Source: an uncultured Nesterenkonia sp.
GTDB lineage: Bacteria > Actinomycetota > Actinomycetes > Actinomycetales > Micrococcaceae
Length of the DNA: 64,000 bases
Direction: 5' to 3'
Assembly (NCBI GenBank): GCA_947494195.1
Contig: CANLUC010000005.1
Location: 1 to 64,000 of the forward strand
Position 1 is the stretch's first letter, and every line of letters begins with the position of its first letter. Of this stretch, positions 1 through 64,000 are shown piece by piece. The notes under the pieces are model-generated. The model did no database searches. It saw only the letters and a list, made by a program, of their open reading frames with translations, and was not told the origin of the DNA. The translations under genes and the position numbers were made by a program.

Positions 1-243
1 GCGGCAGCGATGAGTGCCCTCGATGCCAGGCACAAGTTCATCAAACCTCACTGCCCGTGGCAGAACGGCAAAGTCGAACGGTTCAACCGCACCTTGCAGA
101 CCGAATGGGCCTACCGACAGGTCTTCTTCGACAACGCTGAACGCACCGCAGCTCTTGCCCCGTGGCTCGAGGTCTACAACAATCAACGACGCCACACCGC
201 ACTCGGCGGTCTTCCACCGACTAGTCGACTGTCACCAACCTAA
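1..243 (+). mobile_element. IS481-family transposase, C-terminal fragment (cut by window start)
   Basis: The reading frame is open from base 1 and ends at the TAA at 241-243, so only the last 80 or so residues are visible. It shows the end of a DDE integrase core: a PWQNGKVERFNRTL stretch carrying the catalytic glutamate, then EW, and a YNNQRRHTALGG tail. These are typical of IS481-type transposases (rve family). No terminal inverted repeat could be assigned within the window, so the right edge of the element is unknown. It is a mobile-element boundary next to a row of small accessory genes. Whether the element is intact cannot be judged from here. Confidence 0.85.
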
Positions 244-256
244 TGGCCGAGTACAC

Positions 257-1126
257 CTAGGCCTCGAAGATCTCCCCGTTGCGCGGCATGCTCAGCACCG
301 CGTTCTCCGCAGGTTCCTTCGCGATCTCGGCGAGGGACGGCTCGATCTCTCCGGGTCGCGCAATGTTCGCCCAGGTCATCTTGAGCCCGGCGGCCGCGTT
401 CGGGTTCGGCCGGTCCATGAGGTGCACGTGCAGATGCGGCTCCGAGGTGTTCCCCGTATTGCCGACCTCTCCGAGCTGCTCGCCAGGTTCGACCCGTTGA
501 CCCACCTTCACGGCCACGCTCCCCTTCCGGAAGTGTGCGTAGACCGCAGCTGTCCCGTCGTCGTGGTGGGCGATCACGTGATTGCCGATGATCGCCCGCT
601 GCCCGCCCAGCGTGCGGAGCGCCCCCTCGATGGTCATCATGTACAGCAGGGCGTGCCAGGTGTTCCGCGCCGGATGATCACGCAAGTGGGACCATGTCCG
701 CGTCACCACGCCGGAAGCCATGGCGTATACGGGGGCACCGAAGCTGGGGTAATCCTGCGGGCGAGATCCGCGCCAGGCCTTGCGCACCTTGGCCGGCGTC
801 GCTGCCGTCGACGGCTGGAGGATGTCGACCGCCGCATACTGGCCCAGGAATCGACTGCCGTGGCTCGGCAGCTGCTGGCCTGGGGTGTTCAACGCCGCCC
901 ACCGGCCGCGGACGGGCGCAGCCATTACGTGGGGCTCGTGCTCCTCGGCCCTGGGATGGACACCCGAGAGCAGCGCGCCCAGCGCGATCACCACCAGCAA
1001 CACCATGGACGGCACGGACCTGACGAAGTCTGGAACCGCACCGAGCACGCCCAGCACCCCCAGCGTGACACCCAGCAGGATCGGGAGAAGCCAGAGCGGC
1101 TTGAGTCGCGAGATTGCCCGACGCAT
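257..1126 (-). CDS. Membrane-anchored M23/LytM-type peptidase domain protein
   Basis: The protein has 289 residues. Two hydrophobic segments lie near the N-terminus (about residues 10-30 and 38-55), so the rest probably faces the cell exterior. The C-terminal half is a LytM/M23 beta-barrel: an upstream His and Asp in SHGSRFLGQYAAVDI, a G-N-H-V-I-x-H strand, and the closing H-x-H in PHLHVHL. Family members cleave peptidoglycan peptides or act as inactive adaptors. The metal ligands look present here, so a hydrolase is plausible. Its ATG shares one base with the stop of the HTH regulator gene (TGATG at 1124-1128), so the two are translationally coupled. Confidence 0.75.
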   Translation of the reverse strand: MRRAISRLKPLWLLPILLGVTLGVLGVLGAVPDFVRSVPSMVLLVVIALGALLSGVHPRAEEHEPHVMAAPVRGRWAALNTPGQQLPSHGSRFLGQYAAVDILQPSTAATPAKVRKAWRGSRPQDYPSFGAPVYAMASGVVTRTWSHLRDHPARNTWHALLYMMTIEGALRTLGGQRAIIGNHVIAHHDDGTAAVYAHFRKGSVAVKVGQRVEPGEQLGEVGNTGNTSEPHLHVHLMDRPNPNAAAGLKMTWANIARPGEIEPSLAEIAKEPAENAVLSMPRNGEIFEA

Positions 1127-1641
1127 CAGCGATCCACCCCCAGCAGCATGATCAGCAGCGGCACGATCCGCGCTGGTGGGATCTCGTAGCGACCGGATCC
1201 CAGCGCGGTGGCCCAGCCCGCCGCGACCAGCTGCCGCAAGTGATGGTACACCTGCCCGCTGGTGCCGAAGTCACCGGTCTCGAGAATCTCCTCCACCGTG
1301 GAGGCATCCGTGAGCAGTCGCTGCAGCAGACGCAGCCGGACGGGGTGCGCCAGTGCGGAGAGGGATTCGGCGCGGGATCCGAAGTCTGATTCGAAGAGCT
1401 CCTCCACCGACCCCTGCATCTGCCAGTGCGCCTGATGGCCCTTCGGCACCGTGACCGCGCCTGTCATCAGAACCGCGCCCGGTGAGTCCGAGGTGCGCTG
1501 CTTGAGCCCCCCCAGCGCCCAGAAGACATCGCCCTGCTCAACGGCCGACGGCGGCCGGTCGGTCGACTCTAGAGCAGCGAGTCTCTCTTCGACGTGCGCA
1601 AGGCGTTGGGAAAGTTCTCGGACAGGATCGTCGTCGGTCAT
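1126..1641 (-). CDS. ArsR-like winged-helix transcriptional regulator
   Basis: The protein has 171 residues. The N-terminus is a heptad-like coiled coil (LSQRLAHVEERLAALES). A central stretch may be a small sensor region. The C-terminal part is a winged helix in the ArsR style, with LSALAHPVRLRLLQRLL as the first helices and GTSGQVYHHLRQLVAAGW as the recognition helix. It is the first gene of a two-gene unit with the M23-like protein. Two copies of TTACGTAA lie 27 to 61 bases upstream of its start, so autoregulation is likely. The ligand is unknown, and no cysteine cluster typical of metal-sensing ArsR proteins is visible. Confidence 0.8.
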   Translation of the reverse strand: MTDDDPVRELSQRLAHVEERLAALESTDRPPSAVEQGDVFWALGGLKQRTSDSPGAVLMTGAVTVPKGHQAHWQMQGSVEELFESDFGSRAESLSALAHPVRLRLLQRLLTDASTVEEILETGDFGTSGQVYHHLRQLVAAGWATALGSGRYEIPPARIVPLLIMLLGVDR

Positions 1642-1665
1642 GGCTCAAAACTAGTCGAATCACGG

Positions 1666-1704
1666 AGTTACGTAACTACTGAAAAGCGACGCACTTACGT
1701 AATT
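1666..1704. promoter_or_regulatory. Paired TTACGTAA operator candidates
   Basis: AGTTACGTAACT at 1666-1677 is a perfect 12-base palindrome. A second TTACGTAA core sits at 1695-1702 (ACTTACGTAATT). The cores are 27 bp apart, which is between two and three helical turns. They lie directly upstream of the HTH regulator gene that starts at 1641, which makes them natural binding sites for that dimeric winged-helix protein. Confidence 0.55.
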
Positions 1705-1740
1705 CCCTGAATCTGGCACCCGCCAGCACCAGGGCTTGGG

Positions 1741-2025
1741 CTACCGCCGCCACCAACGCCCTAGGGGGTCACCGTGGGACTCCACCGCTTGGGCCGCGGC
1801 GTACACAGCCTGGTCGCCCTCCGCCGCCTCGAGCGGAGCCGGAGACTTCTCGTCGTGCCGCTTGTTCCGCTTATGCGTCCACGCTGCAGCAATCGCGACC
1901 ACCGAGGCGACGCCCGAGAGCAAGCTCTGGGAAAGCCATTCGCTGCCGGTAATCCACTGGGACAAACCAATGGGCACCAACAAGGCGGCGATTCCCGTGA
2001 GGCTCCGTTCGGCGGCCTTTGACAT
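1741..2025 (-). CDS. Small membrane protein of unknown function
   Basis: The protein has 94 residues if translation starts at the ATG at 2025; an in-frame TTG lies two codons earlier. It has two hydrophobic helices (about residues 10-24 and 32-48), a basic cluster THKRNKRHDEK, and a charged tail ending in RWWRR. The shape is holin-like, but no family can be named. No strong ribosome binding site precedes it. It stands alone on the minus strand, upstream of the regulator gene. Coding character is supported by frame length and composition only. Confidence 0.45.
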   Translation of the reverse strand: MSKAAERSLTGIAALLVPIGLSQWITGSEWLSQSLLSGVASVVAIAAAWTHKRNKRHDEKSPAPLEAAEGDQAVYAAAQAVESHGDPLGRWWRR

Positions 2026-2104
2026 TCTCAAATGCTACTGATTTCGCATTCAATGCAAACCCTCTATGTAGAACATTTCGTGGATTACGCACGCCGCCCA
2101 CGAA

Positions 2105-2137
2105 GAAGGGCACTGCCGAGAACTGGCAGTGCCCTTC
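2105..2137 (-). terminator. Strong 13-bp hairpin, probable terminator
   Basis: GAAGGGCACTGCC (2105-2117) and GGCAGTGCCCTTC (2125-2137) form a perfect 13-bp stem with a 7-base loop. It lies 17 bases past the stop of the small gene ending at 2154. There is no clear U-tract, so termination efficiency is uncertain. Confidence 0.55.
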
Positions 2138-2153
2138 GATCGAGATTCTTGAA

Positions 2154-2381
2154 TCAGCGCTTCTTGGTGCTCTTTTCGTACTGCGACAGCGCGAGCCCGA
2201 GACCGAAGAAGGTGGGCGCCCAGTGCCCGACGAAGATGCCCCAGCGGTCAGCCTGCGGCTTGGACTCTTTGGCCTTGAACCGGGACACCGTCCAGCTGAG
2301 GAACGAAAGTCCCACCGACGCCAGTCCAGCGTTATAGGCGTGCTCAGAACGAAGGCCGAGGTTATGCAGTATGGAAAGCAT
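2154..2381 (-). CDS. Small conserved-looking membrane protein
   Basis: The protein has 75 residues from the ATG at 2381. That ATG is preceded by GAGGAG at a spacing of five bases, so it is preferred over the upstream GTG at 2393. The protein has two hydrophobic stretches (about residues 16-30 and 46-65) and a lysine-rich end, KSTKKR. The function is unknown. A strong hairpin just downstream suggests a monocistronic transcript. Confidence 0.55.
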   Translation of the reverse strand: MLSILHNLGLRSEHAYNAGLASVGLSFLSWTVSRFKAKESKPQADRWGIFVGHWAPTFFGLGLALSQYEKSTKKR

Positions 2382-2482
2382 GTGACTCCTCACGAAGTGA
2401 TCGTTGTCAGTACCCGGGCAAACTGGGAACCTGACAAGAACCTACGGCCGCAACCTGGACGCCCGGTGGCCGTAGCCTCCGT

Positions 2483-2794
2483 TTATTCTCCGTACTCAGA
2501 ACCTCTGTGCTGCGAGTGCGCCATCGCTGACTGCGTCAGCAGCGAGCCTGTGCTGAAGACAAGGCCGGCGGCAACCAGGGGAAGGTAGCCGCCGAGCCCA
2601 TCCTCACCGGTGGCGCTCATCTGGAGGCAGACAAAGACGACGACGGCGATGGCCACCCATGCTGCGAGGAAACCCATCCTGGCCACGAGAATGGTGCGTC
2701 TGACATTCGTCGAATCACCAGGTGCACCAGACGAAGACTCCGCTCCGGTCAGACCTAACCAGTCGCCGAACCTCTCGGTGCGTGAGGAACTCAT
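2483..2794 (-). CDS. Small two-helix membrane protein of unknown function
   Basis: The protein has 103 residues. The start is placed at the ATG at 2794, because a longer frame would run into the upstream regulator gene, which ends at 2829. A polar N-terminus is followed by two transmembrane helices (about residues 38-58 and 68-86) and a short polar tail. It is probably the third gene of a unit with the winged-helix regulator and the four-helix membrane protein upstream, since all are on the minus strand with short gaps. No family recognised. Confidence 0.5.
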   Translation of the reverse strand: MSSSRTERFGDWLGLTGAESSSGAPGDSTNVRRTILVARMGFLAAWVAIAVVVFVCLQMSATGEDGLGGYLPLVAAGLVFSTGSLLTQSAMAHSQHRGSEYGE

Positions 2795-2828
2795 AGAACG
2801 CACGCTACCGGCAGGCGTGAGGGGAAAA

Positions 2829-3155
2829 CTACTGGTCAAACGTCGATACACCAGCCGAGGGCCCAGCAATCTCCTGCAGCGCCCGCACATGAGCAGCAAA
2901 CGCAGAGCGCCCCGGCTTGGTCAGAGACAGCCAGGTGATCCTGCGCGCGTCACCGCGGCCTTCGGACGCGGACTTGCTGGAAGAGACGTAGCCGGCCGCC
3001 GCGAGAGTCTTCAGGTGCTTGGAGAGCGTGGCGTCCGAGACCTCCAGGGTGTCGCGCAGCACGGCGAAGTCGAGGTGGTCCACCGGGTGCAGGAGCCCGC
3101 AGATCCGCAGGCGGACCGGGGCGTGGATCGTCTCGTCGAACCTGGCCTCAGGCAT
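2829..3155 (-). CDS. Winged-helix transcriptional regulator (ArsR/MarR-like)
   Basis: The protein has 108 residues. The start is set at the ATG at 3155, which overlaps the stop of the upstream gene by eight bases; the longer frame would extend deeper into that gene. It is a single winged-helix domain: FDETIHAPVRLRICGLL opens the domain, then VLRDTLEVSDATLSKHLKTLAAAGYV forms the recognition helix and RITWLSLTKPGRSAFAAH the wing. This architecture (helix_turn_helix with MarR-like wing) is common in actinobacteria next to a membrane protein of unknown role, exactly as found here. Confidence 0.8.
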   Translation of the reverse strand: MPEARFDETIHAPVRLRICGLLHPVDHLDFAVLRDTLEVSDATLSKHLKTLAAAGYVSSSKSASEGRGDARRITWLSLTKPGRSAFAAHVRALQEIAGPSAGVSTFDQ

Positions 3156-3615
3156 CGCGCAGTCGCTCCACGGCTGAGCGGTACGCGACGCCGGCCAGCC
3201 ACGTCGTCGCAGCGAAGGCAAGGACGCTGGTCAGCACGACGGCCCAATGCAGGCCGAAGGAGACCAGCCCGAGCGAGATGCTGAAGAGCACCAGGCAGAC
3301 GATGACGATGCCCACCACGGCCCCACCAGCTCGCGCCCCCATGGACCTGAACCGCACGCCGGTCTCACGCCTGATCAGATACGCGACAACGAGGACGCCT
3401 ACGAGAGCGAGCCATCCCGAGGTCGGCGGCTCATAGTCCGCTCCGGGATTCGCGGCGGCCGCGCCGGAGACCCACCACGCACCGATGCAACCGAAGGCCG
3501 CGAGCAGCCCCCACGGCACATGGACGCTCGAGGCAAGACGCTCCCGGTCTGCGGAGAGCGCATCCAGAGCACCCATAGCTTCTTCAGAGGACGGAGGAGC
3601 AGAATGGTTTTCCAT
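3148..3615 (-). CDS. Four-helix membrane protein paired with a HTH regulator
   Basis: The protein has 155 residues from the ATG at 3615; a TTG twelve codons upstream is less likely. An N-terminal soluble segment of about 35 residues is followed by four hydrophobic helices arranged as two pairs, with an RRETGVRFRSMG loop between the pairs. It is the first gene of a coupled unit, and its stop overlaps the regulator start. Pairs like this are widespread in actinobacteria, where the membrane protein is usually annotated as unknown. No transporter motif is visible. Confidence 0.65.
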   Translation of the reverse strand: MENHSAPPSSEEAMGALDALSADRERLASSVHVPWGLLAAFGCIGAWWVSGAAAANPGADYEPPTSGWLALVGVLVVAYLIRRETGVRFRSMGARAGGAVVGIVIVCLVLFSISLGLVSFGLHWAVVLTSVLAFAATTWLAGVAYRSAVERLRDA

Positions 3616-3667
3616 ATCGGAAAGAGTATCGATGAATTTCCGCAACGGCAAGTGAATTCTGTGAAGG

Positions 3668-4585
3668 TTATCGAGTGACGAAGTGGTACGTCGCCAAGCC
3701 GAGGGTGCCCAATACTGCCGACACGTCCCGCGGTGACTGGAGATCAGCCGACGACGTCGGCAGGTGGGCCGCCACGTGCACCCACTCCCCTGTTTCGGTG
3801 CGCAGGGTGAGGACCGAGCTGTATCCGCACTCAGCCCCTCGGGCGGTGAGCTCCAGACCCGAGAGGGTTTGGTGCGGGACTCGTTGGGGGCCGAAGCCTG
3901 GCAGGGCCGAGGCCAGTCCGGCAGGTTCGAAGACCCTGCCCATCCAGCTCTGCATCCTCTGCCTGGTCGCCTCGGACAGCACCGAAAGTTGAGTCACGGC
4001 GGGCGCCGAAGTTGCCACGCTCACTGCAGTCTCGAGATCACCCGGAGTCACCAGAGTGCGCAGCAGCTCCAGCGTCTCCGCACAGGTGGTCTGACCGAGC
4101 AACCCGTCTCCCCAGGACTCATCCTCCTCGGTGCCTGTGAACTGGAACGCGTTCAGGCCAAGCGCGTCCACCAGGCCCTGAGCCTCTGCGAACACGTCGA
4201 CCCCCTCGGACTTGGTGAACTCCAACAGGGCCAGCACGCAGGCCGCGTCCCCCGTCGCGAAGACCAGGTTCACCGCGTCCTCGACGCTCAGTTCGAGGTC
4301 CCCGGACATCAGCCGCAGTGTCCCGGTGCGGGCGCCCGCGCGGTGATCCGCCGTGACCGTCAGCGTGTGCTCCAGGAATCCCTCATCCCCCTCGCCGAGA
4401 TGCGCCAGGGTCAGCCCGAGGAGCAGCTTGCCGATGCCCGCCAGGTCATGCGCTTCCTCGGCCCGCGAAACAAGAGTGGCCGTGCCGGAGACCCTGTCGG
4501 AAGCAACGGCACCCACGGCGAACCGCAGCGCGGGAAACGAGGAAGCGCACTCCGCAAGACTCAACACCCTCACCTCAGCGACCAC
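3668..4585 (-). CDS. Class A beta-lactamase-like pseudoenzyme
   Basis: The protein has 305 residues. The GTG at 4585 is chosen because GGAGG lies nine bases upstream and the overlap with the preceding stop is only 11 bases. It aligns along its length with the upstream neighbour, but the catalytic motifs are gone. The SxxK position reads GIGK (about residues 50-53), the SDN position reads GDA (about 112-114), and the KTG position reads ARG. The fold-defining helix AGIGKLLLGLTLAHL and the ELSVEDAVNLVF region are kept. It is therefore likely a non-catalytic partner or regulator. No signal peptide is visible, so it should be cytoplasmic. Confidence 0.7.
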   Translation of the reverse strand: MVAEVRVLSLAECASSFPALRFAVGAVASDRVSGTATLVSRAEEAHDLAGIGKLLLGLTLAHLGEGDEGFLEHTLTVTADHRAGARTGTLRLMSGDLELSVEDAVNLVFATGDAACVLALLEFTKSEGVDVFAEAQGLVDALGLNAFQFTGTEEDESWGDGLLGQTTCAETLELLRTLVTPGDLETAVSVATSAPAVTQLSVLSEATRQRMQSWMGRVFEPAGLASALPGFGPQRVPHQTLSGLELTARGAECGYSSVLTLRTETGEWVHVAAHLPTSSADLQSPRDVSAVLGTLGLATYHFVTR

Positions 4586-5492
4586 GCGACCACTCCTCCA
4601 CTGCCAGGCCAAGCTCCGCGAACACATCAAAGGCCGCGACACGTCCCGGAACCCCCGAGTGCAGCAGGGTCGGAATGTTCTCGGCGTAGGCAGCGACCGC
4701 CGCCAGGGGTGTGCCCGCACCAGAGAGCGCAAGCCCCACCTGGGCCAGGCTGCGCAGACCGCGTCCGTTCTTCTCCGCGAACCGGATCTTCGTGCAGGCA
4801 ACCCCCAGCGCGGGGGTGAACAGCCCGAGCATCGTGTCCCGGGCGAACTCGCAGAGCTCACGGGAGAGCAACAGCTCAGCGGCGGCAGCGTCATCAACGC
4901 AACCACGGCCCAACTTCTCCAGCAGGCAGGACTGGTCCTGCGCCGTCGTCGTGGTGAGGGTGTCCAAGGAGTGGCTCCAGGTCAGATCGCCGGTGCGCGG
5001 GAAGATCTCGCGGTGCAGGGTGGCGTGCAGGCCCATCCAGGCGCAGTAGTCGTTGACCCATTGCAGCGGGTCGGGGCGGACTGAGCCGATGGCGGCGAAG
5101 ACCAGCTGGGTGCAGATGTTGTCCGAGGTGCTCATCATCTGCACCAGGGAGTCGCGCAGGCTCAGCGAGATCCCAGCGGAGAGGTTCCGCATGATCCCGG
5201 CCTGAACTCCGTCCTTCATCTCCTCGGTGATGACCGAACGGTCTTCCAAGCTGAGCTCGCCGGTCTCCACCAGAGCGAGGCAGGCCAGCAGCACGCTGAC
5301 CTTGCGTGTGCTGAAGGAAGCGACGGCGCGGGTGGAGTCACCGCCTATCACCTCACCGGTGCCGATGGGTCGGATCTCCCAAGACAGCGCGAAAGGCTGA
5401 TCTGCAGCGATGCGGGTGACCGCGGATTCGAGCTGTTGCAGCTGCTGCTCCACAAGACTCCTTGATCGCCGCGCGCCGGACATCTCCAGCAT
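4575..5492 (-). CDS. Class A beta-lactamase-like serine hydrolase
   Basis: The protein has 305 residues. Motifs in order are the nucleophile motif STRK (61-64) followed by a hydrophobic helix, then SDN (123-125) in MMSTSDNICTQL, and KNG (241-243) in place of the usual KTG. This matches the beta-lactamase/transpeptidase-like superfamily (Pfam Beta-lactamase2). No secretion signal is visible, which is odd for a true beta-lactamase and points to a cytoplasmic amide or ester hydrolase. It overlaps by 11 bases the start of a motif-less paralogue of the same length, so the two are probably co-translated. The substrate is unknown. Confidence 0.75.
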   Translation of the reverse strand: MLEMSGARRSRSLVEQQLQQLESAVTRIAADQPFALSWEIRPIGTGEVIGGDSTRAVASFSTRKVSVLLACLALVETGELSLEDRSVITEEMKDGVQAGIMRNLSAGISLSLRDSLVQMMSTSDNICTQLVFAAIGSVRPDPLQWVNDYCAWMGLHATLHREIFPRTGDLTWSHSLDTLTTTTAQDQSCLLEKLGRGCVDDAAAAELLLSRELCEFARDTMLGLFTPALGVACTKIRFAEKNGRGLRSLAQVGLALSGAGTPLAAVAAYAENIPTLLHSGVPGRVAAFDVFAELGLAVEEWSRGR

Positions 5493-5568
5493 AATCCAGG
5501 CCTCTGACCTGGGTGAGCGGCATCGGGCCTTCCCGCATGGCCCCCGGACAGCGTGGCCCGGACGTGCC

Positions 5569-5886
5569 TCAGATGGCGTCCTCGTAGGCGGAGCCGCCCT
5601 CGCTTTCCCAGCGGCCTAATTGGCGAGTCTTGAGGTCCGTGTACTTGCGCCGCACTCCGTAGCCGCCATGCTCGTCCTCGGCGAAGAAGATGGCGCCGAA
5701 CTCTTCCAGCGCGGCCCGCAGCTCTTTGGTGGCCGCGGGTTCCAGCGGGATCCCTCGATGCTCGATTTCGCGGACACGGGAAGGTTCAAGCGAGGCCGCC
5801 TCGCTGAGCACTTCCACCGAGACCTGAGTCAGCGCACGAGCGGCCCGAGCGAGGTCCGGTGTCAATGGGGCGAGATACCGCTTCAT
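5569..5886 (-). CDS. Small XRE-like DNA-binding protein
   Basis: The protein has 105 residues. Residues 9-45 (LTPDLARAARALTQVSVEVLSEAASLEPSRVREIE) have the layout of a Cro/C1 helix-turn-helix: a resident-type ARALTQVS opening, a turn, and a recognition helix. The C-terminal half contains AALEEFGAIFFAEDEHGGYGVR, the 'index by age or position, GG-VR' pattern common to small XRE regulators of this type. It ends 76 bases before the beta-lactamase-like pair, on the same strand, and may control it. Two related 9-mers (ACAGTGTGT at 5891, ACATTGTGT at 5908) lie just upstream of its start. Confidence 0.65.
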   Translation of the reverse strand: MKRYLAPLTPDLARAARALTQVSVEVLSEAASLEPSRVREIEHRGIPLEPAATKELRAALEEFGAIFFAEDEHGGYGVRRKYTDLKTRQLGRWESEGGSAYEDAI

Positions 5887-5970
5887 GGGTACAGTGTGTC
5901 AAACGCCACATTGTGTGGGCATAGTCGTCAGGAGACGGCCACCACCCGCCACTAGATCGGACCCATCACC

Positions 5971-6303
5971 ATGCAGAAGACCTCCCTGATTGCTTTGGCA
6001 CGGCATGAACTTACTCAGGCGCGGGAAGCCTCCAGCGGCCGGAGCGCCAAGACCGTCTTCGGCGGTCACGAGCACCAGCTCCGGCAGACGGTGATCGCCC
6101 TGCGGGCTGGAGAGGAGCTCTCTGAACACGAGAATCCCGGGGAGGCCACCCTGCAGGTGCTCGAGGGCCGCGTCACGCTCAAGTCTGGCGAGGTGTCCTG
6201 GAACGGATCAATCGGGGACCTGCTGATCATCCCGGATCACCTCCATTCACTGGACGCCGTCGAAGACTCGGTGGTGCTTCTCACGGTGGCTAAGAAGGCC
6301 TGA
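5971..6303 (+). CDS. Small cupin-fold protein
   Basis: The protein has 110 residues and one cupin barrel. Motif 1 is seen as LRAGEELSEHENPGEATLQVLEGRV and motif 2 as GDLLIIPDHLHSLDA. Only some of the usual histidine ligands are present (one His in motif 1 and two in motif 2), so metal binding is possible but not certain. Single-domain cupins of this type bind small molecules or act as minor oxygenases. The gene is transcribed divergently from the XRE-like regulator and is followed by a small membrane-protein gene. Confidence 0.75.
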   Translation: MQKTSLIALARHELTQAREASSGRSAKTVFGGHEHQLRQTVIALRAGEELSEHENPGEATLQVLEGRVTLKSGEVSWNGSIGDLLIIPDHLHSLDAVEDSVVLLTVAKKA

Positions 6304-6364
6304 GCGGAACTGCCCGCGCTTTGGATATCCCAGCTCAGAACTCCGGCAGGAAGTGGAGGCTACC

Positions 6365-6553
6365 GTGAAGCACCAGCTCCCCATCACCGTCGCCCTCCTC
6401 CTCGCGCAGGTCGTGGCCGTGTGGGTCTCCCACAGGTACTGGGGCCCTGAGGTCGGAACCCCGGTCGCCGTCGTAGGCCTTTTTGTCCTCATGGTTTACA
6501 CGATGATGTGTACACGCAGGAGACAAACCGACGCTGCCGCCGCTAAGTCCTGA
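6365..6553 (+). CDS. Small membrane protein
   Basis: The protein has 62 residues. The GTG at 6365 is chosen because GGAGG sits five bases upstream; an in-frame GTG at 6353 overlaps that site. It has two predicted transmembrane helices (about residues 5-21 and 32-48), then a basic end RRRQTD. It lies 61 bases downstream of the cupin gene and may be co-transcribed. Function unknown. Confidence 0.5.
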   Translation: MKHQLPITVALLLAQVVAVWVSHRYWGPEVGTPVAVVGLFVLMVYTMMCTRRRQTDAAAAKS

Positions 6554-6624
6554 CTCCGTGGCGATCAGACCCCGCCGTCCACCAGGTGGGGCGCGGGTTC
6601 AGCTGCGCGCATTAGGGTTGGAAC

Positions 6625-7323
6625 ATGATCAATGAAGAGGCACGACTGCCCCAGGACATCCTGCACGCCCTCCCTGGCTCGAACGCGGTGATGAAGCACG
6701 GCGTCGATGTCGATGCCGCCCGCTGGCGCGCCGAACTATCCAAGCGCGGACTCCCCACGCTGACCGGGACCCTCGGCAACATCGACCGCACCTCGCTGAC
6801 CCGCCGCGACGTGTTCGAGGTCGGCGACCGCGAACGCACCCCCGACAATGCCTTCCAGCTGTTCTACTACTCGCTGGCATGGGGTCTGGGCATCAAGGCC
6901 CCGCGACTGCACCATCGTCTGGACAACTTCGCCTCCCACCGCGAGGAGGCCTCCGAGTTGCTCGTCTCGGCATGGAACGCGGCCCGCAACGGTGAGTCCA
7001 CCAAGGAAGCCTTCAGCATCCTGACCACCGACGACGGCGCCGGTCGGATCCCGTGGTTCGGGCCCGCCTTCTCCACGAAGTTCCTCTACTTCGCCCAGGG
7101 TGCCGCCACGGACCCGAAGCACCTGAGCCTTGACCGCGACGTCGCGGCGAACCTCTCCCGCGACGCCTGGCCCGACGCCACCACCGACGTCTGGGTCCCC
7201 GAGGTCTACGAGCAGTACTGCACGCTGCTGGGCGGCTGGGCCGAAGAGGCCTCCGCAGACTCCTCCGTGGACCGCGAAGTCCGCGCCGATGAGATCGAGC
7301 TGGCGGTCACCCGCCGGGCATAA
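6625..7323 (+). CDS. OGG-fold DNA glycosylase-like protein
   Basis: The protein has 232 residues. The C-terminal half reads GRIPWFGPAFSTKFLYFA followed by HLSLDRDVAANL. This places a lysine (K152) 18 residues before an aspartate (D170), the spacing expected for the Lys/Asp pair of bifunctional OGG/AGOG-type glycosylases. This suggests the prokaryotic '8-oxoguanine DNA glycosylase OGG fold' family. The assignment is from motif and spacing only, and substrate specificity cannot be read. It stands alone on the plus strand, before a defence-like gene. Members of this family are often found in accessory regions. Confidence 0.55.
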   Translation: MINEEARLPQDILHALPGSNAVMKHGVDVDAARWRAELSKRGLPTLTGTLGNIDRTSLTRRDVFEVGDRERTPDNAFQLFYYSLAWGLGIKAPRLHHRLDNFASHREEASELLVSAWNAARNGESTKEAFSILTTDDGAGRIPWFGPAFSTKFLYFAQGAATDPKHLSLDRDVAANLSRDAWPDATTDVWVPEVYEQYCTLLGGWAEEASADSSVDREVRADEIELAVTRRA

Positions 7324-7745
7324 GCAACACCTGAGGAACCCTGACTGTGGCGGGCGCTTCGCACCGGAAGCGCCTGCCCTCGGTGTTGAACGCAGTTGCG
7401 TTCGGGGTGACCCCGTCTCGACCACGGCGCGATCTTGTCCCATGGGTACCAGCCCTTGGAGGTTCAACTGCAGACCGCCCCTGCAGCAATCGAGCGCACT
7501 CTAGTCAGACTTCACGGGTCGAGTCAGGCCCATCGGTCGAAGTACTTGCTGGGCAACCTCGCGAGGCTTGGGACGAATGCCGGAGATGCACCATCCCTCT
7601 CAGGGCTCTCGACATTTTGGGGCAAGACTCCCGCGTCTTTGCCGAAGCTGGAGCACCGGGGCCGACTGTGAGAATCTGTTGGGATGAGGTGGGTTCAAAT
7701 TCTTCCGAAGCGGCCTGGAAATGTATCCCATTGGGTAAGGCCGCT
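7324..7745. other. Non-coding or degraded stretch
   Basis: This is a 422-base gap between the OGG-fold gene and the AbiGi-like gene. Open frames cross it on both strands, but none has a start, ribosome site or recognisable domain. One frame is continuous with the AbiGi-like gene downstream, so a longer N-terminus cannot be fully excluded. Composition falls from GC-rich to more balanced on the right side, which suggests an insertion boundary. Confidence 0.4.
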
Positions 7746-8609
7746 ATGACAGACCCGTTCGTAGTTCCCCCACACCTATTGGGAGATCACCGGAACCCAA
7801 CCTGGGGCGACATGTCCCAGTACGTAGTCCACTTCACCGACAAGCCACATGTGTTCGCCGAAATCCTTGCTACGGGTCACCTGAGGGCGTCAGGGCCGTT
7901 TGGATTCAGCTGGGCACGCAAGCACGACAAAGTGCAGAAATTTCACTACTCCGGCTGTTTCAGCGAAGTCCCTTTGGACAGCACTCAGCGTATTATGCGC
8001 CGTCATGGTTCTTTCGGGGTTGCATTCACCAAGGACTTCATTCGCAGGAGACAAGGTGCCCGAGTCTGGTACGTGGACCAAGGGTCAACGCAGGCGCGAA
8101 GACTGAACGAGCATCTGTCCGAGCTGACAGCGGCGCAAGACTTCGTCCACCCCATGTGGAGCCTTACACCGTTCATCGACTTGGTTATGCCAGGAAAATA
8201 CGAGTGGGACTGGGAACGGGAATGGCGCGTACAAGGCGACATACGGTTCACGTTGGAAGACGTGGCCTTCGTCATCACACCGGAGGGCTTCGAGGAACTA
8301 CCAGCACTTAACGGGCTCTACGTCCATCCGAAACACGACCTCATCATCACAGCTTCTCCGCAAGCTCTAGTCGAGTATATCGAGGACCGAATACAACAGT
8401 TCTTCCAGACGTTCGAAGATCCTGCCAACAGACTTCCGGTCGATGGTGGTGAATATGTCTGGGTCGTAGACGAGTGGGAGACGGAGGATGCTTTGGCTGA
8501 GGTTTTCCCAGAGTTATCGGATGAGGTTCACGAGAAGCTAGTCACCTACCTGCAAGGAATCAGCTGGTCCTGGGTTCTCTCGGAAACGGTCGCATCAATT
8601 TACGAGTAG
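7746..8609 (+). CDS. AbiGi-like abortive-infection family protein (ADP-ribosyltransferase-like fold suspected)
   Basis: The protein has 287 residues from the ATG at 7746, with AAGG upstream. Features in order: an opening YVVHFTDKPHVFAEILATG, a middle CFSEVPLDSTQRIMRRHGSFGVAFTKDFI, then GARVWYVDQG, and EWDWEREWRVQGD further on. This 'HFT... FxEVPL... HGxFGVxF... PVxYV... EREWR' order is that of AbiGi/DUF2971-like proteins, linked to phage resistance and to ART-type folds. GC is visibly lower than in ligD next door, which suggests transfer. No partner antitoxin gene is adjacent, so it may act alone. Confidence 0.5.
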   Translation: MTDPFVVPPHLLGDHRNPTWGDMSQYVVHFTDKPHVFAEILATGHLRASGPFGFSWARKHDKVQKFHYSGCFSEVPLDSTQRIMRRHGSFGVAFTKDFIRRRQGARVWYVDQGSTQARRLNEHLSELTAAQDFVHPMWSLTPFIDLVMPGKYEWDWEREWRVQGDIRFTLEDVAFVITPEGFEELPALNGLYVHPKHDLIITASPQALVEYIEDRIQQFFQTFEDPANRLPVDGGEYVWVVDEWETEDALAEVFPELSDEVHEKLVTYLQGISWSWVLSETVASIYE

Positions 8610-8874
8610 ATGTAACCCATCCTCTTGAACTAACTCCCGGACTCCTGGAGGCCCTAGACGGTGCGCACGTTTGAACCTAAGTGCAGTGGTCAACCTAAAC
8701 GAAAGCTCCTAATTGTGGGGCCTTATCAGTTGTTTTGCAGTTGCAGTATTTGAATTGCTACGAGCACTCGTGATGAATTTCGATACCTGTCGCAGATGCT
8801 CCAAACGCAATCTAGAGCTCCTGTAACCCATCGACTTTCAGCCAACGCCCAGACTCCCCCACCAGGGTTGACCC
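8610..8874. other. Intergenic region with an 11-base direct repeat
   Basis: No gene is seen in these 265 bases, which have low GC. TGTAACCCATC occurs at 8611-8621, directly after the AbiGi-like stop, and again at 8822-8832, shortly before ligD. The repeat could be a trace of an insertion or chance. Confidence 0.35.
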
Positions 8875-11337
8875 ATGGCAAGCAAGCGGCAGCAGACCGT
8901 CACCGTCGGCGGTCACAAGCTCCGGCTCTCCAACCTGGACAAGGTCCTCTTCCCCGCCTCGGGCACCACCAAGGGCGAGGTCGTCCACTACTTCCAGGCT
9001 GTCGCTGACGCGATGCTCCCGCACACCAGGAACCGGCCCGCCACCCGGAAGCGCTGGCCCGATGGCGTCGGATCGGCAGAGAAGCCGAACGAGCCGTTCT
9101 TCCGCAAGAACCTCGAAGACTCCGCCCCGGCCTGGGTGCCGCGCCAGGAGCTGGAGCACTCCGATCACAGCAACACCTACCCGCTGGCCAACAATCAAGC
9201 CGTGCTGGCCTGGTTCGGTCAGGTCGGCGCCTTGGAGATCCACGTCCCGCAGTGGCGCTTCAACAACAAGGGAGAGCCGCAGAACCCGGACCGGCTCGTC
9301 CTGGACCTGGACCCCGGCCCCGGCGCGGACCTCGCCGACTGCGCACAGGTGGCCCGCTGGTGCCGCGAGATCCTCGACGAGATAAACCTGCCCTCGGTCC
9401 CGGTCACCTCCGGGTCCAAGGGCATCCACCTCTACGCCGCGCTCAACGGCAGCTACACCTCGGAGCAGGTCTCCCAGGTGGCTCACGAGCTGGCCAAGGC
9501 GCTGGAGGCCGATCACCCGGATGCGGTGGTCAGCGATATGAAGAAGTCCCTGCGCCGGGGCAAGGTGCTCATCGACTGGTCGCAGAACAACCGCAACAAG
9601 ACCACCATCGCCCCCTACTCGCTGCGCGGCCGCCCTGGATCCGCCGAGGGCCCCCATGTCGCCGCCCCACGGACCTGGGAGGAGCTCGAGGATCCCGACC
9701 TCGGCCAGCTGGACATGCACCAGGTCATGGACCGCATCGCCGCGGGCACAGACCCGCTGGCCGACTTCACCGCCGACGACGACGCCGCGGACGCCCTGCC
9801 GCACACGCAGGATGCGCTGAGCACGTACCGGTCGATGCGCGATGCCGCGAAGACCCCTGAGCCGGTCCCCTCCGACTCCCCTAGCAAGCGCAACAAAGAC
9901 CCGATCTTCGTGGTCCAGGAGCACCACGCCACTGCGCTGCACTATGACACCCGGCTGGAGCGCAACGGGGTGCTGGTCTCCTGGGCGGTTCCCAAAGGCC
10001 CTCCGCTGAAAGTCGGCCAGCAGCGGCTGGCGGTGATGACCGAGGACCACCCGATCGAGTACGCCGAGTTCGAGGGCACCATCCCGAAGAATGAATACGG
10101 CGGCGGCGAGGTGACCATCTGGGACACCGGCACTGTGGAGATCGAGAAGTGGGAGCAGGCCGAGGGTTCCGGCAAAGTGGTCTTCGTCCTGCACGGACAG
10201 TCCGAGGGTGGGCTGGGCGGGGTCCCGCGGCGCTACGCGCTGGTGCAGACCGATGAGGCCGGCAAGAACTGGCTCATCCGGATGACCAAGGACCAGCCGA
10301 AGGCCGAGAAGCCATCGAAGAACGCGTCGACGCCGAAGAAGTCCACGAAGAGGCCTAGCAAAAACGCCACGGCCAAAGAGGACGCTGAGTTCCCCGACCC
10401 GCTGCCCTCCCCCATGCTCGCCTCCCCCGGCAAGCCCACCGACATCCGCGGCAAGGGCTGGGTGTTGGAGGGCAAGTGGGACGGCTACCGCGCCATCGCC
10501 GCGGTGCAGGTCGATGGCCGCGTGGAGATCCGCAGCCGCAACGGCAAGGACTTCACCCAGACCTTCCCCGAACTGGCCGAGATCGCGGACCTCGTCCCCG
10601 CTAGCACCGTGGTCGACGGCGAGATCGTCGCCCTGAACTCCGGCAGCCGGCCGGACTTCGGTCTCCTGCAGCGCCGCGGCAAGCTGACCAAGACCCGAGA
10701 AATCGAACAGACCGCGAAAAAGATTCCCGTGCATCTGATGCTCTTCGACGTGCTGCATACTGCCGAGCACGGAGACCTCACCGGTGAGCCCTACTGGCGG
10801 CGCCGGGAGACCCTGGAGGAGCTGGCCGGCAGCGGCAAGCGCGTGCAGGTCCCCGGGGACATGGGTGACTCGCTGCAGGACGCCATGGACGGCAGTCTGG
10901 AGCTCAAGCTCGAAGGCCTGGTGGCCAAGCGCACCGACAGCCCGTACCGGCCCGGTCGCCGTTCCGAGGACTGGGTGAAGATCAAGCATGAGAACCACGC
11001 CGACGTGGTGATCATCGGCTGGCGCCAGGGCAAGGGCGGCCGTGCCAAGACCTTCGGGTCACTGCTGCTGGGCATGACCGACGACGGCGGCGAACTCCAC
11101 TACGCGGGACGGGTCGGCACCGGCTTCAGCGACGTGGAGCTGAAGGATCTCAGCGCCCAGCTGGAGAAGTTGCTTCGCAAGACCGCCCCGGTGGATGACG
11201 TGCCGACTGAGGACTCCTCGGACGCCACCTGGGTGACACCGAAGCTGACGGCCGAGGTGCGTCACTCCGGGGTGACCAGGGACAACCGGCTGCGGCACCC
11301 CACGTGGCGGGGCATTCGGAGAAATAGCGGGCCCTGA
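8875..11337 (+). CDS. ligD: ATP-dependent DNA ligase LigD (polymerase-phosphoesterase-ligase)
   Basis: The protein has 820 residues and joins double-strand breaks in bacterial non-homologous end joining, normally with Ku. Domain order is that of Mycobacterium. The polymerase/primase domain (about 10-300) has catalytic LDLDP (D144, D146), SGSKGIHLY and LIDWSQN. The 3'-phosphoesterase (about 340-470) has EHHATALHYDTRLE. The ligase (about 505-800) has nucleophile K534 in EGKWDGYRA, then VDGEIVAL and EGLVAKR. A lysine-rich linker (475-502) precedes the ligase. No ku gene is present in the window, so the partner must be elsewhere. Start ATG at 8875 matches the usual N-terminus. Confidence 0.95.
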   Translation: MASKRQQTVTVGGHKLRLSNLDKVLFPASGTTKGEVVHYFQAVADAMLPHTRNRPATRKRWPDGVGSAEKPNEPFFRKNLEDSAPAWVPRQELEHSDHSNTYPLANNQAVLAWFGQVGALEIHVPQWRFNNKGEPQNPDRLVLDLDPGPGADLADCAQVARWCREILDEINLPSVPVTSGSKGIHLYAALNGSYTSEQVSQVAHELAKALEADHPDAVVSDMKKSLRRGKVLIDWSQNNRNKTTIAPYSLRGRPGSAEGPHVAAPRTWEELEDPDLGQLDMHQVMDRIAAGTDPLADFTADDDAADALPHTQDALSTYRSMRDAAKTPEPVPSDSPSKRNKDPIFVVQEHHATALHYDTRLERNGVLVSWAVPKGPPLKVGQQRLAVMTEDHPIEYAEFEGTIPKNEYGGGEVTIWDTGTVEIEKWEQAEGSGKVVFVLHGQSEGGLGGVPRRYALVQTDEAGKNWLIRMTKDQPKAEKPSKNASTPKKSTKRPSKNATAKEDAEFPDPLPSPMLASPGKPTDIRGKGWVLEGKWDGYRAIAAVQVDGRVEIRSRNGKDFTQTFPELAEIADLVPASTVVDGEIVALNSGSRPDFGLLQRRGKLTKTREIEQTAKKIPVHLMLFDVLHTAEHGDLTGEPYWRRRETLEELAGSGKRVQVPGDMGDSLQDAMDGSLELKLEGLVAKRTDSPYRPGRRSEDWVKIKHENHADVVIIGWRQGKGGRAKTFGSLLLGMTDDGGELHYAGRVGTGFSDVELKDLSAQLEKLLRKTAPVDDVPTEDSSDATWVTPKLTAEVRHSGVTRDNRLRHPTWRGIRRNSGP

Positions 11338-11425
11338 ACTTTGCTCAGCGCGGACGCGCTGTACTCAAAACCTCTGATCCGTAGACTGCGAAGCAAGAAG
11401 CACAGACCCAACACAGGAGAACGAT

Positions 11426-11902
11426 ATGACTGATATGACTGCCAACGAGCTCGTCAAGAAGCTGAACAACATCGGCACCTGCATGTTCACCACGGTGGAC
11501 CAGAACCACCGGATCGTCTCCCGCCCCATGGGTGTCACTGAGATCGATGACCAGCACAAGTTCTGGTTCTTCACCCCGCTGAACTCGGACAAGATCGAGG
11601 ACATCATCGGCGAGGGCGAGGTCAACCTCGGCTTCGTGGATGACCACAGCTGGGTCTCCATCGCGGGCAGCGCTCAGGTGATAGCCGATCTAGAGCGTAA
11701 GAAGGAGCTGTGGGACCTGGGCCCCAAGGCCTACTTCGAGGGTGGCCCTGAGGATCCCAACGCCGTGCTCATCGAGGTGACCCCGGAGACCGCCCAGTAC
11801 TGGGAGGGACCGGGCAAGGCCGCGGCACTCGTGAAGATGGCGAAGGCCTCGTTCTCCTCCGAGACCCCAAACATGGGCGATCAGGGACGGGTAGACCTGT
11901 AG
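11426..11902 (+). CDS. Pyridoxamine 5'-phosphate oxidase-like general stress protein
   Basis: The protein has 158 residues and is a split-barrel FMN-binding protein of the general stress protein 26 type. The N-terminal strand NNIGTCMFTTVDQNHRIVSRPM is followed by KFWFFTPLNSDKIEDI, VNLGFVD, WVSIAGSA and a C-terminal EVTPETAQYWEG. Family members bind flavin or F420 and appear under general stress. AGGAGA lies eight bases before the ATG. The gene is monocistronic, 88 bases after ligD. Confidence 0.85.
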   Translation: MTDMTANELVKKLNNIGTCMFTTVDQNHRIVSRPMGVTEIDDQHKFWFFTPLNSDKIEDIIGEGEVNLGFVDDHSWVSIAGSAQVIADLERKKELWDLGPKAYFEGGPEDPNAVLIEVTPETAQYWEGPGKAAALVKMAKASFSSETPNMGDQGRVDL

Positions 11903-12158
11903 CGAATACTCGCAGCTGCGTGGTGGGAGGCAATGCCTCTGCCGGGATGCGTTCCTGCTCACCCAGGGGCAGAGCGGCTTCAACTATTTCGCAACCGAAA
12001 CTCGTTGGTGGGATGTTCCTCTCGGACGGGTTCCCAAGAACAGTTCATCCACCTCAACCGGTTGATTCAAGGTAGCCCTCTGTGACACATGACCGAGAAG
12101 CCAGCGACTCAGACCCAGGACCGGGTGCAAGTCTGCTGTCGGAGACCGGAGAAGTCGC
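11903..12158. other. Intergenic stretch at the left edge of the defence-like region
   Basis: These 256 bases have no supported gene. Short open frames on both strands lack starts and domains. The stretch separates the stress-protein gene from the 3' end of the restriction-modification gene. Confidence 0.4.
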
Positions 12159-15100
12159 CTAGTTCCCCCAACTCCTCCGGTCTCCGGCAGGCCAGGCGAC
12201 CCCACGAGATTCAAGTTCTTCGCGTGTTAGGAGCGGTGACGCGAGAACGTCCTGGAGCAGTAGAGCAAGATCTCTCTCCAGCGAGCACAGCTGCCGGACC
12301 ATTGCGAGCAACTCCGTAAGCTGTTCTGACCACTCTGGTATCCAATCGAGCGAGTCAATCTCATCGAGGGGAGAGGTGCGCAACTTATCCGGCTCCTCCT
12401 TACGAAAGTTCAGCCACTGCGGCACGACCTCTGTGCCTCCCACCTTGTAGCTCATAACTTCCGCTCCGACTCCCTCCCAACGGCCGGTGCCGACGCTGAG
12501 CGTCCTGCTAATAGGTTCATATCTCCACCCTTTCGGAATCTCCTGCACAGCTGCCGCATAAACGGCGTTCAAGCGTGGCTCCACCTCCAGGACGTTCTTC
12601 CACCCGGCCGGATGATGACCGCGGGCTCCGAATGTGTGCAACCAGATGAGGTGATTCCCGTTTTCAACTGCCCTGTTCCAAAGTTGAGGGTTGCTCGTCA
12701 CCGGCAGTCGAACACCAGGCGTGTGTAGCTCCTCGTCGAATTCGGCGACAAAGCCCGAATGACCAGCGACTGCGGCCAGGTAGGCAAGAACTTCCTCCCC
12801 AAGGACAGGTTGGCGCAGCGACCTCGACAGCACTGTCGTCAACCCTTCCGCAATATTCGGCACTCCATCCGGGTCCAACATGGGGAACGTGCGACCCCCA
12901 CCACTCCCGCGGAAGTGGTGAACGTCAGGAATCAGTGCTGAAAACACGACCCCCGGTCCGGCTTTTGGGTGTTCCGAGTGGAGCTCAATGGCAAATAGCT
13001 GATCCTTAATTCTCGCGCGCCAGAGTTCGGGGGATGCCCTGTTCATAAGACGGCTGTCTGCGATCAGATATTGCCGGTCAAAAGCGCGGTAGCCGCAAGG
13101 AACTATAGAGATCGAGGTCAAGACATCCATCTCGCCCACCGGGATCTTGGTTTCTCTTGTGACATCCGACCCACAAAGGGGATTCTTTTTTGCTTTTAGG
13201 CTGGCTCCAGTTTCAGCATCACCATTTACAAATAGTTTCGCTTTTTTTTCCCAATTGTCCTCGTTTACTAGGTGCCGCATCCTTTGTTCAAGGATATCTT
13301 TTGAAGGCGAATATATCCAATTTCTACCTGTCATAACGCCTGGTCGACGAAAGGGAATTAAGTCATCTAGACGGGGAAATGAATCCCAAGATGTTGTGGC
13401 TGCTGGCGTGAATGGATCCGTCCATCCAGACCTGACCTCTTTCCAGTGATCACCATCAAGCTCTAAGGTATTTAGCTGCTGAAATTTTTGGGCTCTCTTG
13501 CCCTCAATTGATGTATACCTGATTCTGGCGGGCTCACTCTTCTTCGTGCCTTGCTGGCGAATGAACATTGCAATCACCACAGGCGTCTCGATTCCAAAGA
13601 CTCCGTGGCCGGCGGGCGGTCGCAACCCTTCCGGCGATACGTTGATAATCCAGCCGTGGGAACAAGTGCGGCGCAAGTATTCCCGCATTCCCCTAAACCC
13701 GGGGCCCGTCAGATACCCCGTGGCCGTGATGAAACAAATAACGCCATTGCCGTCGTCAAGGCCATCTCGGTCTTGTGTAGACTCGAATACCTTCCATGTA
13801 GCCCACCGCCAGAAGTAGACGTACAAGTTACTGAGGGTGCGCTCATGCCCTCCGTTTCCTGCAAGGCGAAACGCATCGAGGGGAGCAAGTCCCGTTTGAG
13901 GGTCCACACCGGACTCAACCCAGCCCCCCATGCCGCCAGCATGGTCCTTGTACGGGGGGTTGCCGATACAGACCTCAACATTCTTCTCACGCTTCATCCG
14001 GTTGGCCCTTTGGCGCTGGTCCGCTACGAGTTGAAGGGTGTAAGAGAGATTCGCCCCCTGCGACGCAGCTGGATCCTCCAAAGTATCAGCCACATACAGG
14101 TTCAACCCGTCCCTTGGAATGGCAGCATCATACTCACGAATTGCCTGTGAAATTCTCAGCTCGGCGACCGAAAAAGGACCAGACTGCAGCTCTATTCCGT
14201 GGATTCGGCCGGCAACATCAGTCACAGCTTCGGATGCAGCCCCAGGTCCAAGCTGAGCACTTGCCGATTCACCCGCGTGTCTAAGTACTGACAATGGGTA
14301 GGTTCCGGTACCCATAGCTGGATCAACAATATTAACGCTGGGGTGACGCAGCCCCTCATGCTTACCCAAGTAATTTTTGAGTGCTAAATCTGAAATCCTG
14401 ACCATAGAATCGACGGTTTCAACTGGAGTATAATATGATCCAGAAAGCTGCCTTAATTCCGGATCGTAGGCTTCAAGAAAATGCTCATATAAGTGCAAGT
14501 ATACGTCTTGAGTCCCCGCATTTACTGCGGACCAGTTAGTAACAGCCAGGGTGCGAACGACGATCTCGATAATATTCCACGCGGCAGTTCCTTCCACGTG
14601 TTCGATTAGAATATCTAGCGCGCGGGCCATGAGGGTGTGGCTTTGGTCGAGCTCCCGAGAGACATCCCGCAAGGTCCCACGCTGGAGATCGATATCCTCA
14701 CTAACCGCAAGGAGCAACGCAAACACAACTGTCTGCGCAAAACCATCGGAAAACTCACGGTCGGTGGCCCTTGGGAAAAGTAGTTGGCGCCAATCGTTCT
14801 TAACCCCTGTGAAAGGTAGAGCCAGAACGGACGCGCCCTGTCTCGCGGCTTTCCTCTCAAGTTGCAGGGCGTCGTGAACCTCTTCACGCAATAATCGAGC
14901 TAATGGTGCAATGGTGTCGACCAGTCGGCGGATGGACGTCACAGGAGTTGGCGACCAACTCAAGAAGTCACTGAGCACACCTTCAAGCCGCCCCGGGGCG
15001 AGTAGCGGCCCTGTGTGACGTGCCAGATCGCGTGCATGTAAATGGATCGGGTCGTCTACCAAAGTCCCATAGCGCCACAGACGAAACTCGATACCATTCG

Positions 15101-15437
15101 TATGTAAAAGATTTGGGAGTTCACGAAGTCGTTGCCACTGCCGAAAGTTGTGGGTGGTTTTCCCGTAGCTCGCGGGATCAAGGTTGGTTCCTGGGGCCTT
15201 GAGTTCGACGTGCCCGACCAATGAGCCATTGACACGCACACCGAAGTCGGGTCTCACCGTGTTGTCGAGTTCGCGTACCTCATTGTGCATCACCGCTGTC
15301 CGGTTCATCAGGGTCGCATACTGTTCTATTAACGACGTGACCGGAGTCAGCAGCAACGCTTCCTTCTCACCGGGACCCTGCAGACGCTGCTTCGCGTCTT
15401 TCCCATACAGCTCTACGATCTCGGCGAAGGTGCGCAT
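12159..15437 (-). CDS. Single-chain restriction-modification enzyme (nuclease plus N6-adenine methyltransferase, type ISP/IIG-like)
   Basis: The protein has 1092 residues. ATG 15437 is chosen because GAGGAG stands five bases upstream. The N-terminal domain has a PD-(D/E)XK signature: RPDFG (D64) then GHVELKAPG (E78, K80). A helical section ends in LSGSYYTPVETVDSMV. Methyltransferase motif I is DPAMGTGTY (about 372-380) and motif IV is NPPY (493-496), the amino-methyltransferase type. The long C-terminal part has the target-recognition layout of type ISP enzymes. No helicase motifs are seen, so it resembles a IIG/IIL-style one-protein system. Several stretches (around 13180-13520) are AT-rich relative to the chromosome, which suggests transfer. 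Confidence 0.85.
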   Translation of the reverse strand: MRTFAEIVELYGKDAKQRLQGPGEKEALLLTPVTSLIEQYATLMNRTAVMHNEVRELDNTVRPDFGVRVNGSLVGHVELKAPGTNLDPASYGKTTHNFRQWQRLRELPNLLHTNGIEFRLWRYGTLVDDPIHLHARDLARHTGPLLAPGRLEGVLSDFLSWSPTPVTSIRRLVDTIAPLARLLREEVHDALQLERKAARQGASVLALPFTGVKNDWRQLLFPRATDREFSDGFAQTVVFALLLAVSEDIDLQRGTLRDVSRELDQSHTLMARALDILIEHVEGTAAWNIIEIVVRTLAVTNWSAVNAGTQDVYLHLYEHFLEAYDPELRQLSGSYYTPVETVDSMVRISDLALKNYLGKHEGLRHPSVNIVDPAMGTGTYPLSVLRHAGESASAQLGPGAASEAVTDVAGRIHGIELQSGPFSVAELRISQAIREYDAAIPRDGLNLYVADTLEDPAASQGANLSYTLQLVADQRQRANRMKREKNVEVCIGNPPYKDHAGGMGGWVESGVDPQTGLAPLDAFRLAGNGGHERTLSNLYVYFWRWATWKVFESTQDRDGLDDGNGVICFITATGYLTGPGFRGMREYLRRTCSHGWIINVSPEGLRPPAGHGVFGIETPVVIAMFIRQQGTKKSEPARIRYTSIEGKRAQKFQQLNTLELDGDHWKEVRSGWTDPFTPAATTSWDSFPRLDDLIPFRRPGVMTGRNWIYSPSKDILEQRMRHLVNEDNWEKKAKLFVNGDAETGASLKAKKNPLCGSDVTRETKIPVGEMDVLTSISIVPCGYRAFDRQYLIADSRLMNRASPELWRARIKDQLFAIELHSEHPKAGPGVVFSALIPDVHHFRGSGGGRTFPMLDPDGVPNIAEGLTTVLSRSLRQPVLGEEVLAYLAAVAGHSGFVAEFDEELHTPGVRLPVTSNPQLWNRAVENGNHLIWLHTFGARGHHPAGWKNVLEVEPRLNAVYAAAVQEIPKGWRYEPISRTLSVGTGRWEGVGAEVMSYKVGGTEVVPQWLNFRKEEPDKLRTSPLDEIDSLDWIPEWSEQLTELLAMVRQLCSLERDLALLLQDVLASPLLTREELESRGVAWPAGDRRSWGN

Positions 15438-15847
15438 TGAACTCCTCGTTGGTTTCTTCCGCCGCACCGGGTCGGCCTGATGCAACATTCTGTCCTGGTT
15501 CTGATCTGGGCCCATTGTAGTTGGGGCTCTCGTTGTAGGTCTCGCGACGACGAGATCCAGGGTTGACGCGCACTCTGCCGAAGAAGCTCGAGTGGTCGGC
15601 GATCAGCGTCAGAATTTCGCTGACAGACCGTCTCAGCGCGGTCTCCTCCTTGCGCGGCATGCGCTCTAGGGAGCCTCGAGAATGTCAACTCACTTAGACT
15701 TGTGAGGTGGTAGAGACCAGGATTGGCCTCCCCGTCATCCGGGATGCAACCAAACTTGAGCTGTTGCTCGTTGGCGTATATCACGTTCGAGCGGAACACT
15801 GAGCTACCATTCCCCAGCCGCAAACTAGGAACTGTCTGCTTATAAAC
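15438..15847. other. Gap upstream of the restriction-modification gene
   Basis: These 410 bases have no convincing gene. Two overlapping minus-strand frames (to 15660 and 15823) have short protein-like openings but then run into the start of the downstream gene and lose coding character. They may be remnants of a small gene broken by a frameshift. The promoter of the restriction-modification gene should lie here. Confidence 0.35.
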
Positions 15848-16240
15848 TCAGGACGCAGGATAAAGACCGATCTTGCTCCACCGCGGAGCGGTCGGCATTT
15901 CCAGAGAACCCAGCAGCTCCTGAATATGCGGATGCGCCGGTGAATCGAAAACCTGCTCCACGTCCCCGAACTGCGCCGCCTCCACAACCTTCATGACCAG
16001 GATGTGACCATTCACATGGTGGGTCACGCTCAAATCAAGGATGATGAAGACATCGGAAGTCCGCAGCGTCTCATCCGGCTCGGCGAGTAGATCGAGGAGC
16101 TGAGCCCGCATGGAGACGTCCAGGGCCGACACCGCCTCGTCCAGCACCACCACGTCAGGCTCCGAGGCCCACGCCAGAACGGTCGGGGACCGCTGACACT
16201 GGACGCCGGTAGTTTCAGAGGACGCTAGAAATTGCGCGGC
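15848..16240 (-). pseudogene. Decayed oligopeptide/dipeptide ABC transporter ATPase (Opp/DppF type)
   Basis: Only the second half of the nucleotide-binding domain is recognisable. It has a degraded signature (GVQCQRSPTVLAWASEPD in place of the SGGQRQR form), then VVVLDEAVSALDVSMRAQLLDLL (Walker B and D-loop), a worn H-loop (FIILDLSVTHHVNGHILVM) and GDVEQVFDSPAHPHIQELL, the usual DppF tail. No Walker A is found upstream in any frame. Damage to invariant positions and loss of the first half indicate a pseudogene. Gene decay fits a region of repeated insertion. Confidence 0.75.
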
Positions 16241-16627
16241 GGATCCAACCCCGCCAGCCGCGCCATTTCCTCGGCGCAATCCCTCAGCGTGACTCACTGC
16301 CGCCGGCGAGCCTCCAACGCGATGCCATCGGTGGCAGGTTCCAGTGTTTCGCTGAGGATTTGTTCGGCAGTTCAGCGCGGATGCAAAGAACTCAGTGGGT
16401 CTTGATCCGCCTCGGCAACCTCGCGCCGTCGACTGCGACGCCACGAGGCATATCAGCACCGGGGCGCATGCGATCAATGCTCGTCAGCGTAGACCGTCGG
16501 AAACTTGTTTCACCAGGGCGTGACTGCTCCCACGGCGCGTGGAGATGTCAGTAGCCTTCCACTGCTGAGAGATCAACCATGGATTACATACATTGACTAT
16601 CGATAGATAATCGTCGATGATCAATAT
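16241..16627. other. Degraded stretch leading into a promoter region
   Basis: About 390 bases have no supported gene. The left part is presumably further remnant of the decayed transporter. The right end (16580-16627) turns AT-rich and contains the palindrome and promoter-like boxes listed separately. Confidence 0.4.
16584..16627 (+). promoter_or_regulatory. Promoter/operator candidate with CTATCGATAG palindrome
   Basis: CTATCGATAG at 16597-16606 is a perfect 10-base palindrome. GATAAT at 16606-16611 is a good -10 box, with TTACAT at 16584-16589 as a possible -35 at 16 bases. Transcription would start close to the ATG at 16628, which has no ribosome site, so the message may be nearly leaderless. 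The palindrome overlaps the -10 box, so a repressor bound there would block transcription. Confidence 0.4.
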
Positions 16628-17107
16628 ATGATAGCTCAACGCTGGGTAGTTGCCGCCCTCAAGGCATCGCTGGTTCTTCTGTTCGGGTTGCTGCTTGTGT
16701 TCCAGACCTTTTCCCTCCCTGGGCAGTTCGCCTATATGGCACAGCAATCTCCGGATATGGCATTCCTACGCTGGCCGGCAACGGTCATCACGATCTTCTG
16801 GGTGCTGTGCGTCCAGGTGGTCATCGTCTGCATCTGGCAGTTACTCACCCTCGTTCAGAAGGACCGCATCTTCAGCCCCACGTCGATGGTCTGGGTAAAC
16901 TTTGTCCTCGGCGCCATCGGAGCAGCATGGCTCGTCCTGGCCGGAGTCTTTCTCTACATCGGATTCAATGCCAGCGAGCCGGGGATCCCGCTGGTACTCG
17001 CGCTGATGGTGGCGGTGGGCGCCGTCGTCGGCCTTGTTGTTGTAGTGATGCGGGCGCTGCTGAAGCAGGCGACGACGCTGCGCACCGACATGGAAGCCGT
17101 GATCTGA
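16628..17107 (+). CDS. DUF2975 membrane protein
   Basis: The protein has 159 residues and four transmembrane helices (about 7-28, 52-75, 90-113 and 122-146). The loop after helix 2, QLLTLVQKDRIFSPTSMVWVNFVL, is the hallmark of DUF2975 proteins, which typically sit next to a tiny Cro/C1-type regulator. That is the case here: its TGA shares a base with the ATG of the HTH gene. The function is unknown, but in Gram-positive bacteria these pairs behave as a membrane protein plus its cytoplasmic regulator. Confidence 0.85.
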   Translation: MIAQRWVVAALKASLVLLFGLLLVFQTFSLPGQFAYMAQQSPDMAFLRWPATVITIFWVLCVQVVIVCIWQLLTLVQKDRIFSPTSMVWVNFVLGAIGAAWLVLAGVFLYIGFNASEPGIPLVLALMVAVGAVVGLVVVVMRALLKQATTLRTDMEAVI

Positions 17108-17313
17108 TGCCGATCGTCGTGCGGATTGATGTGGAGCTGGCCAAGCGGAAGATGAGCGTAGGCGAGTTCGCGGAACGGGTCGGGATCACCCCGGCGAATG
17201 TGGCCGTGCTGAAGAACGGCCGCGCCAAGGCGATCCGGTTCAGCACGCTGGAAGCCATGTGCGAGGTGCTGGAATGCCAGCCTGGTGATCTCATCGAATG
17301 GGTAGAGGAATGA
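17107..17313 (+). CDS. Cro/C1-type HTH regulator paired with DUF2975 (YozG-like)
   Basis: The protein has 68 residues and is a complete minimal HTH_3/HTH_26 domain: VELAKRKMSVGEFAERVGITPANVAVLKNGRAKAIRFSTL then CEVLECQPGDLIEW. The start at 17107 is fixed by the one-base TGATG overlap with the DUF2975 gene, and the gene ends in a four-base ATGA overlap with the FAD oxidoreductase gene. It probably controls the whole three-gene operon through the palindrome at 16597. Confidence 0.9.
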   Translation: MPIVVRIDVELAKRKMSVGEFAERVGITPANVAVLKNGRAKAIRFSTLEAMCEVLECQPGDLIEWVEE

Positions 17314-18500
17314 GCTCCCAGGTGACGCACACCGACGTGCTCGTGGTCGGAGCGGGGCTCGCGGGCCTGCGCGTCGCGACCCTGCTGGCGGAGCGAGGAC
17401 ATGCAGTGGTGGTCATTGACCGACGCCGAGATCTGACCACCTCGATCAGGACCACCGGGATCTTCGTCCGACGCACTTTGGACGACTACGACCTGCCCGA
17501 TCACCTGCTGGGACCGGCGATACGCCGCGTGGTGCTCTACCCGCCGAGCCTGCAGGATCCCGTGGAGTTGGTGAGCGAGCGCGATGAATACCGCGTCGGT
17601 GAGATGGGTACGCTCTACGCTGCGGGCGCGCGGGCCGCTGCGAAGGCTGGCGCAGAGCTTCGGCTGGGAACCAGATACTTGGGCGGTTCCAATGGCCAAT
17701 ATGAAGTGTCCGGACCTGAGAGGTCGGTGACAGTGAACGCGCGGTTTGTGGTGGGAGCGGATGGAGCGCGATCCAGGGTGGCGCGTGACCTGGGACTGGA
17801 CCGCAACACGCACCTCCTGGTCGGCGCCGAAGACGTCTTCAACGTCTCGGAGCCGGTGGACTCCCCCGCCTTCCACTGCGTACTGGACCCGCGGCTGGCA
17901 CCCGGGTACATCGGGTGGGTGATCAACGACGGAACCCACGCCCATGTAGGGACGGCCGGGTACTCCCGACGATTCCGCGGCGGGGTGCGCGGGACGCTGG
18001 ACGAGTTCGCTGCCCGCGCTCCAGGACTGGCCGAGGCCGACCGCTCCCCCGCTGACGTAGAACGCCGCGGCGGACCCATCCCAGTGGGCGGGCTGCTCCG
18101 ACGGATCAGCTCACCCGACGGGCTGCTGGTCGGCGATGCGGCAGGCGCGGTGTCGCCGTTGACCGCCGGCGGGCTGGACCCATGCCTGCGTTTGTCTGAC
18201 TATGCGGCCGTCGCCCTGGATGAAGCACTGCGCAAGGGAAGACGGAACTCCCTGCGAGACTATGAAGGGGGCGCGCTGCGCCGGAAGTTCACCGGACGGT
18301 TGATGATGCGCCACGCACTGGCACAAGTGAAGCATCCCCTAATGGCAAGCGCCGGGTTCGAGGTCCTGCGGACCCCATTTGGGAGGGCCGCGGCGCGGAA
18401 AGTCCTGTTCGGCGACCGCTCCTTCCCGGAGCCACCCGATCCCTATGCACGGCCTTGTTCGCGATCTTGGGCCGGGAGGCAGCTGGACGGCTGGAGATAA
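17310..18500 (+). CDS. FAD-dependent oxidoreductase, geranylgeranyl-reductase-like
   Basis: The protein has 396 residues from the ATG at 17310, which overlaps the HTH stop (ATGA). The N-terminus has the dinucleotide-binding GAGLAG within DVLVVGAGLAGLRVATLL and a downstream acidic-site strand VVVIDRR. The second FAD motif is GLLVGDAAGAVSPLTAGGLD. This is the PHBH/GGR-like fold that hydrogenates polyprenyl chains, as in menaquinone or lipid reductases. Active-site details cannot settle the substrate. Linkage to the DUF2975/HTH pair is unusual and suggests control by a membrane signal. Confidence 0.8.
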   Translation: MSSQVTHTDVLVVGAGLAGLRVATLLAERGHAVVVIDRRRDLTTSIRTTGIFVRRTLDDYDLPDHLLGPAIRRVVLYPPSLQDPVELVSERDEYRVGEMGTLYAAGARAAAKAGAELRLGTRYLGGSNGQYEVSGPERSVTVNARFVVGADGARSRVARDLGLDRNTHLLVGAEDVFNVSEPVDSPAFHCVLDPRLAPGYIGWVINDGTHAHVGTAGYSRRFRGGVRGTLDEFAARAPGLAEADRSPADVERRGGPIPVGGLLRRISSPDGLLVGDAAGAVSPLTAGGLDPCLRLSDYAAVALDEALRKGRRNSLRDYEGGALRRKFTGRLMMRHALAQVKHPLMASAGFEVLRTPFGRAAARKVLFGDRSFPEPPDPYARPCSRSWAGRQLDGWR

Positions 18501-18504
18501 CTCG

Positions 18505-19968
18505 CTAGTCGAAGAAATAGGCGGAGATCTTCTCCTGCGAGTCCAAGACATCCTCTGAGTCCACACCTAACTCCACGGCGAGCTCCACGGACCCGGCTAG
18601 AGCGATCTCCACATTCGGCGAGAACGCCCTCTCCAACAGATCGATGTAGTCCGTCAGAGTCGACTCGAGAGCCTCAAGAAGCTCCTGGTGCTCAGAAGCC
18701 AGCTGGGCATCCAACTCGCGCTGCTCCTGTGCATAGCGCTCGACCAGTGCGGTTTCTCTCTCAGAGAGCGAGGTGGCCACCGCTCGGTACATGACAGTGC
18801 CGACCGTATTGCCAATCACTGCACCCAGGACCGGGACCGGGACGAGTACCTGCCCGAGGACAGAAGACAGCGCACTGACGGAAGCTTCCAATGAGATCAG
18901 CTCAGCATTCTGGATGAATTCCAGCTCGTTGATCTCCCCGACGCGCAGCAGATGCGCTTGCTCGGCGATCCCGAATCCAGCGGTCACGATGGAGCTCGCC
19001 ACCGCTGCTGGAGTGGCCGTGAAGTTCGACAGCGCGTAGAGACTGACACCACGAACAGAACCCTGGACCGCACCTAGACCCGTAGCGCTCGCAACATCGA
19101 TCCAATCCTGTTCGCTAAAGTCCTTGAACTTCTTGCCCTCCCGACGCTTGGCGGCCAATGCTAGTACAAGAGCAACCCCTCCTTCGGCCGCCGTGGCTGT
19201 GGCGGTCGCCGTTCCCGCCTGTCTCAGAGAGGGGCGGCTCTTCTGATAGGCCTCATCGCGCAGAGACCGGTCCGTGGAGTGCAGAGAATCGCGCTCCGCC
19301 CCCAAAGTGGACCCGTAAACCTCCCTCTGTACCTGGTGATACTCCAGCGTCGACGGTTCAAGGGCATCGATGCTCACGGACCCGTCGGCAAAGAAGTCGC
19401 GCACCCGCTGCCAATCCTTGAGCGAGGGACCATCACCGCTCCGCGACAGGAACTTCCCGGCCTCCTCGGCGGGCAGATCATTCAAAGCGCGAATCGCCTC
19501 GTAGTGGTCACGAGGTATCTGATACTTGCCGCCGTGGGCGAGGAAATCAGGGTACTTCGAGAGATGCTCTGAGATTGCGCCCAGTCCAAGACGCCCACCG
19601 GATGCCACGAACTTCTGCTGGATCCCAACACCTTCGCGTACGAGGTCGACAGGGCTGTTGTTGTTTATCCATTGATAGACAGCACCCTGGCCCTGAACCT
19701 GACTACGAGCATTGCCGACTCCTACTTCGGCAACTTCAGCGATGAAACCGTGCATTCCCTTAACTCCACCGCGGTTGGTGAACACAACTTCCAGGTGGAT
19801 GGTCCTTACCGCCTCATCGATGCTGCTCAGCGCGTCTCTGAGGTTGGTGTCCTGGCGCCTGAGCGAGCTCAACAATGTGTCCAGGCGAATCTGGTTGAGG
19901 TGGTTCACCCAGGCAGCGACAACTTGTTCCTGGTTGCTCTTCGCGAGGTTCTCTTTCTCATTCGTCAT
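18505..19968 (-). CDS. Large protein with PD-(D/E)XK-like N-terminus and central hydrophobic region; unknown
   Basis: The protein has 487 residues with no recognised named family. Residues 72-125 read HGFIAEVAEVGVGNAR, a conserved-looking HGFxAE helix. After it come SPVDLVREG (D108) and IQQKF (Q118, K120), a layout like PD-(D/E)XK nucleases in which Q replaces the second acid. A segment of coiled and charged sequence follows (150-240), then an Ala/Gly/Val-rich hydrophobic zone (about 250-385), a strong coiled coil (SLSERETALVERYAQEQRELDAQLASEHQELLEAL region) and an acidic end. It overlaps by 11 bases the gene upstream, so the two are translated together. Confidence 0.7.
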   Translation of the reverse strand: MTNEKENLAKSNQEQVVAAWVNHLNQIRLDTLLSSLRRQDTNLRDALSSIDEAVRTIHLEVVFTNRGGVKGMHGFIAEVAEVGVGNARSQVQGQGAVYQWINNNSPVDLVREGVGIQQKFVASGGRLGLGAISEHLSKYPDFLAHGGKYQIPRDHYEAIRALNDLPAEEAGKFLSRSGDGPSLKDWQRVRDFFADGSVSIDALEPSTLEYHQVQREVYGSTLGAERDSLHSTDRSLRDEAYQKSRPSLRQAGTATATATAAEGGVALVLALAAKRREGKKFKDFSEQDWIDVASATGLGAVQGSVRGVSLYALSNFTATPAAVASSIVTAGFGIAEQAHLLRVGEINELEFIQNAELISLEASVSALSSVLGQVLVPVPVLGAVIGNTVGTVMYRAVATSLSERETALVERYAQEQRELDAQLASEHQELLEALESTLTDYIDLLERAFSPNVEIALAGSVELAVELGVDSEDVLDSQEKISAYFFD

Positions 19969-20953
19969 GAGCCGGTTCCGTGTCGATACGACTGCTGAGC
20001 AGGGCCGCGCAGGCTTTCGTGTTGTTGACCATCGCCACCAGCTGGGACTGCTGCTGCGCCGTCACGGTGCGGAAGTCAACGTTGAAGAACCCAACTGACT
20101 GGCGGTAGCTGTTCCGGAGTCGTTCGCGAAGGCCCTCGGTGCGTTGGAGGAGGTCACCAAGCTCCGCGTCCATCCGCTTCACGGAGGCGGTGTTTCGTTT
20201 GACCGAGGTCAGCGCCTCCTGTCTTGCTTCACGGTTCTCAAACTTCTTCTTGGCGAAGAGCGCGATGGACGTCAGCAAAGTGGCACCTGCAATTGTCCAT
20301 CCAATGGGGCCAGCCAACGCCAGCAATGTACCGCCCGCGGCCGTGCCTCCACCACCAGCGGCCAGGGCGCCGCCTCCGAGCCAAGCCAACGCGGATTGTG
20401 AGGCTGCGGCGCCAGACAGGGTCGAGATCGCGGTCCCAGTGGATGCTGTGCCAAAAGTAGTGGCCACCCACATGGCGGCTGTCGGGGCCACGCTGGCAAC
20501 AGCAGCGCCCGCAGCGAATCCGGCCCCGCTGCTCAACGCCGACTCCCGAGCCGCTTCGAGGTCCCTCAGCCCAAATTCCTCCGCCTCCAGAAAACTCGTC
20601 CGGTGAAACTTGATCTCTTCGAGGTCGACGTCAAAGGATTTCGGAGTGTTGGCGACGCTGTTCACCATTTCTTCGATGAGCTGGATCAGGTCAGTGGAAC
20701 GCTCCCTCTGCAATAGAAGCGAGACCCCTTTATCGCTCATCAGGGTGAAAGCATTGTTATATTCGGCAATGGCCTCCTCGTATTCATCTGGCTTATTGTC
20801 AGCAAGATTCTCAAGGCTCCCTACGGCGGAGTCTTTAAACTCGCTGACCTGCTCCGCGAGCTGACCTGAGGCAGTCCGTGCGAATCTGCTGATGTCTCCG
20901 GCAGTCTTGCCGAGGCTGACCTTTGCGTTGTCCATCCGGGGTCGTTTAACCAT
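19958..20953 (-). CDS. Helical protein with long glycine-zipper membrane segment; unknown
   Basis: The protein has 331 residues. ATG 20953 is preferred (GGAG four bases upstream) over a later ATG at 20935. Predominantly helical charged segments (1-140 and 236-331) flank a very Gly/Ala-rich hydrophobic stretch at about 141-235, containing TFGTASTGTAISTLSG and WLGGGALAAGGGGTAAGG. This 'GTASTGTAI... LAWLGGG' type of segment recurs in bacterial proteins of unknown role and has the amphipathic-helix/hairpin look of pore-forming or membrane-inserting proteins. It is the first gene of a coupled pair with the 487-residue protein. A neighbouring Mrr-type nuclease gene ends 112 bases upstream. Confidence 0.7.
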   Translation of the reverse strand: MVKRPRMDNAKVSLGKTAGDISRFARTASGQLAEQVSEFKDSAVGSLENLADNKPDEYEEAIAEYNNAFTLMSDKGVSLLLQRERSTDLIQLIEEMVNSVANTPKSFDVDLEEIKFHRTSFLEAEEFGLRDLEAARESALSSGAGFAAGAAVASVAPTAAMWVATTFGTASTGTAISTLSGAAASQSALAWLGGGALAAGGGGTAAGGTLLALAGPIGWTIAGATLLTSIALFAKKKFENREARQEALTSVKRNTASVKRMDAELGDLLQRTEGLRERLRNSYRQSVGFFNVDFRTVTAQQQSQLVAMVNNTKACAALLSSRIDTEPAHDE

Positions 20954-21065
20954 CGATCTCCACACTTCTCTTGCTGTTCTCTTAGTGGCAAGAGGATATC
21001 GGTGACCACCGACATAAGTTGCTTTGCACTCTATTGAAGGTGACCGCGGGGAGTCACCCGGGTGC

Positions 21066-21995
21066 CTATTCGAAGAAGTCTTCGTCAATCTCGACGACCG
21101 CATAGGACTGTTTTATCTGAACTCCTACGCCGTATTTGATCATCAGTTCCGCGAGTCGCTTCCCATCGATAAGAACAATCCGAGTTGGGACAGCGCTCGC
21201 ATAATCGCGCGCCCCCTGCGTGAATCGGCTCGAGGTGATGAAGACGCCCCGATGTGCCCCGAACCCATGGAGGGCGCCCATGAAAGCCTGGATAGACTCA
21301 CGGCCTACTGAGTTGCCGTCCGCGTAGCGTTTGGCCTGGACGTAGATTTGGTCTAGACCGAGCGCATCCTGGTCTATGACCCCGTCTACCCCACCATCTC
21401 CAGTGCCCCCGATACGTTTGCCGCGCTGTTCTGCGCCTCCATACCCCATTGCCAACAGGACACTCACCACCGCATCTTCGAAGAAGGTGGGGTTGCTTTC
21501 ACGGAGGCGACGGAGTAGCTCTTCTGCAACATTCTCTCTGAGCTGCGCGACCCCTGATTCGACCTGTTCAATGGGGTCGAGGTCGTTTGTCTCGGGGACG
21601 GTCGTGGCGACCGACGTCACGCCGTCCGCTTGCGTGGTCTGTGGCCAATAGTCCTTAAATAGCTGGGTGGCTTCACTGAAACTGAGCGTCGCATTCGGGT
21701 TCTGGGTGAACCACGAGCGTCCCGTCTCGGTGATGCGATAGACAGCGCGCTGTGGGCGTTCCACCCAACCTGCCTTGTAGAGGTTGGTCAGTGCCCAGCC
21801 AACCCGGTTCTCAGCACGACCGTCGCCTGCGGCCAGAGTCTCCTTCCGAGCCTCATTGGAGATCTCGGCCGCGTCGAGAACGCGTTCGACCAGATCTCGC
21901 CGCGGGACCGTTTCCCCGGAGTCGAGCACCCGTAGAACGTAGGGCAGGAAGTGAGGCCAGATTGGAACACCAGACTCTGTGGTCGGTTCACTCAT
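21066..21995 (-). CDS. mrr: Mrr-type restriction endonuclease (type IV)
   Basis: The protein has 309 residues. The N-terminal domain (about 10-100) is the winged-helix Mrr_N type (VPIWPHFLPYVLRVL... RPQRAVYRITETGRSWF). The C-terminal domain is the Mrr catalytic core: FFEDAVVSVLLAMGYGG, GGTGDGGVDGVI (D204) and IYVQAKRY (Q220, K222), the standard D/QxK form. Mrr proteins cut DNA with modified bases. The size and layout are complete. It lies between a two-gene membrane module and a DUF6308-like gene on the same strand. Confidence 0.92.
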   Translation of the reverse strand: MSEPTTESGVPIWPHFLPYVLRVLDSGETVPRRDLVERVLDAAEISNEARKETLAAGDGRAENRVGWALTNLYKAGWVERPQRAVYRITETGRSWFTQNPNATLSFSEATQLFKDYWPQTTQADGVTSVATTVPETNDLDPIEQVESGVAQLRENVAEELLRRLRESNPTFFEDAVVSVLLAMGYGGAEQRGKRIGGTGDGGVDGVIDQDALGLDQIYVQAKRYADGNSVGRESIQAFMGALHGFGAHRGVFITSSRFTQGARDYASAVPTRIVLIDGKRLAELMIKYGVGVQIKQSYAVVEIDEDFFE

Positions 21996-22455
21996 CGTTT
22001 CCTTCGGGATGCATAGGATTTGGGCGACATGTACGTTCCCTAAGTCTGACGCAATATAGAAGACGAAGCGCCATCCGCCGCGGCCCGGTGGGAAAAGGAG
22101 TCTGCCGGATGGTCGATCACCGATCCCACGGCGTCTCAGCTGGCGAGCCGTACCGCAAGCCCTTGCGTGACCCGGTCCCCTAAGAGGAAGAATTCGCCGC
22201 GGACTGACTTGTGATGCAGATAGTCGTTCCTCCCAGTTTCACTCAAGTTGAACGTCTTACAGCTAGAGAACGGCTTGTTCCAGGGCAGACGGATGGTCGA
22301 GCTGGGACTGTCGGGGGCGTCTCCGGTTCGGTTGGCGATTCAGCAGTCAAACGGCACGTCCACTGGTCGAACGGTGACGAAATCGGGGTCCTCGTTCATC
22401 GAGCATCTTCATAGCTGGTCCGCATTCGAGATCAAGAACCCGACTGACGTCCGTG
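21996..22455. other. Gap between the Mrr gene and the DUF6308-like gene
   Basis: These 460 bases have no supported gene. A plus-strand frame from 22248 has no known domain, no clear ribosome site, and continues as an antisense overlap of the DUF6308-like gene, so it is not called. The Mrr promoter should lie at the left end. No terminator-like hairpin was evident. Confidence 0.35.
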
Positions 22456-23154
22456 CTAGATACCCCTGTTCTCATCCCCGGCGAACCGCCAGAGCGCCGC
22501 GTCCATCAACCGAAGCGGTTCCACCTCGATGGTCAGGGCTGTCCCTCTATGTGCCTCCTGCGCTAGATCCGGGAGCTCGGATAGCCGACCTTGAATCTCC
22601 TCGTCGCGCAGAAGCTCACGAAAGACGTACCAGTCCCGTGCTCGATCGTTGAGGTTCTGAATGCCGAGGTACTTGCACACGACGCGGTCTCGAACTGGGT
22701 AAAGGTCTGGCCGCTTACGGGCCGTGATCTTGCTCGCCGTCACCCATGGATTCGATGACACGGTGCCCGATTGTGCCAGTGATGCCTTGACCAGATCATA
22801 GAACTCACACATCGGCGCGAAATCAATGGCCGTGGTCGATTCGAGCTTCACCGGCGGAAGCGCCGACAGGAGGCGAGAGAGTTCTCGTTTGGTGTCTTCG
22901 TCCTCCAGAATTCTCCGCACGGCGCGCGGCGGGATCCTCACCGAGAGAGTTCCCGTGGCCAATAGGTCGGTCGCCGTCACAGCCACCATGTCGAGAGGAC
23001 GCAGTTGAGTGAATGTAGAACCCGCGAAATTGCTCTCAGGATCGTAGAACTTGCCGACTTTCTCCGGCGTGCTCTCATGCGACAAGGCCTTGAGCGCCTG
23101 ATCACGAGCGCGAGTCTGGATTTTCTCGTCTACCGAGGGAAAATCTAATTTCAT
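22456..23154 (-). CDS. DUF6308-like protein
   Basis: The protein has 232 residues. Recognisable segments are KFYDPESNFAGSTFTQL, PLDMVAVTATDLLATGTLS and ARKRPDLYPVRDRVVCKYLG. These correspond in order to the 'YDP..FTGS.F..L', 'D.VAVT.L' and 'RKRP.L.PV.D.VV' blocks of DUF6308 proteins, a family common in actinobacteria and often encoded near defence genes. The central VRIPPRAVRRILED is also typical. Its function is not established. It stands between Mrr and a GmrSD-type nuclease on the same strand. Confidence 0.65.
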   Translation of the reverse strand: MKLDFPSVDEKIQTRARDQALKALSHESTPEKVGKFYDPESNFAGSTFTQLRPLDMVAVTATDLLATGTLSVRIPPRAVRRILEDEDTKRELSRLLSALPPVKLESTTAIDFAPMCEFYDLVKASLAQSGTVSSNPWVTASKITARKRPDLYPVRDRVVCKYLGIQNLNDRARDWYVFRELLRDEEIQGRLSELPDLAQEAHRGTALTIEVEPLRLMDAALWRFAGDENRGI

Positions 23155-23455
23155 AGGGTTTCAAATCCCTCGTTTGCCGAGCACCTAGTTGCATTCTGAA
23201 TTAAAGTTATCTCAACGCTAGGCGCAAAGCCCCAAATGGGAGCATGATCTGTGCCAAGTCGGAGTACGCGCATCTGTTACTACTGAACCGCACCGGGATT
23301 CTTGGAGGCTCAGGTCTGTCCCGGGTTCCGAGGACTGCAGTTCACCCGAGACTAATCAGACCCTCCGGGAGCTGCACCGCTAAGTAAAAGCTTGCCGTTG
23401 CCGCTTCGACCGTCAACCCACAACGGATGGTCGGGACGTGACGCTTCAGGTCCCG
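23155..23455. other. Gap between the DUF6308-like and GmrSD-type genes
   Basis: These 301 bases have no gene on either strand. The DUF6308-like promoter is presumably here. Composition is lower in GC than the flanks. No clear hairpin or repeat was seen. Confidence 0.4.
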
Positions 23456-25330
23456 CTATCGGTACTTGTCGAGGCGGGAGGTCGACCAGATCCGTTCTAC
23501 GAGTCCTTCCAACAGCTCTTGGCGTTGTCTCTGTTCCTCTTTGCCGAAGCGCTCATAGGGACGGAAAGGCAATCCGCTTTTTCGGACAAATGCACTGAAT
23601 TGTGGCTGGTGTTCGTATGCCGCGGGCGTCAGGCTCGCCGCGTAGAGGTTTTGCTTTGCGTAGTGCGGCACCTTGTCCTGAAAGGCTCGGTCTTGGTAGC
23701 TGCGATTAACGTCCGCAGGCAGCAGGACAAGCCCAGCGACCTGATTGCGCCACTCAAGAAAATCTTGCTCAGTTTCAAACTCCTCCTGGTGCTGGTCGTA
23801 CCGGTGCGCCCAGATATGCTCCACATCCCAAGGGTTCGACTGCTGCCGATCCACTAGGTTCATGAAGTTGTCGGGCCTCCCGGACTCCGACTCCACGTAC
23901 GCAGTCACCCGTGCCAAGAGGTGATAGATGTAGCGGTGGGAGAACTGGTTCACCGCCAGCCCCTTCAACCCAGAGCGCCCCCTAGCTTGGGCACCATCAA
24001 AGGACACCTGTTCGGCATCCTCTTGCAACTTGCGTTGCAGTACCTCGACCAACTCAGGCAGTGGCAGGCGCCGGATATCCTTCGTGAGCATCCACATCGA
24101 GTAGGCCACGTTCGAGTAAGTGATCCGTATGTAGTTGGCCGCACGCCGCATGATCCAGATGTCCAAGTACGTCGCAGTGGCCGCGATTTTGTCACGGACG
24201 GTCGCGTCGTCGTCCCCGACGATCAGTGGCGCGAGGAGAACCGTTGATTGGAGAGTGAAGTTGTTGTGGGCGTTGTAGAAGACCGGTTCCAACCCTGGCG
24301 TGTAGTCACGACTGGCCGCGAGGATCCTCTTGTAGGCGTTGGCGAAGAACTGCATCTCGGTCGTCATGAAGTGCAGGTTTTCCCCACCTTCTCCGACGTT
24401 CAGTCGTTGAGCTCGATCCCGTGCCCAACGGTGAAATGCGTTGCCGATCAATTCCCAGTCTTTGTCTGCTGCGCCGGCTTTGCGTTCGCGGACGGACTGG
24501 GCATACTGCGCTCGCAACCAAGCTTTGACGAAATTGGCATCACGCTCCGCATCCGGCTCCGATTCCCAGGAGATCAGATCGTTGATGGTCTTCTTCCACG
24601 TCATATTTGCGTGTGCACGGTCCCCGGAGTCTCGAATTGACCCGAGCAGGAAGGCTTTGAGCATGTCTACAGGACTCAGAGGCTTGCCTCTGTCGTTCAT
24701 GGTCTCGAAGATGGCGTAGGCATAGGAGTCTGAAGACGTCTCGATCTCGATGAGCCCGACGTTCTCAATGAGCCAATAGATGAAGGTCTCCAGCCCATCA
24801 TCCAGCTCACCGTGGAGGTCCACCTCCTCTATGTCGCGGTAGCGGGCGAGCATGGTCTGCACTGATTCTTCACGCGCGGTGGCATCTGCATCTTCACCGT
24901 CGAAGAGTGCACGAAGAACCGGAACGCGCTCTTGGATGTCGAGGTTGAACTTGGCCTGACCCCGCACGTCAGAGTGAATCAGCGGTTGCAGCGTCGGGAC
25001 CGCGCTCAGCCCTAGCTCCTTGGAGATTCGGTAAAGATGTATCAGCAACAGCGTGAGGGACGTTACCCTCTGCTGCCCATCGACCAGATAGCTCTTGGCT
25101 CCACGTTTGGTCACAATGATGGAGCCCAGAAAGTACTCCCCGTAACCCTCAGTGTCCGAGGGGCCATCGCCTTCCCGATAGTCAGCGAGGAACTTGTTCA
25201 GCAGGTCCGTGATCAGCTCCTCGACGTTGCTCCGCTCCCACTTGTACTCCCGCTGATACTCGTCGATCGAGAATGAACGGCTTTGTAGCAACTGTCGAAT
25301 GGACCGGTAGTGCGGAGTAATGCCTGTCAT
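23456..25330 (-). CDS. GmrSD-type DUF262/DUF1524 nuclease, single chain (type IV restriction)
   Basis: The protein has 624 residues from the ATG at 25330; a GTG seven codons earlier is possible. The N-terminal DUF262 (GmrS-like) has FSIDEYQREYKWE and the NTP-site motif DGQQR (84-88) in YLVDGQQRVTSLTLLLIHLY. The C-terminal DUF1524 (GmrD-like, HNH-type nuclease) has DVEHIWAH (H505), then NQVAGLVLLPADVNRSYQD. Fused GmrSD proteins restrict phages with glucosylated or modified cytosine DNA. The gene stands alone but is the last member of the defence-like series. Confidence 0.9.
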   Translation of the reverse strand: MTGITPHYRSIRQLLQSRSFSIDEYQREYKWERSNVEELITDLLNKFLADYREGDGPSDTEGYGEYFLGSIIVTKRGAKSYLVDGQQRVTSLTLLLIHLYRISKELGLSAVPTLQPLIHSDVRGQAKFNLDIQERVPVLRALFDGEDADATAREESVQTMLARYRDIEEVDLHGELDDGLETFIYWLIENVGLIEIETSSDSYAYAIFETMNDRGKPLSPVDMLKAFLLGSIRDSGDRAHANMTWKKTINDLISWESEPDAERDANFVKAWLRAQYAQSVRERKAGAADKDWELIGNAFHRWARDRAQRLNVGEGGENLHFMTTEMQFFANAYKRILAASRDYTPGLEPVFYNAHNNFTLQSTVLLAPLIVGDDDATVRDKIAATATYLDIWIMRRAANYIRITYSNVAYSMWMLTKDIRRLPLPELVEVLQRKLQEDAEQVSFDGAQARGRSGLKGLAVNQFSHRYIYHLLARVTAYVESESGRPDNFMNLVDRQQSNPWDVEHIWAHRYDQHQEEFETEQDFLEWRNQVAGLVLLPADVNRSYQDRAFQDKVPHYAKQNLYAASLTPAAYEHQPQFSAFVRKSGLPFRPYERFGKEEQRQRQELLEGLVERIWSTSRLDKYR

Positions 25331-25459
25331 GCGCGTTTCGCCTTCCCCCACGATCTATGGATTCAGACCACGGGTATTGTCAGGTATTGCTTGATTCTGA
25401 GTTCACTGATCCCCTGTCGATCTACGAGGGCTCGTATGATTCCCCTCGAAACCAGGCCA

Positions 25460-26518
25460 TCAGGACTCCAGCAGTCGCTTCCGTTCCTTCTCCACGTCGT
25501 AGTCCGCCGCTGGCCAGCGCAGCTTCAAGTCTGCAAACGCCGCGATCAGCAGCTCCTGGACCGCGAGACGCGAGTACCATTTCCGGTCGGCCCCGATCAC
25601 ATGCCAAGGCGCGTGGTCGGCGTCGGTGGCTTCCACCAGGTACGCATAGACCGACTGGTAGAGGGAGAACTGGGCGCGCGAGTCGGCGTCGGAGGGGTCG
25701 TACTTCCAGTGCTTCTCCTCGCGGTCCAGCCGGGAGACCAGCCGGTCCAACTGCTCTTCGGGAGACACGTGGAGCATGGCCTTGATGATCACGAAGCCCT
25801 GCCGGACGAGTTCGCGCTCGAAGAGGATCAGCGCCTCAGTCCGGCGCTCCAGCTCCTCGGGGCTCTCGGTGCCGGTGATGGTGGGGACCAGCACGTCCTC
25901 GTAGTGGGAGCGGTCAAAGACGCCTACGTGGCCGGGGCGGGGCAGCTTGCGAATCACACGCTCGAGGTAGTGCTCCCGCTTCTCCTCTGGGGTAGGTGCC
26001 CCAAACCCGGCCACGGAGACTCCCATCGGGTCCATCGAGCTGACCACCTGCTTGACCACCCCGCCCTTGCCGGCGGCATCCATACCCTGCAGGATCAGCA
26101 GCACGCGGGGCCCGCGGGCCAGATTGCTCAGCGCGGTCTCGACCTCCGGGGAGAACAGCTCCTCGCGGCGGGTCTTCTCCTGTGGGGAGCGGCGCGGCAC
26201 CCGGGCGGCGATGGCCTTGGCGACCTCACGCTGCTCGGCCTCCGGAGCCGAGACCACATGGGCCCACATGAGCTCCTGGAGGTCAGCCAGCATCTCGGCG
26301 CGTTCGGTGAGCGCATCCTCGCCGTCGTCCTTCTTTCCCTTGAACCCGACCTTCTTGCGCGTCGGTGCATCGGAGAGGCTGAACGGGGAGGCAAACTGGC
26401 TGACCCGCCAGAGACTGCGGGGGTCGCCGTCGAACGGCGTCTTCTTCGCGCCCTTGGGGCCGGGCACGCCCGCTAGCGGCACATCGAGCGGGGCGAGGTT
26501 CTGGTCATCTTTAGGCAC
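25460..26518 (-). CDS. ppk2: Polyphosphate kinase 2 family protein
   Basis: The protein has 352 residues. The GTG at 26518 is chosen because AAGGAGA sits five bases upstream. It has a P-loop kinase fold: Walker A in LILQGMDAAGKGGVVKQV, the lid and Walker B region VFDRSHYEDVLVP, and the C-terminal DRKWYSRLAVQELL motif typical of PPK2-related nucleotide phosphotransferases. It transfers phosphate between polyphosphate and nucleotides. It follows the deacetylase gene by 38 bases on the same strand and may be co-transcribed. It marks the right border of the accessory region. Confidence 0.9.
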   Translation of the reverse strand: MPKDDQNLAPLDVPLAGVPGPKGAKKTPFDGDPRSLWRVSQFASPFSLSDAPTRKKVGFKGKKDDGEDALTERAEMLADLQELMWAHVVSAPEAEQREVAKAIAARVPRRSPQEKTRREELFSPEVETALSNLARGPRVLLILQGMDAAGKGGVVKQVVSSMDPMGVSVAGFGAPTPEEKREHYLERVIRKLPRPGHVGVFDRSHYEDVLVPTITGTESPEELERRTEALILFERELVRQGFVIIKAMLHVSPEEQLDRLVSRLDREEKHWKYDPSDADSRAQFSLYQSVYAYLVEATDADHAPWHVIGADRKWYSRLAVQELLIAAFADLKLRWPAADYDVEKERKRLLES

Positions 26519-26556
26519 GGCGTCTCCTTGAGGCGGGTGGTCTGAGGGCCAGTATG

Positions 26557-27447
26557 TCAGTCCGCGCTGCGTGGCGACCTGCGAAGGAAGTCGTCCGCGA
26601 TGCCGTTGAACTGCGCCCACTTCACTCCTTCGTGGGAGTTGATGTGTTCGATCAGCCGCTCCAGCATCAGCAGCACCTGGGGTCGCCCGGAAACGTCGGG
26701 GTGGATGGTGATGGTGAAGACCGCGTAGTCGCTCTCCCGGTAGACCCAGTCGAACTGGTCGCGCCAGATCCCCTCGAGCTGGCGGGGATTCACGAATCCG
26801 TGGCTGTTGGGGCTGGACTTGATGAACATCATCGGCGGCAGGTCATCGAGGTACCAGGAGGCCGGGATCTCGACCAGGTCGGTCTCCTCGCCGCGGACCA
26901 GCGGTTTCATCCAGGAGCTGGCGGGCTTGTCATAGTCGATCTTGGAGTGTTCCCAGCTGTCCCCGACCCGCACGTAGTAGGGCTCGAAGTCCCGGTGCAT
27001 CAGTGAATGGTCATATTTGATCCCCTGCTCCAGCAGCAGCTCGTTGGTGATGGTGGAGAACTCCCACCAGGGCGCGACGTAGCCGGTGGGACGCCGGCCG
27101 CTGCGCTTCTCGATCAGATCGATGCAGTAGGTCAGGATCTCGGTCTCCTGCTCGCGGGTCATCGCGATCGGGTTCTCGTGGCTGTAGCCGTGCACCCCGA
27201 TCTCATGTCCTGCCGCGACCACCTGATCGAACTGCTCCGGGAAGGTCTCGATGGAATGTCCCGGCCAGAACCAGGTGGAGGGGAGGTCATATTTGGCGAG
27301 CAGCCTGTTCAACCGGGGCACCCCGACCTCGCCGGCAAACATGCCGCGGGAGATGTCACCGGGAGAGTCTTCGCCGCCGTAGGAGCCAAGCCAGCCGCCG
27401 ACCGCGTCGACGTCGATGCCCAGGGCTACATAGATCTCTTTGGCCAT
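26557..27447 (-). CDS. CE4/NodB-type polysaccharide deacetylase family (HpPgdA-like)
   Basis: The protein has 296 residues with no signal peptide. It has a NodB-fold core: the metal site D12/D14 in [10 protein letters not shown], and HGYSH (H86, H90). Later blocks are [10 protein letters not shown] and [13 protein letters not shown]. The loop [23 protein letters not shown] matches the HpPgdA branch, which includes cyclic-imide hydrolases and cytoplasmic enzymes as well as peptidoglycan deacetylases. Lack of an export signal favours a small-molecule amide substrate. It sits between asparaginase and PPK2 on the same strand. Confidence 0.85.
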
Positions 27448-27503
27448 GATCTGTACCTCTTCCGTCTTGTGCCGTTTCTGGTCCGGTCAGTGGTCGTCTG
27501 TCC

Positions 27504-28511
27504 CTACCCCGCTGAGGTCAGCCGCGCCTCCAGCAGCTCTCGGGCTTCTTCTACCGGGTGGGTGCTGCGCAGCAAGGCGAAGAGGATCCGCGCCTGGGTG
27601 GCGGGCAGGTCGCCCAGCGGCGCAGCCCCCGCGGCGACGGCGTCCACCGCTCCCCCTCCCCCGTAGATCACCGCGACAGCTCCGTCGCCGGTGCGGGTGC
27701 CCAGCCCCACCAGCACGCCCTGGGCGGTGGCCTCTTGAATCAACTCGACCAGTGCAGTCCCGGGGTTCCCTGCCCCGGCACCGAGGACGATGACACTTGT
27801 GGCGCCGGCCTCCAGTGCAGCGCGGAGAAGCGTGGCGTCTGCGCCGGGGTACCCCAGCACCATGTCCACCCGCTGGTCCGCAAACCTCTGGTCCGGCAGC
27901 GGGAGCGGCTCTACCCAGAGTGCGCGGGCGAAGAAGCGCGGGCTCGATTCGATGATGGCGCCCAGCGCTCCGCCGCTCCGGTGGCGGAACGGTTGAGGGT
28001 CCAACGTGTGCGCCTTGCGCAGGCCCAGCGCGGCGTGGATCTCCCCGCCGAAGACCAGCAGGACTCCCTGCTCCCTTGAACCCGGAGAGGCGGCGGTGAG
28101 AATGGCGTCGTGGAGATTGCGGGGTCCGTCGCTGTCGGCATGATCGGGGCTGCGCTGCGCGCCGGTGAGAACCACCGGACGGGGATCATCATGGGTGAAG
28201 CCCAGCAGCGCGAGTGTCTCCTCCATCGTGTCCGTGCCATGAGTGACGACGACGCCGTCCACGTCCTCCCGGCGGAGGATCCTCGCGACTGCGTGGGCGA
28301 TGCGGGAGAGGTCCGCGAGGCTGAAGTTGAACGAGTTCTGCACGTCGATGTCCTCGGGCTCCAGCACGACACCGGGACCCAAGTCGCCGAAACCGTGCTC
28401 GTCCAGGGCGCCGATCAGGTCAGCGGCCCCGTCCTTGGCTCGGGATCCGCCCTCGGAGTGCTGCCGTGAGGAGATGGTCCCGCCCGTGGCCAGGACGACG
28501 ATCCGAGTCAT
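27504..28511 (-). CDS. ansA: L-asparaginase (type I/II family)
   Basis: The protein has 335 residues, a full-length asparaginase fold. The first active-site block is VVLATGGTISS (T12) and the second is VVTHGTDTMEET (T93-D94). These supply the two catalytic threonine sites that hydrolyse asparagine to aspartate and ammonia. RPVVLTGAQRSPDHADSDGP is the following conserved strand. No signal peptide is visible, so it is cytoplasmic. It lies 56 bases upstream of the deacetylase-family gene on the same strand. Confidence 0.93.
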   Translation of the reverse strand: MTRIVVLATGGTISSRQHSEGGSRAKDGAADLIGALDEHGFGDLGPGVVLEPEDIDVQNSFNFSLADLSRIAHAVARILRREDVDGVVVTHGTDTMEETLALLGFTHDDPRPVVLTGAQRSPDHADSDGPRNLHDAILTAASPGSREQGVLLVFGGEIHAALGLRKAHTLDPQPFRHRSGGALGAIIESSPRFFARALWVEPLPLPDQRFADQRVDMVLGYPGADATLLRAALEAGATSVIVLGAGAGNPGTALVELIQEATAQGVLVGLGTRTGDGAVAVIYGGGGAVDAVAAGAAPLGDLPATQARILFALLRSTHPVEEARELLEARLTSAG

Positions 28512-28732
28512 GTCAGCCTCGATTCCGCTGGGCGCCGCTTTCCGTTTCTGAGTCCATCACAGACCAGCGGAGAGGACAACGGCCCTCCACTGATTCCCGC
28601 GCCTGTTTCTCAGTGTCACTAAACCGTGTCCGTGGTCACACGTAGAGTGGTTTGCACTGACGCGGAACCCGTTTTGTTCAACGCGTCGGTGCACTGGATC
28701 TACCGGTGAATGACCCGAGGGAAAGGGACACC

Positions 28733-29428
28733 ATGAATCACCCGCACCAGAACGATCATTCTTCCACCGACTACCCCACTGAACAGCATCAGGCTTATCC
28801 GGGCCCGGGAGCGGGAGGCGGCGCGCAGGAACCTGCAGACGCCGAGACCGTGGGCCAGCCGAAGAAGAAGCGACGCTGGCCCTGGATCGTCGGAATCTTC
28901 GTGGCGCTGTTTGCAGGCGTCGGCATCGGCGCCGGTGGAGAGCCCGAGCCGGAGGTTGTGACCGAAACGGAGACCGAGACCGTCACCGAGGAGGTCGAGG
29001 TAGAAGTCGAGCCGGCGGACCTGGATGAGCGACGCGATGTCATTGCCGAGGATGAGGAGGCCTTGGAGGTTCGAACCGCCGAGCTTGATGACCGTGAAGC
29101 AGCTCTCGACGAACGGGAGGAAGGTCTGGAGTCCCAGGCCCAGGAGGCAGCCGAGGCCGAGGACGCGGTCCAGGAGGAGGAGCAGACATCCAGCTCGGGA
29201 GCGATCCCCGGATCAGGCACCTTCATAGTCGGCGAAGACGTCCAGCCCGGGACCTATCGCACGGAGGGCGGCTCAGGCTACTGCTATTGGGCACGCCTCT
29301 CCGGGCTCAGCGGTGAGTTTGGGGACATCATCACGAATGGTCTTCCCGATGGTCAGGGATTCGTGACCATCGCGGAGACCGACGTCGCGTTCGAGACCAG
29401 TGACTGCGGCGAATGGACGGCTCAGTAG
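28733..29428 (+). CDS. Membrane protein with coiled coil and C-terminal extracellular domain
   Basis: The protein has 231 residues from the ATG at 28733 (GGGA upstream); an earlier in-frame start is weaker. The N-terminus is Pro/Gly-rich and disordered, with KKKRRW before a single transmembrane helix (about residues 50-67). A Glu/Thr-rich repeat (ETETETVTEEVEVEVE) follows, then a long acidic coiled coil. The C-terminal domain has SGTFIVGEDVQPGTYRTEGG and SGYCYWARL, ending in SDCGEW. It is found at the end of many actinobacterial lipoproteins. The two Cys may pair. Function unknown. Confidence 0.7.
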   Translation: MNHPHQNDHSSTDYPTEQHQAYPGPGAGGGAQEPADAETVGQPKKKRRWPWIVGIFVALFAGVGIGAGGEPEPEVVTETETETVTEEVEVEVEPADLDERRDVIAEDEEALEVRTAELDDREAALDEREEGLESQAQEAAEAEDAVQEEEQTSSSGAIPGSGTFIVGEDVQPGTYRTEGGSGYCYWARLSGLSGEFGDIITNGLPDGQGFVTIAETDVAFETSDCGEWTAQ

Positions 29429-29444
29429 GTCCTTGCTAAAGAGA

Positions 29445-29509
29445 AGGAGGGGCCGTCCCTGCCCACGTCCAGAGCACGCGAGCTGGAACCGAGTGGGGCG
29501 GCCCCTCCT
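29445..29509. terminator. Bidirectional terminator candidate
   Basis: AGGAGGGGCCG (29445-29455) and CGGCCCCTCCT (29499-29509) form a perfect 11-bp GC-rich stem around a 43-base loop. It lies between two converging genes that end at 29428 and 29527, the expected place for a shared terminator. Confidence 0.5.
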
Positions 29510-29526
29510 CTGGGCGTGGACCAAGC

Positions 29527-30129
29527 TCACATCTCGGTGATCTCGACCTGAGCCTTCTCCTTGCGGCCGAAGGCCCAGAGCAGCAGCTCTTCTGGTGCGC
29601 CCTTGATCTGGCGCTGCGGGGCTGACGCTGGGCCCGCCGTCGTCGTGCCGTAACCGGGGCTGACGAAGGTGATGCGCTGCTTCGCGCCGCGCGCTGCCAT
29701 CGGGAACATCAGACCGCCCTGCCTCCAGAGCCGTTTGCGCAGCTTCTCGGAGATCACTCGCGGGCTGGCCGGATCGAACTCGGGCTGCGCGCGCAGAACG
29801 TCTTCGGTGTGGATGTAGAACTCCGCGGTGTTCATCATGTCGTTCAGCGGCGGGAGCGTCTGCGGGAAGTACGGCGGCGGTCCGGCCTCCGCGCGCTTGA
29901 CCAGTTCCGCGTACCCAGTGTTGCGCAGGTTCTGCAGCGCCTTGCTCGCCCAGTCCCCGACCGGCGGCAGCTTCGGACCGAACATCAGATCCGGGCGAGA
30001 ATCCCGGATCACGATGTGCAGTGCGAGGTCCTCGGCCGCCCACCCTTCACAGAGCGTCGGCGCATCGGCGGTCACGCCACGCAGGGCGGTGACCAGGGCT
30101 TGGCGTTGCTCAGAAGCTGTTGAGGTCAT
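29527..30129 (-). CDS. TIGR03085-family metal-binding protein (mycothiol-linked DinB-like fold)
   Basis: The protein has 200 residues. The N-terminal helices TLCEGWAAEDLALHI and the second-helix block NTAEFYIHTEDVLRAQP match the actinobacterial TIGR03085 family. This family belongs to the DinB/maleylpyruvate-isomerase N-terminal fold and uses His/Glu residues to hold a metal. Mycothiol-dependent chemistry is known for relatives. The enzyme reaction for this subgroup is not established. It is divergent from the TspO gene. Confidence 0.85.
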   Translation of the reverse strand: MTSTASEQRQALVTALRGVTADAPTLCEGWAAEDLALHIVIRDSRPDLMFGPKLPPVGDWASKALQNLRNTGYAELVKRAEAGPPPYFPQTLPPLNDMMNTAEFYIHTEDVLRAQPEFDPASPRVISEKLRKRLWRQGGLMFPMAARGAKQRITFVSPGYGTTTAGPASAPQRQIKGAPEELLLWAFGRKEKAQVEITEM

Positions 30130-30182
30130 AGGCCCAAGTGTAAGGTCGGGTCCATCAGATGGGTACGGGAAGGACCACCGAC

Positions 30183-30746
30183 ATGACGCACGACACGCCC
30201 TCCGCCGCCAGCCCGGACACCCCGGTCGAGACTGGTCCCACGTCCAGCCCGGACTCCTCGATCAGACAGATCGTCGCGCTGATTCTCTTCGTGGTGATCC
30301 CGCAGGCTGTGGGGCTGCTGGGGAGCCTGTTGACCTCGGAACAGACTGACGGCTGGTATGCCGAGGCGGACAAGGCACCGTGGACCCCGCCCGACGCGGT
30401 CTTCGGGCCTGTCTGGACCGTGCTGTACCTGCTCATGGGCGTGGCGGCGTGGCTGATCTGGCGCAAACGGCACTGGATCAACGCTCGGCCCGCGCTGAGC
30501 ATCTTTGTGACGCAGCTGGTCCTGAACAGCATCTGGTCCCCGTTGTTCTTCGGCGGCTACCCGTGGTTCGGCGCCGCTGCGCTGTGGATGGCTATGGCGC
30601 TCATTCTGGTGCTGATCATCGCCATCATCGAGACGATGCGCAGGTTCTGGCCGATCTCCCGAGTGGCAGCGCTGCTGCTGAGCCCGTACCTGGCGTGGAC
30701 GATCTACGCCTCCACGCTGAACCTCTACATCGCCATCACTGACTGA
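30183..30746 (+). CDS. tspO: TspO/MBR family tryptophan-rich sensory protein
   Basis: The protein has 187 residues from the ATG at 30183 (AAGGA nine bases upstream). A Pro/Ser-rich N-terminal extension of about 30 residues precedes the five-helix TspO domain. Family landmarks are DKAPWTPPDAVFGPVWTVLYLLMGVAAWLIW, NSIWSPLFFG, and a final LAWTIYASTLNLYI. TspO proteins bind porphyrins and act in tetrapyrrole or oxidative-stress signalling. The extension is longer than in most members. Confidence 0.93.
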   Translation: MTHDTPSAASPDTPVETGPTSSPDSSIRQIVALILFVVIPQAVGLLGSLLTSEQTDGWYAEADKAPWTPPDAVFGPVWTVLYLLMGVAAWLIWRKRHWINARPALSIFVTQLVLNSIWSPLFFGGYPWFGAAALWMAMALILVLIIAIIETMRRFWPISRVAALLLSPYLAWTIYASTLNLYIAITD

Positions 30747-30770
30747 GCATCCTGTTTGCGAGCCGACGCC

Positions 30771-31367
30771 TCAAACCCCCGTCGGTGCGCGTCCCGCCAA
30801 TTCCGCAACCGCAGCTGTGAATGCTCCGAGATCCCGCCGCGCATCTTCCGGCGCAGTTTGCGGACTGTGCAATGTAGCCCCCCGAGACTCCAGTCCCGCA
30901 TGGAGCATAAGGTTGTCCCGCATCCCGTGGTCCTCCACCATGGTGCGGTCCGAAGCCCAGAGCTTCCCCTGACACCGGTACGGATTCTCGCCGCCGTAGG
31001 CGTCGAACGTGACGCGATCGCGATAAGCCCGCGGGTCGTTGCTATAGGCCGCAATCTTCTTTCCGAGAGCCGCCGCAAAGCTCAGTTCATAGACTGTCCC
31101 AACGTCCGCACTTACTCCCCGAAACGGCGTGAGATTGGCGATGCAGGCCCCTGCACGTTTGACAAGCTCCTCATTCCGACGACTGATCTCAACCCCGATC
31201 GTCCACGGTGTGCCGGCCGGGAGTGCGCCCATCTCCGCAGGCAGAGACACCGGCTCAAGTCCGTGCGCCCGGAGTATGGCGCGCTTCGCCTCGATGAGCT
31301 CTCGACCGTCCGGAAAAAAGACCTCGGGACCTGCCAAGTAGACACTCAGGCGCCGAGTCATTCTCAC
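30771..31367 (-). CDS. Nucleoside 2-deoxyribosyltransferase
   Basis: The protein has 198 residues. The GTG at 31367 overlaps the stop of the upstream amidohydrolase gene by four bases; an ATG two codons in is an alternative. Motifs are VYLAGPEVF, ANLTPFRGVSADVGTVYELSFAAALGK with catalytic glutamate E94, and a C-terminal HGMRDNLML. The enzyme cleaves or exchanges the glycosidic bond of 2'-deoxyribonucleosides. It is the last gene of the tight amidohydrolase unit and fits nucleoside or base salvage. Confidence 0.92.
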   Translation of the reverse strand: MRMTRRLSVYLAGPEVFFPDGRELIEAKRAILRAHGLEPVSLPAEMGALPAGTPWTIGVEISRRNEELVKRAGACIANLTPFRGVSADVGTVYELSFAAALGKKIAAYSNDPRAYRDRVTFDAYGGENPYRCQGKLWASDRTMVEDHGMRDNLMLHAGLESRGATLHSPQTAPEDARRDLGAFTAAVAELAGRAPTGV

Positions 31368-32731
31368 GCGACCATCCGCGCGAGATCTACCTGGCGGACT
31401 GAAGCACGCGCCCTGATCTCTTCAGTATCGATAGTGGTGACTTCTCGGTCCGAGACTACAATCTCGCCGTCGACGAGCACCGTGTGAACGTCCCTGCCAG
31501 AGGCGCACTCGAACAGGAATGCCTCTGCGGATGAATACCCGGCAGCGTCGGGACCGTCCGTCCCTATCAACACCACATCGGCCCGCTTTCCTGCTTCCAA
31601 CGAACCTGTATATCCGTCCGTAGCCATCGCCCGGGCCCCACCCGTGACCGCCATGCTGAGTGGTTCTTCGAGCCCTACGGCGTTGCGGTTGTGTACCGGT
31701 GTTCCCTCGAGGTACTGCTGACCCACGCGGGTCAACATGGCGATGCGGAACATGTCCAACGTGCCAGCGTTGGCGACACCGTCGGTCCCGAGGCCGATGT
31801 CCACCCCCTTCCTCCACATTTTAAGGGCTGGGGCCGCACCGATCGCATAGTTTCCCTTGGAACAGTGAGCCGCAGAGACCCGGTGCTTCGCATATAGCTC
31901 CACATCCTCGATGCTTGCCAGAACCGAATGCGCACCGTGCAGAGTCGCATCGAAGACACCGAGACTGACGAGATAGTCGAGAGGTCTTTGGCCGAAATTC
32001 TCCAATGCGTAGTCGATCTCATAGGTGCCCTCCACCAGGTGGGTGTGCACCTTCACCCCACGCGCCTTGGCCTCTCGGTGAATGGCCGTGACGAGCTCTG
32101 TGCTACATACGACGATCTGGCGCAGGGACATACATGCGGTTACTCGGGTTGAACCGTCTGGATCAGAAGGCCACGCCTCCACTAGTTCGATGTTCCGACG
32201 CAATGCCTCCTCCGTACTCATCTGCATGGACCCAGGAATCCTCGCCCCTCCATCCATAGTGCTGAGGGAGACGGCCCCTCGGATTCCAGTCTCTACAGCC
32301 GCTTTCGCCATCGAATCTGGGTGGGGTCCGCCAGCCTCAAAGAACGAAGTTGTGCCGGTCGCCAGCATCGAGCTGTAGGCGAGATGGCCCGAGAGTTCGA
32401 CATCGCTACTTGTGAGTGAGTTTTCGAACGGCACGAGGTACTCGCGCCAGGTAGGAACGCGCAACGCTCTCTTCCGTCCAAGAGTGGAGAGGAGACCCCG
32501 CATTAGGGTCTGCGCCGTGTGAATATGTGCATCGGTGAGGCCCGGCATCGCGATCTTGCCCGAGGCGAAGAGTCGTTTGTTCGGCTTGTAACGGGCACTC
32601 AGTTCCGAGGTGGCACCGACCGCGACGATCTTGCCTTTATGCACCGCGATGGCACCGTCAGGAATAATGGTGCCTGCGCGGTCGAACGTCACGACATGCG
32701 CATTTTGGACGAGCGTATCGATCGTAATCAT
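31364..32731 (-). CDS. Amidohydrolase (TrzA/SsnA/cytosine-deaminase-like)
   Basis: The protein has 455 residues with an amidohydrolase TIM barrel and complete metal signature: DAHIHT (H69, H71), VHTHLVEG, LHGAHS, and the catalytic-aspartate strand GLGTDGVANAG. A small beta domain is formed by both termini (VQNAHVVTFD... and ADVVLIGTDG... VLVDGEIV). The subgroup hydrolyses exocyclic amino or chloro groups on heterocyclic rings such as triazines, guanine or adenosine derivatives. It lies between transport genes and a deoxyribosyltransferase, so a nucleobase-type substrate is the best guess. Confidence 0.9.
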   Translation of the reverse strand: MITIDTLVQNAHVVTFDRAGTIIPDGAIAVHKGKIVAVGATSELSARYKPNKRLFASGKIAMPGLTDAHIHTAQTLMRGLLSTLGRKRALRVPTWREYLVPFENSLTSSDVELSGHLAYSSMLATGTTSFFEAGGPHPDSMAKAAVETGIRGAVSLSTMDGGARIPGSMQMSTEEALRRNIELVEAWPSDPDGSTRVTACMSLRQIVVCSTELVTAIHREAKARGVKVHTHLVEGTYEIDYALENFGQRPLDYLVSLGVFDATLHGAHSVLASIEDVELYAKHRVSAAHCSKGNYAIGAAPALKMWRKGVDIGLGTDGVANAGTLDMFRIAMLTRVGQQYLEGTPVHNRNAVGLEEPLSMAVTGGARAMATDGYTGSLEAGKRADVVLIGTDGPDAAGYSSAEAFLFECASGRDVHTVLVDGEIVVSDREVTTIDTEEIRARASVRQVDLARMVA

Positions 32732-32802
32732 GGATAGATGTCTCCAATGGGTCGGCGGAAGCTAGAATCGGATCTCTAGTGAAGTCGCATGGCGCGGACG
32801 TA

Positions 32803-34395
32803 TCAGCCCGTGCCGAGCCTGCGAGTGATGAACCGGTCGGTGATGGTCAGCAGCCCGTGGAGTGCGAGCGCAAAGACTGCGAGCAAGATGCCGCCAGTCC
32901 AAAGTAGGTAGTAGTCAGCCTGTGTGGACGCCAGTGTCAGCATGTGCCCCAGGCCTTGCCCCGTGGCCAGCCATTCGGCAAGCGTCGCGCCAGCAATTGC
33001 TCCGGGAATCGCCACTCGGGCTGCAGCCAACATGGATGGGATGGCATACATCAGGCGCACGTAGCGCACCGTCTGACGGACGCTTCCCCCCGAAGCTCGC
33101 ACCAAGTTCGCAGCTCCGGTCGGGGTCGACCGCAGACCCTGCATTACCGTGACCAATGTGGGGAAGAACGTCACCAAAGTCACGACCACCGTCACTCCCA
33201 GGATCCCTCTGCCGAATAGCAGCACAATAAGTGGTGTCAGAGCCGCGAGCGGCACCGAACGCAGCACTACGGCCATCGGCATAAATGTCCTGGCCAGCAG
33301 GGGAAAGGCGTCCATCGCAACTGCGGCCAGTACGGCTATCACAGAACCGACTACAAAGCCCACGCCAGCGTCGATGGCTGTCTGCGCCAGCGCCTCGGAA
33401 AACTGTGACCAGAACACCGCGGGCGAGGTGCCGAAGATGGGGTGTCCGCTGGTCACGTAGGTGAATACGTCCCACGGGCCCTTAGTGAAGAAGGAATCGA
33501 AGCCGAATACCGTCCGTAGCGACTGCCAGCCTCCCAACAGCAAAGCAACTGTGACCACAGAGGCGACAGCTGATGGGACGACACCCGACTTCTTGGCGTC
33601 AGCCCCGGCCACTGACAGTCCCACTGCCGCTTCACTAGCGGCCCACGGCACAAAGACCTTCGCTATGAGGGTCACAAGGCCGTAACCCAGGGCGGCTACC
33701 AGTCCGACCAGCACAGCGATCGCCCACGTGCGGTCGATCAACAGTCCCTGTTGGGCGTTGACCAACAGCGTTCCCAATCCTTGGTGTGCTCCAAAGAACT
33801 CACTGATCAGGGCTCCAAGGATGGCCGCAGGAACGGCAATCTGGAGAGCCGAGACAAAACTCGGCACCGCAGCCGCGAAGCGGACATGGCGCAGAGCTTG
33901 CCAGTTCCCTCCTCCGGTTGCCTTTACAAGGTCAAGGGCACTTTGATCCGCTTGACGAAGCCCAAAGAGAATGCCGATTAGTGCCGGGAAATACACCTGG
34001 AGTGCTGTGATGACCACGCGGCCTGCTTCGTTGGACAGTGCCACCACTAAGATAGGAGCAATCGCCACCGTTGGTATGACGTTGACAATGACGCCGATAC
34101 GCAGCACAACAGGCTCTGCCGGACGCACTAACAATCCTAGGACTGCCAGGGGGATGACAACCCCGACACCGGCCAAGAGACCGTAGAAGGCAGTGGTGAG
34201 GGTCGGGCCAGCGTGGCTTGCCAGTAGCGGCGCATCCACAATCACCTGTGTCGCGAGTTCCCAAGGGTACGGGACTAGATCTGCTTCTCTGAGCATCGTG
34301 GCGGCAGCCAACCAGACGACAAGGGTGCTCACGGCTGCCAGAACCGCAGGCCGCGCCAACCAGCCCGTGCGTCGCGTCGTCACCAAAGCCGTCAT
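32803..34395 (-). CDS. ABC transporter permease, two BPD_transp_1 domains fused
   Basis: The protein has 530 residues. Two copies of the binding-protein-dependent permease domain lie in one chain (about 55-270 and 330-525), each with its own EAA-type coupling loop: ALDLVKATGGGNWQALRHVRFAAAVP in the first and AANLVRASGGSVRQTVRYVRLMYAIP in the second. Most relatives have a single domain and form homodimers, so this is a gene fusion or internal duplication. It is coupled to the ATPase gene by ATGA overlap at 34392-34395. Confidence 0.9.
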   Translation of the reverse strand: MTALVTTRRTGWLARPAVLAAVSTLVVWLAAATMLREADLVPYPWELATQVIVDAPLLASHAGPTLTTAFYGLLAGVGVVIPLAVLGLLVRPAEPVVLRIGVIVNVIPTVAIAPILVVALSNEAGRVVITALQVYFPALIGILFGLRQADQSALDLVKATGGGNWQALRHVRFAAAVPSFVSALQIAVPAAILGALISEFFGAHQGLGTLLVNAQQGLLIDRTWAIAVLVGLVAALGYGLVTLIAKVFVPWAASEAAVGLSVAGADAKKSGVVPSAVASVVTVALLLGGWQSLRTVFGFDSFFTKGPWDVFTYVTSGHPIFGTSPAVFWSQFSEALAQTAIDAGVGFVVGSVIAVLAAVAMDAFPLLARTFMPMAVVLRSVPLAALTPLIVLLFGRGILGVTVVVTLVTFFPTLVTVMQGLRSTPTGAANLVRASGGSVRQTVRYVRLMYAIPSMLAAARVAIPGAIAGATLAEWLATGQGLGHMLTLASTQADYYLLWTGGILLAVFALALHGLLTITDRFITRRLGTG

Positions 34396-35180
34396 AGAGC
34401 ATTCCCCTCACGGCTTGCGAAGAGCTGCTGCGACAAAGCGTCGTGATAGGCATGGAATTCGGCACTTCTCTGAACCTCCGGCATACGCGGACGTGCCAGG
34501 TCGATCTCAACTTCTCGGATGATCCGGCCCGGCCGGGCTGCCATGACAATCACCTTGTCGCTCAAGAAAACAGCTTCCTCCAAGGCGTGAGTAACCAAGA
34601 GAGTCGTCGTCGGCCGTTCTGTCCAGATTCGCTGCAACTCGACGTTCATATGCTCCCGAGTCATATCGTCCAGGGCACCGAAAGGTTCGTCGAGCAGAAG
34701 CACGTCTGGCTCGAGGACCAGAGAGCGAGCGATCGCCACCCTTTGACGCATTCCGCCGGAGAGCTGAGAAGGGCGAGCTTTTTCGAACCCTTTGAGACCG
34801 GTAAGAGCGATGAGATCAGCGATGGCTTTTTTGTCGACGGAACGCCCGGCGACCTGCAGCGGAAGCGCGATGTTCGTCTCTACCGTTCGCCAAGGCAACA
34901 AGGCGGCGTCCTGGAAGGCCACGCCAATGTGATGACCGTCCCGAACCATGTGGGGGTGTTTCCCCAGCACGGAGACGGCTCCCGCACTCGGATCGTCCAA
35001 TCCAGCGAACATGCGCAGCAGAGTTGACTTGCCGCAGCCCGAGGGCCCGATCAGCGCAGTAAAAGAGTCAGCTGGAGATTCGAAATTGACATCCTCCAAC
35101 GCGTTGACGGTGCTTCCTCGAGATTCGAAAATCCTGCCGACCCCCTCGGCTCGGAGTCCCGGGGCACTCGAATCACCCAT
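34392..35180 (-). CDS. ABC transporter ATP-binding protein (nitrate/sulfonate/taurine/HMP class)
   Basis: The protein has 262 residues. The ATG at 35180 overlaps the binding-protein stop by eight bases. Motifs are Walker A GPSGCGKST, Q-loop VAFQDAALLPWRTV, signature LSGGMRQR, Walker B VLLLDEPFGALD and H-loop LLVTHALEEAVF. The GALDDMTREHMN and EEAVFLSDKVIVM forms are those of the SsuB/TauB/ThiZ group. It powers the fused permease encoded downstream and the binding protein encoded upstream. Confidence 0.95.
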   Translation of the reverse strand: MGDSSAPGLRAEGVGRIFESRGSTVNALEDVNFESPADSFTALIGPSGCGKSTLLRMFAGLDDPSAGAVSVLGKHPHMVRDGHHIGVAFQDAALLPWRTVETNIALPLQVAGRSVDKKAIADLIALTGLKGFEKARPSQLSGGMRQRVAIARSLVLEPDVLLLDEPFGALDDMTREHMNVELQRIWTERPTTTLLVTHALEEAVFLSDKVIVMAARPGRIIREVEIDLARPRMPEVQRSAEFHAYHDALSQQLFASREGNAL

Positions 35181-36231
35181 CGAAGGCCTCCTCGCTGACT
35201 TCCACGTCAAAGATCGCGTCGGCGTCGATGTCCACGCCGGTATTGTCAAAGAACTCCTGCTGAGAGGCGACCCCTTCCTCATCGATTCGCAGGAGGCCCG
35301 TTTCGCGTTCATCCGCCGTGGTCAAGCTCGCCCACACGCTGGCCCCTTCGAGCTGAGTCGCCTCCTCAAGTCCGAGATCGGCGGCGTAGGCTTCGTAAAC
35401 GATGTCGCCAGCCTCCAGAGGATCCTCAACGGCATCCTGGAGACCTCGTTCGATCGCCCGAGCCATCGCCAGGACGATCTCACGTTCGCCTTCGTCTTCG
35501 AGGGAATCCTCACGTACGACCAGCGCACCGGACCAACGGTTGTAGTCATAATCCGCCAACGGAATCTCGCTCGTCTCGTATCCTTGATCGCGCAGGACGA
35601 CCGGTTGGTTTGGCATTACGGAAGACATCGCATCAACCTCCCCTGACGCCAGGGCAGCTGGATCCGCTCCTGTGTCGACCATGTTGACGGCCTCCACGTC
35701 CACTCCGACGGATTCAAAGAAGGGCTCATACACCCGCATATCCGTCTGCGAGACACCGAAATCCCGGCCCTCGAGATCAGAGGGTTCTTCGATCCCGGAT
35801 TCTGCAAGCGCAAGAATCGCTGAAGGAGACTTCTGGTACGTTGCCCCGATGCCCACCAGAGGGGCCTCATTGAGCACTGCGTTTGCCAGGGCCTCGCTGG
35901 AGAGAATACCCATGTCTGCGTTGCCGGAGACGATCTGTGCGTCAGCGGTCACCTCGGGGCCTCCAGGCATGATCTCGATGTTCAGCCCCTCATCTTCGAA
36001 GTACCCCTTCTGTTCAGCCACAATCGTGGCCATGTTCTCTACATTCGGATGCCAACCGAACTGGATAGAGGCGTCGACGGGACTCTCGGGGTCCAGAGCC
36101 GCCGCTCCTTCAGTACTAGCGGCACCACCGCAGCCCGCAAGTAGAAGGGCGGCAGTCACACCGCCGACACCTGAGGCGATACGGCGGTGGAGACGCGGCC
36201 GTGTCCGAATGATGACATGCGAGGTATCCAT
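35173..36231 (-). CDS. ABC transporter substrate-binding lipoprotein, NMT1/THI5-like
   Basis: The protein has 352 residues from the ATG at 36231. A positively charged start is followed by a hydrophobic stretch and lipobox LLAGC, so C34 should be lipid-modified and the protein tethered outside the membrane. The mature part has IQFGWHPNVENMATIVAEQKGYFEDEGLNIEI and GGPEVTADAQIVSGNADMGI, the NMT1/THI5 pattern used for thiamine-pyrimidine precursors, sulfonates and related ligands. It is the first gene of the transport unit, 55 bases downstream of a LacI-type palindrome. Confidence 0.92.
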   Translation of the reverse strand: MDTSHVIIRTRPRLHRRIASGVGGVTAALLLAGCGGAASTEGAAALDPESPVDASIQFGWHPNVENMATIVAEQKGYFEDEGLNIEIMPGGPEVTADAQIVSGNADMGILSSEALANAVLNEAPLVGIGATYQKSPSAILALAESGIEEPSDLEGRDFGVSQTDMRVYEPFFESVGVDVEAVNMVDTGADPAALASGEVDAMSSVMPNQPVVLRDQGYETSEIPLADYDYNRWSGALVVREDSLEDEGEREIVLAMARAIERGLQDAVEDPLEAGDIVYEAYAADLGLEEATQLEGASVWASLTTADERETGLLRIDEEGVASQQEFFDNTGVDIDADAIFDVEVSEEAFDG

Positions 36232-36285
36232 ACTGGAGGAGCTCCTATGAGACGGTGCGATCGATGCGAAGCAGTAAGACACTGC

Positions 36286-36297
36286 TTAATCGATTAA
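36286..36297. promoter_or_regulatory. LacI-type operator upstream of the transport operon
   Basis: TTAATCGATTAA at 36286-36297 is a perfect 12-base palindrome with central CG, the classic form for LacI/GalR repressors. It lies 55 bases before the binding-protein ATG and 127 bases after the lacI-type gene stop on the same strand, so it is placed to control the ABC transport and enzyme genes. Confidence 0.65.
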
Positions 36298-36423
36298 ACA
36301 CGGGCTCGCTCCGGAGCTCCACATGGGGAAGGGGGATTTAACGGCCAGGCAACAAAATGTGACAACCGCGAAACAAGTGTTTCTAGACTGTTGGCACCAT
36401 GAAACTCAATCGAAACAGATGCA

Positions 36424-37431
36424 TCACAGACGTTGCGTTGATCTACGAGCACGTAGAAGAGGCGCCGGCACGATTGAAGTGCGTCGCTCTTCCTGCGGTT
36501 CAGCGAGGCACTTTATGAGCAGCTCCGCTGCAGCGTGAGCCATGGCCGAGAGGTCCAGGTCAAGGGCGGTCATCGGAGGACGGGAACTAGCCGCCCTAGG
36601 GCCATCAAAGTTCGTACTGACAAGGACGTCGCGAGGTACGTGCCGGCCCGATTTTTGGACGGCGCGCATGGCACCCACCGCGAAGGCGTCGATCGGGGCG
36701 TAAAACGCGTCGATCGTCTCGTCAGCGTCGATAAGTTCAGACGCCAGCCGATGCCCGCCGTCTACACCTTCAGCCGAAGGAGCGTCCGCAACGGTGAAAC
36801 GAACGAGAGAGGTGGCGCGAAACTCGTTGACGAAGCTTCGGACGTTCGAGATGACTGAATGCTCTTCAACGGTCAGCAACACCGCGATGTGTCTGGCCCC
36901 CTGGTCAATTAAGTGCTGTATCGCGACGTCAGCACCCGCAAATCCTCGCTCGACCACTCCGTTGACATCCAACTCAGGAGCGTTGCCCACAGTCACGACC
37001 TGCATCCCCCGCGCACGAAAGTCGGCACATAGCGGGTCAGCGCGGCGAGGATCAACCACGACGACGCCATCAGCGTCGATGACGTCCAGTCGCCGGTAGT
37101 CAGTCAGAGGCGGAAGCAACAGCGTCGAGTATCCGTGCTCTAGCAGCACGCTAGTGAGCGGAAAAGCGAGACTGAGCAGGAAGTTCAGGTGCGAGTCTCG
37201 ACCCACCACAACGTCTGGCAGAGCGGTCATCAGGGCTACGTGCTGAGAACTTCCGCCTCGTAGCCGCTGGGCTCTGACACTCGGTCGGTAGCCGAGCCCG
37301 TCCGCCACGTTTCTAATGTGCTGCCGGGTTTTCTCGCTCACCCGTCCTTTGCCACTCAGCGCCATCGAGACCGCCGCACCGGAAACCCCGGCGGCAGCGG
37401 CTACATCAGCGATCGTGGGCCGTCTATTCAC
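36424..37431 (-). CDS. LacI-family transcriptional regulator
   Basis: The protein has 335 residues. The N-terminal LacI HTH is clear: TIADVAAAAGVSGAAVSMALSGKGRVSEKTRQHIRNVADGLGYRP, including the hinge helix region. The periplasmic-binding-type effector domain follows (70-330), with SVISNVRSFVNEF and VLVSTNFDGP blocks. It is encoded between a nucleoside hydrolase gene and the transport genes, so the effector is probably the nucleoside, base or sugar moiety handled by those proteins. The HTH predicts binding to the CG-centred palindrome at 36286. Confidence 0.93.
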   Translation of the reverse strand: MNRRPTIADVAAAAGVSGAAVSMALSGKGRVSEKTRQHIRNVADGLGYRPSVRAQRLRGGSSQHVALMTALPDVVVGRDSHLNFLLSLAFPLTSVLLEHGYSTLLLPPLTDYRRLDVIDADGVVVVDPRRADPLCADFRARGMQVVTVGNAPELDVNGVVERGFAGADVAIQHLIDQGARHIAVLLTVEEHSVISNVRSFVNEFRATSLVRFTVADAPSAEGVDGGHRLASELIDADETIDAFYAPIDAFAVGAMRAVQKSGRHVPRDVLVSTNFDGPRAASSRPPMTALDLDLSAMAHAAAELLIKCLAEPQEERRTSIVPAPLLRARRSTQRL

Positions 37432-37455
37432 GGATCTATCCTAAGCCCGCCCTAC

Positions 37456-38355
37456 CTAGAGGGTGAGGGCTCTGAGTACAGCTTCGGCATCCGCCTCTTG
37501 GATGATCCGAAGCTTTGGCCGTTCGGTGTCGTCCTGCCAATCCACGGCCGTCAATCCGTGAGCGAGACCGCCGACACCTACCTCGACAGCGTGGGACACT
37601 TCCCTGCGTATACACGTGGAGTCCAGCGCGATAGCCATGGCGAGGCCGTCTGCTCGTCCAAACGAAGACCGCACGGCATACTCATCATCTACATCCCTGC
37701 GGTGTTGTTCGAGCCTGCCGATCAACGTAGCGGCGGACGAGCGAGAGGCGAACATCTCGTCGACCTGCGCACGGCTGAAACGGGTGGACAGAGTGAGATC
37801 CCAAGTCACAAGCGTCACCCGAGACATTCGACTGAATATCGACTCGGCGGCCACCGGGTCGGCGAAAATGTTGTACTCCGCGTTGATGGAGGCATTGCCG
37901 TAGCCCGCGGGACTGCCGCCCATGCATACCAGGTCACAATCAGCGAGGCTCGGCTCGAGCGCCAGGGCGAGCGCGATGTTCGTTAAGGGGCCGAGGGCAA
38001 TCAGTTTCAGTGAGGACCCATGCGTCCGGTATGCGTGGGCGATGGCCTCTGCCGCGTGTCCCGGTTGCACGGGCACCTGCCCATCTTCTGATCGCGGCAA
38101 CCCTCCGAGCCCGTCATACCCGTGGATATGCTCAGCGTGCTCGTGCGCGCCCAGCAGTGGAAGTGCCGCCCCTTGATAGAGTGCCGCACCGGGAGCAAGC
38201 GTCGCGAGCAACCACGCGGCGTTCGCTGTGACACGATCCAGCGCCACGTTTCCCGCCACCGTGGTAACAATGAGCTCTTCGTCCGCAACGCGCTTCGCAA
38301 TTACTGCGAGGGCATGGGCGTCATCGACGCCCGGGTCCGTATCAACCAAAAACAT
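37456..38355 (-). CDS. Inosine-uridine-type nucleoside hydrolase
   Basis: The protein has 299 residues. ATG 38355 is preferred (AGGAGA seven bases upstream) over a start ten codons earlier. The calcium site is VDTDPGVDDAHAL, and the middle block VTTVAGNVALDRVTANA and LKLIALGPLTNIALAL are as in IunH. NAEYNIFADPVAAESIF is the family C-terminal motif. It splits ribonucleosides to base and ribose. It starts the regulatory unit with the LacI gene 24 bases downstream. Confidence 0.93.
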   Translation of the reverse strand: MFLVDTDPGVDDAHALAVIAKRVADEELIVTTVAGNVALDRVTANAAWLLATLAPGAALYQGAALPLLGAHEHAEHIHGYDGLGGLPRSEDGQVPVQPGHAAEAIAHAYRTHGSSLKLIALGPLTNIALALALEPSLADCDLVCMGGSPAGYGNASINAEYNIFADPVAAESIFSRMSRVTLVTWDLTLSTRFSRAQVDEMFASRSSAATLIGRLEQHRRDVDDEYAVRSSFGRADGLAMAIALDSTCIRREVSHAVEVGVGGLAHGLTAVDWQDDTERPKLRIIQEADAEAVLRALTL

Positions 38356-38391
38356 GCAGTGTCTCCTGGTCCCGTGTGTCAGCACTGACGA

Positions 38392-38411
38392 GAACGCTTC
38401 AAAGAACGTTC
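38392..38411. promoter_or_regulatory. Possible second LacI-type operator near the nucleoside hydrolase
   Basis: GAACGTTC at 38404-38411 is a perfect palindrome, and GAACGCTTC at 38392-38400 is a close relative with a 1-base centre. The AACGTT core is common in LacI-type sites. The pair lies 37-56 bases upstream of the nucleoside hydrolase ATG. It differs from the palindrome at 36286, so binding by the same protein is uncertain. Confidence 0.35.
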
Positions 38412-38488
38412 AGAGAGGAATATACGGAACATTTGTTTCGTCCAGAAGAACGTCGCGGCCCTCTAGCTGCCACAGTGAGCTCTGTAGC

Positions 38489-38749
38489 TCAGTCGGAGAG
38501 CAGCAGCTCGCGGACCTTCGCCTCGACGTCGGCGTTGGAGGGTTCCACCTGGTGGGACCCGTCTGGGTAGAGCACCACCGGGATGCGGGTGCGCCCGGAG
38601 ATCTCCTCCGCCACCTTCGCGGCGGCGGGATCGGCTTCCAGGTCGATGTACTCGTAGTGCAGGTCCAGCTCATCGAGCTGCGCTTTGGTGCGGCGGCAGT
38701 CGCGGCACCACTGCGCGCCGAACATGCGGATCTGTGAAGGTGACGTCAT
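38489..38749 (-). CDS. Mycoredoxin-like glutaredoxin
   Basis: The protein has 86 residues and a glutaredoxin fold. CRDC (C15-C18) forms the active site in MFGAQWCRDCRRTKAQLDEL; the cis-Pro motif is TRIPVVLYPDG. Actinobacterial proteins of this size and motif reduce mycothiol-protein mixed disulfides (mycoredoxin). AGGAGA precedes the ATG. The TIGR01777 gene on the same strand starts farther upstream and ends 15 bases before this gene. Confidence 0.88.
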   Translation of the reverse strand: MTSPSQIRMFGAQWCRDCRRTKAQLDELDLHYEYIDLEADPAAAKVAEEISGRTRIPVVLYPDGSHQVEPSNADVEAKVRELLLSD

Positions 38750-38764
38750 AGCTATATTCTCCTC

Positions 38765-40282
38765 TCAACTGCCCAGCACGTGTTCCAGGGCTTCTTTCAA
38801 CGTGTGGTGACGGAACGCGTAGCCCAGGGTCTGCGCCTTCTCGGCACTGACCTGCTGGTCCGCGCCGACGATCTCCTTGGCGCCCTGTTCGCCGAGCACG
38901 AGCTTCGGACCGAAGGCTGGCACCGGGATCGCGGACGGGCGGCGCATGACCGAGGCCAGGATCTTCGAGTACTGCTTGGCGGTGACCGGTTCCGGGCCGA
39001 CCCCGTTGACCGGGCCTTCGGCCTCGGGGTTGAACACCAGGTGCACGATCATCGCGGCGATGTCATCGATGCTGATCCAGCTCTGCCATTCCTTGTCCCC
39101 CAGCGGGCCGCCCGCGCCCACCGTGTAGAGCGGCAGCAGCTGGGAGAGCGCGCCACCGGCAGGAGTCTGCACAATTCCGGTGCGGATCATCGCGGTGCGC
39201 ACTCCTGCGTTCTTCGCCGGTGCGGTGCTCTCCTCCCACTTCTCGCAGACCTCGGCGAGGAAGTCGGTGCCGGCCGGTGAGTCCTCGATCAGCGGGCCAG
39301 AGAGACCGGAGCGGTCGGCCGGCGTCGCGCCGTAGTAGCCGATGGCCGAGCCGCTGATGAGCACCCGGCCACGCTTATCGGCGGATTCCAGGCTGGCCAG
39401 CGTGGTGGCGATCAGTGCGGTGCCCTCCACGCGGGAGTCCAGGACCTTCTTCTTGTGCTCCTCGGTGAAGCGGGAGGCCAGGGGGTGTCCGGCCAGGTGG
39501 ATGACCGCGTCCACCTCGCGCAGGGATTCCGGGTCCAGGGTTCCGGCGTCGGGGTCCCAGGCGATCTCGCCGGCCTGAGGATCGGCGGATCCGCGGACCA
39601 TGCGGCGGACCTCGATGCCCGCGCCGCCGAGCAGCGCGCAGACCTGCCGCCCGATCAGTCCGGAGGCGCCGCTGACCGCGACCACCTTCACCGGTGCCAC
39701 CCCCGGCACGTGGTGCGAGTCCAGCGCCAGCTGGGAGGCGAGCCGGCCGTGGGCTTGATGGAACGCCAGGTCATCGCTGCTCTGCCGGCCGCGGAACGCG
39801 AAGATGCGGGTCAGCTCGGCCTCGAACTGACGCGCCACCAGCTTCTGCACCGCGGCAGGGAGCTTGCCCACTACCGGCAGCTCGTAGGTGACCTTCTCGC
39901 GCAGCACCATGCTGGTGCCGTCGTCCTCGAAGCTGCGGTCGTGCCGCCAGGACTTGGCCGGGCCGGAGATCATCTCATCGGCGAAACCTCGCCCGGGCCT
40001 GAAATCTGTGTGCCGCGCGCGCCACTTGGTGTAGCCGCGCACCGGCAGCGGAGTCGCGGAGCCGGCGATATCGGCGACGGCGGCCAGCGTGGTGCCGAAG
40101 ATGCTGGGCAGGTTGATCCCGAGCACCGACTCGGAACCGTCCTGCAGGCCGTTGTTCGGCTCCTCGATCACCCGTCCGGCGAAGGGCGGATGCAGCCGCA
40201 CCAGAGCACCTGGGCGGGAGTACCAGTCAAAGACGTCTTCGCGGGAAAAGGGCAGGTGGGTCTCGTACTCGAAGATCGGCAT
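38765..40282 (-). CDS. TIGR01777-family protein (SRPBCC domain fused to NAD-dependent epimerase)
   Basis: The protein has 505 residues. The N-terminal 165 residues are a START/SRPBCC-like domain (FEYETHLPFSREDVFDWYSRPGALVRLHPPF). The NAD-binding Rossmann domain starts with VVAVSGASGLIGRQV, and a C-terminal DUF1731 segment ends in ALEHVLGS. Single-domain TIGR01777 proteins (SulA-like or YfcH) are oxidoreductase-like; the fused version is typical of actinobacteria. AGGAGG stands four bases before the ATG. Confidence 0.9.
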   Translation of the reverse strand: MPIFEYETHLPFSREDVFDWYSRPGALVRLHPPFAGRVIEEPNNGLQDGSESVLGINLPSIFGTTLAAVADIAGSATPLPVRGYTKWRARHTDFRPGRGFADEMISGPAKSWRHDRSFEDDGTSMVLREKVTYELPVVGKLPAAVQKLVARQFEAELTRIFAFRGRQSSDDLAFHQAHGRLASQLALDSHHVPGVAPVKVVAVSGASGLIGRQVCALLGGAGIEVRRMVRGSADPQAGEIAWDPDAGTLDPESLREVDAVIHLAGHPLASRFTEEHKKKVLDSRVEGTALIATTLASLESADKRGRVLISGSAIGYYGATPADRSGLSGPLIEDSPAGTDFLAEVCEKWEESTAPAKNAGVRTAMIRTGIVQTPAGGALSQLLPLYTVGAGGPLGDKEWQSWISIDDIAAMIVHLVFNPEAEGPVNGVGPEPVTAKQYSKILASVMRRPSAIPVPAFGPKLVLGEQGAKEIVGADQQVSAEKAQTLGYAFRHHTLKEALEHVLGS

Positions 40283-40404
40283 AATGCCTCCTGGTCGACT
40301 CAGCGCGGCAGCTTAGCCGGAACGCTACCAGGCAGTGCTCACCAGCGGCTGGGAGGTGCGCGGGTCCTCCACGGTCGTGACACGCCCGGTGCTAACCTCG
40401 GGCC

Positions 40405-40773
40405 ATGCCTGCTGCCACTTCCCGTCGCGCCCGCGCCGCTCGGAAGCGGACCAAGCGCGTCGCGGCATCCGGAAGCGACCTGACCGCGGACCAGTGGTTC
40501 AGCATCCTGGAGGCATGGGCCTGCTGCGCCTATTGCGGGGCCGACGGCGCCGCGCTGCAGAAGGACTGCGTCTCCCCCATCTCCCGGGGCGGCCGCTACA
40601 CGATCGACAACGTCGTGCCCGCCTGCGCATCCTGCAACGCCAGCAAGTCCAACGCCGAGGTCACCTCATGGATGCGACGACGGCGCCTCGACGAACCGGC
40701 GTTCCTGCGGCGGTGGGTCGAAGTCACTCGGGAACTGCGGGCGAGCGAGCCTGTCCCGGAATCCTCGGCCTGA
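40405..40773 (+). CDS. HNH endonuclease-domain protein
   Basis: The protein has 122 residues and a zinc-binding HNH fold: CAYCG, then LQKDCVSPISRGGRYTIDNVVPACASCNASK. The two CxxC knuckles are intact. The first catalytic histidine of most HNH enzymes (DHVxPxxRGG) is a cysteine here, so nuclease activity is uncertain. The N-terminus is strongly basic (SRRARAARKRTKR) and may bind DNA. It lies 42 bases ahead of the RecQ-like helicase gene on the same strand and may be co-transcribed. Confidence 0.8.
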   Translation: MPAATSRRARAARKRTKRVAASGSDLTADQWFSILEAWACCAYCGADGAALQKDCVSPISRGGRYTIDNVVPACASCNASKSNAEVTSWMRRRRLDEPAFLRRWVEVTRELRASEPVPESSA

Positions 40774-40815
40774 GCGACCTCCGCTCGTGTCCGAGGGCTG
40801 TGACAGAGTGAACGT

Positions 40816-43011
40816 GTGAGCACATCCAGCACGGACGCAGCCAACCTTTCACCCTCCGATGCCGAGGCACGCCTGGTCGAACAGGACCCGGCCTTCCACG
40901 CGGAGGCCCGCGAGCGCCTGGCCGCCCTGGCAGGATCCGAGGTGGAGTTCCGGCAGGGTCAGTTCGAGGCGATCTCCGCTCTGGTCCAGCAACGACGCCG
41001 GGTGCTGGTGGTGCAGAAGACGGGCTGGGGCAAGTCTGCGGTCTACTTCCTCGCCGCGCACCTGCTGCGCAGTCGCGGCCGCGGTGTCAGTCTGATCGTC
41101 TCCCCGCTGATCGCGCTGATGCGTGACCAGATCGCTGCCGCCACCCGTGCCGGGGTGCGCGCCCAGGCGGTCAGCTCCGCCAACGCCCATGAATGGGACA
41201 CCATCATGGAGTCCCTGCGCAATGACGAGCTCGACGTGCTGTTGATCTCCCCCGAACGTCTCGCCAATCCTCGCTTCCGCGACGAGGTCCTGCCCGGGCT
41301 GCTGCAGCGCATGGGCATGCTCGTGGTGGATGAGGCGCACTGCATCTCCGACTGGGGGCACGACTTCCGGCCCGACTACCGGCGCATCGGGGAGATCGTC
41401 CGCAACCTCCCCGCCGAGGTCCCCGTGCTGGCCACCACTGCCACTGCGAACTCGCGGGTGGTCGATGACATCGCCGCCCAGCTGACCCCCGCAGGTGAAG
41501 CCGGTCGTGCCGGCAGCCACGCGGACAAGGAGGTCCTCGTCCTGCGCGGCACGCTCAGCCGCGAGTCGCTGCGCCTCGGTGTCCTCTCTCTGCCGGACTC
41601 CGAGCAGCGCATCGCCTGGCTGACCCAGCACCTGGAGGACCTCACCGGCAGCGGAATCGTCTACGCGCTGACCATCTCCCAGGCCACGGACCTCGCCGCG
41701 CATCTGAACGCGCATGGCTACAAGGTTGCCGCCTACACGGGCCAAACCGACCCAGATGAGCGCCAGCAGCTGGAGCAGGCGCTGAAGGACAACACCGTCA
41801 AGGCGCTGATCGCCACCAGCGCGCTGGGCATGGGCTTCGACAAGCCCGACCTCGGCTTCGTGGTCCACCTCGGCGCCCCCTCCTCCCCGGTCTCCTACTA
41901 CCAGCAGATCGGCCGTGCGGGCCGTGCCGTGGACAGCGCAGACGTCCTGCTCATGCCGGGCAAGGAGGACGTCCGCATCTGGGAGTACTTTGCCCAGGCG
42001 TCCATGCCCACCCAAGAACGCGCCGACGCCGTGCTGAATGCCCTCTCACCGGAGACCACGCTCTCCGTGGCGAAGCTCGAGACCATGGTGGAGATCCGCC
42101 GCTCCCCGCTCGAGCTGCTGCTCAAGGTCCTCGAGGTCGACGGCAGCGTCCGCCGCGTCTCCGGCGGCTGGCTCTCCACCGGGGTGCCCTGGACCTATGA
42201 CGCCGAGCGCTACGACACCATCCTGGCGATGCGCCGCGCCGAGCAGCAGCTCATGCTCGATTACGAGCGTCTCCCCCAGGGACAGTGCCGGATGGTCTTC
42301 CTGGCCCACGCCCTCGACGACGACGCCGCCCAGCCCTGCGGTCGCTGTGACACCTGCGCAGAGCCCTGGTTCCCGCGGGACGTCTCTCAGCCCGCCCTGG
42401 CGGAGGCAAAAGCCAGCCTGGATCGGGTCGGACTGGAGATCGCTCCGCGCAAACAGTGGCCCACCGGTCTGGGCGCGCTGGGCCTCTCGCTCAAGGGCAA
42501 GCTCCCCGCCGAAGCGCTGGCCGAGCCCGGACGGGCGCTGGCCCGGCTGAGCGATCTCGGCTGGGGCACCCCCGTGCGCGAGGCCCTGCAGGGTGAGGAC
42601 GCGGAGGTCAGCGAGCAGCTGGTGCGCGGAGCGATCCGGGTGCTCGCCGAATGGGGGTGGGCGCGTCGCCCCGACGTCGTCGTCTCCATGCCCTCACGGA
42701 AGCATCCGGTGCTCGTGGACTCGCTGGCGCAGTCGCTGGCGCGGGTCGGGCAGCTGCCCTATGCCGGCGCGCTGGACTGGGCCGACGGCGGCCCCACCAG
42801 CACCCCGGACACCAACAGCGCCTTCCGCCTCGCGGGCCTGCTGGGCAAGTTCGGGGTCTCTTCAGAACTTGCCGGCCGAATCGAGGGCGCCTCGGTGCTG
42901 CTGGTCGATGACGAGGTGGTCTCCCGCTGGACGCTCACCGTGGCGTCCAGGGAGCTGCGCGGCGCCGGTGCCGCCCAGGTGCTTCCCTTCACGCTGGGGA
43001 TGCGCGGATAG
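40816..43011 (+). CDS. RecQ-like DNA helicase with C-terminal phosphoribosyltransferase-like domain
   Basis: The protein has 731 residues. The helicase core (about 40-380) has Walker A QKTGWGKS (K73), the LIVSPLIALMRDQI block, DEAHCISDWGHDFRPDY, ATTATAN and QQIGRAGR. A zinc-site segment CGRCDTC follows (about 517-523). A helical middle leads to a C-terminal region ending VLLVDDEVVSRWTLTVASRELRGAGA, the PRPP-loop pattern of phosphoribosyltransferases. Actinobacterial genomes encode this fused form, and its repair role is not defined. The GTG start at 40816 is supported by frame. It follows the HNH gene. Confidence 0.88.
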   Translation: MSTSSTDAANLSPSDAEARLVEQDPAFHAEARERLAALAGSEVEFRQGQFEAISALVQQRRRVLVVQKTGWGKSAVYFLAAHLLRSRGRGVSLIVSPLIALMRDQIAAATRAGVRAQAVSSANAHEWDTIMESLRNDELDVLLISPERLANPRFRDEVLPGLLQRMGMLVVDEAHCISDWGHDFRPDYRRIGEIVRNLPAEVPVLATTATANSRVVDDIAAQLTPAGEAGRAGSHADKEVLVLRGTLSRESLRLGVLSLPDSEQRIAWLTQHLEDLTGSGIVYALTISQATDLAAHLNAHGYKVAAYTGQTDPDERQQLEQALKDNTVKALIATSALGMGFDKPDLGFVVHLGAPSSPVSYYQQIGRAGRAVDSADVLLMPGKEDVRIWEYFAQASMPTQERADAVLNALSPETTLSVAKLETMVEIRRSPLELLLKVLEVDGSVRRVSGGWLSTGVPWTYDAERYDTILAMRRAEQQLMLDYERLPQGQCRMVFLAHALDDDAAQPCGRCDTCAEPWFPRDVSQPALAEAKASLDRVGLEIAPRKQWPTGLGALGLSLKGKLPAEALAEPGRALARLSDLGWGTPVREALQGEDAEVSEQLVRGAIRVLAEWGWARRPDVVVSMPSRKHPVLVDSLAQSLARVGQLPYAGALDWADGGPTSTPDTNSAFRLAGLLGKFGVSSELAGRIEGASVLLVDDEVVSRWTLTVASRELRGAGAAQVLPFTLGMRG

Positions 43012-43132
43012 CTGTACTGACCGGCCCACGGGCGTCAATGCTGGATACTCCCAGCTCCAGCCCCCAGGATGAGGAACGAAGCCGCACAGTTCTCACGACT
43101 CGCAACATCCTGAGGAAGGACGATCCGTCACG

Positions 43133-44773
43133 ATGAACTCCCAGACGACGCACTCCACCCACGAGCCGGCCGACACTCATCGTTCGCTCTGGCTGGACAC
43201 CCACGCCCCCGAGTCCATCCCCACGGATACCTTCACCGAGGGCGCCCACTACGACACCGTGGTGGCCGGCGCGGGACTGACCGGTCTCACCACGGCGGTG
43301 CTGCTCGCAAGATCAGGGCACAAGGTGGCAGTCCTGGAGGCCCGCTCGGTCGGCGTCGTCGCCACCGGCAACACCACTGCGAAGCTGTCCCTGCTGCAGG
43401 GCACCAACCTCTCCAGCATCCGGAAGCACCATTCCGACGAGATCCTGCAGGCCTATGTGGACGGCAACCAGGAGGGGCAGTCCTGGCTGGTCCGCTACCT
43501 GGAGGAACACGAGGTGCCGTATCAGCGGCGCACCGCCTATACCTATGCGGCCACCGAATCCGGACTCTCCTCGCTGCGAGAAGAGTTCGCCGCCTGCCAG
43601 AACGCGGGGCTGCCGGTGGAATGGACCGAGAAGACCGATCTTCCGTACCCTGTCAGCGGGGCGATCGCGCTGAAGGACCAGATCCAGTTCCACCCGATGG
43701 AGGTCCTCGGAGCCCTGGCCGCGGAGCTGCGTCATCGCGGCGGTGAGCTGATCGAGGGTGTGCGGGTCACTGGAGCCAGCTCCGGCGATGGCTCCTGGCG
43801 TGACACCGAGGACGACGCGGCACGCAGCTCCACCGATGATGACACCGAGGGCTCACCGCTGACTGACGCTGTGCCGTTGGCCGATGGCGCGCCGCTGAGC
43901 GTGGAGACCAGTCAGGGCAGCGTCACGGCGTCTCGGCTGATGCTGGCCACCGGTGTGCCCGTGCTGGACCGTGGCGGATACTTCGCGAAGCTCAAGCCGA
44001 ACCGCTCCTACGCGATGACCTACCGGGTGCCGGGCTCCCCCGCGAGCATCCCGCAGGGGATGTACCTCAGCGCGGATTCCCCGGCGAGGACCCTGCGCAC
44101 GGTGCCCGTCAACGGCGAGGAGCTGCTGCTGATCGGCGGCAATGACCACGTGGTGGGCCGCTCCCCGTCCGAGGCCGCCGCCGTGCAGGACCTCGAGGAC
44201 TGGGCGCAGGAGCACTTCCCCGGCGCAGAACGGACCCACGTCTGGTCCGCGCAGGATTACCGCACCTCCCAGTACGTGCCGTTCTTCGGGAAGCTGCCCC
44301 GCGGGGGCGGGAAGATCTACCTGGCCACGGGATACAACAAATGGGGCATGTCCAATGCTGTGGCTGCCGCCCTGGCGATCTCCGCGCAGATCCTCGGCGG
44401 GCATATGGCCTGGGCCGAGACGCTGGGGGCGCGGATGACCTCACCGTCAGATGTGCTCACCGGGCTCAAGGACAACCCTGAGGTCGGCGCGACCATGGTC
44501 GCCGGCTGGGCCGCGGCGGAGGTTCACGCCCTGCCCAAGGAAGCACCCGCCGAGGGTGAGGGCGCAGTGGGCCGGGAGCACGGCAAGCCGGTGGCGGTCT
44601 CCACGGTGGAGGGCGAGACCTGCAAGGTCTCCGCGATCTGCCCCCACCTGGGCGGGGTCCTGAAGTGGAACGACGCCGCGTTGTCCTGGGACTGCCCGCT
44701 GCACGGTTCCCGATTCGCGGCAGACGGCGAACTGCTGGAAGGTCCCGCGGTCACGAACCTGTCGATGCTGTGA
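43133..44773 (+). CDS. FAD-dependent oxidoreductase with C-terminal Rieske domain
   Basis: The protein has 546 residues. The N-terminal FAD motif is VVAGAGLTGLTTAVLLARSG, and the DAO fold continues to about residue 430. The C-terminal Rieske 2Fe-2S domain has both clusters, CPHLGG and CPLHGSRF. Such fused proteins oxidise amine-containing or small polar substrates and pass electrons to the iron-sulfur centre. A negatively charged insertion (about 225-243, rich in D, T and S) is unusual. The partner is not evident, and the neighbour sugar kinase converges with it. Confidence 0.9.
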   Translation: MNSQTTHSTHEPADTHRSLWLDTHAPESIPTDTFTEGAHYDTVVAGAGLTGLTTAVLLARSGHKVAVLEARSVGVVATGNTTAKLSLLQGTNLSSIRKHHSDEILQAYVDGNQEGQSWLVRYLEEHEVPYQRRTAYTYAATESGLSSLREEFAACQNAGLPVEWTEKTDLPYPVSGAIALKDQIQFHPMEVLGALAAELRHRGGELIEGVRVTGASSGDGSWRDTEDDAARSSTDDDTEGSPLTDAVPLADGAPLSVETSQGSVTASRLMLATGVPVLDRGGYFAKLKPNRSYAMTYRVPGSPASIPQGMYLSADSPARTLRTVPVNGEELLLIGGNDHVVGRSPSEAAAVQDLEDWAQEHFPGAERTHVWSAQDYRTSQYVPFFGKLPRGGGKIYLATGYNKWGMSNAVAAALAISAQILGGHMAWAETLGARMTSPSDVLTGLKDNPEVGATMVAGWAAAEVHALPKEAPAEGEGAVGREHGKPVAVSTVEGETCKVSAICPHLGGVLKWNDAALSWDCPLHGSRFAADGELLEGPAVTNLSML

Positions 44774-44822
44774 CGTCTCTTCAGGACCGGTTGCCGACGG
44801 AGAAGTCCCGCGGGTAGGAGCT

Positions 44823-45677
44823 CTACGCGCCGAAGCGGGTCGCGGCGTCGGCCGCGAATCGCGAGGCCGTGGCCGCCGCGGTCTCCAGGCTGTCTCCGCA
44901 GGTGAGGCGTCCCATGAGCGCGCCCGCGAAGGCATCTCCGCAACCACTGGTATCCACGGCCTTCACCGGAACCCCGGGGGCTTCCACAGCGGGTTGACCG
45001 CTGCGGTGCAGCAGCGCGCCCTCCCCGCCGCGGGTGACGATCAGTGTCTCGACGCCGAGCTGGGCTGCCGGTTCCGGGGAGCCGGAGTGCCCGGCCTCAG
45101 TCTCGGGTGCGCGCTCCAGCAGGTGCTGCGCCTCCCCCTCGTTGACGATGACCATGTCCACGTTCCGCAGATCCACGGCGCCGGCGGGCAGTGGTGAAGC
45201 GTTCAGCGCCACCTTCGTCCCGGCGGCGTGCGCACGGGCGGCAGTCTCCAACACCGTCTCCAGCGGAACCTCCAGGCTCAGCAGCACCCACTCGGCCTGC
45301 TCTAACAGCGCAGAGGGGCAGTCATCGGCGCGCAGTTCCGCATTGGCGCCGGGGACCACCACGATCGTGTTCTCCCCGTCGGCGCGCACGGTGATGAACG
45401 CCATGCCCTGCGCACCACGTCCCGGGGTGACCGCCTCGGCCCGGACCCCGGCCTCGAGCAGCGAGGCCACGGCCTCGGTGCCGGCAGCATCGGCGCCGCA
45501 GCGGGCGACCAGGTGTGAATTCGCGCCGACCAGCGCGGCCGCCACAGCCTGGTTGGCGGACTTGCCGCCGGTGGCCGTCTCCGCGGCCTGGGCCAGCACC
45601 GTCTCCCCCGGCTGGGGGAATTCGCTCAGCTGTGCGGTGATGTCTCGGTTCACCGATCCCATGACCAGCAGTGTCAC
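44823..45677 (-). CDS. PfkB/ribokinase-family sugar kinase
   Basis: The protein has 284 residues. It has a PfkB fold: the GSVNRDI opening, GGKSANQAVAAALVGA (first signature) and DTSGCGDAFAGALMG (second signature with the catalytic Asp). The 'DTTGAGD' motif varies to DTSGCGD, but the base aspartate is present. Size and order match ribokinase. GTG 45677 is chosen with AAGGAG upstream. It ends 31 bases from the CstR-like gene. Substrate unknown; the second signature variant is not diagnostic. Confidence 0.85.
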   Translation of the reverse strand: MTLLVMGSVNRDITAQLSEFPQPGETVLAQAAETATGGKSANQAVAAALVGANSHLVARCGADAAGTEAVASLLEAGVRAEAVTPGRGAQGMAFITVRADGENTIVVVPGANAELRADDCPSALLEQAEWVLLSLEVPLETVLETAARAHAAGTKVALNASPLPAGAVDLRNVDMVIVNEGEAQHLLERAPETEAGHSGSPEPAAQLGVETLIVTRGGEGALLHRSGQPAVEAPGVPVKAVDTSGCGDAFAGALMGRLTCGDSLETAAATASRFAADAATRFGA

Positions 45678-45708
45678 GCGCGATCTCCTTTGACGGCGGT
45701 CGGGCGGG

Positions 45709-45987
45709 TCAGGACAGGGAGAGGAAGAGCTTCTCCAGCTCTTCCACGGTCAGCCCGTCTTCGGTCTCGGCGGCGGCCTCGGGGTCGGTGATGCAGAACT
45801 GCATCGCTGACGAGACCACGCTGAAGCCTGCACGGTCCAGTGCCGTGGACACCGCGGAGAGCTGGGTGACCACGTCACGGCAGCTCCCGCCGTTCTCCAC
45901 GGCGTTGATCACCGAGTCCAGCTGACCGCGCGCCCGCTTGAGACGGTTCACGATCTTGCGCTGTGTCTCCGGATCGGCTTCTCTCAT
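45709..45987 (-). CDS. cstR: CsoR/CstR-family repressor, persulfide-sensing type (CstR-like)
   Basis: The protein has 92 residues and an all-helical DUF156 fold. Key residues are C36 in GGSCRDVV and C65 in AMQFC. CsoR copper sensors use Cys-His-Cys (C36, H61, C65 in M. tuberculosis numbering). Here residue 61 is Ala, so the copper His is missing while both Cys remain. That is the pattern of CstR, which is modified by persulfide. The gene follows the TauE exporter and closes a cst-like operon, and two CsoR/CstR-type operators lie upstream of the first gene. Confidence 0.82.
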   Translation of the reverse strand: MREADPETQRKIVNRLKRARGQLDSVINAVENGGSCRDVVTQLSAVSTALDRAGFSVVSSAMQFCITDPEAAAETEDGLTVEELEKLFLSLS

Positions 45988-46020
45988 GCTGCTCTCCCTG
46001 CTACTCGCGCTGATATGTCT

Positions 46021-46863
46021 CTATGATGCCAGCAGTGCCCGGCGTCGTCGGAACGTGAGGGTTCCCAGCAGCGCGAGGACCAGCACGGCTGCGGCCGCGC
46101 CGTAGACCATGGGCAGCTCCTGGAAGAAGACCACGATGCCCATGATCAGCACCAGGTAGCCGAAGACCTTCTTGAGCGCCTTCTCCGGGACGTGCTTGCC
46201 GAACGCCGTGCCGATCAGCGCGCCCAGCACGGTGATGACGGTGATCATCAGCACCGGCACCCAATCGATGCTCACTTCAGTCAGATATCCGGCCAGCCCG
46301 GTGAAGGACTTCATCGAGATGATCAACAACGAGGTCCCCACCGCCGCCGGCATGGACAGCCCGCCGAGCAGCACCAGGGCGGGCACCACGAGGAACCCGC
46401 CGCCGGCGCCGACCATCCCGGTCACCAGACCGACCGCCAGTCCTTCGGCGAGGATCTTCACCACGGGCAGCTTCCCGCGGCCCAGGCCGGTTGCCTGCGG
46501 TCGACGGTCCATGATCATCGCCAACGCGGTGGCCACCATCATGACCCCGAAGGCCACCATGAGGACGACGCCGGGCAGCTGAGCCCCGACCAGGCCACCA
46601 CCGAAGGCGCCCGCCATCGCGGCCGCTCCGAAGATGAAGCCGGTCCGCCACTGCACGGTGCCACTCCGCGCGTGGGCCACCACGCTCACCGCAGAGGTCA
46701 CTCCGATGATGAACATCGACGCAGCGATGGCCTCCTTGGGTGGGAAGCCCGCCACGTAGGTCAGAAGCGGCACAGCCAGGATGGTGCCCCCGCCGCCGAG
46801 CAGGCCCAGTGAGAGCCCGATTCCGACGGCGAGGACCATCGCGAGGATCAGCCCGCTGCTCAT
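46021..46863 (-). CDS. tauE: TauE/SafE sulfite or thiosulfate exporter
   Basis: The protein has 280 residues and eight hydrophobic helices in two four-helix halves: LGLLGGGGTILAVPLLTY in the first and TGMVGAGGGFLVVPALVLLGG in the second. These glycine-rich repeats mark TauE/SafE transporters. It is coupled to the rhodanese gene by ATGA overlap (46860-46863). In cst loci this protein exports sulfite made by the persulfide dioxygenase. Confidence 0.93.
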   Translation of the reverse strand: MSSGLILAMVLAVGIGLSLGLLGGGGTILAVPLLTYVAGFPPKEAIAASMFIIGVTSAVSVVAHARSGTVQWRTGFIFGAAAMAGAFGGGLVGAQLPGVVLMVAFGVMMVATALAMIMDRRPQATGLGRGKLPVVKILAEGLAVGLVTGMVGAGGGFLVVPALVLLGGLSMPAAVGTSLLIISMKSFTGLAGYLTEVSIDWVPVLMITVITVLGALIGTAFGKHVPEKALKKVFGYLVLIMGIVVFFQELPMVYGAAAAVLVLALLGTLTFRRRRALLAS

Positions 46864-47528
46864 GACCGCGACCGCACCCGCGAGGCCGGCTGAGTCTGGG
46901 CAGCCCGGTCGTCTTGGATCTGGGTCGAACGCGGGATCTCGGCGAGCAGCTTCTCCACGGTGGGATCAGCCTCAACCTTGTTCCACGGCATCTTGTTCAG
47001 CGCCGCGGCCATGGCGCAGGAATCGGTCAGGGCTGAGAAGGTCAGCCCTGCGCCGATCGCGCCAGCGAGGTAGCCGACCTTCGGCGAGATCAGCTTGCTG
47101 CCCACAAATCCAGTGAGCACCAGGGACCCGGCCACCATGCGCACCTGTCGGTCCATGGCCCAGCGCTGCCGGCCCTGTTCTGTGTGGTGCTGGTGCTGTG
47201 CCTGAAGAGCGACGACGCCGCCCTCGAGCACTCGCGCCGAGTCCACTCCTGCAGCGCGCAAGTGCTGCAGGGCCTGGTTGGCGCGATTGCCGGTCTGGCA
47301 GATCAGCACGATCTCGCCGGTGAACTGCTCGGCCAGGGTCTCCTTGTTCTTCTGCAACAGATCCAGCGGCACGTTGTGCGATCCGGGGACCCGAAGCGAT
47401 TCATGTTCCGCGGGTGTGCGCACGTCCACGAGCAGCGGGGCCTGCTGTGACTGGAGCTTCTCGGCGAGTTCGGTCGGGCTGATCGGGGCGGCGGGCGCCG
47501 TCGTCGTCGTGGTGGTGTTGTTCGCCAT
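46860..47528 (-). CDS. Rhodanese with C-terminal DUF2892 membrane segment (CstA-like role)
   Basis: The protein has 222 residues from the ATG at 47528. The rhodanese domain (17-120) has LLVDVRTPAEHE and the active-site loop CQTGNR (C77). After it, a Gln/His-rich linker and then DUF2892 (VRMVAGSLVLTGFVGSKLI... LAGAIGAGLTFSALTDSCAMA) provide two transmembrane helices. This is a membrane-tethered sulfurtransferase that accepts sulfane sulfur next to a sulfite exporter. Operon order is dioxygenase, rhodanese, TauE, CstR. Confidence 0.9.
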   Translation of the reverse strand: MANNTTTTTTAPAAPISPTELAEKLQSQQAPLLVDVRTPAEHESLRVPGSHNVPLDLLQKNKETLAEQFTGEIVLICQTGNRANQALQHLRAAGVDSARVLEGGVVALQAQHQHHTEQGRQRWAMDRQVRMVAGSLVLTGFVGSKLISPKVGYLAGAIGAGLTFSALTDSCAMAAALNKMPWNKVEADPTVEKLLAEIPRSTQIQDDRAAQTQPASRVRSRS

Positions 47529-47626
47529 AGGGCTGGGTGTTCCTTTCAGGAAGTACGGGGGTGGTGGTTCCGCGCTGCTGAGGTCGGTCACTCGGGGTCC
47601 CGCCGAGCTCGTTCAGCAGTGCCGGT

Positions 47627-49018
<1,392 letters not shown>

Positions 49019-49049
49019 GAGATCGCTCCCCTTCCTTGACAGTCGATGG

Positions 49050-49065
49050 ATACCCCTGGGGGTAT
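49050..49065. promoter_or_regulatory. CstR/CsoR operator 1
   Basis: ATACCCCTGGGGGTAT is an inverted repeat ATACCCC/GGGGTAT with a two-base centre. This is the G/C-tract palindrome bound by CsoR and CstR repressors. It lies 32 bases upstream of the cstB ATG and would block the operon promoter. Confidence 0.8.
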
Positions 49066-49081
49066 ACGACTACTGTGCCAT

Positions 49082-49097
49082 ATACCCCCTGGGGTAT
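49082..49097. promoter_or_regulatory. CstR/CsoR operator 2
   Basis: ATACCCCCTGGGGTAT repeats the same ATACCCC/GGGGTAT arms with a two-base centre. It is 32 bases from operator 1 centre to centre, about three helical turns, so two repressor tetramers could sit on one DNA face. Confidence 0.8.
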
Positions 49098-49387
49098 ACA
49101 AATGGGCAGCGCGGAGTGGTCCGCTTCGGTGCGCTGCCGCGGCACCGGAGCTTGGGGGAACGCGGCCTTGGAGCCCCCGGAACGTGAGGCTGAGAGGCTG
49201 CGTTAACACTGCTGAAACGCGACCCGGTAGGGTGGAGTCCCTGCCCTCCCCCAGCGCGCCCGGCCGGCGACCTGTGTGTGGACGCGAGCAGCAATCGTGT
49301 GTATCTACCTGGCCTGCGCGGCATCTCCGCCGCCGCGGCCAAGGCGGCACTGAGTACGACAGAGCCGACACCGGAGGACCTATCACC

Positions 49388-50728
49388 ATGCCCGCGCCCC
49401 AGCCCGAGACCTCGCGCCAGCAGGATCCAGCGCGCCAGCCCGACTCCGCGCCCAGCGAGGCTCCCAGTGAGGCTTCGACCGAGGCGCCCGACGAGACTTC
49501 CCGCGAGGCGCCGACGCTGCGCGGCGCCGTCGGGCCCGCCTACTTCCCCGTCGCCCTGCTGGCGCGGTTCCCCTACGCCATGATGGTGGTGGGGGTGCTC
49601 ACCCTGGTGGTCGCGGCACGGGACTCGCTGACCCTGGGCGGGGTCACCTCCGCGATGGTGGGGCTGGGTACAGCGATCTTCGGGCCGCTGATCGGCGCGG
49701 CCGCGGACCGGTGGGGTCAGCGGCCGGTCCTGCTGATTGCCGGTCTCGCCAGCAGCCTCTCGCTCTTCGCCCTGGCCTGGGTGGTCTACAGTCCCTTCGG
49801 CACCTGGGCGGTGCTGGTCTCCGCGTTCCTGGTCGGCTCTACCGCGCCGCAGGTTCCGCCGATGTCGCGCAGCCGGCTGGTGGGCGTCATCTTCCGGAAG
49901 CTGCCTGCGGCCCGGCAGCAGAAGACGATGAACTCCACGATGGCCTACGAATCGGCCGCCGATGAGATCACCTTCGTCTTCGGGCCCGTGATCGTGGGCC
50001 TGCTCGCAGCCACCCTGGGTGGTGCGGCGCCGATCATCGGCGCGGCCGTACTCACGCTGTGCTTCCTGCTGGCCTTCGCGATGCACCCGACCGCCGACGT
50101 CGTGCCCAAGAACACCGCGACCCACCGCGAGCCGGCCCCGGTGGGTAAGCTCTTCGCCCCCCGGCTGCTGGTGCTGCTGGCCGGCGCACTGGGCATCGGT
50201 CTGATCTTCGGCTCCACGCTCACCGTGCTGACCTCGTTCATGGCCGACCTGGGCCTCGCCGAACGTGCAGGACTGGTCTATGGCGCAATGGGTGTGGGCT
50301 CGGCCATCTTCGCGCTGGCCGCAGCCCTGTTCCCCGCGAGCTTCAGCCTGGAGGCGCGCTGGCTGAGCTTCGGCGGGGTGTTGCTGCTGGGCACCATCGG
50401 GCTGCAGTTCGCCTCGGTGCTGCCGGTGCTGATCCTGGTGCTGCTGGTCATGGGCGTGGGCATCGGCCCGACCCTGGTCACCCAGTTCAGCCTCGTGGCC
50501 GAGCGCAGCCCGCATGGACGCTCCGCCACGGTGATGTCCATGCTCACCACGGCGATCGTGATCGGCCAGTCCTCCTCCACCGCGGTCACCGGCTACATCG
50601 CCGAGAACCTGGGCACGCAGATCTCCGCGGTCGTCCCGCTCGTGGCGGCGCTGCTGATCATCCTCGCCGCCGTGGGCAACGCGCTGGGCGTGAGCAACAG
50701 CCGGGACTACTCCCGCGAGTCAGACTGA
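49388..50728 (+). CDS. MFS transporter
   Basis: The protein has 446 residues from the ATG at 49388; earlier in-frame sequence is not coding. A long Ser/Thr/Glu/Pro-rich N-terminus (about 55 residues) is followed by 12 hydrophobic helices. Residues include the cytoplasmic loop GAAADRWGQRPVLL, the classic MFS D-R-x-G-x-R motif. The efflux type is likely. Its start is 290 bases from the CstR operators, so shared control with the cst operon is not clear. Confidence 0.88.
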   Translation: MPAPQPETSRQQDPARQPDSAPSEAPSEASTEAPDETSREAPTLRGAVGPAYFPVALLARFPYAMMVVGVLTLVVAARDSLTLGGVTSAMVGLGTAIFGPLIGAAADRWGQRPVLLIAGLASSLSLFALAWVVYSPFGTWAVLVSAFLVGSTAPQVPPMSRSRLVGVIFRKLPAARQQKTMNSTMAYESAADEITFVFGPVIVGLLAATLGGAAPIIGAAVLTLCFLLAFAMHPTADVVPKNTATHREPAPVGKLFAPRLLVLLAGALGIGLIFGSTLTVLTSFMADLGLAERAGLVYGAMGVGSAIFALAAALFPASFSLEARWLSFGGVLLLGTIGLQFASVLPVLILVLLVMGVGIGPTLVTQFSLVAERSPHGRSATVMSMLTTAIVIGQSSSTAVTGYIAENLGTQISAVVPLVAALLIILAAVGNALGVSNSRDYSRESD

Positions 50729-50988
50729 CCCTCCTCCGCACCGGGCTCCTCAAGAGAGATCTCCGCCGGGTGGTGCGCAGCACCGTGATGGTTCAGGTGT
50801 TCGGTGGTGCGCGGGTCAAGGGTCGGCCAGACGCCTGCCGTGCCCGCCCCGAGAAGCGGCCGCAGGACAGAATCATGCAGCGAGGAACCCGGGCGTCGTC
50901 GTCGTAGTGCCAGGACCAGGCGCACCGCCACGGCCACGAAGAACACCAGGCCGAAGCCCAGCACGAGCACCGTCATCACCGAATCCAT
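50707..50988 (-). CDS. Small single-pass membrane protein
   Basis: The protein has 93 residues from the ATG at 50988 (GGAG four bases upstream). One transmembrane helix (about residues 4-24) is followed by RRRRPGSS and a His/Pro-rich soluble tail ending in acidic residues. Its 3' end overlaps the 3' end of the MFS gene by 22 bases in convergent orientation. Function unknown. Confidence 0.55.
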   Translation of the reverse strand: MDSVMTVLVLGFGLVFFVAVAVRLVLALRRRRPGSSLHDSVLRPLLGAGTAGVWPTLDPRTTEHLNHHGAAHHPAEISLEEPGAEEGQSDSRE

Positions 50989-51088
50989 GGGCTCCACCCT
51001 GCCATGAGCTCGATGACACCCTCCACCCTCCCGGTCACATCCCCCGGGCGGTTCGGCGGTGGTAGGAACCACCTGGGGACACAGAAAC

Positions 51089-51126
51089 GGCCGGTGAGGC
51101 TCCCCCGCAGGGGAACCTCACCGGCC
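51089..51126 (-). terminator. Rho-independent terminator of pnp
   Basis: GGCCGGTGAGG (51089-51099) and CCTCACCGGCC (51116-51126) form a perfect 11-bp stem. On the minus strand it is followed by a T-rich run, as needed for a terminator of pnp, which ends at 51188. Confidence 0.8.
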
Positions 51127-51187
51127 ATCATGTGGCGTCAGCCGCTCAGCCGAGGCTGGCTAGCTGGAGCCGTTCAGCAGGAGCTGA

Positions 51188-53425
51188 TCACGCGTCGTCG
51201 TCCTCGGTGTTCGAGGAGCCGTCGCCCTCGACCACGGGGGCGAGGCTGAGCTTTCCGCGGTCATCGACCTTGGAGATCTCGACCTGGATGCGCTGGCCGA
51301 CGCTGACGACGTCTTCGACGTCATCCACGCGCTTGCCCTCGTTGAGCTTGCGCAGCTCGGAGATGTGCAGCAGGCCATCCTTGCCCGGGGTCAGCGAGAT
51401 GAACGCGCCGAACGTGGTCAGCTTGACCACGGTGCCCAGGTACCGCTCGCCGATCTCAGGGACCTGCGGGTTGGCGATCGCGTTGACCGCGGCGCGTGCT
51501 GCTTCTGCAGCCTCGCCGTTGGTCGCGCCGATCAGGACGGTACCGTCATCTTCGATCGAGATGTCGGTGCCGGTGTCCTCCTGGATCTGGTTGATCATCT
51601 TGCCCTTCGGGCCGATGACCTCGCCGATCTTGTCCACGGGGACCATCACCGAGATGATGCGCGGTGCGAACTCGGACATCTCATCCGGGGTGTCGATGGC
51701 AGCTGCCATGACGCTCAGGATGTGCAGGCGAGCCTCGCGGGCCTGCTTCAGCGCTGCGGAGAGCACCGAAGCCGGGATGCCGTCGAGCTTCGTGTCCAGC
51801 TGGATGGCTGTGACGAACTCGGAGGTGCCGGCAACCTTGAAGTCCATGTCGCCGAAGGCATCTTCGGCGCCGAGGATGTCGGTCAGTGCGGCGTAGCGAG
51901 TCTCGCCGTCGACCTGGTCGGAGACCAGGCCCATGGCGATGCCTGCAACAGGGGCCTTCAGCGGGACGCCCGCGTTGAGCATCGACAGCGTCGAGGCGCA
52001 GACCGAGCCCATCGAGGTGGAGCCGTTGGAGCCCAGCGCCTCGGAGACCTGGCGGATCGCGTAGGGGAACTCCTCGCGGGAGGGCAGCACCGGAACCATG
52101 GCGCGCTCAGCGAGAGCACCGTGACCGATTTCGCGGCGCTTGGGCGAACCCACGCGGCCGGTCTCACCCACCGAGTAGGGCGGGAAGTTGTAGTTGTGCA
52201 TGTAGCGCTTGGTCTTCACCGGCGACAGGCTGTCGATGTTCTGCTCGAGCTTGAGCATGTTCAGCGTGGTGACACCCATGATCTGGGTCTCGCCGCGCTC
52301 GAAGATCGCCGAGCCGTGCACGCGGGGAAGAACCTCGACCTCGGCGGTGAGCTGGCGGATGTCCGTCAGACCGCGTCCGTCGATGCGCACCTGATCGCGC
52401 AGGATGCGCTGGCGGATGACCTGCTTGGTCACCGCGCCGATGGCCTTGGCGACTTCGCCGCCGCGGCCTTCGAATTCCTTGCCCTCGCCGGCGAGCTCCT
52501 CGCGGACCTCGGCCTTCAGCTCGGAGTCCGCGGTGTCGCGCTCCTGCTTGTCGGCGATCTGGTACACCTTGCTCAGGCGCTCGGAGGCGGAGGCCTCCAC
52601 AGCGGCGAGAACGTCATCCTCGTAATCCACGAAGGTGGGGATGTCGATCTCGGGCTTGGCGGCGCGTGCTGCCAGATCAGCCTGGGCATCGCAGAGGACC
52701 TTGATGAACGGCTTGGCAGCCTCGAGGCCCTCGGCGACGATGTCCTCGGTCGGAGCGGTCTTGCCCTGCTCCTTGATGAGCTTCCAGGAGTCATCGGTGG
52801 CTTCGGCCTCGACCATCAGCACGGCGATGTCACCGTCGACGACTCGACCTGCGACGACCATGTCGAAGACAGCGTTCTCCAGCTGGGAGTGCTTCGGGAA
52901 GGCCACCCACTGGGCGCCGTTGGCACCCTCGACGAGTGCCACGCGGACTGCACCGATCGGGCCGGAGAACGGCAGACCGGAGAGCTGGGTGGACATCGAG
53001 GCGGCGTTGATCGCCACCACGTCGTAGAGGTCATCCGGGTTGATCGAGAGCACAGTCTCGACGACCTGGACCTCGTTGCGGATGCCCTTCTTGAAGGCGG
53101 GGCGCAGCGGGCGGTCGATCAGGCGGCAGGCCAGGATCGCGTCGGTGGAGGGGCGACCCTCGCGACGGAAGAAGCTGCCGGGGATGCGACCTGCGGCGTA
53201 CATGCGCTCTTCAACGTCCACCGTCAGCGGGAAGAAGTCGAAGCCCTCACGGGGGGACTTGCCCACCGAGGTGGCCGAGAGCAGGCTCGTGTCGTCGTCC
53301 ATGGTGACCAGGACGGAACCGGCGGCCTGCTTGGCGAGGCGGCCGGTCTCGAAGGAAATGGTGCGTGTACCGAATGAGCCGTTGTCAATGATGGCTTCGG
53401 AAGTGTGAATCTCGGGACCCTGCAT
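51188..53425 (-). CDS. pnp: Polyribonucleotide nucleotidyltransferase (PNPase)
   Basis: The protein has 745 residues, the usual length. Two RNase PH-like core domains (first about 10-230, second about 340-555), with [17 protein letters not shown] and [17 protein letters not shown] in the second, surround an alpha-helical linker. KH ([28 protein letters not shown]) and S1 ([31 protein letters not shown]) domains close the protein. It degrades RNA 3'-to-5' by phosphorolysis and acts in RNA turnover. Start at 53425 has GAGGAG upstream. It follows rpsO, as in many bacteria, after 282 bases that contain a hairpin. Confidence 0.97.
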
Positions 53426-53627
53426 AACAGGTGTCTCCTCTCAGTTGTCGTGCATTACTGGCGCGCCAGTGAGAGAGAAGGATCTGCGTACATATGGTCG
53501 GTCATCGATCGAAGCCCACGGGCCCGGCACGTGCTGTGCCTCCCGGAGGCTACTACCGAGGACCGGAACATATGAGTTCGATCCCTCTCACTGGCGGGAG
53601 CGCCACCCACTAGTCTCGCATACAAAG

Positions 53628-53671
53628 CAGGCGACTCCTACGGCCGTGTTGACCGTGTAAGGAGCCGCCTG
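53628..53671 (-). terminator. Terminator between rpsO and pnp
   Basis: On the minus strand, CAGGCG-G-CTCCT and AGGAG-U-CGCCTG form a 12-bp stem with one G-U pair and an 18-base loop region. It lies 37 bases after the rpsO stop and separates rpsO from the pnp leader, so pnp expression may depend on its own promoter. Confidence 0.65.
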
Positions 53672-53707
53672 ATTCGTTGCTTGGTGATCAGCGTTTGACG
53701 CTGAAGC

Positions 53708-53977
53708 TCATCGGCGAATACCGAGACGCTTGATCAGCGAACGGTAGCGCTCGATGTCCGTAGCAGCAAGGTACTTCAGCAGACGACGACGGCGACCCAC
53801 CAGGATCATCAGACCGCGACGGGTGTGGTGATCGTGCTTGTGCACCTTCAGGTGCTCGGTGAGGTCGGAGATCCGACGCGTCAGAACTGCAACCTGAACC
53901 TCGGGTGAACCAGTGTCACCCTCGGAAGTTGCGTACTCCTTGATGATCTCCTGTTTGACAACGGGATCTAAAGCCAT
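53708..53977 (-). CDS. rpsO: 30S ribosomal protein S15
   Basis: The protein has 89 residues, full family length. The signature [51 protein letters not shown] is clear. S15 binds the central domain of 16S rRNA. AAGGAG lies eight bases before the ATG. The neighbour upstream is a methyltransferase gene, not the usual ribF, so the block is interrupted here. Confidence 0.97.
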
Positions 53978-54127
53978 GGAAGAGCTCCTTCATTGTTGTA
54001 CCGCGAACAGGACCGGGCTTTGCCCTTGCGGGCCAGGGACCAGTGTCAGCCACCGCGGACTGCAGCATGACGTGTCGGCTAAGCGACCTGTCTACGATAC
54101 AGGAGCCCGCGAGATGGGGCCACCCAC

Positions 54128-54208
54128 TCCGCGTTTTACCTCCCCGTGCGAGTTATACCGGGCAGACGGTCGGCGGGGTAGATCACGTAGGCCCAGGTAA
54201 AACGCTGG
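54128..54208. repeat. 81-bp palindromic repeat element, copy A
   Basis: The sequence starts TCCGCGTTTTACCTCCCC and ends GGTAAAACGCTGG, so it has inverted ends of the C-A/C-GCGTTTTACC type. Copy B is at 63627-63707, of the same length with the same ends and internal CGGCGGTCGG-like core. The methyltransferase stop codon (54183) lies inside the element. It resembles a short REP/MITE-type or extragenic palindrome family. Confidence 0.75.
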
Positions 54209-55040
54209 TGTGGAGGACGGTGAGGTACGGAAGCTGGACCGGCTCCCCCGGCGGGAGCTCCAGGTGCTCGTCGAGGTACCAGTCGAGGTTCGCCCGGCGG
54301 CGCTCCCGAGCCGGCTCATCGGCAGAGAGCCAGGAGCTCAGCGTGGTGGACAGCGTGCGGATCTCCTCCGGGGTGATCGACCGCTCCCAGCGGGTCTCCC
54401 GCGTGGTCCAGGCGCCGAAGAGGGCAGGATCCACCGGCGGGGTCCAGCCGGGCCGGTAGACATCCCCGGCGCGCATGATCCGGGTCAGCCGATGCACCCA
54501 GGGCACCGAGGTGTCCAGGTAGTTCGCCACCACAGCCAGCACTCCCCCGGGCCGGAGAATCCGGCGCACCTCCTGCTGGACCAGCGCGTCATCGAACCAG
54601 TGCCAGGCCTGGGCCGCGACGACGACGTCGCAGCTCGCCTCCTCCAGGCCGGTCTCCTCTGCCGTGGTCCGGTGCACCTGAAGCCGTGGGCTGGCCGCGT
54701 CCCGGCCCCGCGTCTGATCCGACTCTTCGCTTCGGGCTGCGAGCACCTCGGTCATCGCGATCGAGGGCTCCACCGCATGGACGTCGGCCCCGTGCTCGAG
54801 CAGCGCTCGGGTGAGGATTCCGGTGCCGGCGCCGAGATCGGCGACCACGGGGTGGGCTGCGGGCGAGAGCGCCAGCATCCTCGCCACCACCTCGCGCGGA
54901 TAGCGCGGCCGGACGGCGTCATAGCTCCAGGCCTCCTGCAGGGAGGTGTCCGTGGAGAAGGAGGCGCCGAGCCGGCGTCGTCGGTCCGGGTCCGTGATCA
55001 GCGCCTGCTGACCGGGACGTGACTTGGGACGGGAGGGCAC
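54183..55040 (-). CDS. SAM-dependent class I methyltransferase
   Basis: The protein has 285 residues. Motif I is VVADLGAGTGILTRAL, followed by DVHAVEPSIAM and VVVAAQAWHWFDD, then LRPGGVLAVVAN. This is the Methyltransf_11-type core, with a C-terminal helical region. The substrate is not evident from sequence. The GTG start at 55040 lies 11 bases after the ribF stop on the same strand. Its last codons are inside repeat copy A, which suggests that the element rewrote its 3' end. Confidence 0.85.
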   Translation of the reverse strand: MPSRPKSRPGQQALITDPDRRRRLGASFSTDTSLQEAWSYDAVRPRYPREVVARMLALSPAAHPVVADLGAGTGILTRALLEHGADVHAVEPSIAMTEVLAARSEESDQTRGRDAASPRLQVHRTTAEETGLEEASCDVVVAAQAWHWFDDALVQQEVRRILRPGGVLAVVANYLDTSVPWVHRLTRIMRAGDVYRPGWTPPVDPALFGAWTTRETRWERSITPEEIRTLSTTLSSWLSADEPARERRRANLDWYLDEHLELPPGEPVQLPYLTVLHTSVLPGPT

Positions 55041-55051
55041 GGCGGTCGTGA

Positions 55052-56056
55052 CTAGTCGACGGGGAGTCCGGCGAGGACCTGACGGGTCTGCGCCACGTCC
55101 TGATGCATCTGCTCCACCAGCTTCGCCACGCCTTCATAGGCGACCATTCCGCGCAGGCGCTGCACGAACTCCACACGCACGTGCTGGCCGTAGAGATCGA
55201 AGTCCTCAACCAGCTCTTGGGGCCGATCGATGACATGGGACTCCACCACACGTTCCAGCCCGTGGAAGGTGGGGTTCGAGCCCACCGAGATCGCAGCCGG
55301 CCAGGGTGCCCCGGCGGCGTCCTCCAGCCAACCGGCGTAGACGCCGTCGGCGGGGATCATGCCCTCGGAGGCACTCGCCAGGTTGGCAGTGGGAAAGCCC
55401 AGGTCACGGCCGCGGGCCGCGCCGTGGACCACCTCGCCCAGCACGGCGTGCGGACGGCCGAGCACCTCGGCGGCGGCGGCAACATCCCCGGCGTCGAGCG
55501 CCTCGCGCACCCAGGTGGAGGAGCAGCGGCGCGAGGTCTCGGCCACGGTGTGACCGGAGAGCGCGAAATCATCCACACCCAGCACGCGGAAGCCGTAGCG
55601 TTCGCCGAGTTCGACCATGGTCTCGAAGTTGCCCGAGTTGCCGCGTCCGAAGCGGACGTCATGACCGATCACGACCACGGAGACATTGAGCAGGTCCACG
55701 AAGTAGGTCTTCACGAACTCTTCGGCGGTGAGTCCGGCCAGGTCCAGGTTGTAGTGCAGCACGAGCAGCGCATCGATGCCGGACTCAGACAGGCGCTGGA
55801 CCTTCTCCGCGGTCCCGGTGAGCATCACGGGGCAGTCATCGGGGCGGTGGACCTGCAGCGGGTGCGGGTCGAAGGTGATGGCCACGGCCTGGGTGTCTTC
55901 TTCGCTGTGGGCAGCGGCGACAAGCTGGGAGAGCACCTCCTGGTGACCCAGGTGGACGCCGTCGAAATTGCCGATGGTCACTGCGGTGGGTCCCAGCCCC
56001 TGCGGGACTTCTTCGCGACCGTTCCAGAACTGCACGTCGGAAAGCCTATCGCTCAT
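55052..56056 (-). CDS. ribF: Bifunctional riboflavin kinase/FMN adenylyltransferase
   Basis: The protein has 334 residues from the ATG at 56056, which overlaps the upstream stop (ATGA). The FAD synthetase half has AVTIGNFDGVHLGHQEVL (nucleotidyltransferase HxGH) and GHDVRFGRGNSG, then STWVREALDAGDV. The riboflavin kinase half begins with GEVVHGAARGRDLGFPTANL and has GVYAGWLED. It makes FMN and FAD. It ends the translation block and is coupled to two membrane genes upstream. Confidence 0.96.
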   Translation of the reverse strand: MSDRLSDVQFWNGREEVPQGLGPTAVTIGNFDGVHLGHQEVLSQLVAAAHSEEDTQAVAITFDPHPLQVHRPDDCPVMLTGTAEKVQRLSESGIDALLVLHYNLDLAGLTAEEFVKTYFVDLLNVSVVVIGHDVRFGRGNSGNFETMVELGERYGFRVLGVDDFALSGHTVAETSRRCSSTWVREALDAGDVAAAAEVLGRPHAVLGEVVHGAARGRDLGFPTANLASASEGMIPADGVYAGWLEDAAGAPWPAAISVGSNPTFHGLERVVESHVIDRPQELVEDFDLYGQHVRVEFVQRLRGMVAYEGVAKLVEQMHQDVAQTRQVLAGLPVD

Positions 56057-56559
56057 GCCTGGGTGCCGCGCGCGGCGGAACGTCCGGGGCGGTGGCGCAG
56101 CAGCCAAAACAGGCCGATGAAGGGCAGCACCAGGGGCACGAAGGCGTAGCCCTCACCGAAGTGGGACCACACGGTCGCCTCGTTGAAGAGCTCCGGCTGC
56201 AGGTAGGTCCAGAGTCCGACGCTGAGCACTCCGGTCAGCTCGACGAGCACCGCGATCAGCGCGATGAGCCAGGCGCGGGCGCCGATGCGGGCCAGGGCCA
56301 GGGTGGCGACGATGTAGACCGCGGCGGCGAACCCGCTGAGCGCGTACGCCACCGGGGAGGCGTCGAAGTCGGTGAGGATCTGATAGAGCGCCCGGGCGAA
56401 GGAGGAGACGGCGAAGATGCCGTAGGCGGTGATGATGAGCATGCCGACGCCGCGGTTGCGCGGCGTCGGCATGCTGGCGGCTTTGGCCCGGCCGCCGTCG
56501 GTGCTGGCAGCCTTGACCCGTCCGCCGTCGGCCGTGGTGCTGTTCAGGTTCTCGCTCAT
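56053..56559 (-). CDS. Four-helix membrane protein inserted between truB and ribF
   Basis: The protein has 168 residues from the ATG at 56559. A Gly/Lys-rich soluble start with a small repeat (DGGRVKAAS then DGGRAKAAS) precedes four hydrophobic helices (about 38-58, 68-90, 97-117 and 137-155). It is coupled by ATGA overlap on both sides, to the previous membrane gene and to ribF. Related proteins are found next to ribF in actinobacteria and are unnamed. Transport is not excluded. Confidence 0.7.
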   Translation of the reverse strand: MSENLNSTTADGGRVKAASTDGGRAKAASMPTPRNRGVGMLIITAYGIFAVSSFARALYQILTDFDASPVAYALSGFAAAVYIVATLALARIGARAWLIALIAVLVELTGVLSVGLWTYLQPELFNEATVWSHFGEGYAFVPLVLPFIGLFWLLRHRPGRSAARGTQA

Positions 56560-56921
56560 AGCGCGCTTCCCCACCAGATCTCCTCCAAGCGGTAGATCAT
56601 CACGAATACGACGAGCCCGACAAAGCTCATCACCAGGTTGGACCAGCGGGTCTTGTCGATCATGGCCCAGATGAACACTCCCACCGGGAGCATCAGTGCA
56701 GTGACAATATAGCCCCAGAACTCCCAGGCCTCTCCCGCGATGGAGGCGCCGGCGGCCTGCCGGATTCCGGCGTAGACCGCGTAGACGATCAGGTAGAGCT
56801 CGATCAGCGCCAGCGAGATGATCGAGGAATCCGCCGGGTGATCGCGCACCGCGGTCATGATCCAGCACACCACCACAGACAGTGCGCAGACGAGGGTGCC
56901 TATGAGGAACATCACCGTCAT
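56556..56921 (-). CDS. Four-helix membrane protein, second insert after truB
   Basis: The protein has 121 residues and four hydrophobic helices (about 4-23, 34-53, 66-86 and 93-112), few charged loops and no motif. It is coupled to truB (ATGA overlap, 56918-56921) and to the next membrane gene. The two form a conserved-looking pair inside the RNA-modification block. Function unknown. Confidence 0.7.
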   Translation of the reverse strand: MTVMFLIGTLVCALSVVVCWIMTAVRDHPADSSIISLALIELYLIVYAVYAGIRQAAGASIAGEAWEFWGYIVTALMLPVGVFIWAMIDKTRWSNLVMSFVGLVVFVMIYRLEEIWWGSAL

Positions 56922-57997
56922 GCAGAGGATTCCTCGGACTGTGTCGAGGTCTCGGCGGGGGCGGATGACGACGGCGCGGCGGGGGCTGCGCCTTCGCCTG
57001 CAGTGTGTGCCGCAGCGGGGGCGGTGGCCGGGGCGAAGACCAGCTCGGGCTTGGCCTGGTAGCTGCTGGACTCGGCCGCGTGGGCGGCGTCTGGCGAGGC
57101 CGATGCCCCCTTCTTGGCCGGGACGTCGCGCAGCAGGGCCACCAGATCTCCCTCGGGCCCGAAGGCGGCCGTCAGCTGGGGATCTTCCCCGGTCCCGGAA
57201 GCCGTCACGCGCCGACCGAAGCCGAGGTTCGCGGTCTCCTCGGCGGTGAGCTCTCGGGCGGGGAAGAGCTGAGCGGCGGCCTCGGCCAGGCCGATATAGC
57301 CGAAGTCCTCGCCGAGCTGTTCCAGGGACAGTGTCTGGTCGATGCCGTAGGGACCCACGGCGGTGCGGCGCAGCGCGGTGAGATGACCGCCCACCTCCAG
57401 CGCCTCGCCCAGGTCGCGGGCCAGCGCGCGGACATAGGTGCCGGAGGAGACCCGCACCTCGATGTCCACATCGATGAGCTTGCCGCCCTCGATCCGGCGG
57501 ATGTCGAGGACCTCGAAGGCGTGCACGGTGATCGCACGGGAGTTTAACTCCACGTCCTCGCCGGCCCGCGCCCGGTCATAGGCGCGGAGACCGTCGACCT
57601 TGATCGCAGAGACCGTGGCCGGGACCTGTTGGATCTCGCCGGTGAGTCGGGCCACCTCGGCGTGGATGTCCTCGGCGCCCACCGCATTGGCGAACCGGGT
57701 CTGCAGAAGCTCGCCCTCGGCGTCGTCGGTGGTGGTGGACTGGCCCAGCCGCATGGTGGCGGTATAGGTCTTGTCCACCCCGACGATGTGGGTCAGCAGC
57801 CGCGTGGCACGGTTGATGCCCACCACCAGCACGCCGGTGGCCATCGGGTCCAGGGTCCCCGCGTGGCCGACCTTGCGCGTTCCCGCGAGCTTGCGGAGGC
57901 GCCCGACCACGTCATGGCTGGTCCAGCCCGCGGGCTTGTCCACCAGGACGAGGCCGGAGCCGACCTCCAGCTCCTCGGGCTTCTGCTTCTTACCCAT
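56918..57997 (-). CDS. truB: tRNA pseudouridine(55) synthase
   Basis: The protein has 359 residues. The catalytic Asp is D50 in KVGHAGTLDPMATGVLVV, with GLVLVDKPAGWTSHDVV before it and STTTDDAEGELL after it. The C-terminal region is a PUA-like domain, followed by an Ala/Ser/Glu-rich tail of about 70 residues that is not conserved in the family. The stop overlaps the next gene start. It isomerises U55 in the T-arm of tRNA. Confidence 0.96.
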   Translation of the reverse strand: MGKKQKPEELEVGSGLVLVDKPAGWTSHDVVGRLRKLAGTRKVGHAGTLDPMATGVLVVGINRATRLLTHIVGVDKTYTATMRLGQSTTTDDAEGELLQTRFANAVGAEDIHAEVARLTGEIQQVPATVSAIKVDGLRAYDRARAGEDVELNSRAITVHAFEVLDIRRIEGGKLIDVDIEVRVSSGTYVRALARDLGEALEVGGHLTALRRTAVGPYGIDQTLSLEQLGEDFGYIGLAEAAAQLFPARELTAEETANLGFGRRVTASGTGEDPQLTAAFGPEGDLVALLRDVPAKKGASASPDAAHAAESSSYQAKPELVFAPATAPAAAHTAGEGAAPAAPSSSAPAETSTQSEESSA

Positions 57998-58003
57998 GGG
58001 TGC

Positions 58004-58492
58004 TCAGTTGGCCTCGGATGCGCGGCGAGTGCCGGACCCGTCGGCGTCGTCCTCGGAGGACTCGTCCTCCTCGACCTGCCAGCGGTAGGGCTTCTCCTCG
58101 GAGGCGGGCTGGGCGTCCTTGCGGAGCGCGGCGACCTGCTCATCCTGCTCGCGGGCCTTGCGCAGCAGGTCTTCCATGTGCGCCGCCGATTCAGGGATCT
58201 CGTCGGCGACGAACTCGAGGGTGGGGGTCAGCCGGATGTTGAGGTTCTTGCCGAGCTCGTGGCGCAGCACGCCCTGGTTCGCGGCCAGGACCGCTTCGGC
58301 GCCGGCGCGAGAGTCCTCGTCCGGGGCCATCACCGTGTAATACACGGTGGAGTGCTGGAGATCGTTGGTCACGCGGGCGTCGGTGACGGTGATGAGCTCG
58401 GCACGCTCATCCTTGACCCGGCGACGCAGCGCCTCGGCCACGATCACCTTGATGCGCTGCGCCAGTCGGGCGGCGCGTGCTGGATCTGCCAT
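58004..58492 (-). CDS. rbfA: Ribosome-binding factor A
   Basis: The protein has 162 residues. The KH-like core (about 1-115) includes ARAARLAQRIKVIVAEALRR, ITVTDARVTNDLQHSTVYYTV and LRHELGKNLNIRLTPTLEFVAD. A charged tail follows (Ala/Glu/Asp/Ser), longer than in E. coli. It assists 30S maturation and cold adaptation. It lies six bases upstream of truB; AAGGA precedes the ATG. Confidence 0.95.
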   Translation of the reverse strand: MADPARAARLAQRIKVIVAEALRRRVKDERAELITVTDARVTNDLQHSTVYYTVMAPDEDSRAGAEAVLAANQGVLRHELGKNLNIRLTPTLEFVADEIPESAAHMEDLLRKAREQDEQVAALRKDAQPASEEKPYRWQVEEDESSEDDADGSGTRRASEAN

Positions 58493-58569
58493 GGGATGGT
58501 CCTTTCAGAAATTCTGTGTCCCAGCCTAGCCCCGGCGTGGGGCCCGGCTGGGCATGGGGTGCTGACAGG

Positions 58570-58603
58570 TCCGGGGACCCCGCCGCGTGGCAGAGTCCCC
58601 GGA
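58570..58603 (-). other. Hairpin between infB and rbfA
   Basis: TCCGGGGAC (58570-58578) and GTCCCCGGA (58595-58603) form a perfect 9-bp stem with a 16-base loop. No U-tract follows, so it may be an attenuator, a processing site or simply a stabilising structure rather than a full terminator. Confidence 0.35.
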
Positions 58604-58632
58604 ACTGTCGCCGGACGAACCGGCGGGCCTGG

Positions 58633-61470
<2,838 letters not shown>

Positions 61471-61600
61471 ATTTCTCCTTGTCTGGCCCACGCTTCCCCG
61501 CCGGCACCAGCGGGGCTGATGTCAGCGGTTCATCGGCGAAGGCCGTTTGAACTTCTCTGAAACCGTGACGGAGTTGCTCTGAAAAGTCATCGCGGCGAAC

Positions 61601-61969
61601 TCATGCGTCGGTGTTCATCGGGGATCCATCTCTCTGAACCCGCTTTCTGGCCTCAGTCGCTTTGGACTGCACCGGAGTGCTGTCCGAGGAGCTGGGGCCG
61701 TTGGTGCCGATAATGTCGTGCAGCTCAAGTGTGCTCGTATCCACAGGCCGGCGGAACGCCCGGTTGAAGGCCTTCCGCTTGACTGCAGTGTCGAAGCACT
61801 CACGCTGCGGGTGCAACCAGGCGCCTCGTCCGGGAAGAACCCGGGCGGTGTCCCACACCACCTGCTCAGGTGCGGATCTGGCGTCGTCGGCTGCGGTGAG
61901 GACAAGCCTCACCACGTCATCCTGGGCGACCTGACGGCGACAGCCGATACAGGTGCGCACTGGAACCAT
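61601..61969 (-). CDS. ylxR: YlxR family RNA-binding protein
   Basis: The protein has 122 residues. The YlxR signature RTCIGCRRQVAQDDVVRLV and GRGAWLHPQRECFDTAVKRKAFNRAFRR is complete. The family binds RNA and is always encoded between nusA and infB, as here. The C-terminal extension (about 35 residues, Ser/Lys-rich) is not conserved. The ATG at 61969 is the only reasonable start. Confidence 0.96.
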   Translation of the reverse strand: MVPVRTCIGCRRQVAQDDVVRLVLTAADDARSAPEQVVWDTARVLPGRGAWLHPQRECFDTAVKRKAFNRAFRRPVDTSTLELHDIIGTNGPSSSDSTPVQSKATEARKRVQRDGSPMNTDA

Positions 61970-62025
61970 GACAGTCTACCCCTTCTCGCTGATTCGAGCA
62001 GAACGCTCGGCCCGAACGAACCCGG

Positions 62026-63003
62026 TCAGGGTGCTGCCAGCGTGGCGTCGGAGACGATGTCGATCCGCCAGCCGGTGAGCTTCGCGGCGAGCCGGGCGTT
62101 CTGCCCCTCTTTGCCGATGGCGAGCGAGAGCTGGTAGTCCGGGACGACCACGCGGGCGCTGCGGGTGGCCTCTTCCAGGATCGTCACCGATTTCACCTTC
62201 GAGGGCGAGAGCGAGTGGGCGATGAACTCGGCGGCGTCGTCGGAGTGATCGATGATGTCGATCTTCTCGTCGTTGAGTTCGGTCATCACCGCGCGGACTC
62301 GGGAGCCCATGGAGCCGATGCAGGCACCCTTGGCGTTGATGCCCGACTGGTGGGCACGGACCGCGATCTTGGTGCGGTGTCCGGCCTCGCGGGCGATGGC
62401 GGTGATCTCCACGCTGCCGTCGGCGATCTCCGGGACCTCGTGTTCGAAGAGCTTCTTCACCAGGCCCGGGTGGGAGCGGGACAGTGTGATGGAGGGGCCG
62501 CGCATGCCGCGGTGGACGTCGACGACGAAGGCGCGCAGCCGCCGGCCGTGGATGTACTCCTCGCCGGGGACGTGCTCCTGCGGGGGAAGCAGCGCCTCGA
62601 CGCTGCCCAGGTCCACCTGGATCATGTTCGGGTTGCGGCCCTGCTGGATGGTGCCGGAGATCAGCTCACCCTCGCGGCCGCGGAACTCGCCGAGGACCTG
62701 ATCGTCCTCGGCGTCGCGGATGCGCTGCATGATGACCTGGCGCGCCGTGGAGGCTGCCACGCGGCCGAAGTCGCGAGGAGTGTCGTCGAACTCGCCGATG
62801 ACCGTGCCGTCCTCGTCGCGCTCCTTGGCCCAGACCGTGACGTGACCCGTGGACTGATCGATCTCCGCCCGGGCGTGCTGCAATGCACCGGGTGACTTGT
62901 GGTAAGCCAGCACCAGCGCCTGCTCAATGGCGGGGATCAGCCGCTCCAGCGGGATCTCTCGCTCTTTGACGAGCATGCGCAGTGCGCTCATATCGATATC
63001 CAC
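62026..63003 (-). CDS. nusA: Transcription termination/antitermination factor NusA
   Basis: The protein has 325 residues. The GTG at 63003 is preferred over an ATG four codons later because GGAGG lies six bases upstream. It has an N-terminal domain (1-100), an S1 domain (GELISGTIQQGRNPNMIQVDLGSVEALLP) and two KH domains (ACIGSMGSRVRAVMTEL and QLSLAIGKEGQNARLAAKLTG). It lacks the acidic C-terminal repeats of E. coli NusA, as is normal in actinobacteria. It follows rimP by 24 bases. Confidence 0.96.
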   Translation of the reverse strand: MDIDMSALRMLVKEREIPLERLIPAIEQALVLAYHKSPGALQHARAEIDQSTGHVTVWAKERDEDGTVIGEFDDTPRDFGRVAASTARQVIMQRIRDAEDDQVLGEFRGREGELISGTIQQGRNPNMIQVDLGSVEALLPPQEHVPGEEYIHGRRLRAFVVDVHRGMRGPSITLSRSHPGLVKKLFEHEVPEIADGSVEITAIAREAGHRTKIAVRAHQSGINAKGACIGSMGSRVRAVMTELNDEKIDIIDHSDDAAEFIAHSLSPSKVKSVTILEEATRSARVVVPDYQLSLAIGKEGQNARLAAKLTGWRIDIVSDATLAAP

Positions 63004-63027
63004 TTGTGCCTCCGGTCAAGCCAGTCT

Positions 63028-63573
63028 CTACTCCGTGTGGGAAAACTCTACCTGCACTCGCGCCTGGGTGATCGACGCGAAACCGATCTCCGTGGGATCC
63101 GCATACTTCACCGGCATGCCCTTCTTGGGCGCAGGCTTCTGCTCGGCCACCGTGATGGAGTCGTCGCTGACCGCGGTGAGCCGGGCCAGCATCGGGCTGC
63201 CTCCGGTCGGGGTGATCTCCAGCAGCCGGCCGAGGTTGCGCTCGAAGTGCCGGGGCTCGGTGAGCGGACGGGTCGCCCCCGGGGTGGAGACCTCCAGCTC
63301 GTAGCTGTCCAGCTCGGGAAGCACGTCCTCCTCGTCCAGCCGGGCGGAGATCGCCTGGGAGAGGGCGGCGACCGTGTCGAGGTCGACCTGGTCCGTGCCG
63401 GAGGGCAGATCCACGGAGACCTTCAGCGTGGTGGTGCCGCCGCTGGGGCTGAGCTCGAGCTCTTCGAGGAAGAGCCCCTGTTCGGTGACCGTGGGGATGA
63501 TCAGCTCGGCGATCTTCGCGGTGCGGGCATCGGTGAAGCGCTGCGCTCCGGTGGGGCGTGGGGCGATGGCCAT
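63028..63573 (-). CDS. rimP: Ribosome maturation factor RimP
   Basis: The protein has 181 residues. The N-terminal domain has LFLEELELSPSGGTTTLKVSVDLPSG and VDLDTVAALSQAISARLDEEDVLPELDSYELEVSTPGATRPL, the latter the family block 'YxLEVSSPGxxRPL'. A C-terminal Sm-like barrel follows. It is required for 30S assembly. AGAGGA precedes the ATG. It is the first gene of the block. Confidence 0.95.
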   Translation of the reverse strand: MAIAPRPTGAQRFTDARTAKIAELIIPTVTEQGLFLEELELSPSGGTTTLKVSVDLPSGTDQVDLDTVAALSQAISARLDEEDVLPELDSYELEVSTPGATRPLTEPRHFERNLGRLLEITPTGGSPMLARLTAVSDDSITVAEQKPAPKKGMPVKYADPTEIGFASITQARVQVEFSHTE

Positions 63574-63626
63574 GACGGTCCTCTCAGTGGCGGGTGGTGC
63601 GTCTCCATTGTGCCTGAGACCTCCCC

Positions 63627-63707
63627 TCCGCGTTTTACCTCCCCTTACGTGTTCTACCCGCCCGGCGGTCGGCCGGGTAAAACGCGTCCGCGCCGGTAAA
63701 ACGCTGG
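63627..63707. repeat. 81-bp palindromic repeat element, copy B
   Basis: It starts TCCGCGTTTTACCTCCCC and ends GGTAAAACGCTGG, the same length and ends as copy A at 54128-54208. It carries an extra internal GGGTAAAACGCG inverted copy that is degraded in copy A. The DUF559-like gene stop (63635) lies inside it, just as the methyltransferase stop lies inside copy A. Confidence 0.75.
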
Positions 63708-64000
63708 GACAAGGGGACGCCGGCGGTGCTGAGCAGACGCCGGAGGCGAGAGGGGTCTTGCAGGTCAGCCCAGGTGAAACGCAGGACGGTCAGCCCGAGG
63801 GCGCGCAGCCCGTCCTCACGCTCCTTCTCCGCGATCACCACCTCCTCGGCGCTCCGGCCCGAGAGCGCCCTCGAGGTCCGGTACTTCAAGAGCCCGTCGA
63901 ATTCGCCGACGACGCCCGGACCCTCCCAGAAGAAATCAGTGATGCAGGACCGCCCGTTCGGCAGTTGGAACATGCGCTGCAGGATCGGGGCCGCGAATCC
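63635..64000 (-). CDS. DUF559-like (Vsr-type fold) protein, partial
   Basis: The window shows at least 121 residues, and the gene runs beyond the right edge at its 5' side. The visible part is FFWEGPGVVGEFDGLLKY, with charged residues where a nuclease active site would be, then GLRALGLTVLRFTWADLQDPSRLRRLL. This is the DUF559 pattern, related to very-short-patch-repair endonucleases (acidic EFDG, later VLRFTW). The last codons lie in repeat copy B. The gene is not part of the usual rimP neighbourhood. Confidence 0.6.
   Translation of the reverse strand, partial: GFAAPILQRMFQLPNGRSCITDFFWEGPGVVGEFDGLLKYRTSRALSGRSAEEVVIAEKEREDGLRALGLTVLRFTWADLQDPSRLRRLLSTAGVPLSQRFTGADAFYPADRRAGRTRKGR

Follow-up and report, generated by a model that had tools for sequence, protein, structure and literature searches.

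A conserved pair of membrane-type genes in an uncultured Nesterenkonia sp. corresponds to the candidate defence system PDC-M09

The window analysed here is a stretch of 64,000 nucleotides from an uncultured Nesterenkonia sp. (contig CANLUC010000005.1). Two genes, referred to as A and B, lie on its minus strand and overlap by 11 nt (Table 1). Both open reading frames were verified with the positions, sizes (331 and 487 residues) and overlap given in an earlier note made from the sequence alone. The start of A at 20953 is backed by a relative in Nesterenkonia Act20 (locus L002), the reading frame of which has no earlier start codon and also begins MVKRPRMD. The A and B proteins share 87.6% and 90.1% amino-acid identity with their Act20 relatives (dN/dS of 0.104 and 0.116, respectively). 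Because these ratios are low and the arrangement recurs across phyla, the sequences indicate that A and B are genuine protein-coding genes under purifying selection. From the overlap we infer that the two are translationally coupled. The run of anti-phage genes described previously around the pair was also recovered, as profile matches identify Mrr, GmrSD and type ISP/IIG restriction-modification genes. Scans for repeats, tRNAs and promoters gave nothing useful; the single 23-nt imperfect inverted repeat that was found probably arose by chance.

Table 1. Coordinates of the gene pair, its protein regions and neighbouring genes in the window
Feature	Position	Strand	Remarks
Gene A, first of the pair	19958..20953	(-)	331 aa; PDC-M09A; helical, hydrophobic Gly/Ala hairpin; PDLC04406, E 2.6e-148
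A residues 57-141, pair of long predicted helices preceding the hairpin	20531..20785	(-)	Structure model, ten-residue mean pLDDT 46-84
A residues 157-219, near-invariant Gly/Ala hairpin	20297..20485	(-)	Alignment identity; hydropathy peaks
A residues 241-319, long predicted helices following the hairpin	19997..20233	(-)	Structure model, ten-residue mean pLDDT 58-85
A stop/B start overlap, 11 nt	19958..19968	(-)	Close spacing conserved among relatives
Gene B	18505..19968	(-)	487 aa; PDC-M09B; nuclease-like domain, hydrophobic helices, long helix; PDLC04408, E 5.1e-240
B residues 66-165, nuclease-like domain	19474..19773	(-)	Alignments; model helix-strand-strand-helix-strand, first two strands pLDDT <50
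B residues 73-78, HGFIAE, helix with invariant E78	19735..19752	(-)	Alignments
B invariant D108	19645..19647	(-)	Alignments
B Q117-x-K119, Q and K invariant	19612..19620	(-)	Alignments
B residues 152-154, P-x-D	19507..19515	(-)	P152 invariant in alignments A1 and A3; D154 in A3
B residues 246-400, Gly-rich hydrophobic helices, GQxxxPxPxxGAxxG zipper	18769..19233	(-)	Alignments, model
B residues 401-487, long helix and C-terminal tail	18508..18768	(-)	Model; tail also found in the other type of hairpin partner (L064, L066)
Mrr-type type IV restriction gene	21066..21995	(-)	Context; same strand, 112 nt upstream of A
DUF6308 gene	22456..23154	(-)	Context
GmrSD-type gene	23456..25351	(-)	Context; matches HEC-06, Orf5 and SspE models
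Type ISP/IIG restriction-modification gene	12159..15515	(-)	Context

The earlier statement that the proteins match no named family holds for Pfam and NCBIfam, neither of which gave a family match for A or B, but not for PADLOC-DB. There, A matches the M09A model over 1-326 of 330 and B matches the M09B model over 3-486 of 486 (E values in Table 1). The genes are adjacent on the same strand with A upstream of B, an adjacency that we take to be PADLOC's rule for PDC-M09. With both proteins matching over their full length in this order, no difference from PDC-M09 was found; judged from these matches, the pair is already catalogued as this PADLOC candidate defence system and is thus not unrecorded. 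The PDC names reportedly originate in the preprint Payne 2024, and a literature search found no functional paper that tests or explains PDC-M09. In the PDC-M09B search, 16 of the 24 positive genomes matched at E values of 5e-9 to 9e-4 only. Fourteen of these 16 short matches were excluded from M09, being confined to model positions 352-432 and their GQxxIPxPxxGA zipper. Zipper-only matches (L057-L060) and a 42-residue match (G482) were likewise excluded, and a divergent pair with an adjoining A-like gene (G549, locus L014) was set apart. By eye, the zipper-only proteins at L015 and L026 have a T7SS-type look. Two viral scans with the single proteins gave one locus in one scan and none in the other.

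Two features singled out in the earlier note were confirmed and rank among the best-conserved parts of the pair: a Gly/Ala-rich hydrophobic hairpin-like segment between long helices in A, and the HGFxAE, D and QxK residues in B. The hairpin of A has a mean pairwise identity of 0.86 (ten sequences from four phyla; 42 of 63 columns invariant), compared with only 0.33 and 0.28 for its flanks in the same set. A set of 11 sequences, which includes viral contigs of unknown host, gives 0.84 with 37 of 63 columns invariant; the cross-phylum figures are those of the ten-sequence set. Hydrophobic 19-residue windows at residues 146-227 recur in the relatives tested (11 sequences). The structure models of the two proteins are both weak and derive from shallow alignments (8 and 11 relatives); that of A has a mean pLDDT of 55. 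Compared by sequence with solved structures, A gave nothing significant (best E of 0.016, a coiled-coil chimera), and Foldseek gave no match in the PDB at E 0.001. Its weak Foldseek matches with this model include ClyA-like helical bundles (6mrt, E 0.25; 2wcd, E 0.32), and structural alignment of the same low-confidence model with 2wcd gave Z 4.9 (r.m.s.d. of 6.3, 125 aligned).

In B, residues H73, E78, D108, Q117 and K119 are invariant in 18 of 18 sequences. The signature HG[FE]xxE...D-x8-Q-x-K is found in all 24 M09B proteins and is not matched in the divergent pairs L005 and L014. E78, D108, Q117 and K119 follow the residue order of PD-(D/E)XK proteins (E in the first helix, D, then E/D/Q-x-K), a motif in which Q can stand for E/D, as in TnsA. 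The order of elements in the model (H69-92, E107-111, E114-118, H128-138 and E149-151, with the first two strands at pLDDT <50) is compatible with a PD-(D/E)XK core that is one strand short. Sequence comparison of B with solved structures gave nothing significant (best E of 0.21), and Foldseek gave no match in the PDB at E 0.001 and none among viral models. Tail and tape measure proteins made up most of the top viral rows, at TM-scores of 0.1-0.2, and these were discounted as coiled-coil noise. No PD-(D/E)XK protein is among the PDB matches that Foldseek listed for B, nor among its 50 VIA-align matches listed, which is insufficient to establish absence. Beyond the head, hydrophobic 19-residue windows at residues 254-385 recur in the relatives tested (eight sequences). 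Residues 246-371 align with the Tim17/22/23-type four-helix transmembrane fold of NDUFA11 (VIA-align; 9w2v_Y, Z 9.0, r.m.s.d. of 3.6, 106 aligned; 5gpn_Ag, Z 8.9, r.m.s.d. of 3.6, 108 aligned), although a designed repeat protein ties (7rdr_A, Z 9.3) and these scores fall below the level that the tool rates as safe for helical bundles.

The pair is present in very different bacteria (Actinobacteria, Bacillota, Cyanobacteria and Enterobacteria), where known anti-virus genes are frequent neighbours, and A adjoins B in all 25 loci that hold both. It occurs in 61 plasmid records, 46 of them from Klebsiella, and on the chromosome in six E. coli genomes; tests with coliphages in E. coli K-12 should therefore be easy. 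The defence neighbours across loci are Mrr, GmrSD, HerA-SIR2, UzuA, SngA-C, a type I R gene, McrBC-like genes, BREX and SIR2. Neighbours that were consistently housekeeping genes in other genomes would have spoken against the earlier proposal; they are often defence genes, yet a defence neighbour is absent at three of eight actinobacterial loci and, in the annotation, beside several plasmid copies. The enrichment of defence neighbours depends on the threshold and is not significant at the looser 1e-20 (p 0.17). Of the four E. coli loci fetched, three have a WYL regulator upstream of the pair.

Hairpin proteins also pair with a different type of partner (L064 and L066), and at L087 one open frame joins that other partner to the hairpin segment (single-pair E values of 3.9e-35 and 4.3e-11). 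The partner at L064 and L087 gave no match to the nuclease-like profile of B. This swap of partners can be read as the hairpin being a constant membrane piece with exchangeable partners.

Two known systems provide a precedent for membrane-tethered, DNA-acting defence (PMC13190303, PMC12904381). SNIPE (PD-lambda-1) is presented there as a single protein with one N-terminal transmembrane helix, DUF4041 and GIY-YIG, in which conservation is highest in the nuclease and lowest in the N-terminal membrane region (PMC13190303). Like SNIPE, the pair combines a nuclease-type head, nuclease-like by its signature, with a predicted membrane anchor in a defence setting. It differs from SNIPE in its nuclease-like signature, in having several hydrophobic helices and in including a second protein of membrane type, and the matches listed up to E 10 for the two proteins contain neither GIY-YIG nor DUF4041. 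Relative to the conservation described for SNIPE, that of the pair appears reversed, the membrane hairpin of A exceeding the head of B. Kiwa (KwaA-KwaB) is described as two genes, for a membrane protein and a DNA-acting partner, with KwaB binding DNA without cutting it (PMC12904381). On that description Kiwa resembles the proposed pair, in which the DNA-acting role is predicted for B. Kiwa models, which the PADLOC library includes, are not among the PADLOC matches listed for A or B.

The reading that we favour, tentatively, is that the two proteins assemble into an anti-phage complex of the inner membrane in which A would be the platform and B the tethered DNA-acting part, by analogy with SNIPE and Kiwa. 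It builds on what the sequences show directly: the overlap and constant pairing of the genes, the invariant signature, the hydrophobic segments and the defence-island setting. A would insert its invariant Gly/Ala hairpin in the membrane and oligomerise there, and B would sit next to it, held by Gly-rich hydrophobic helices of its own, with the nuclease-like head in the cytoplasm. Injection or replication of phage DNA at the membrane would engage the complex, and the E78/D108/Q117/K119 site would then cut, or at least grip, this DNA. The chromosome would be spared through membrane tethering and, in the E. coli islands, through the WYL regulator next door. Against this reading, the hairpin of A (0.86) shows much stronger conservation than the head of B (mean identity of 0.46, from a different sequence set), which suggests that the hairpin does more than anchor. 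The lack of a solved structure matching the head in the sequence and fold searches, the divergent pairs that depart from the signature and the loci without a defence neighbour also weigh against it. The proposal turns the anonymous catalogue entry PDC-M09 into a testable model in which the hairpin of A and the four named residues of B should be essential. Were the membrane-tethered reading true, phage DNA would be told from self by place and not by sequence, which would set the pair beside SNIPE, Kiwa and Zorya.

A pore ranks as a close second: the head of B may sense phage nucleic acid, and A, or A with B, may then open a pore, so that the infected cell is depolarised or killed. The earlier note had pictured an abortive-infection pair of this kind. 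Its parts are borne out (a membrane-type module of two genes within a defence island, an invariant nuclease-like signature in B and a hydrophobic hairpin in A), and a complex acting on DNA without cell death fits about as well. That the hairpin is by far the most conserved part of A is expected where exact pore packing matters, and it is kept with a partner that lacks a match to the nuclease-like profile. The WYL genes in E. coli fit a costly system, and the helical-bundle matches of A include the ClyA and SmhB pores, though only at E 0.25-0.6. Against this, A gave no significant match to any pore former in the sequence and fold searches against the PDB, and sensing alone would not need the invariant E/D/Q/K of B.

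The hairpin is a puzzle in itself, a greasy Gly/Ala segment with 86% identity among ten relatives of four phyla while the flanking helices have drifted to about 30%. A more speculative and rather doubtful extension is that it defines a class of membrane-immune platforms, with a fixed membrane-inserting piece and exchangeable DNA-acting or other partners, such as M09B with its nuclease-like head and the partner at L064 and L087. Selection would then act on exact packing, for example that of a gated channel which senses phage entry and licenses a tethered enzyme.

It is improbable that the pair serves mainly another purpose than phage defence, as a toxin, maintenance or exclusion module carried by plasmids or elements that just happens to build up in islands and plasmids. 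The many plasmid copies and the integrases or transposases in islands bearing the pair would fit such a module, as would plasmid copies that are without an annotated defence neighbour, such as a Klebsiella copy beside tellurium-resistance genes, and the recurrence of the membrane zipper of B in secreted-toxin-like proteins. However, the pair repeatedly adjoins different defence systems in different phyla, neither gene resembles, on our reading, an antitoxin or immunity gene, and the six E. coli copies are chromosomal. Still less probable is that A is a GTPase-less offshoot of the bacterial dynamins, a LeoBC-related membrane-remodelling stalk and paddle for membrane repair or surveillance. A matches the PADLOC LeoBC model weakly (6.2e-7; Klebsiella relative, 1.1e-4), and two dynamin-family genes, one matching LeoBC at 2.3e-12, flank the pair in Lactococcus pDRC3A. 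Yet the matches of both proteins listed up to E 10 include no Dynamin_N GTPase domain, and the hairpin profile gave no match to the Lactococcus dynamins at E 0.1, the M09A model matching one at 0.23 only. Moreover, coiled coils and Ala/Gly segments easily yield weak matches: A has a match at 6.4e-4 to tape measure proteins as well, and one of 14 control genomes (Sulfolobus acidocaldarius) is hit by the M09A model. A polymorphic toxin with its immunity gene was dropped, since A reads to us as unlike an immunity protein and order and spacing are fixed.

Larger cousins of B were found among 'glycine zipper' proteins of 840, 665 and 562 residues (L041:14328-16850, L070:6848-8845 and L072:6809-8497). 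In a single hhalign comparison, M09B (24 sequences) and the cousin family (four sequences) align with a probability of 96.8 (E 2.9e-10, 297 columns), and the head of B alone gives 94.1 (E 1.2e-7). The cousins are thus homologous to B over the head and membrane region, with an identical D-x8-QxK spacing in the sequences inspected, but are longer and have no Pfam family name. Those at L070 and L072 follow WYL or HTH genes and occur without A, and in two of the fetched E. coli islands (L041 and L043) cousins lie directly after M09B.

The window pair is a further member of an already catalogued candidate system, PDC-M09. The upstream gene, A, is matched over its full length by the PADLOC-DB model PDC-M09A (2.6e-148) and the downstream gene, B, by PDC-M09B (5.1e-240). 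Profile searches of both proteins against Pfam and NCBIfam gave nothing above the family cut-offs; the earlier note's statement that neither belongs to a named family is thus valid for these two collections but not for PADLOC-DB. PDC entries are candidate systems detected by guilt-by-embedding. The open full texts searched (preprints and most subscription papers lie outside them) contained no paper on PDC-M09 or its parts and no published mechanism for it.

The two reading frames overlap by 11 nt. Comparison with the relative in Nesterenkonia sp. Act20 gives 87.6% identity and a dN/dS of 0.104 for A, and 90.1% and 0.116 for B, which indicates that both are protein-coding and under purifying selection. 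The two-gene module of overlapping 331- and 487-residue frames described earlier was correctly observed. B is single-copy in the source genome (2.78 Mb, 27 contigs). The G+C content of A, B and the Mrr, DUF6308 and GmrSD genes is 57-60%, against 64.2% across the window.

Both genes are present in 25 of the 30 loci examined, and each of these 25 has a possible B start codon within a range that runs from 17 nt ahead of the A stop to 13 nt beyond it. They do not amount to 25 independent events, since L041 is nearly a copy of L052, and the pairs of L005 and L014 are divergent. The five exceptions are a degraded copy on G392 contig 65 (L050), with an in-frame stop in B and no A found within the 19-kb stretch, a sequence that starts 63 nt ahead of the B frame (L039), one that stops at A (L062) and two in which an A-like gene has another partner (L064 and L066). 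A search of viral sequences with A gave nine loci: six include B, one breaks off at A, and in two the other partner stands in place of B. Seven of the actinobacterial genomes each carry a single M09A, adjoining M09B.

Features of the M09 pair, its relatives and its neighbours
Feature	Sequence	Position	Strand	Length
Gene A	window	19958-20953	minus	331 aa
Gene B	window	18505-19968	minus	487 aa
ORF between type IIG gene and pair	window	15848-16477
Gene near Act20 pair	L002	13456-15210
Cousin-family protein	L041	14328-16850
Cousin-family protein	L043	14328-16850
Cousin-family protein	L070	6848-8845
Cousin-family protein	L072	6809-8497
Cousin-family protein	L073	5732-8248
Other-partner locus	L064	6130-8698
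Other-partner locus	L066	1-1605
Other-partner locus	L087	1-2097
Protein with M09B-type zipper	L015	46-1716
Protein with M09B-type zipper	L026	1417-2562
WYL regulator upstream of M09A	L041	11088-11966
WYL regulator upstream of M09A	L042	10833-11786
SngA-SngB-SngC, M09A, M09B	L047	1363-10572
HTH-dynamin gene	L034	571-2598
HTH-dynamin gene	L034	11271-13448

The model of A (11 sequences, mean pLDDT of 55.2) has predicted helices at residues 57-99, 105-141, 241-285 and 299-319 on either side of the hydrophobic segment, in keeping with the layout noted earlier; the segment itself is mostly modelled with pLDDT <50 (132-159 and 168-239). For the hairpin, residues 157-219 (limits set after the alignment was seen), mean pairwise identity is 0.86 with 42 of 63 columns invariant among ten relatives from Actinobacteria, Bacillota, Cyanobacteria and Enterobacteria, compared with 0.33 and 0.28 in the helices on either side; the 11-sequence set gives 0.84 versus 0.27 and 0.24. 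Composition alone would give a hairpin identity of 0.17. Hairpin matches at 1e-3 occur in at least six of 346 sampled actinobacterial genomes, with no more than 15 candidates scored in each, so the segment is rare, unlike a common Gly/Ala run.

In B, the columns invariant across 18 aligned proteins include G67, H73, G74, I76, A77, E78, N86, D108, Q117, K119 and P152. The nuclease-like spacing of HGFxAE, D and QxK pointed out previously recurs as HG[FE]x[AS]E ... D-x8-Q-x-K-[FY] in all 24 distinct M09B proteins; a looser pattern matches three of four cousin-family proteins and finds no match in L072, L005 or L014. The AlphaFold model of B (eight sequences, mean pLDDT of 65.2, pTM of 0.44) places E78 in a helix (69-92) and D108 and Q117 in strands (107-111 and 114-118), followed by a helix (128-138) and a strand (149-151). 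This is the order of a PD-(D/E)XK core minus one strand, with pLDDT <50 for the first two strands. Residues 246-371 are modelled as Gly-rich, partly hydrophobic helices, followed by a zipper (GQxxxPxPxxGAxxG), a long helix and a short tail. The nearest natural shape to 246-371 is the Tim17-type bundle NDUFA11 (9w2v_Y; Z of 9.0, r.m.s.d. of 3.6, 106 aligned), a match that ties with a designed repeat protein (Z of 9.3) and is of a kind, helical bundles, that the alignment tool calls unsafe. An M09B-type zipper, GQxxIPxPGVGAxIGG, is also seen in two proteins of other Micrococcaceae that look T7SS-like by eye.

A cousin family of 562-840 aa has a head and membrane part in common with B (hhalign probability 96.8, E 2.9e-10 for one comparison of 24 versus four sequences). 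Its signature is [HQ]G[FY]AAE...DR...IQTK[FY]...EVP-x-D-x-Y followed by a Gly-rich membrane region, and it has no Pfam name. In the islands of E. coli PSJ-29 and Z226-5 the cousin gene comes directly after M09B, and it lies behind a WYL or HTH gene on Lactococcus and Selenomonas plasmids (L070 and L072). The partner of the hairpin protein in L064 and L066 resembles M09B only in its C-terminal tail (E 1e-5 and 0.0028 with a profile of the tail); the L066 copy is cut by the contig end. In L087 a single open frame (812 aa in the genome, 699 aa analysed) contains both the other partner (31% across 345 aa, E 3.9e-35) and a hairpin segment (51% across 51 aa, E 4.3e-11; both single-pair values). The other partner has conserved [HN]PTLLGLFFSIL and HLISD-x-x-GS motifs and is possibly an enzyme of an unnamed kind.

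The best explanation, which we hold tentatively, is a membrane complex in which A would be the platform and B the tethered DNA-acting part. That the hairpin is constant while its partners change argues for A as the platform. SNIPE cuts phage DNA while it is injected (PMC13190303), and Kiwa consists of a membrane protein and a partner that binds DNA (PMC12904381). The proposed complex is likened to both. However, the nuclease of SNIPE is its most conserved part and the membrane part its least (PMC13190303), while in A and B the hairpin is most conserved and the nuclease-like head less so. This reversal suggests that the hairpin is itself active, and lends near equal weight to the possibility, somewhat doubtful in itself, that A, or A with B, opens a membrane pore. 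The earlier reading of a membrane perforator working with a nucleic-acid-sensing or cutting protein is a plausible hypothesis.

At 1e-3 the M09B model matched 24 of 295 Micrococcaceae genomes, with most of its length covered in eight, the window's own included; one of these eight carries an in-frame stop. Matches were found in four of 296 genomes of a phylum sample (two full-length, again including the window's own) and in none of 14 control genomes. The M09A model matched one control, Sulfolobus acidocaldarius, and is therefore less specific. Matches occur in 61 of 72,556 plasmid records (46 Klebsiella, five Lactococcus, four Leptolyngbya, three Rhodococcus and one each of Curtobacterium, Raoultella and Niallia) and in 11 of 5,426 E. 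coli genomes. Six of the latter carry both genes on the chromosome, with the query fully covered in five and 54% covered in ET896; the other five matches (5-7% of the query) were left out of this count. Both genes occur in six loci of a viral sequence set, one of which (L052) is almost identical to an E. coli copy.

The pair was said to lie in a run of anti-phage genes, and the window does contain an Mrr gene 112 nt upstream together with GmrSD and type IIG genes. In Act20, Mrr is also upstream and a type I R gene is in the locus; the two copies appear to share a locus and are not independent. When the neighbour survey proposed earlier was run, defence genes were found beside many copies but not all: the annotation of the Rhodococcus, Curtobacterium, Klebsiella pasteurii and L. 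raffinolactis copies has no clear adjoining defence gene, and the singly scanned proteins of three actinobacterial loci (L046, L048 and L049) gave no PADLOC match. In 74 proteins around eight actinobacterial loci, compared with 98 from eight arbitrarily chosen stretches in six of the eight genomes (home-made gene caller), PADLOC matches at E 1e-60, a threshold picked after the results, number at least 11 versus 0 (Fisher p 6e-5, genes of one operon not being independent), or five of eight loci versus none of eight controls (p 0.013). At 1e-20 the enrichment is not significant (about 13 of 74 versus at most 11 of 98, p 0.17), five control matches being to one model, mad3.

Among the actinobacterial loci, HerA-SIR2 adjoins the pair in divergent orientation (L044), UzuA and PDC-S14 are immediately upstream (L045), and M09A and M09B come straight after SngA-SngB-SngC in the same orientation (L047); Sng and Uzu stand for Shango and Uzume. 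In E. coli, four of the six pair loci were examined: a WYL gene immediately precedes M09A in three and an IS3 transposase in the fourth; SIR2 is present at two of them, and BREX and TrlF at one. The Leptolyngbya pairs are bordered by restriction endonuclease and AAA genes (one record has a McrBC-like name), HNH and GIY-YIG genes are annotated near the Niallia pair, and on Lactococcus plasmid pDRC3A (L034) the pair stands between two HTH-dynamin genes. By eye, the gene near the Act20 pair has an OLD/RecF-type ATP-binding look, and the window ORF beside the type IIG gene resembles ABC-transporter ATPase remnants and is perhaps a decayed gene. SngC of L047 has an extra C-terminal part matching DEDDh and PDC-S48 models. 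On pDRC3A, ISS1 copies lie between the dynamin genes, one of which matches LeoBC.
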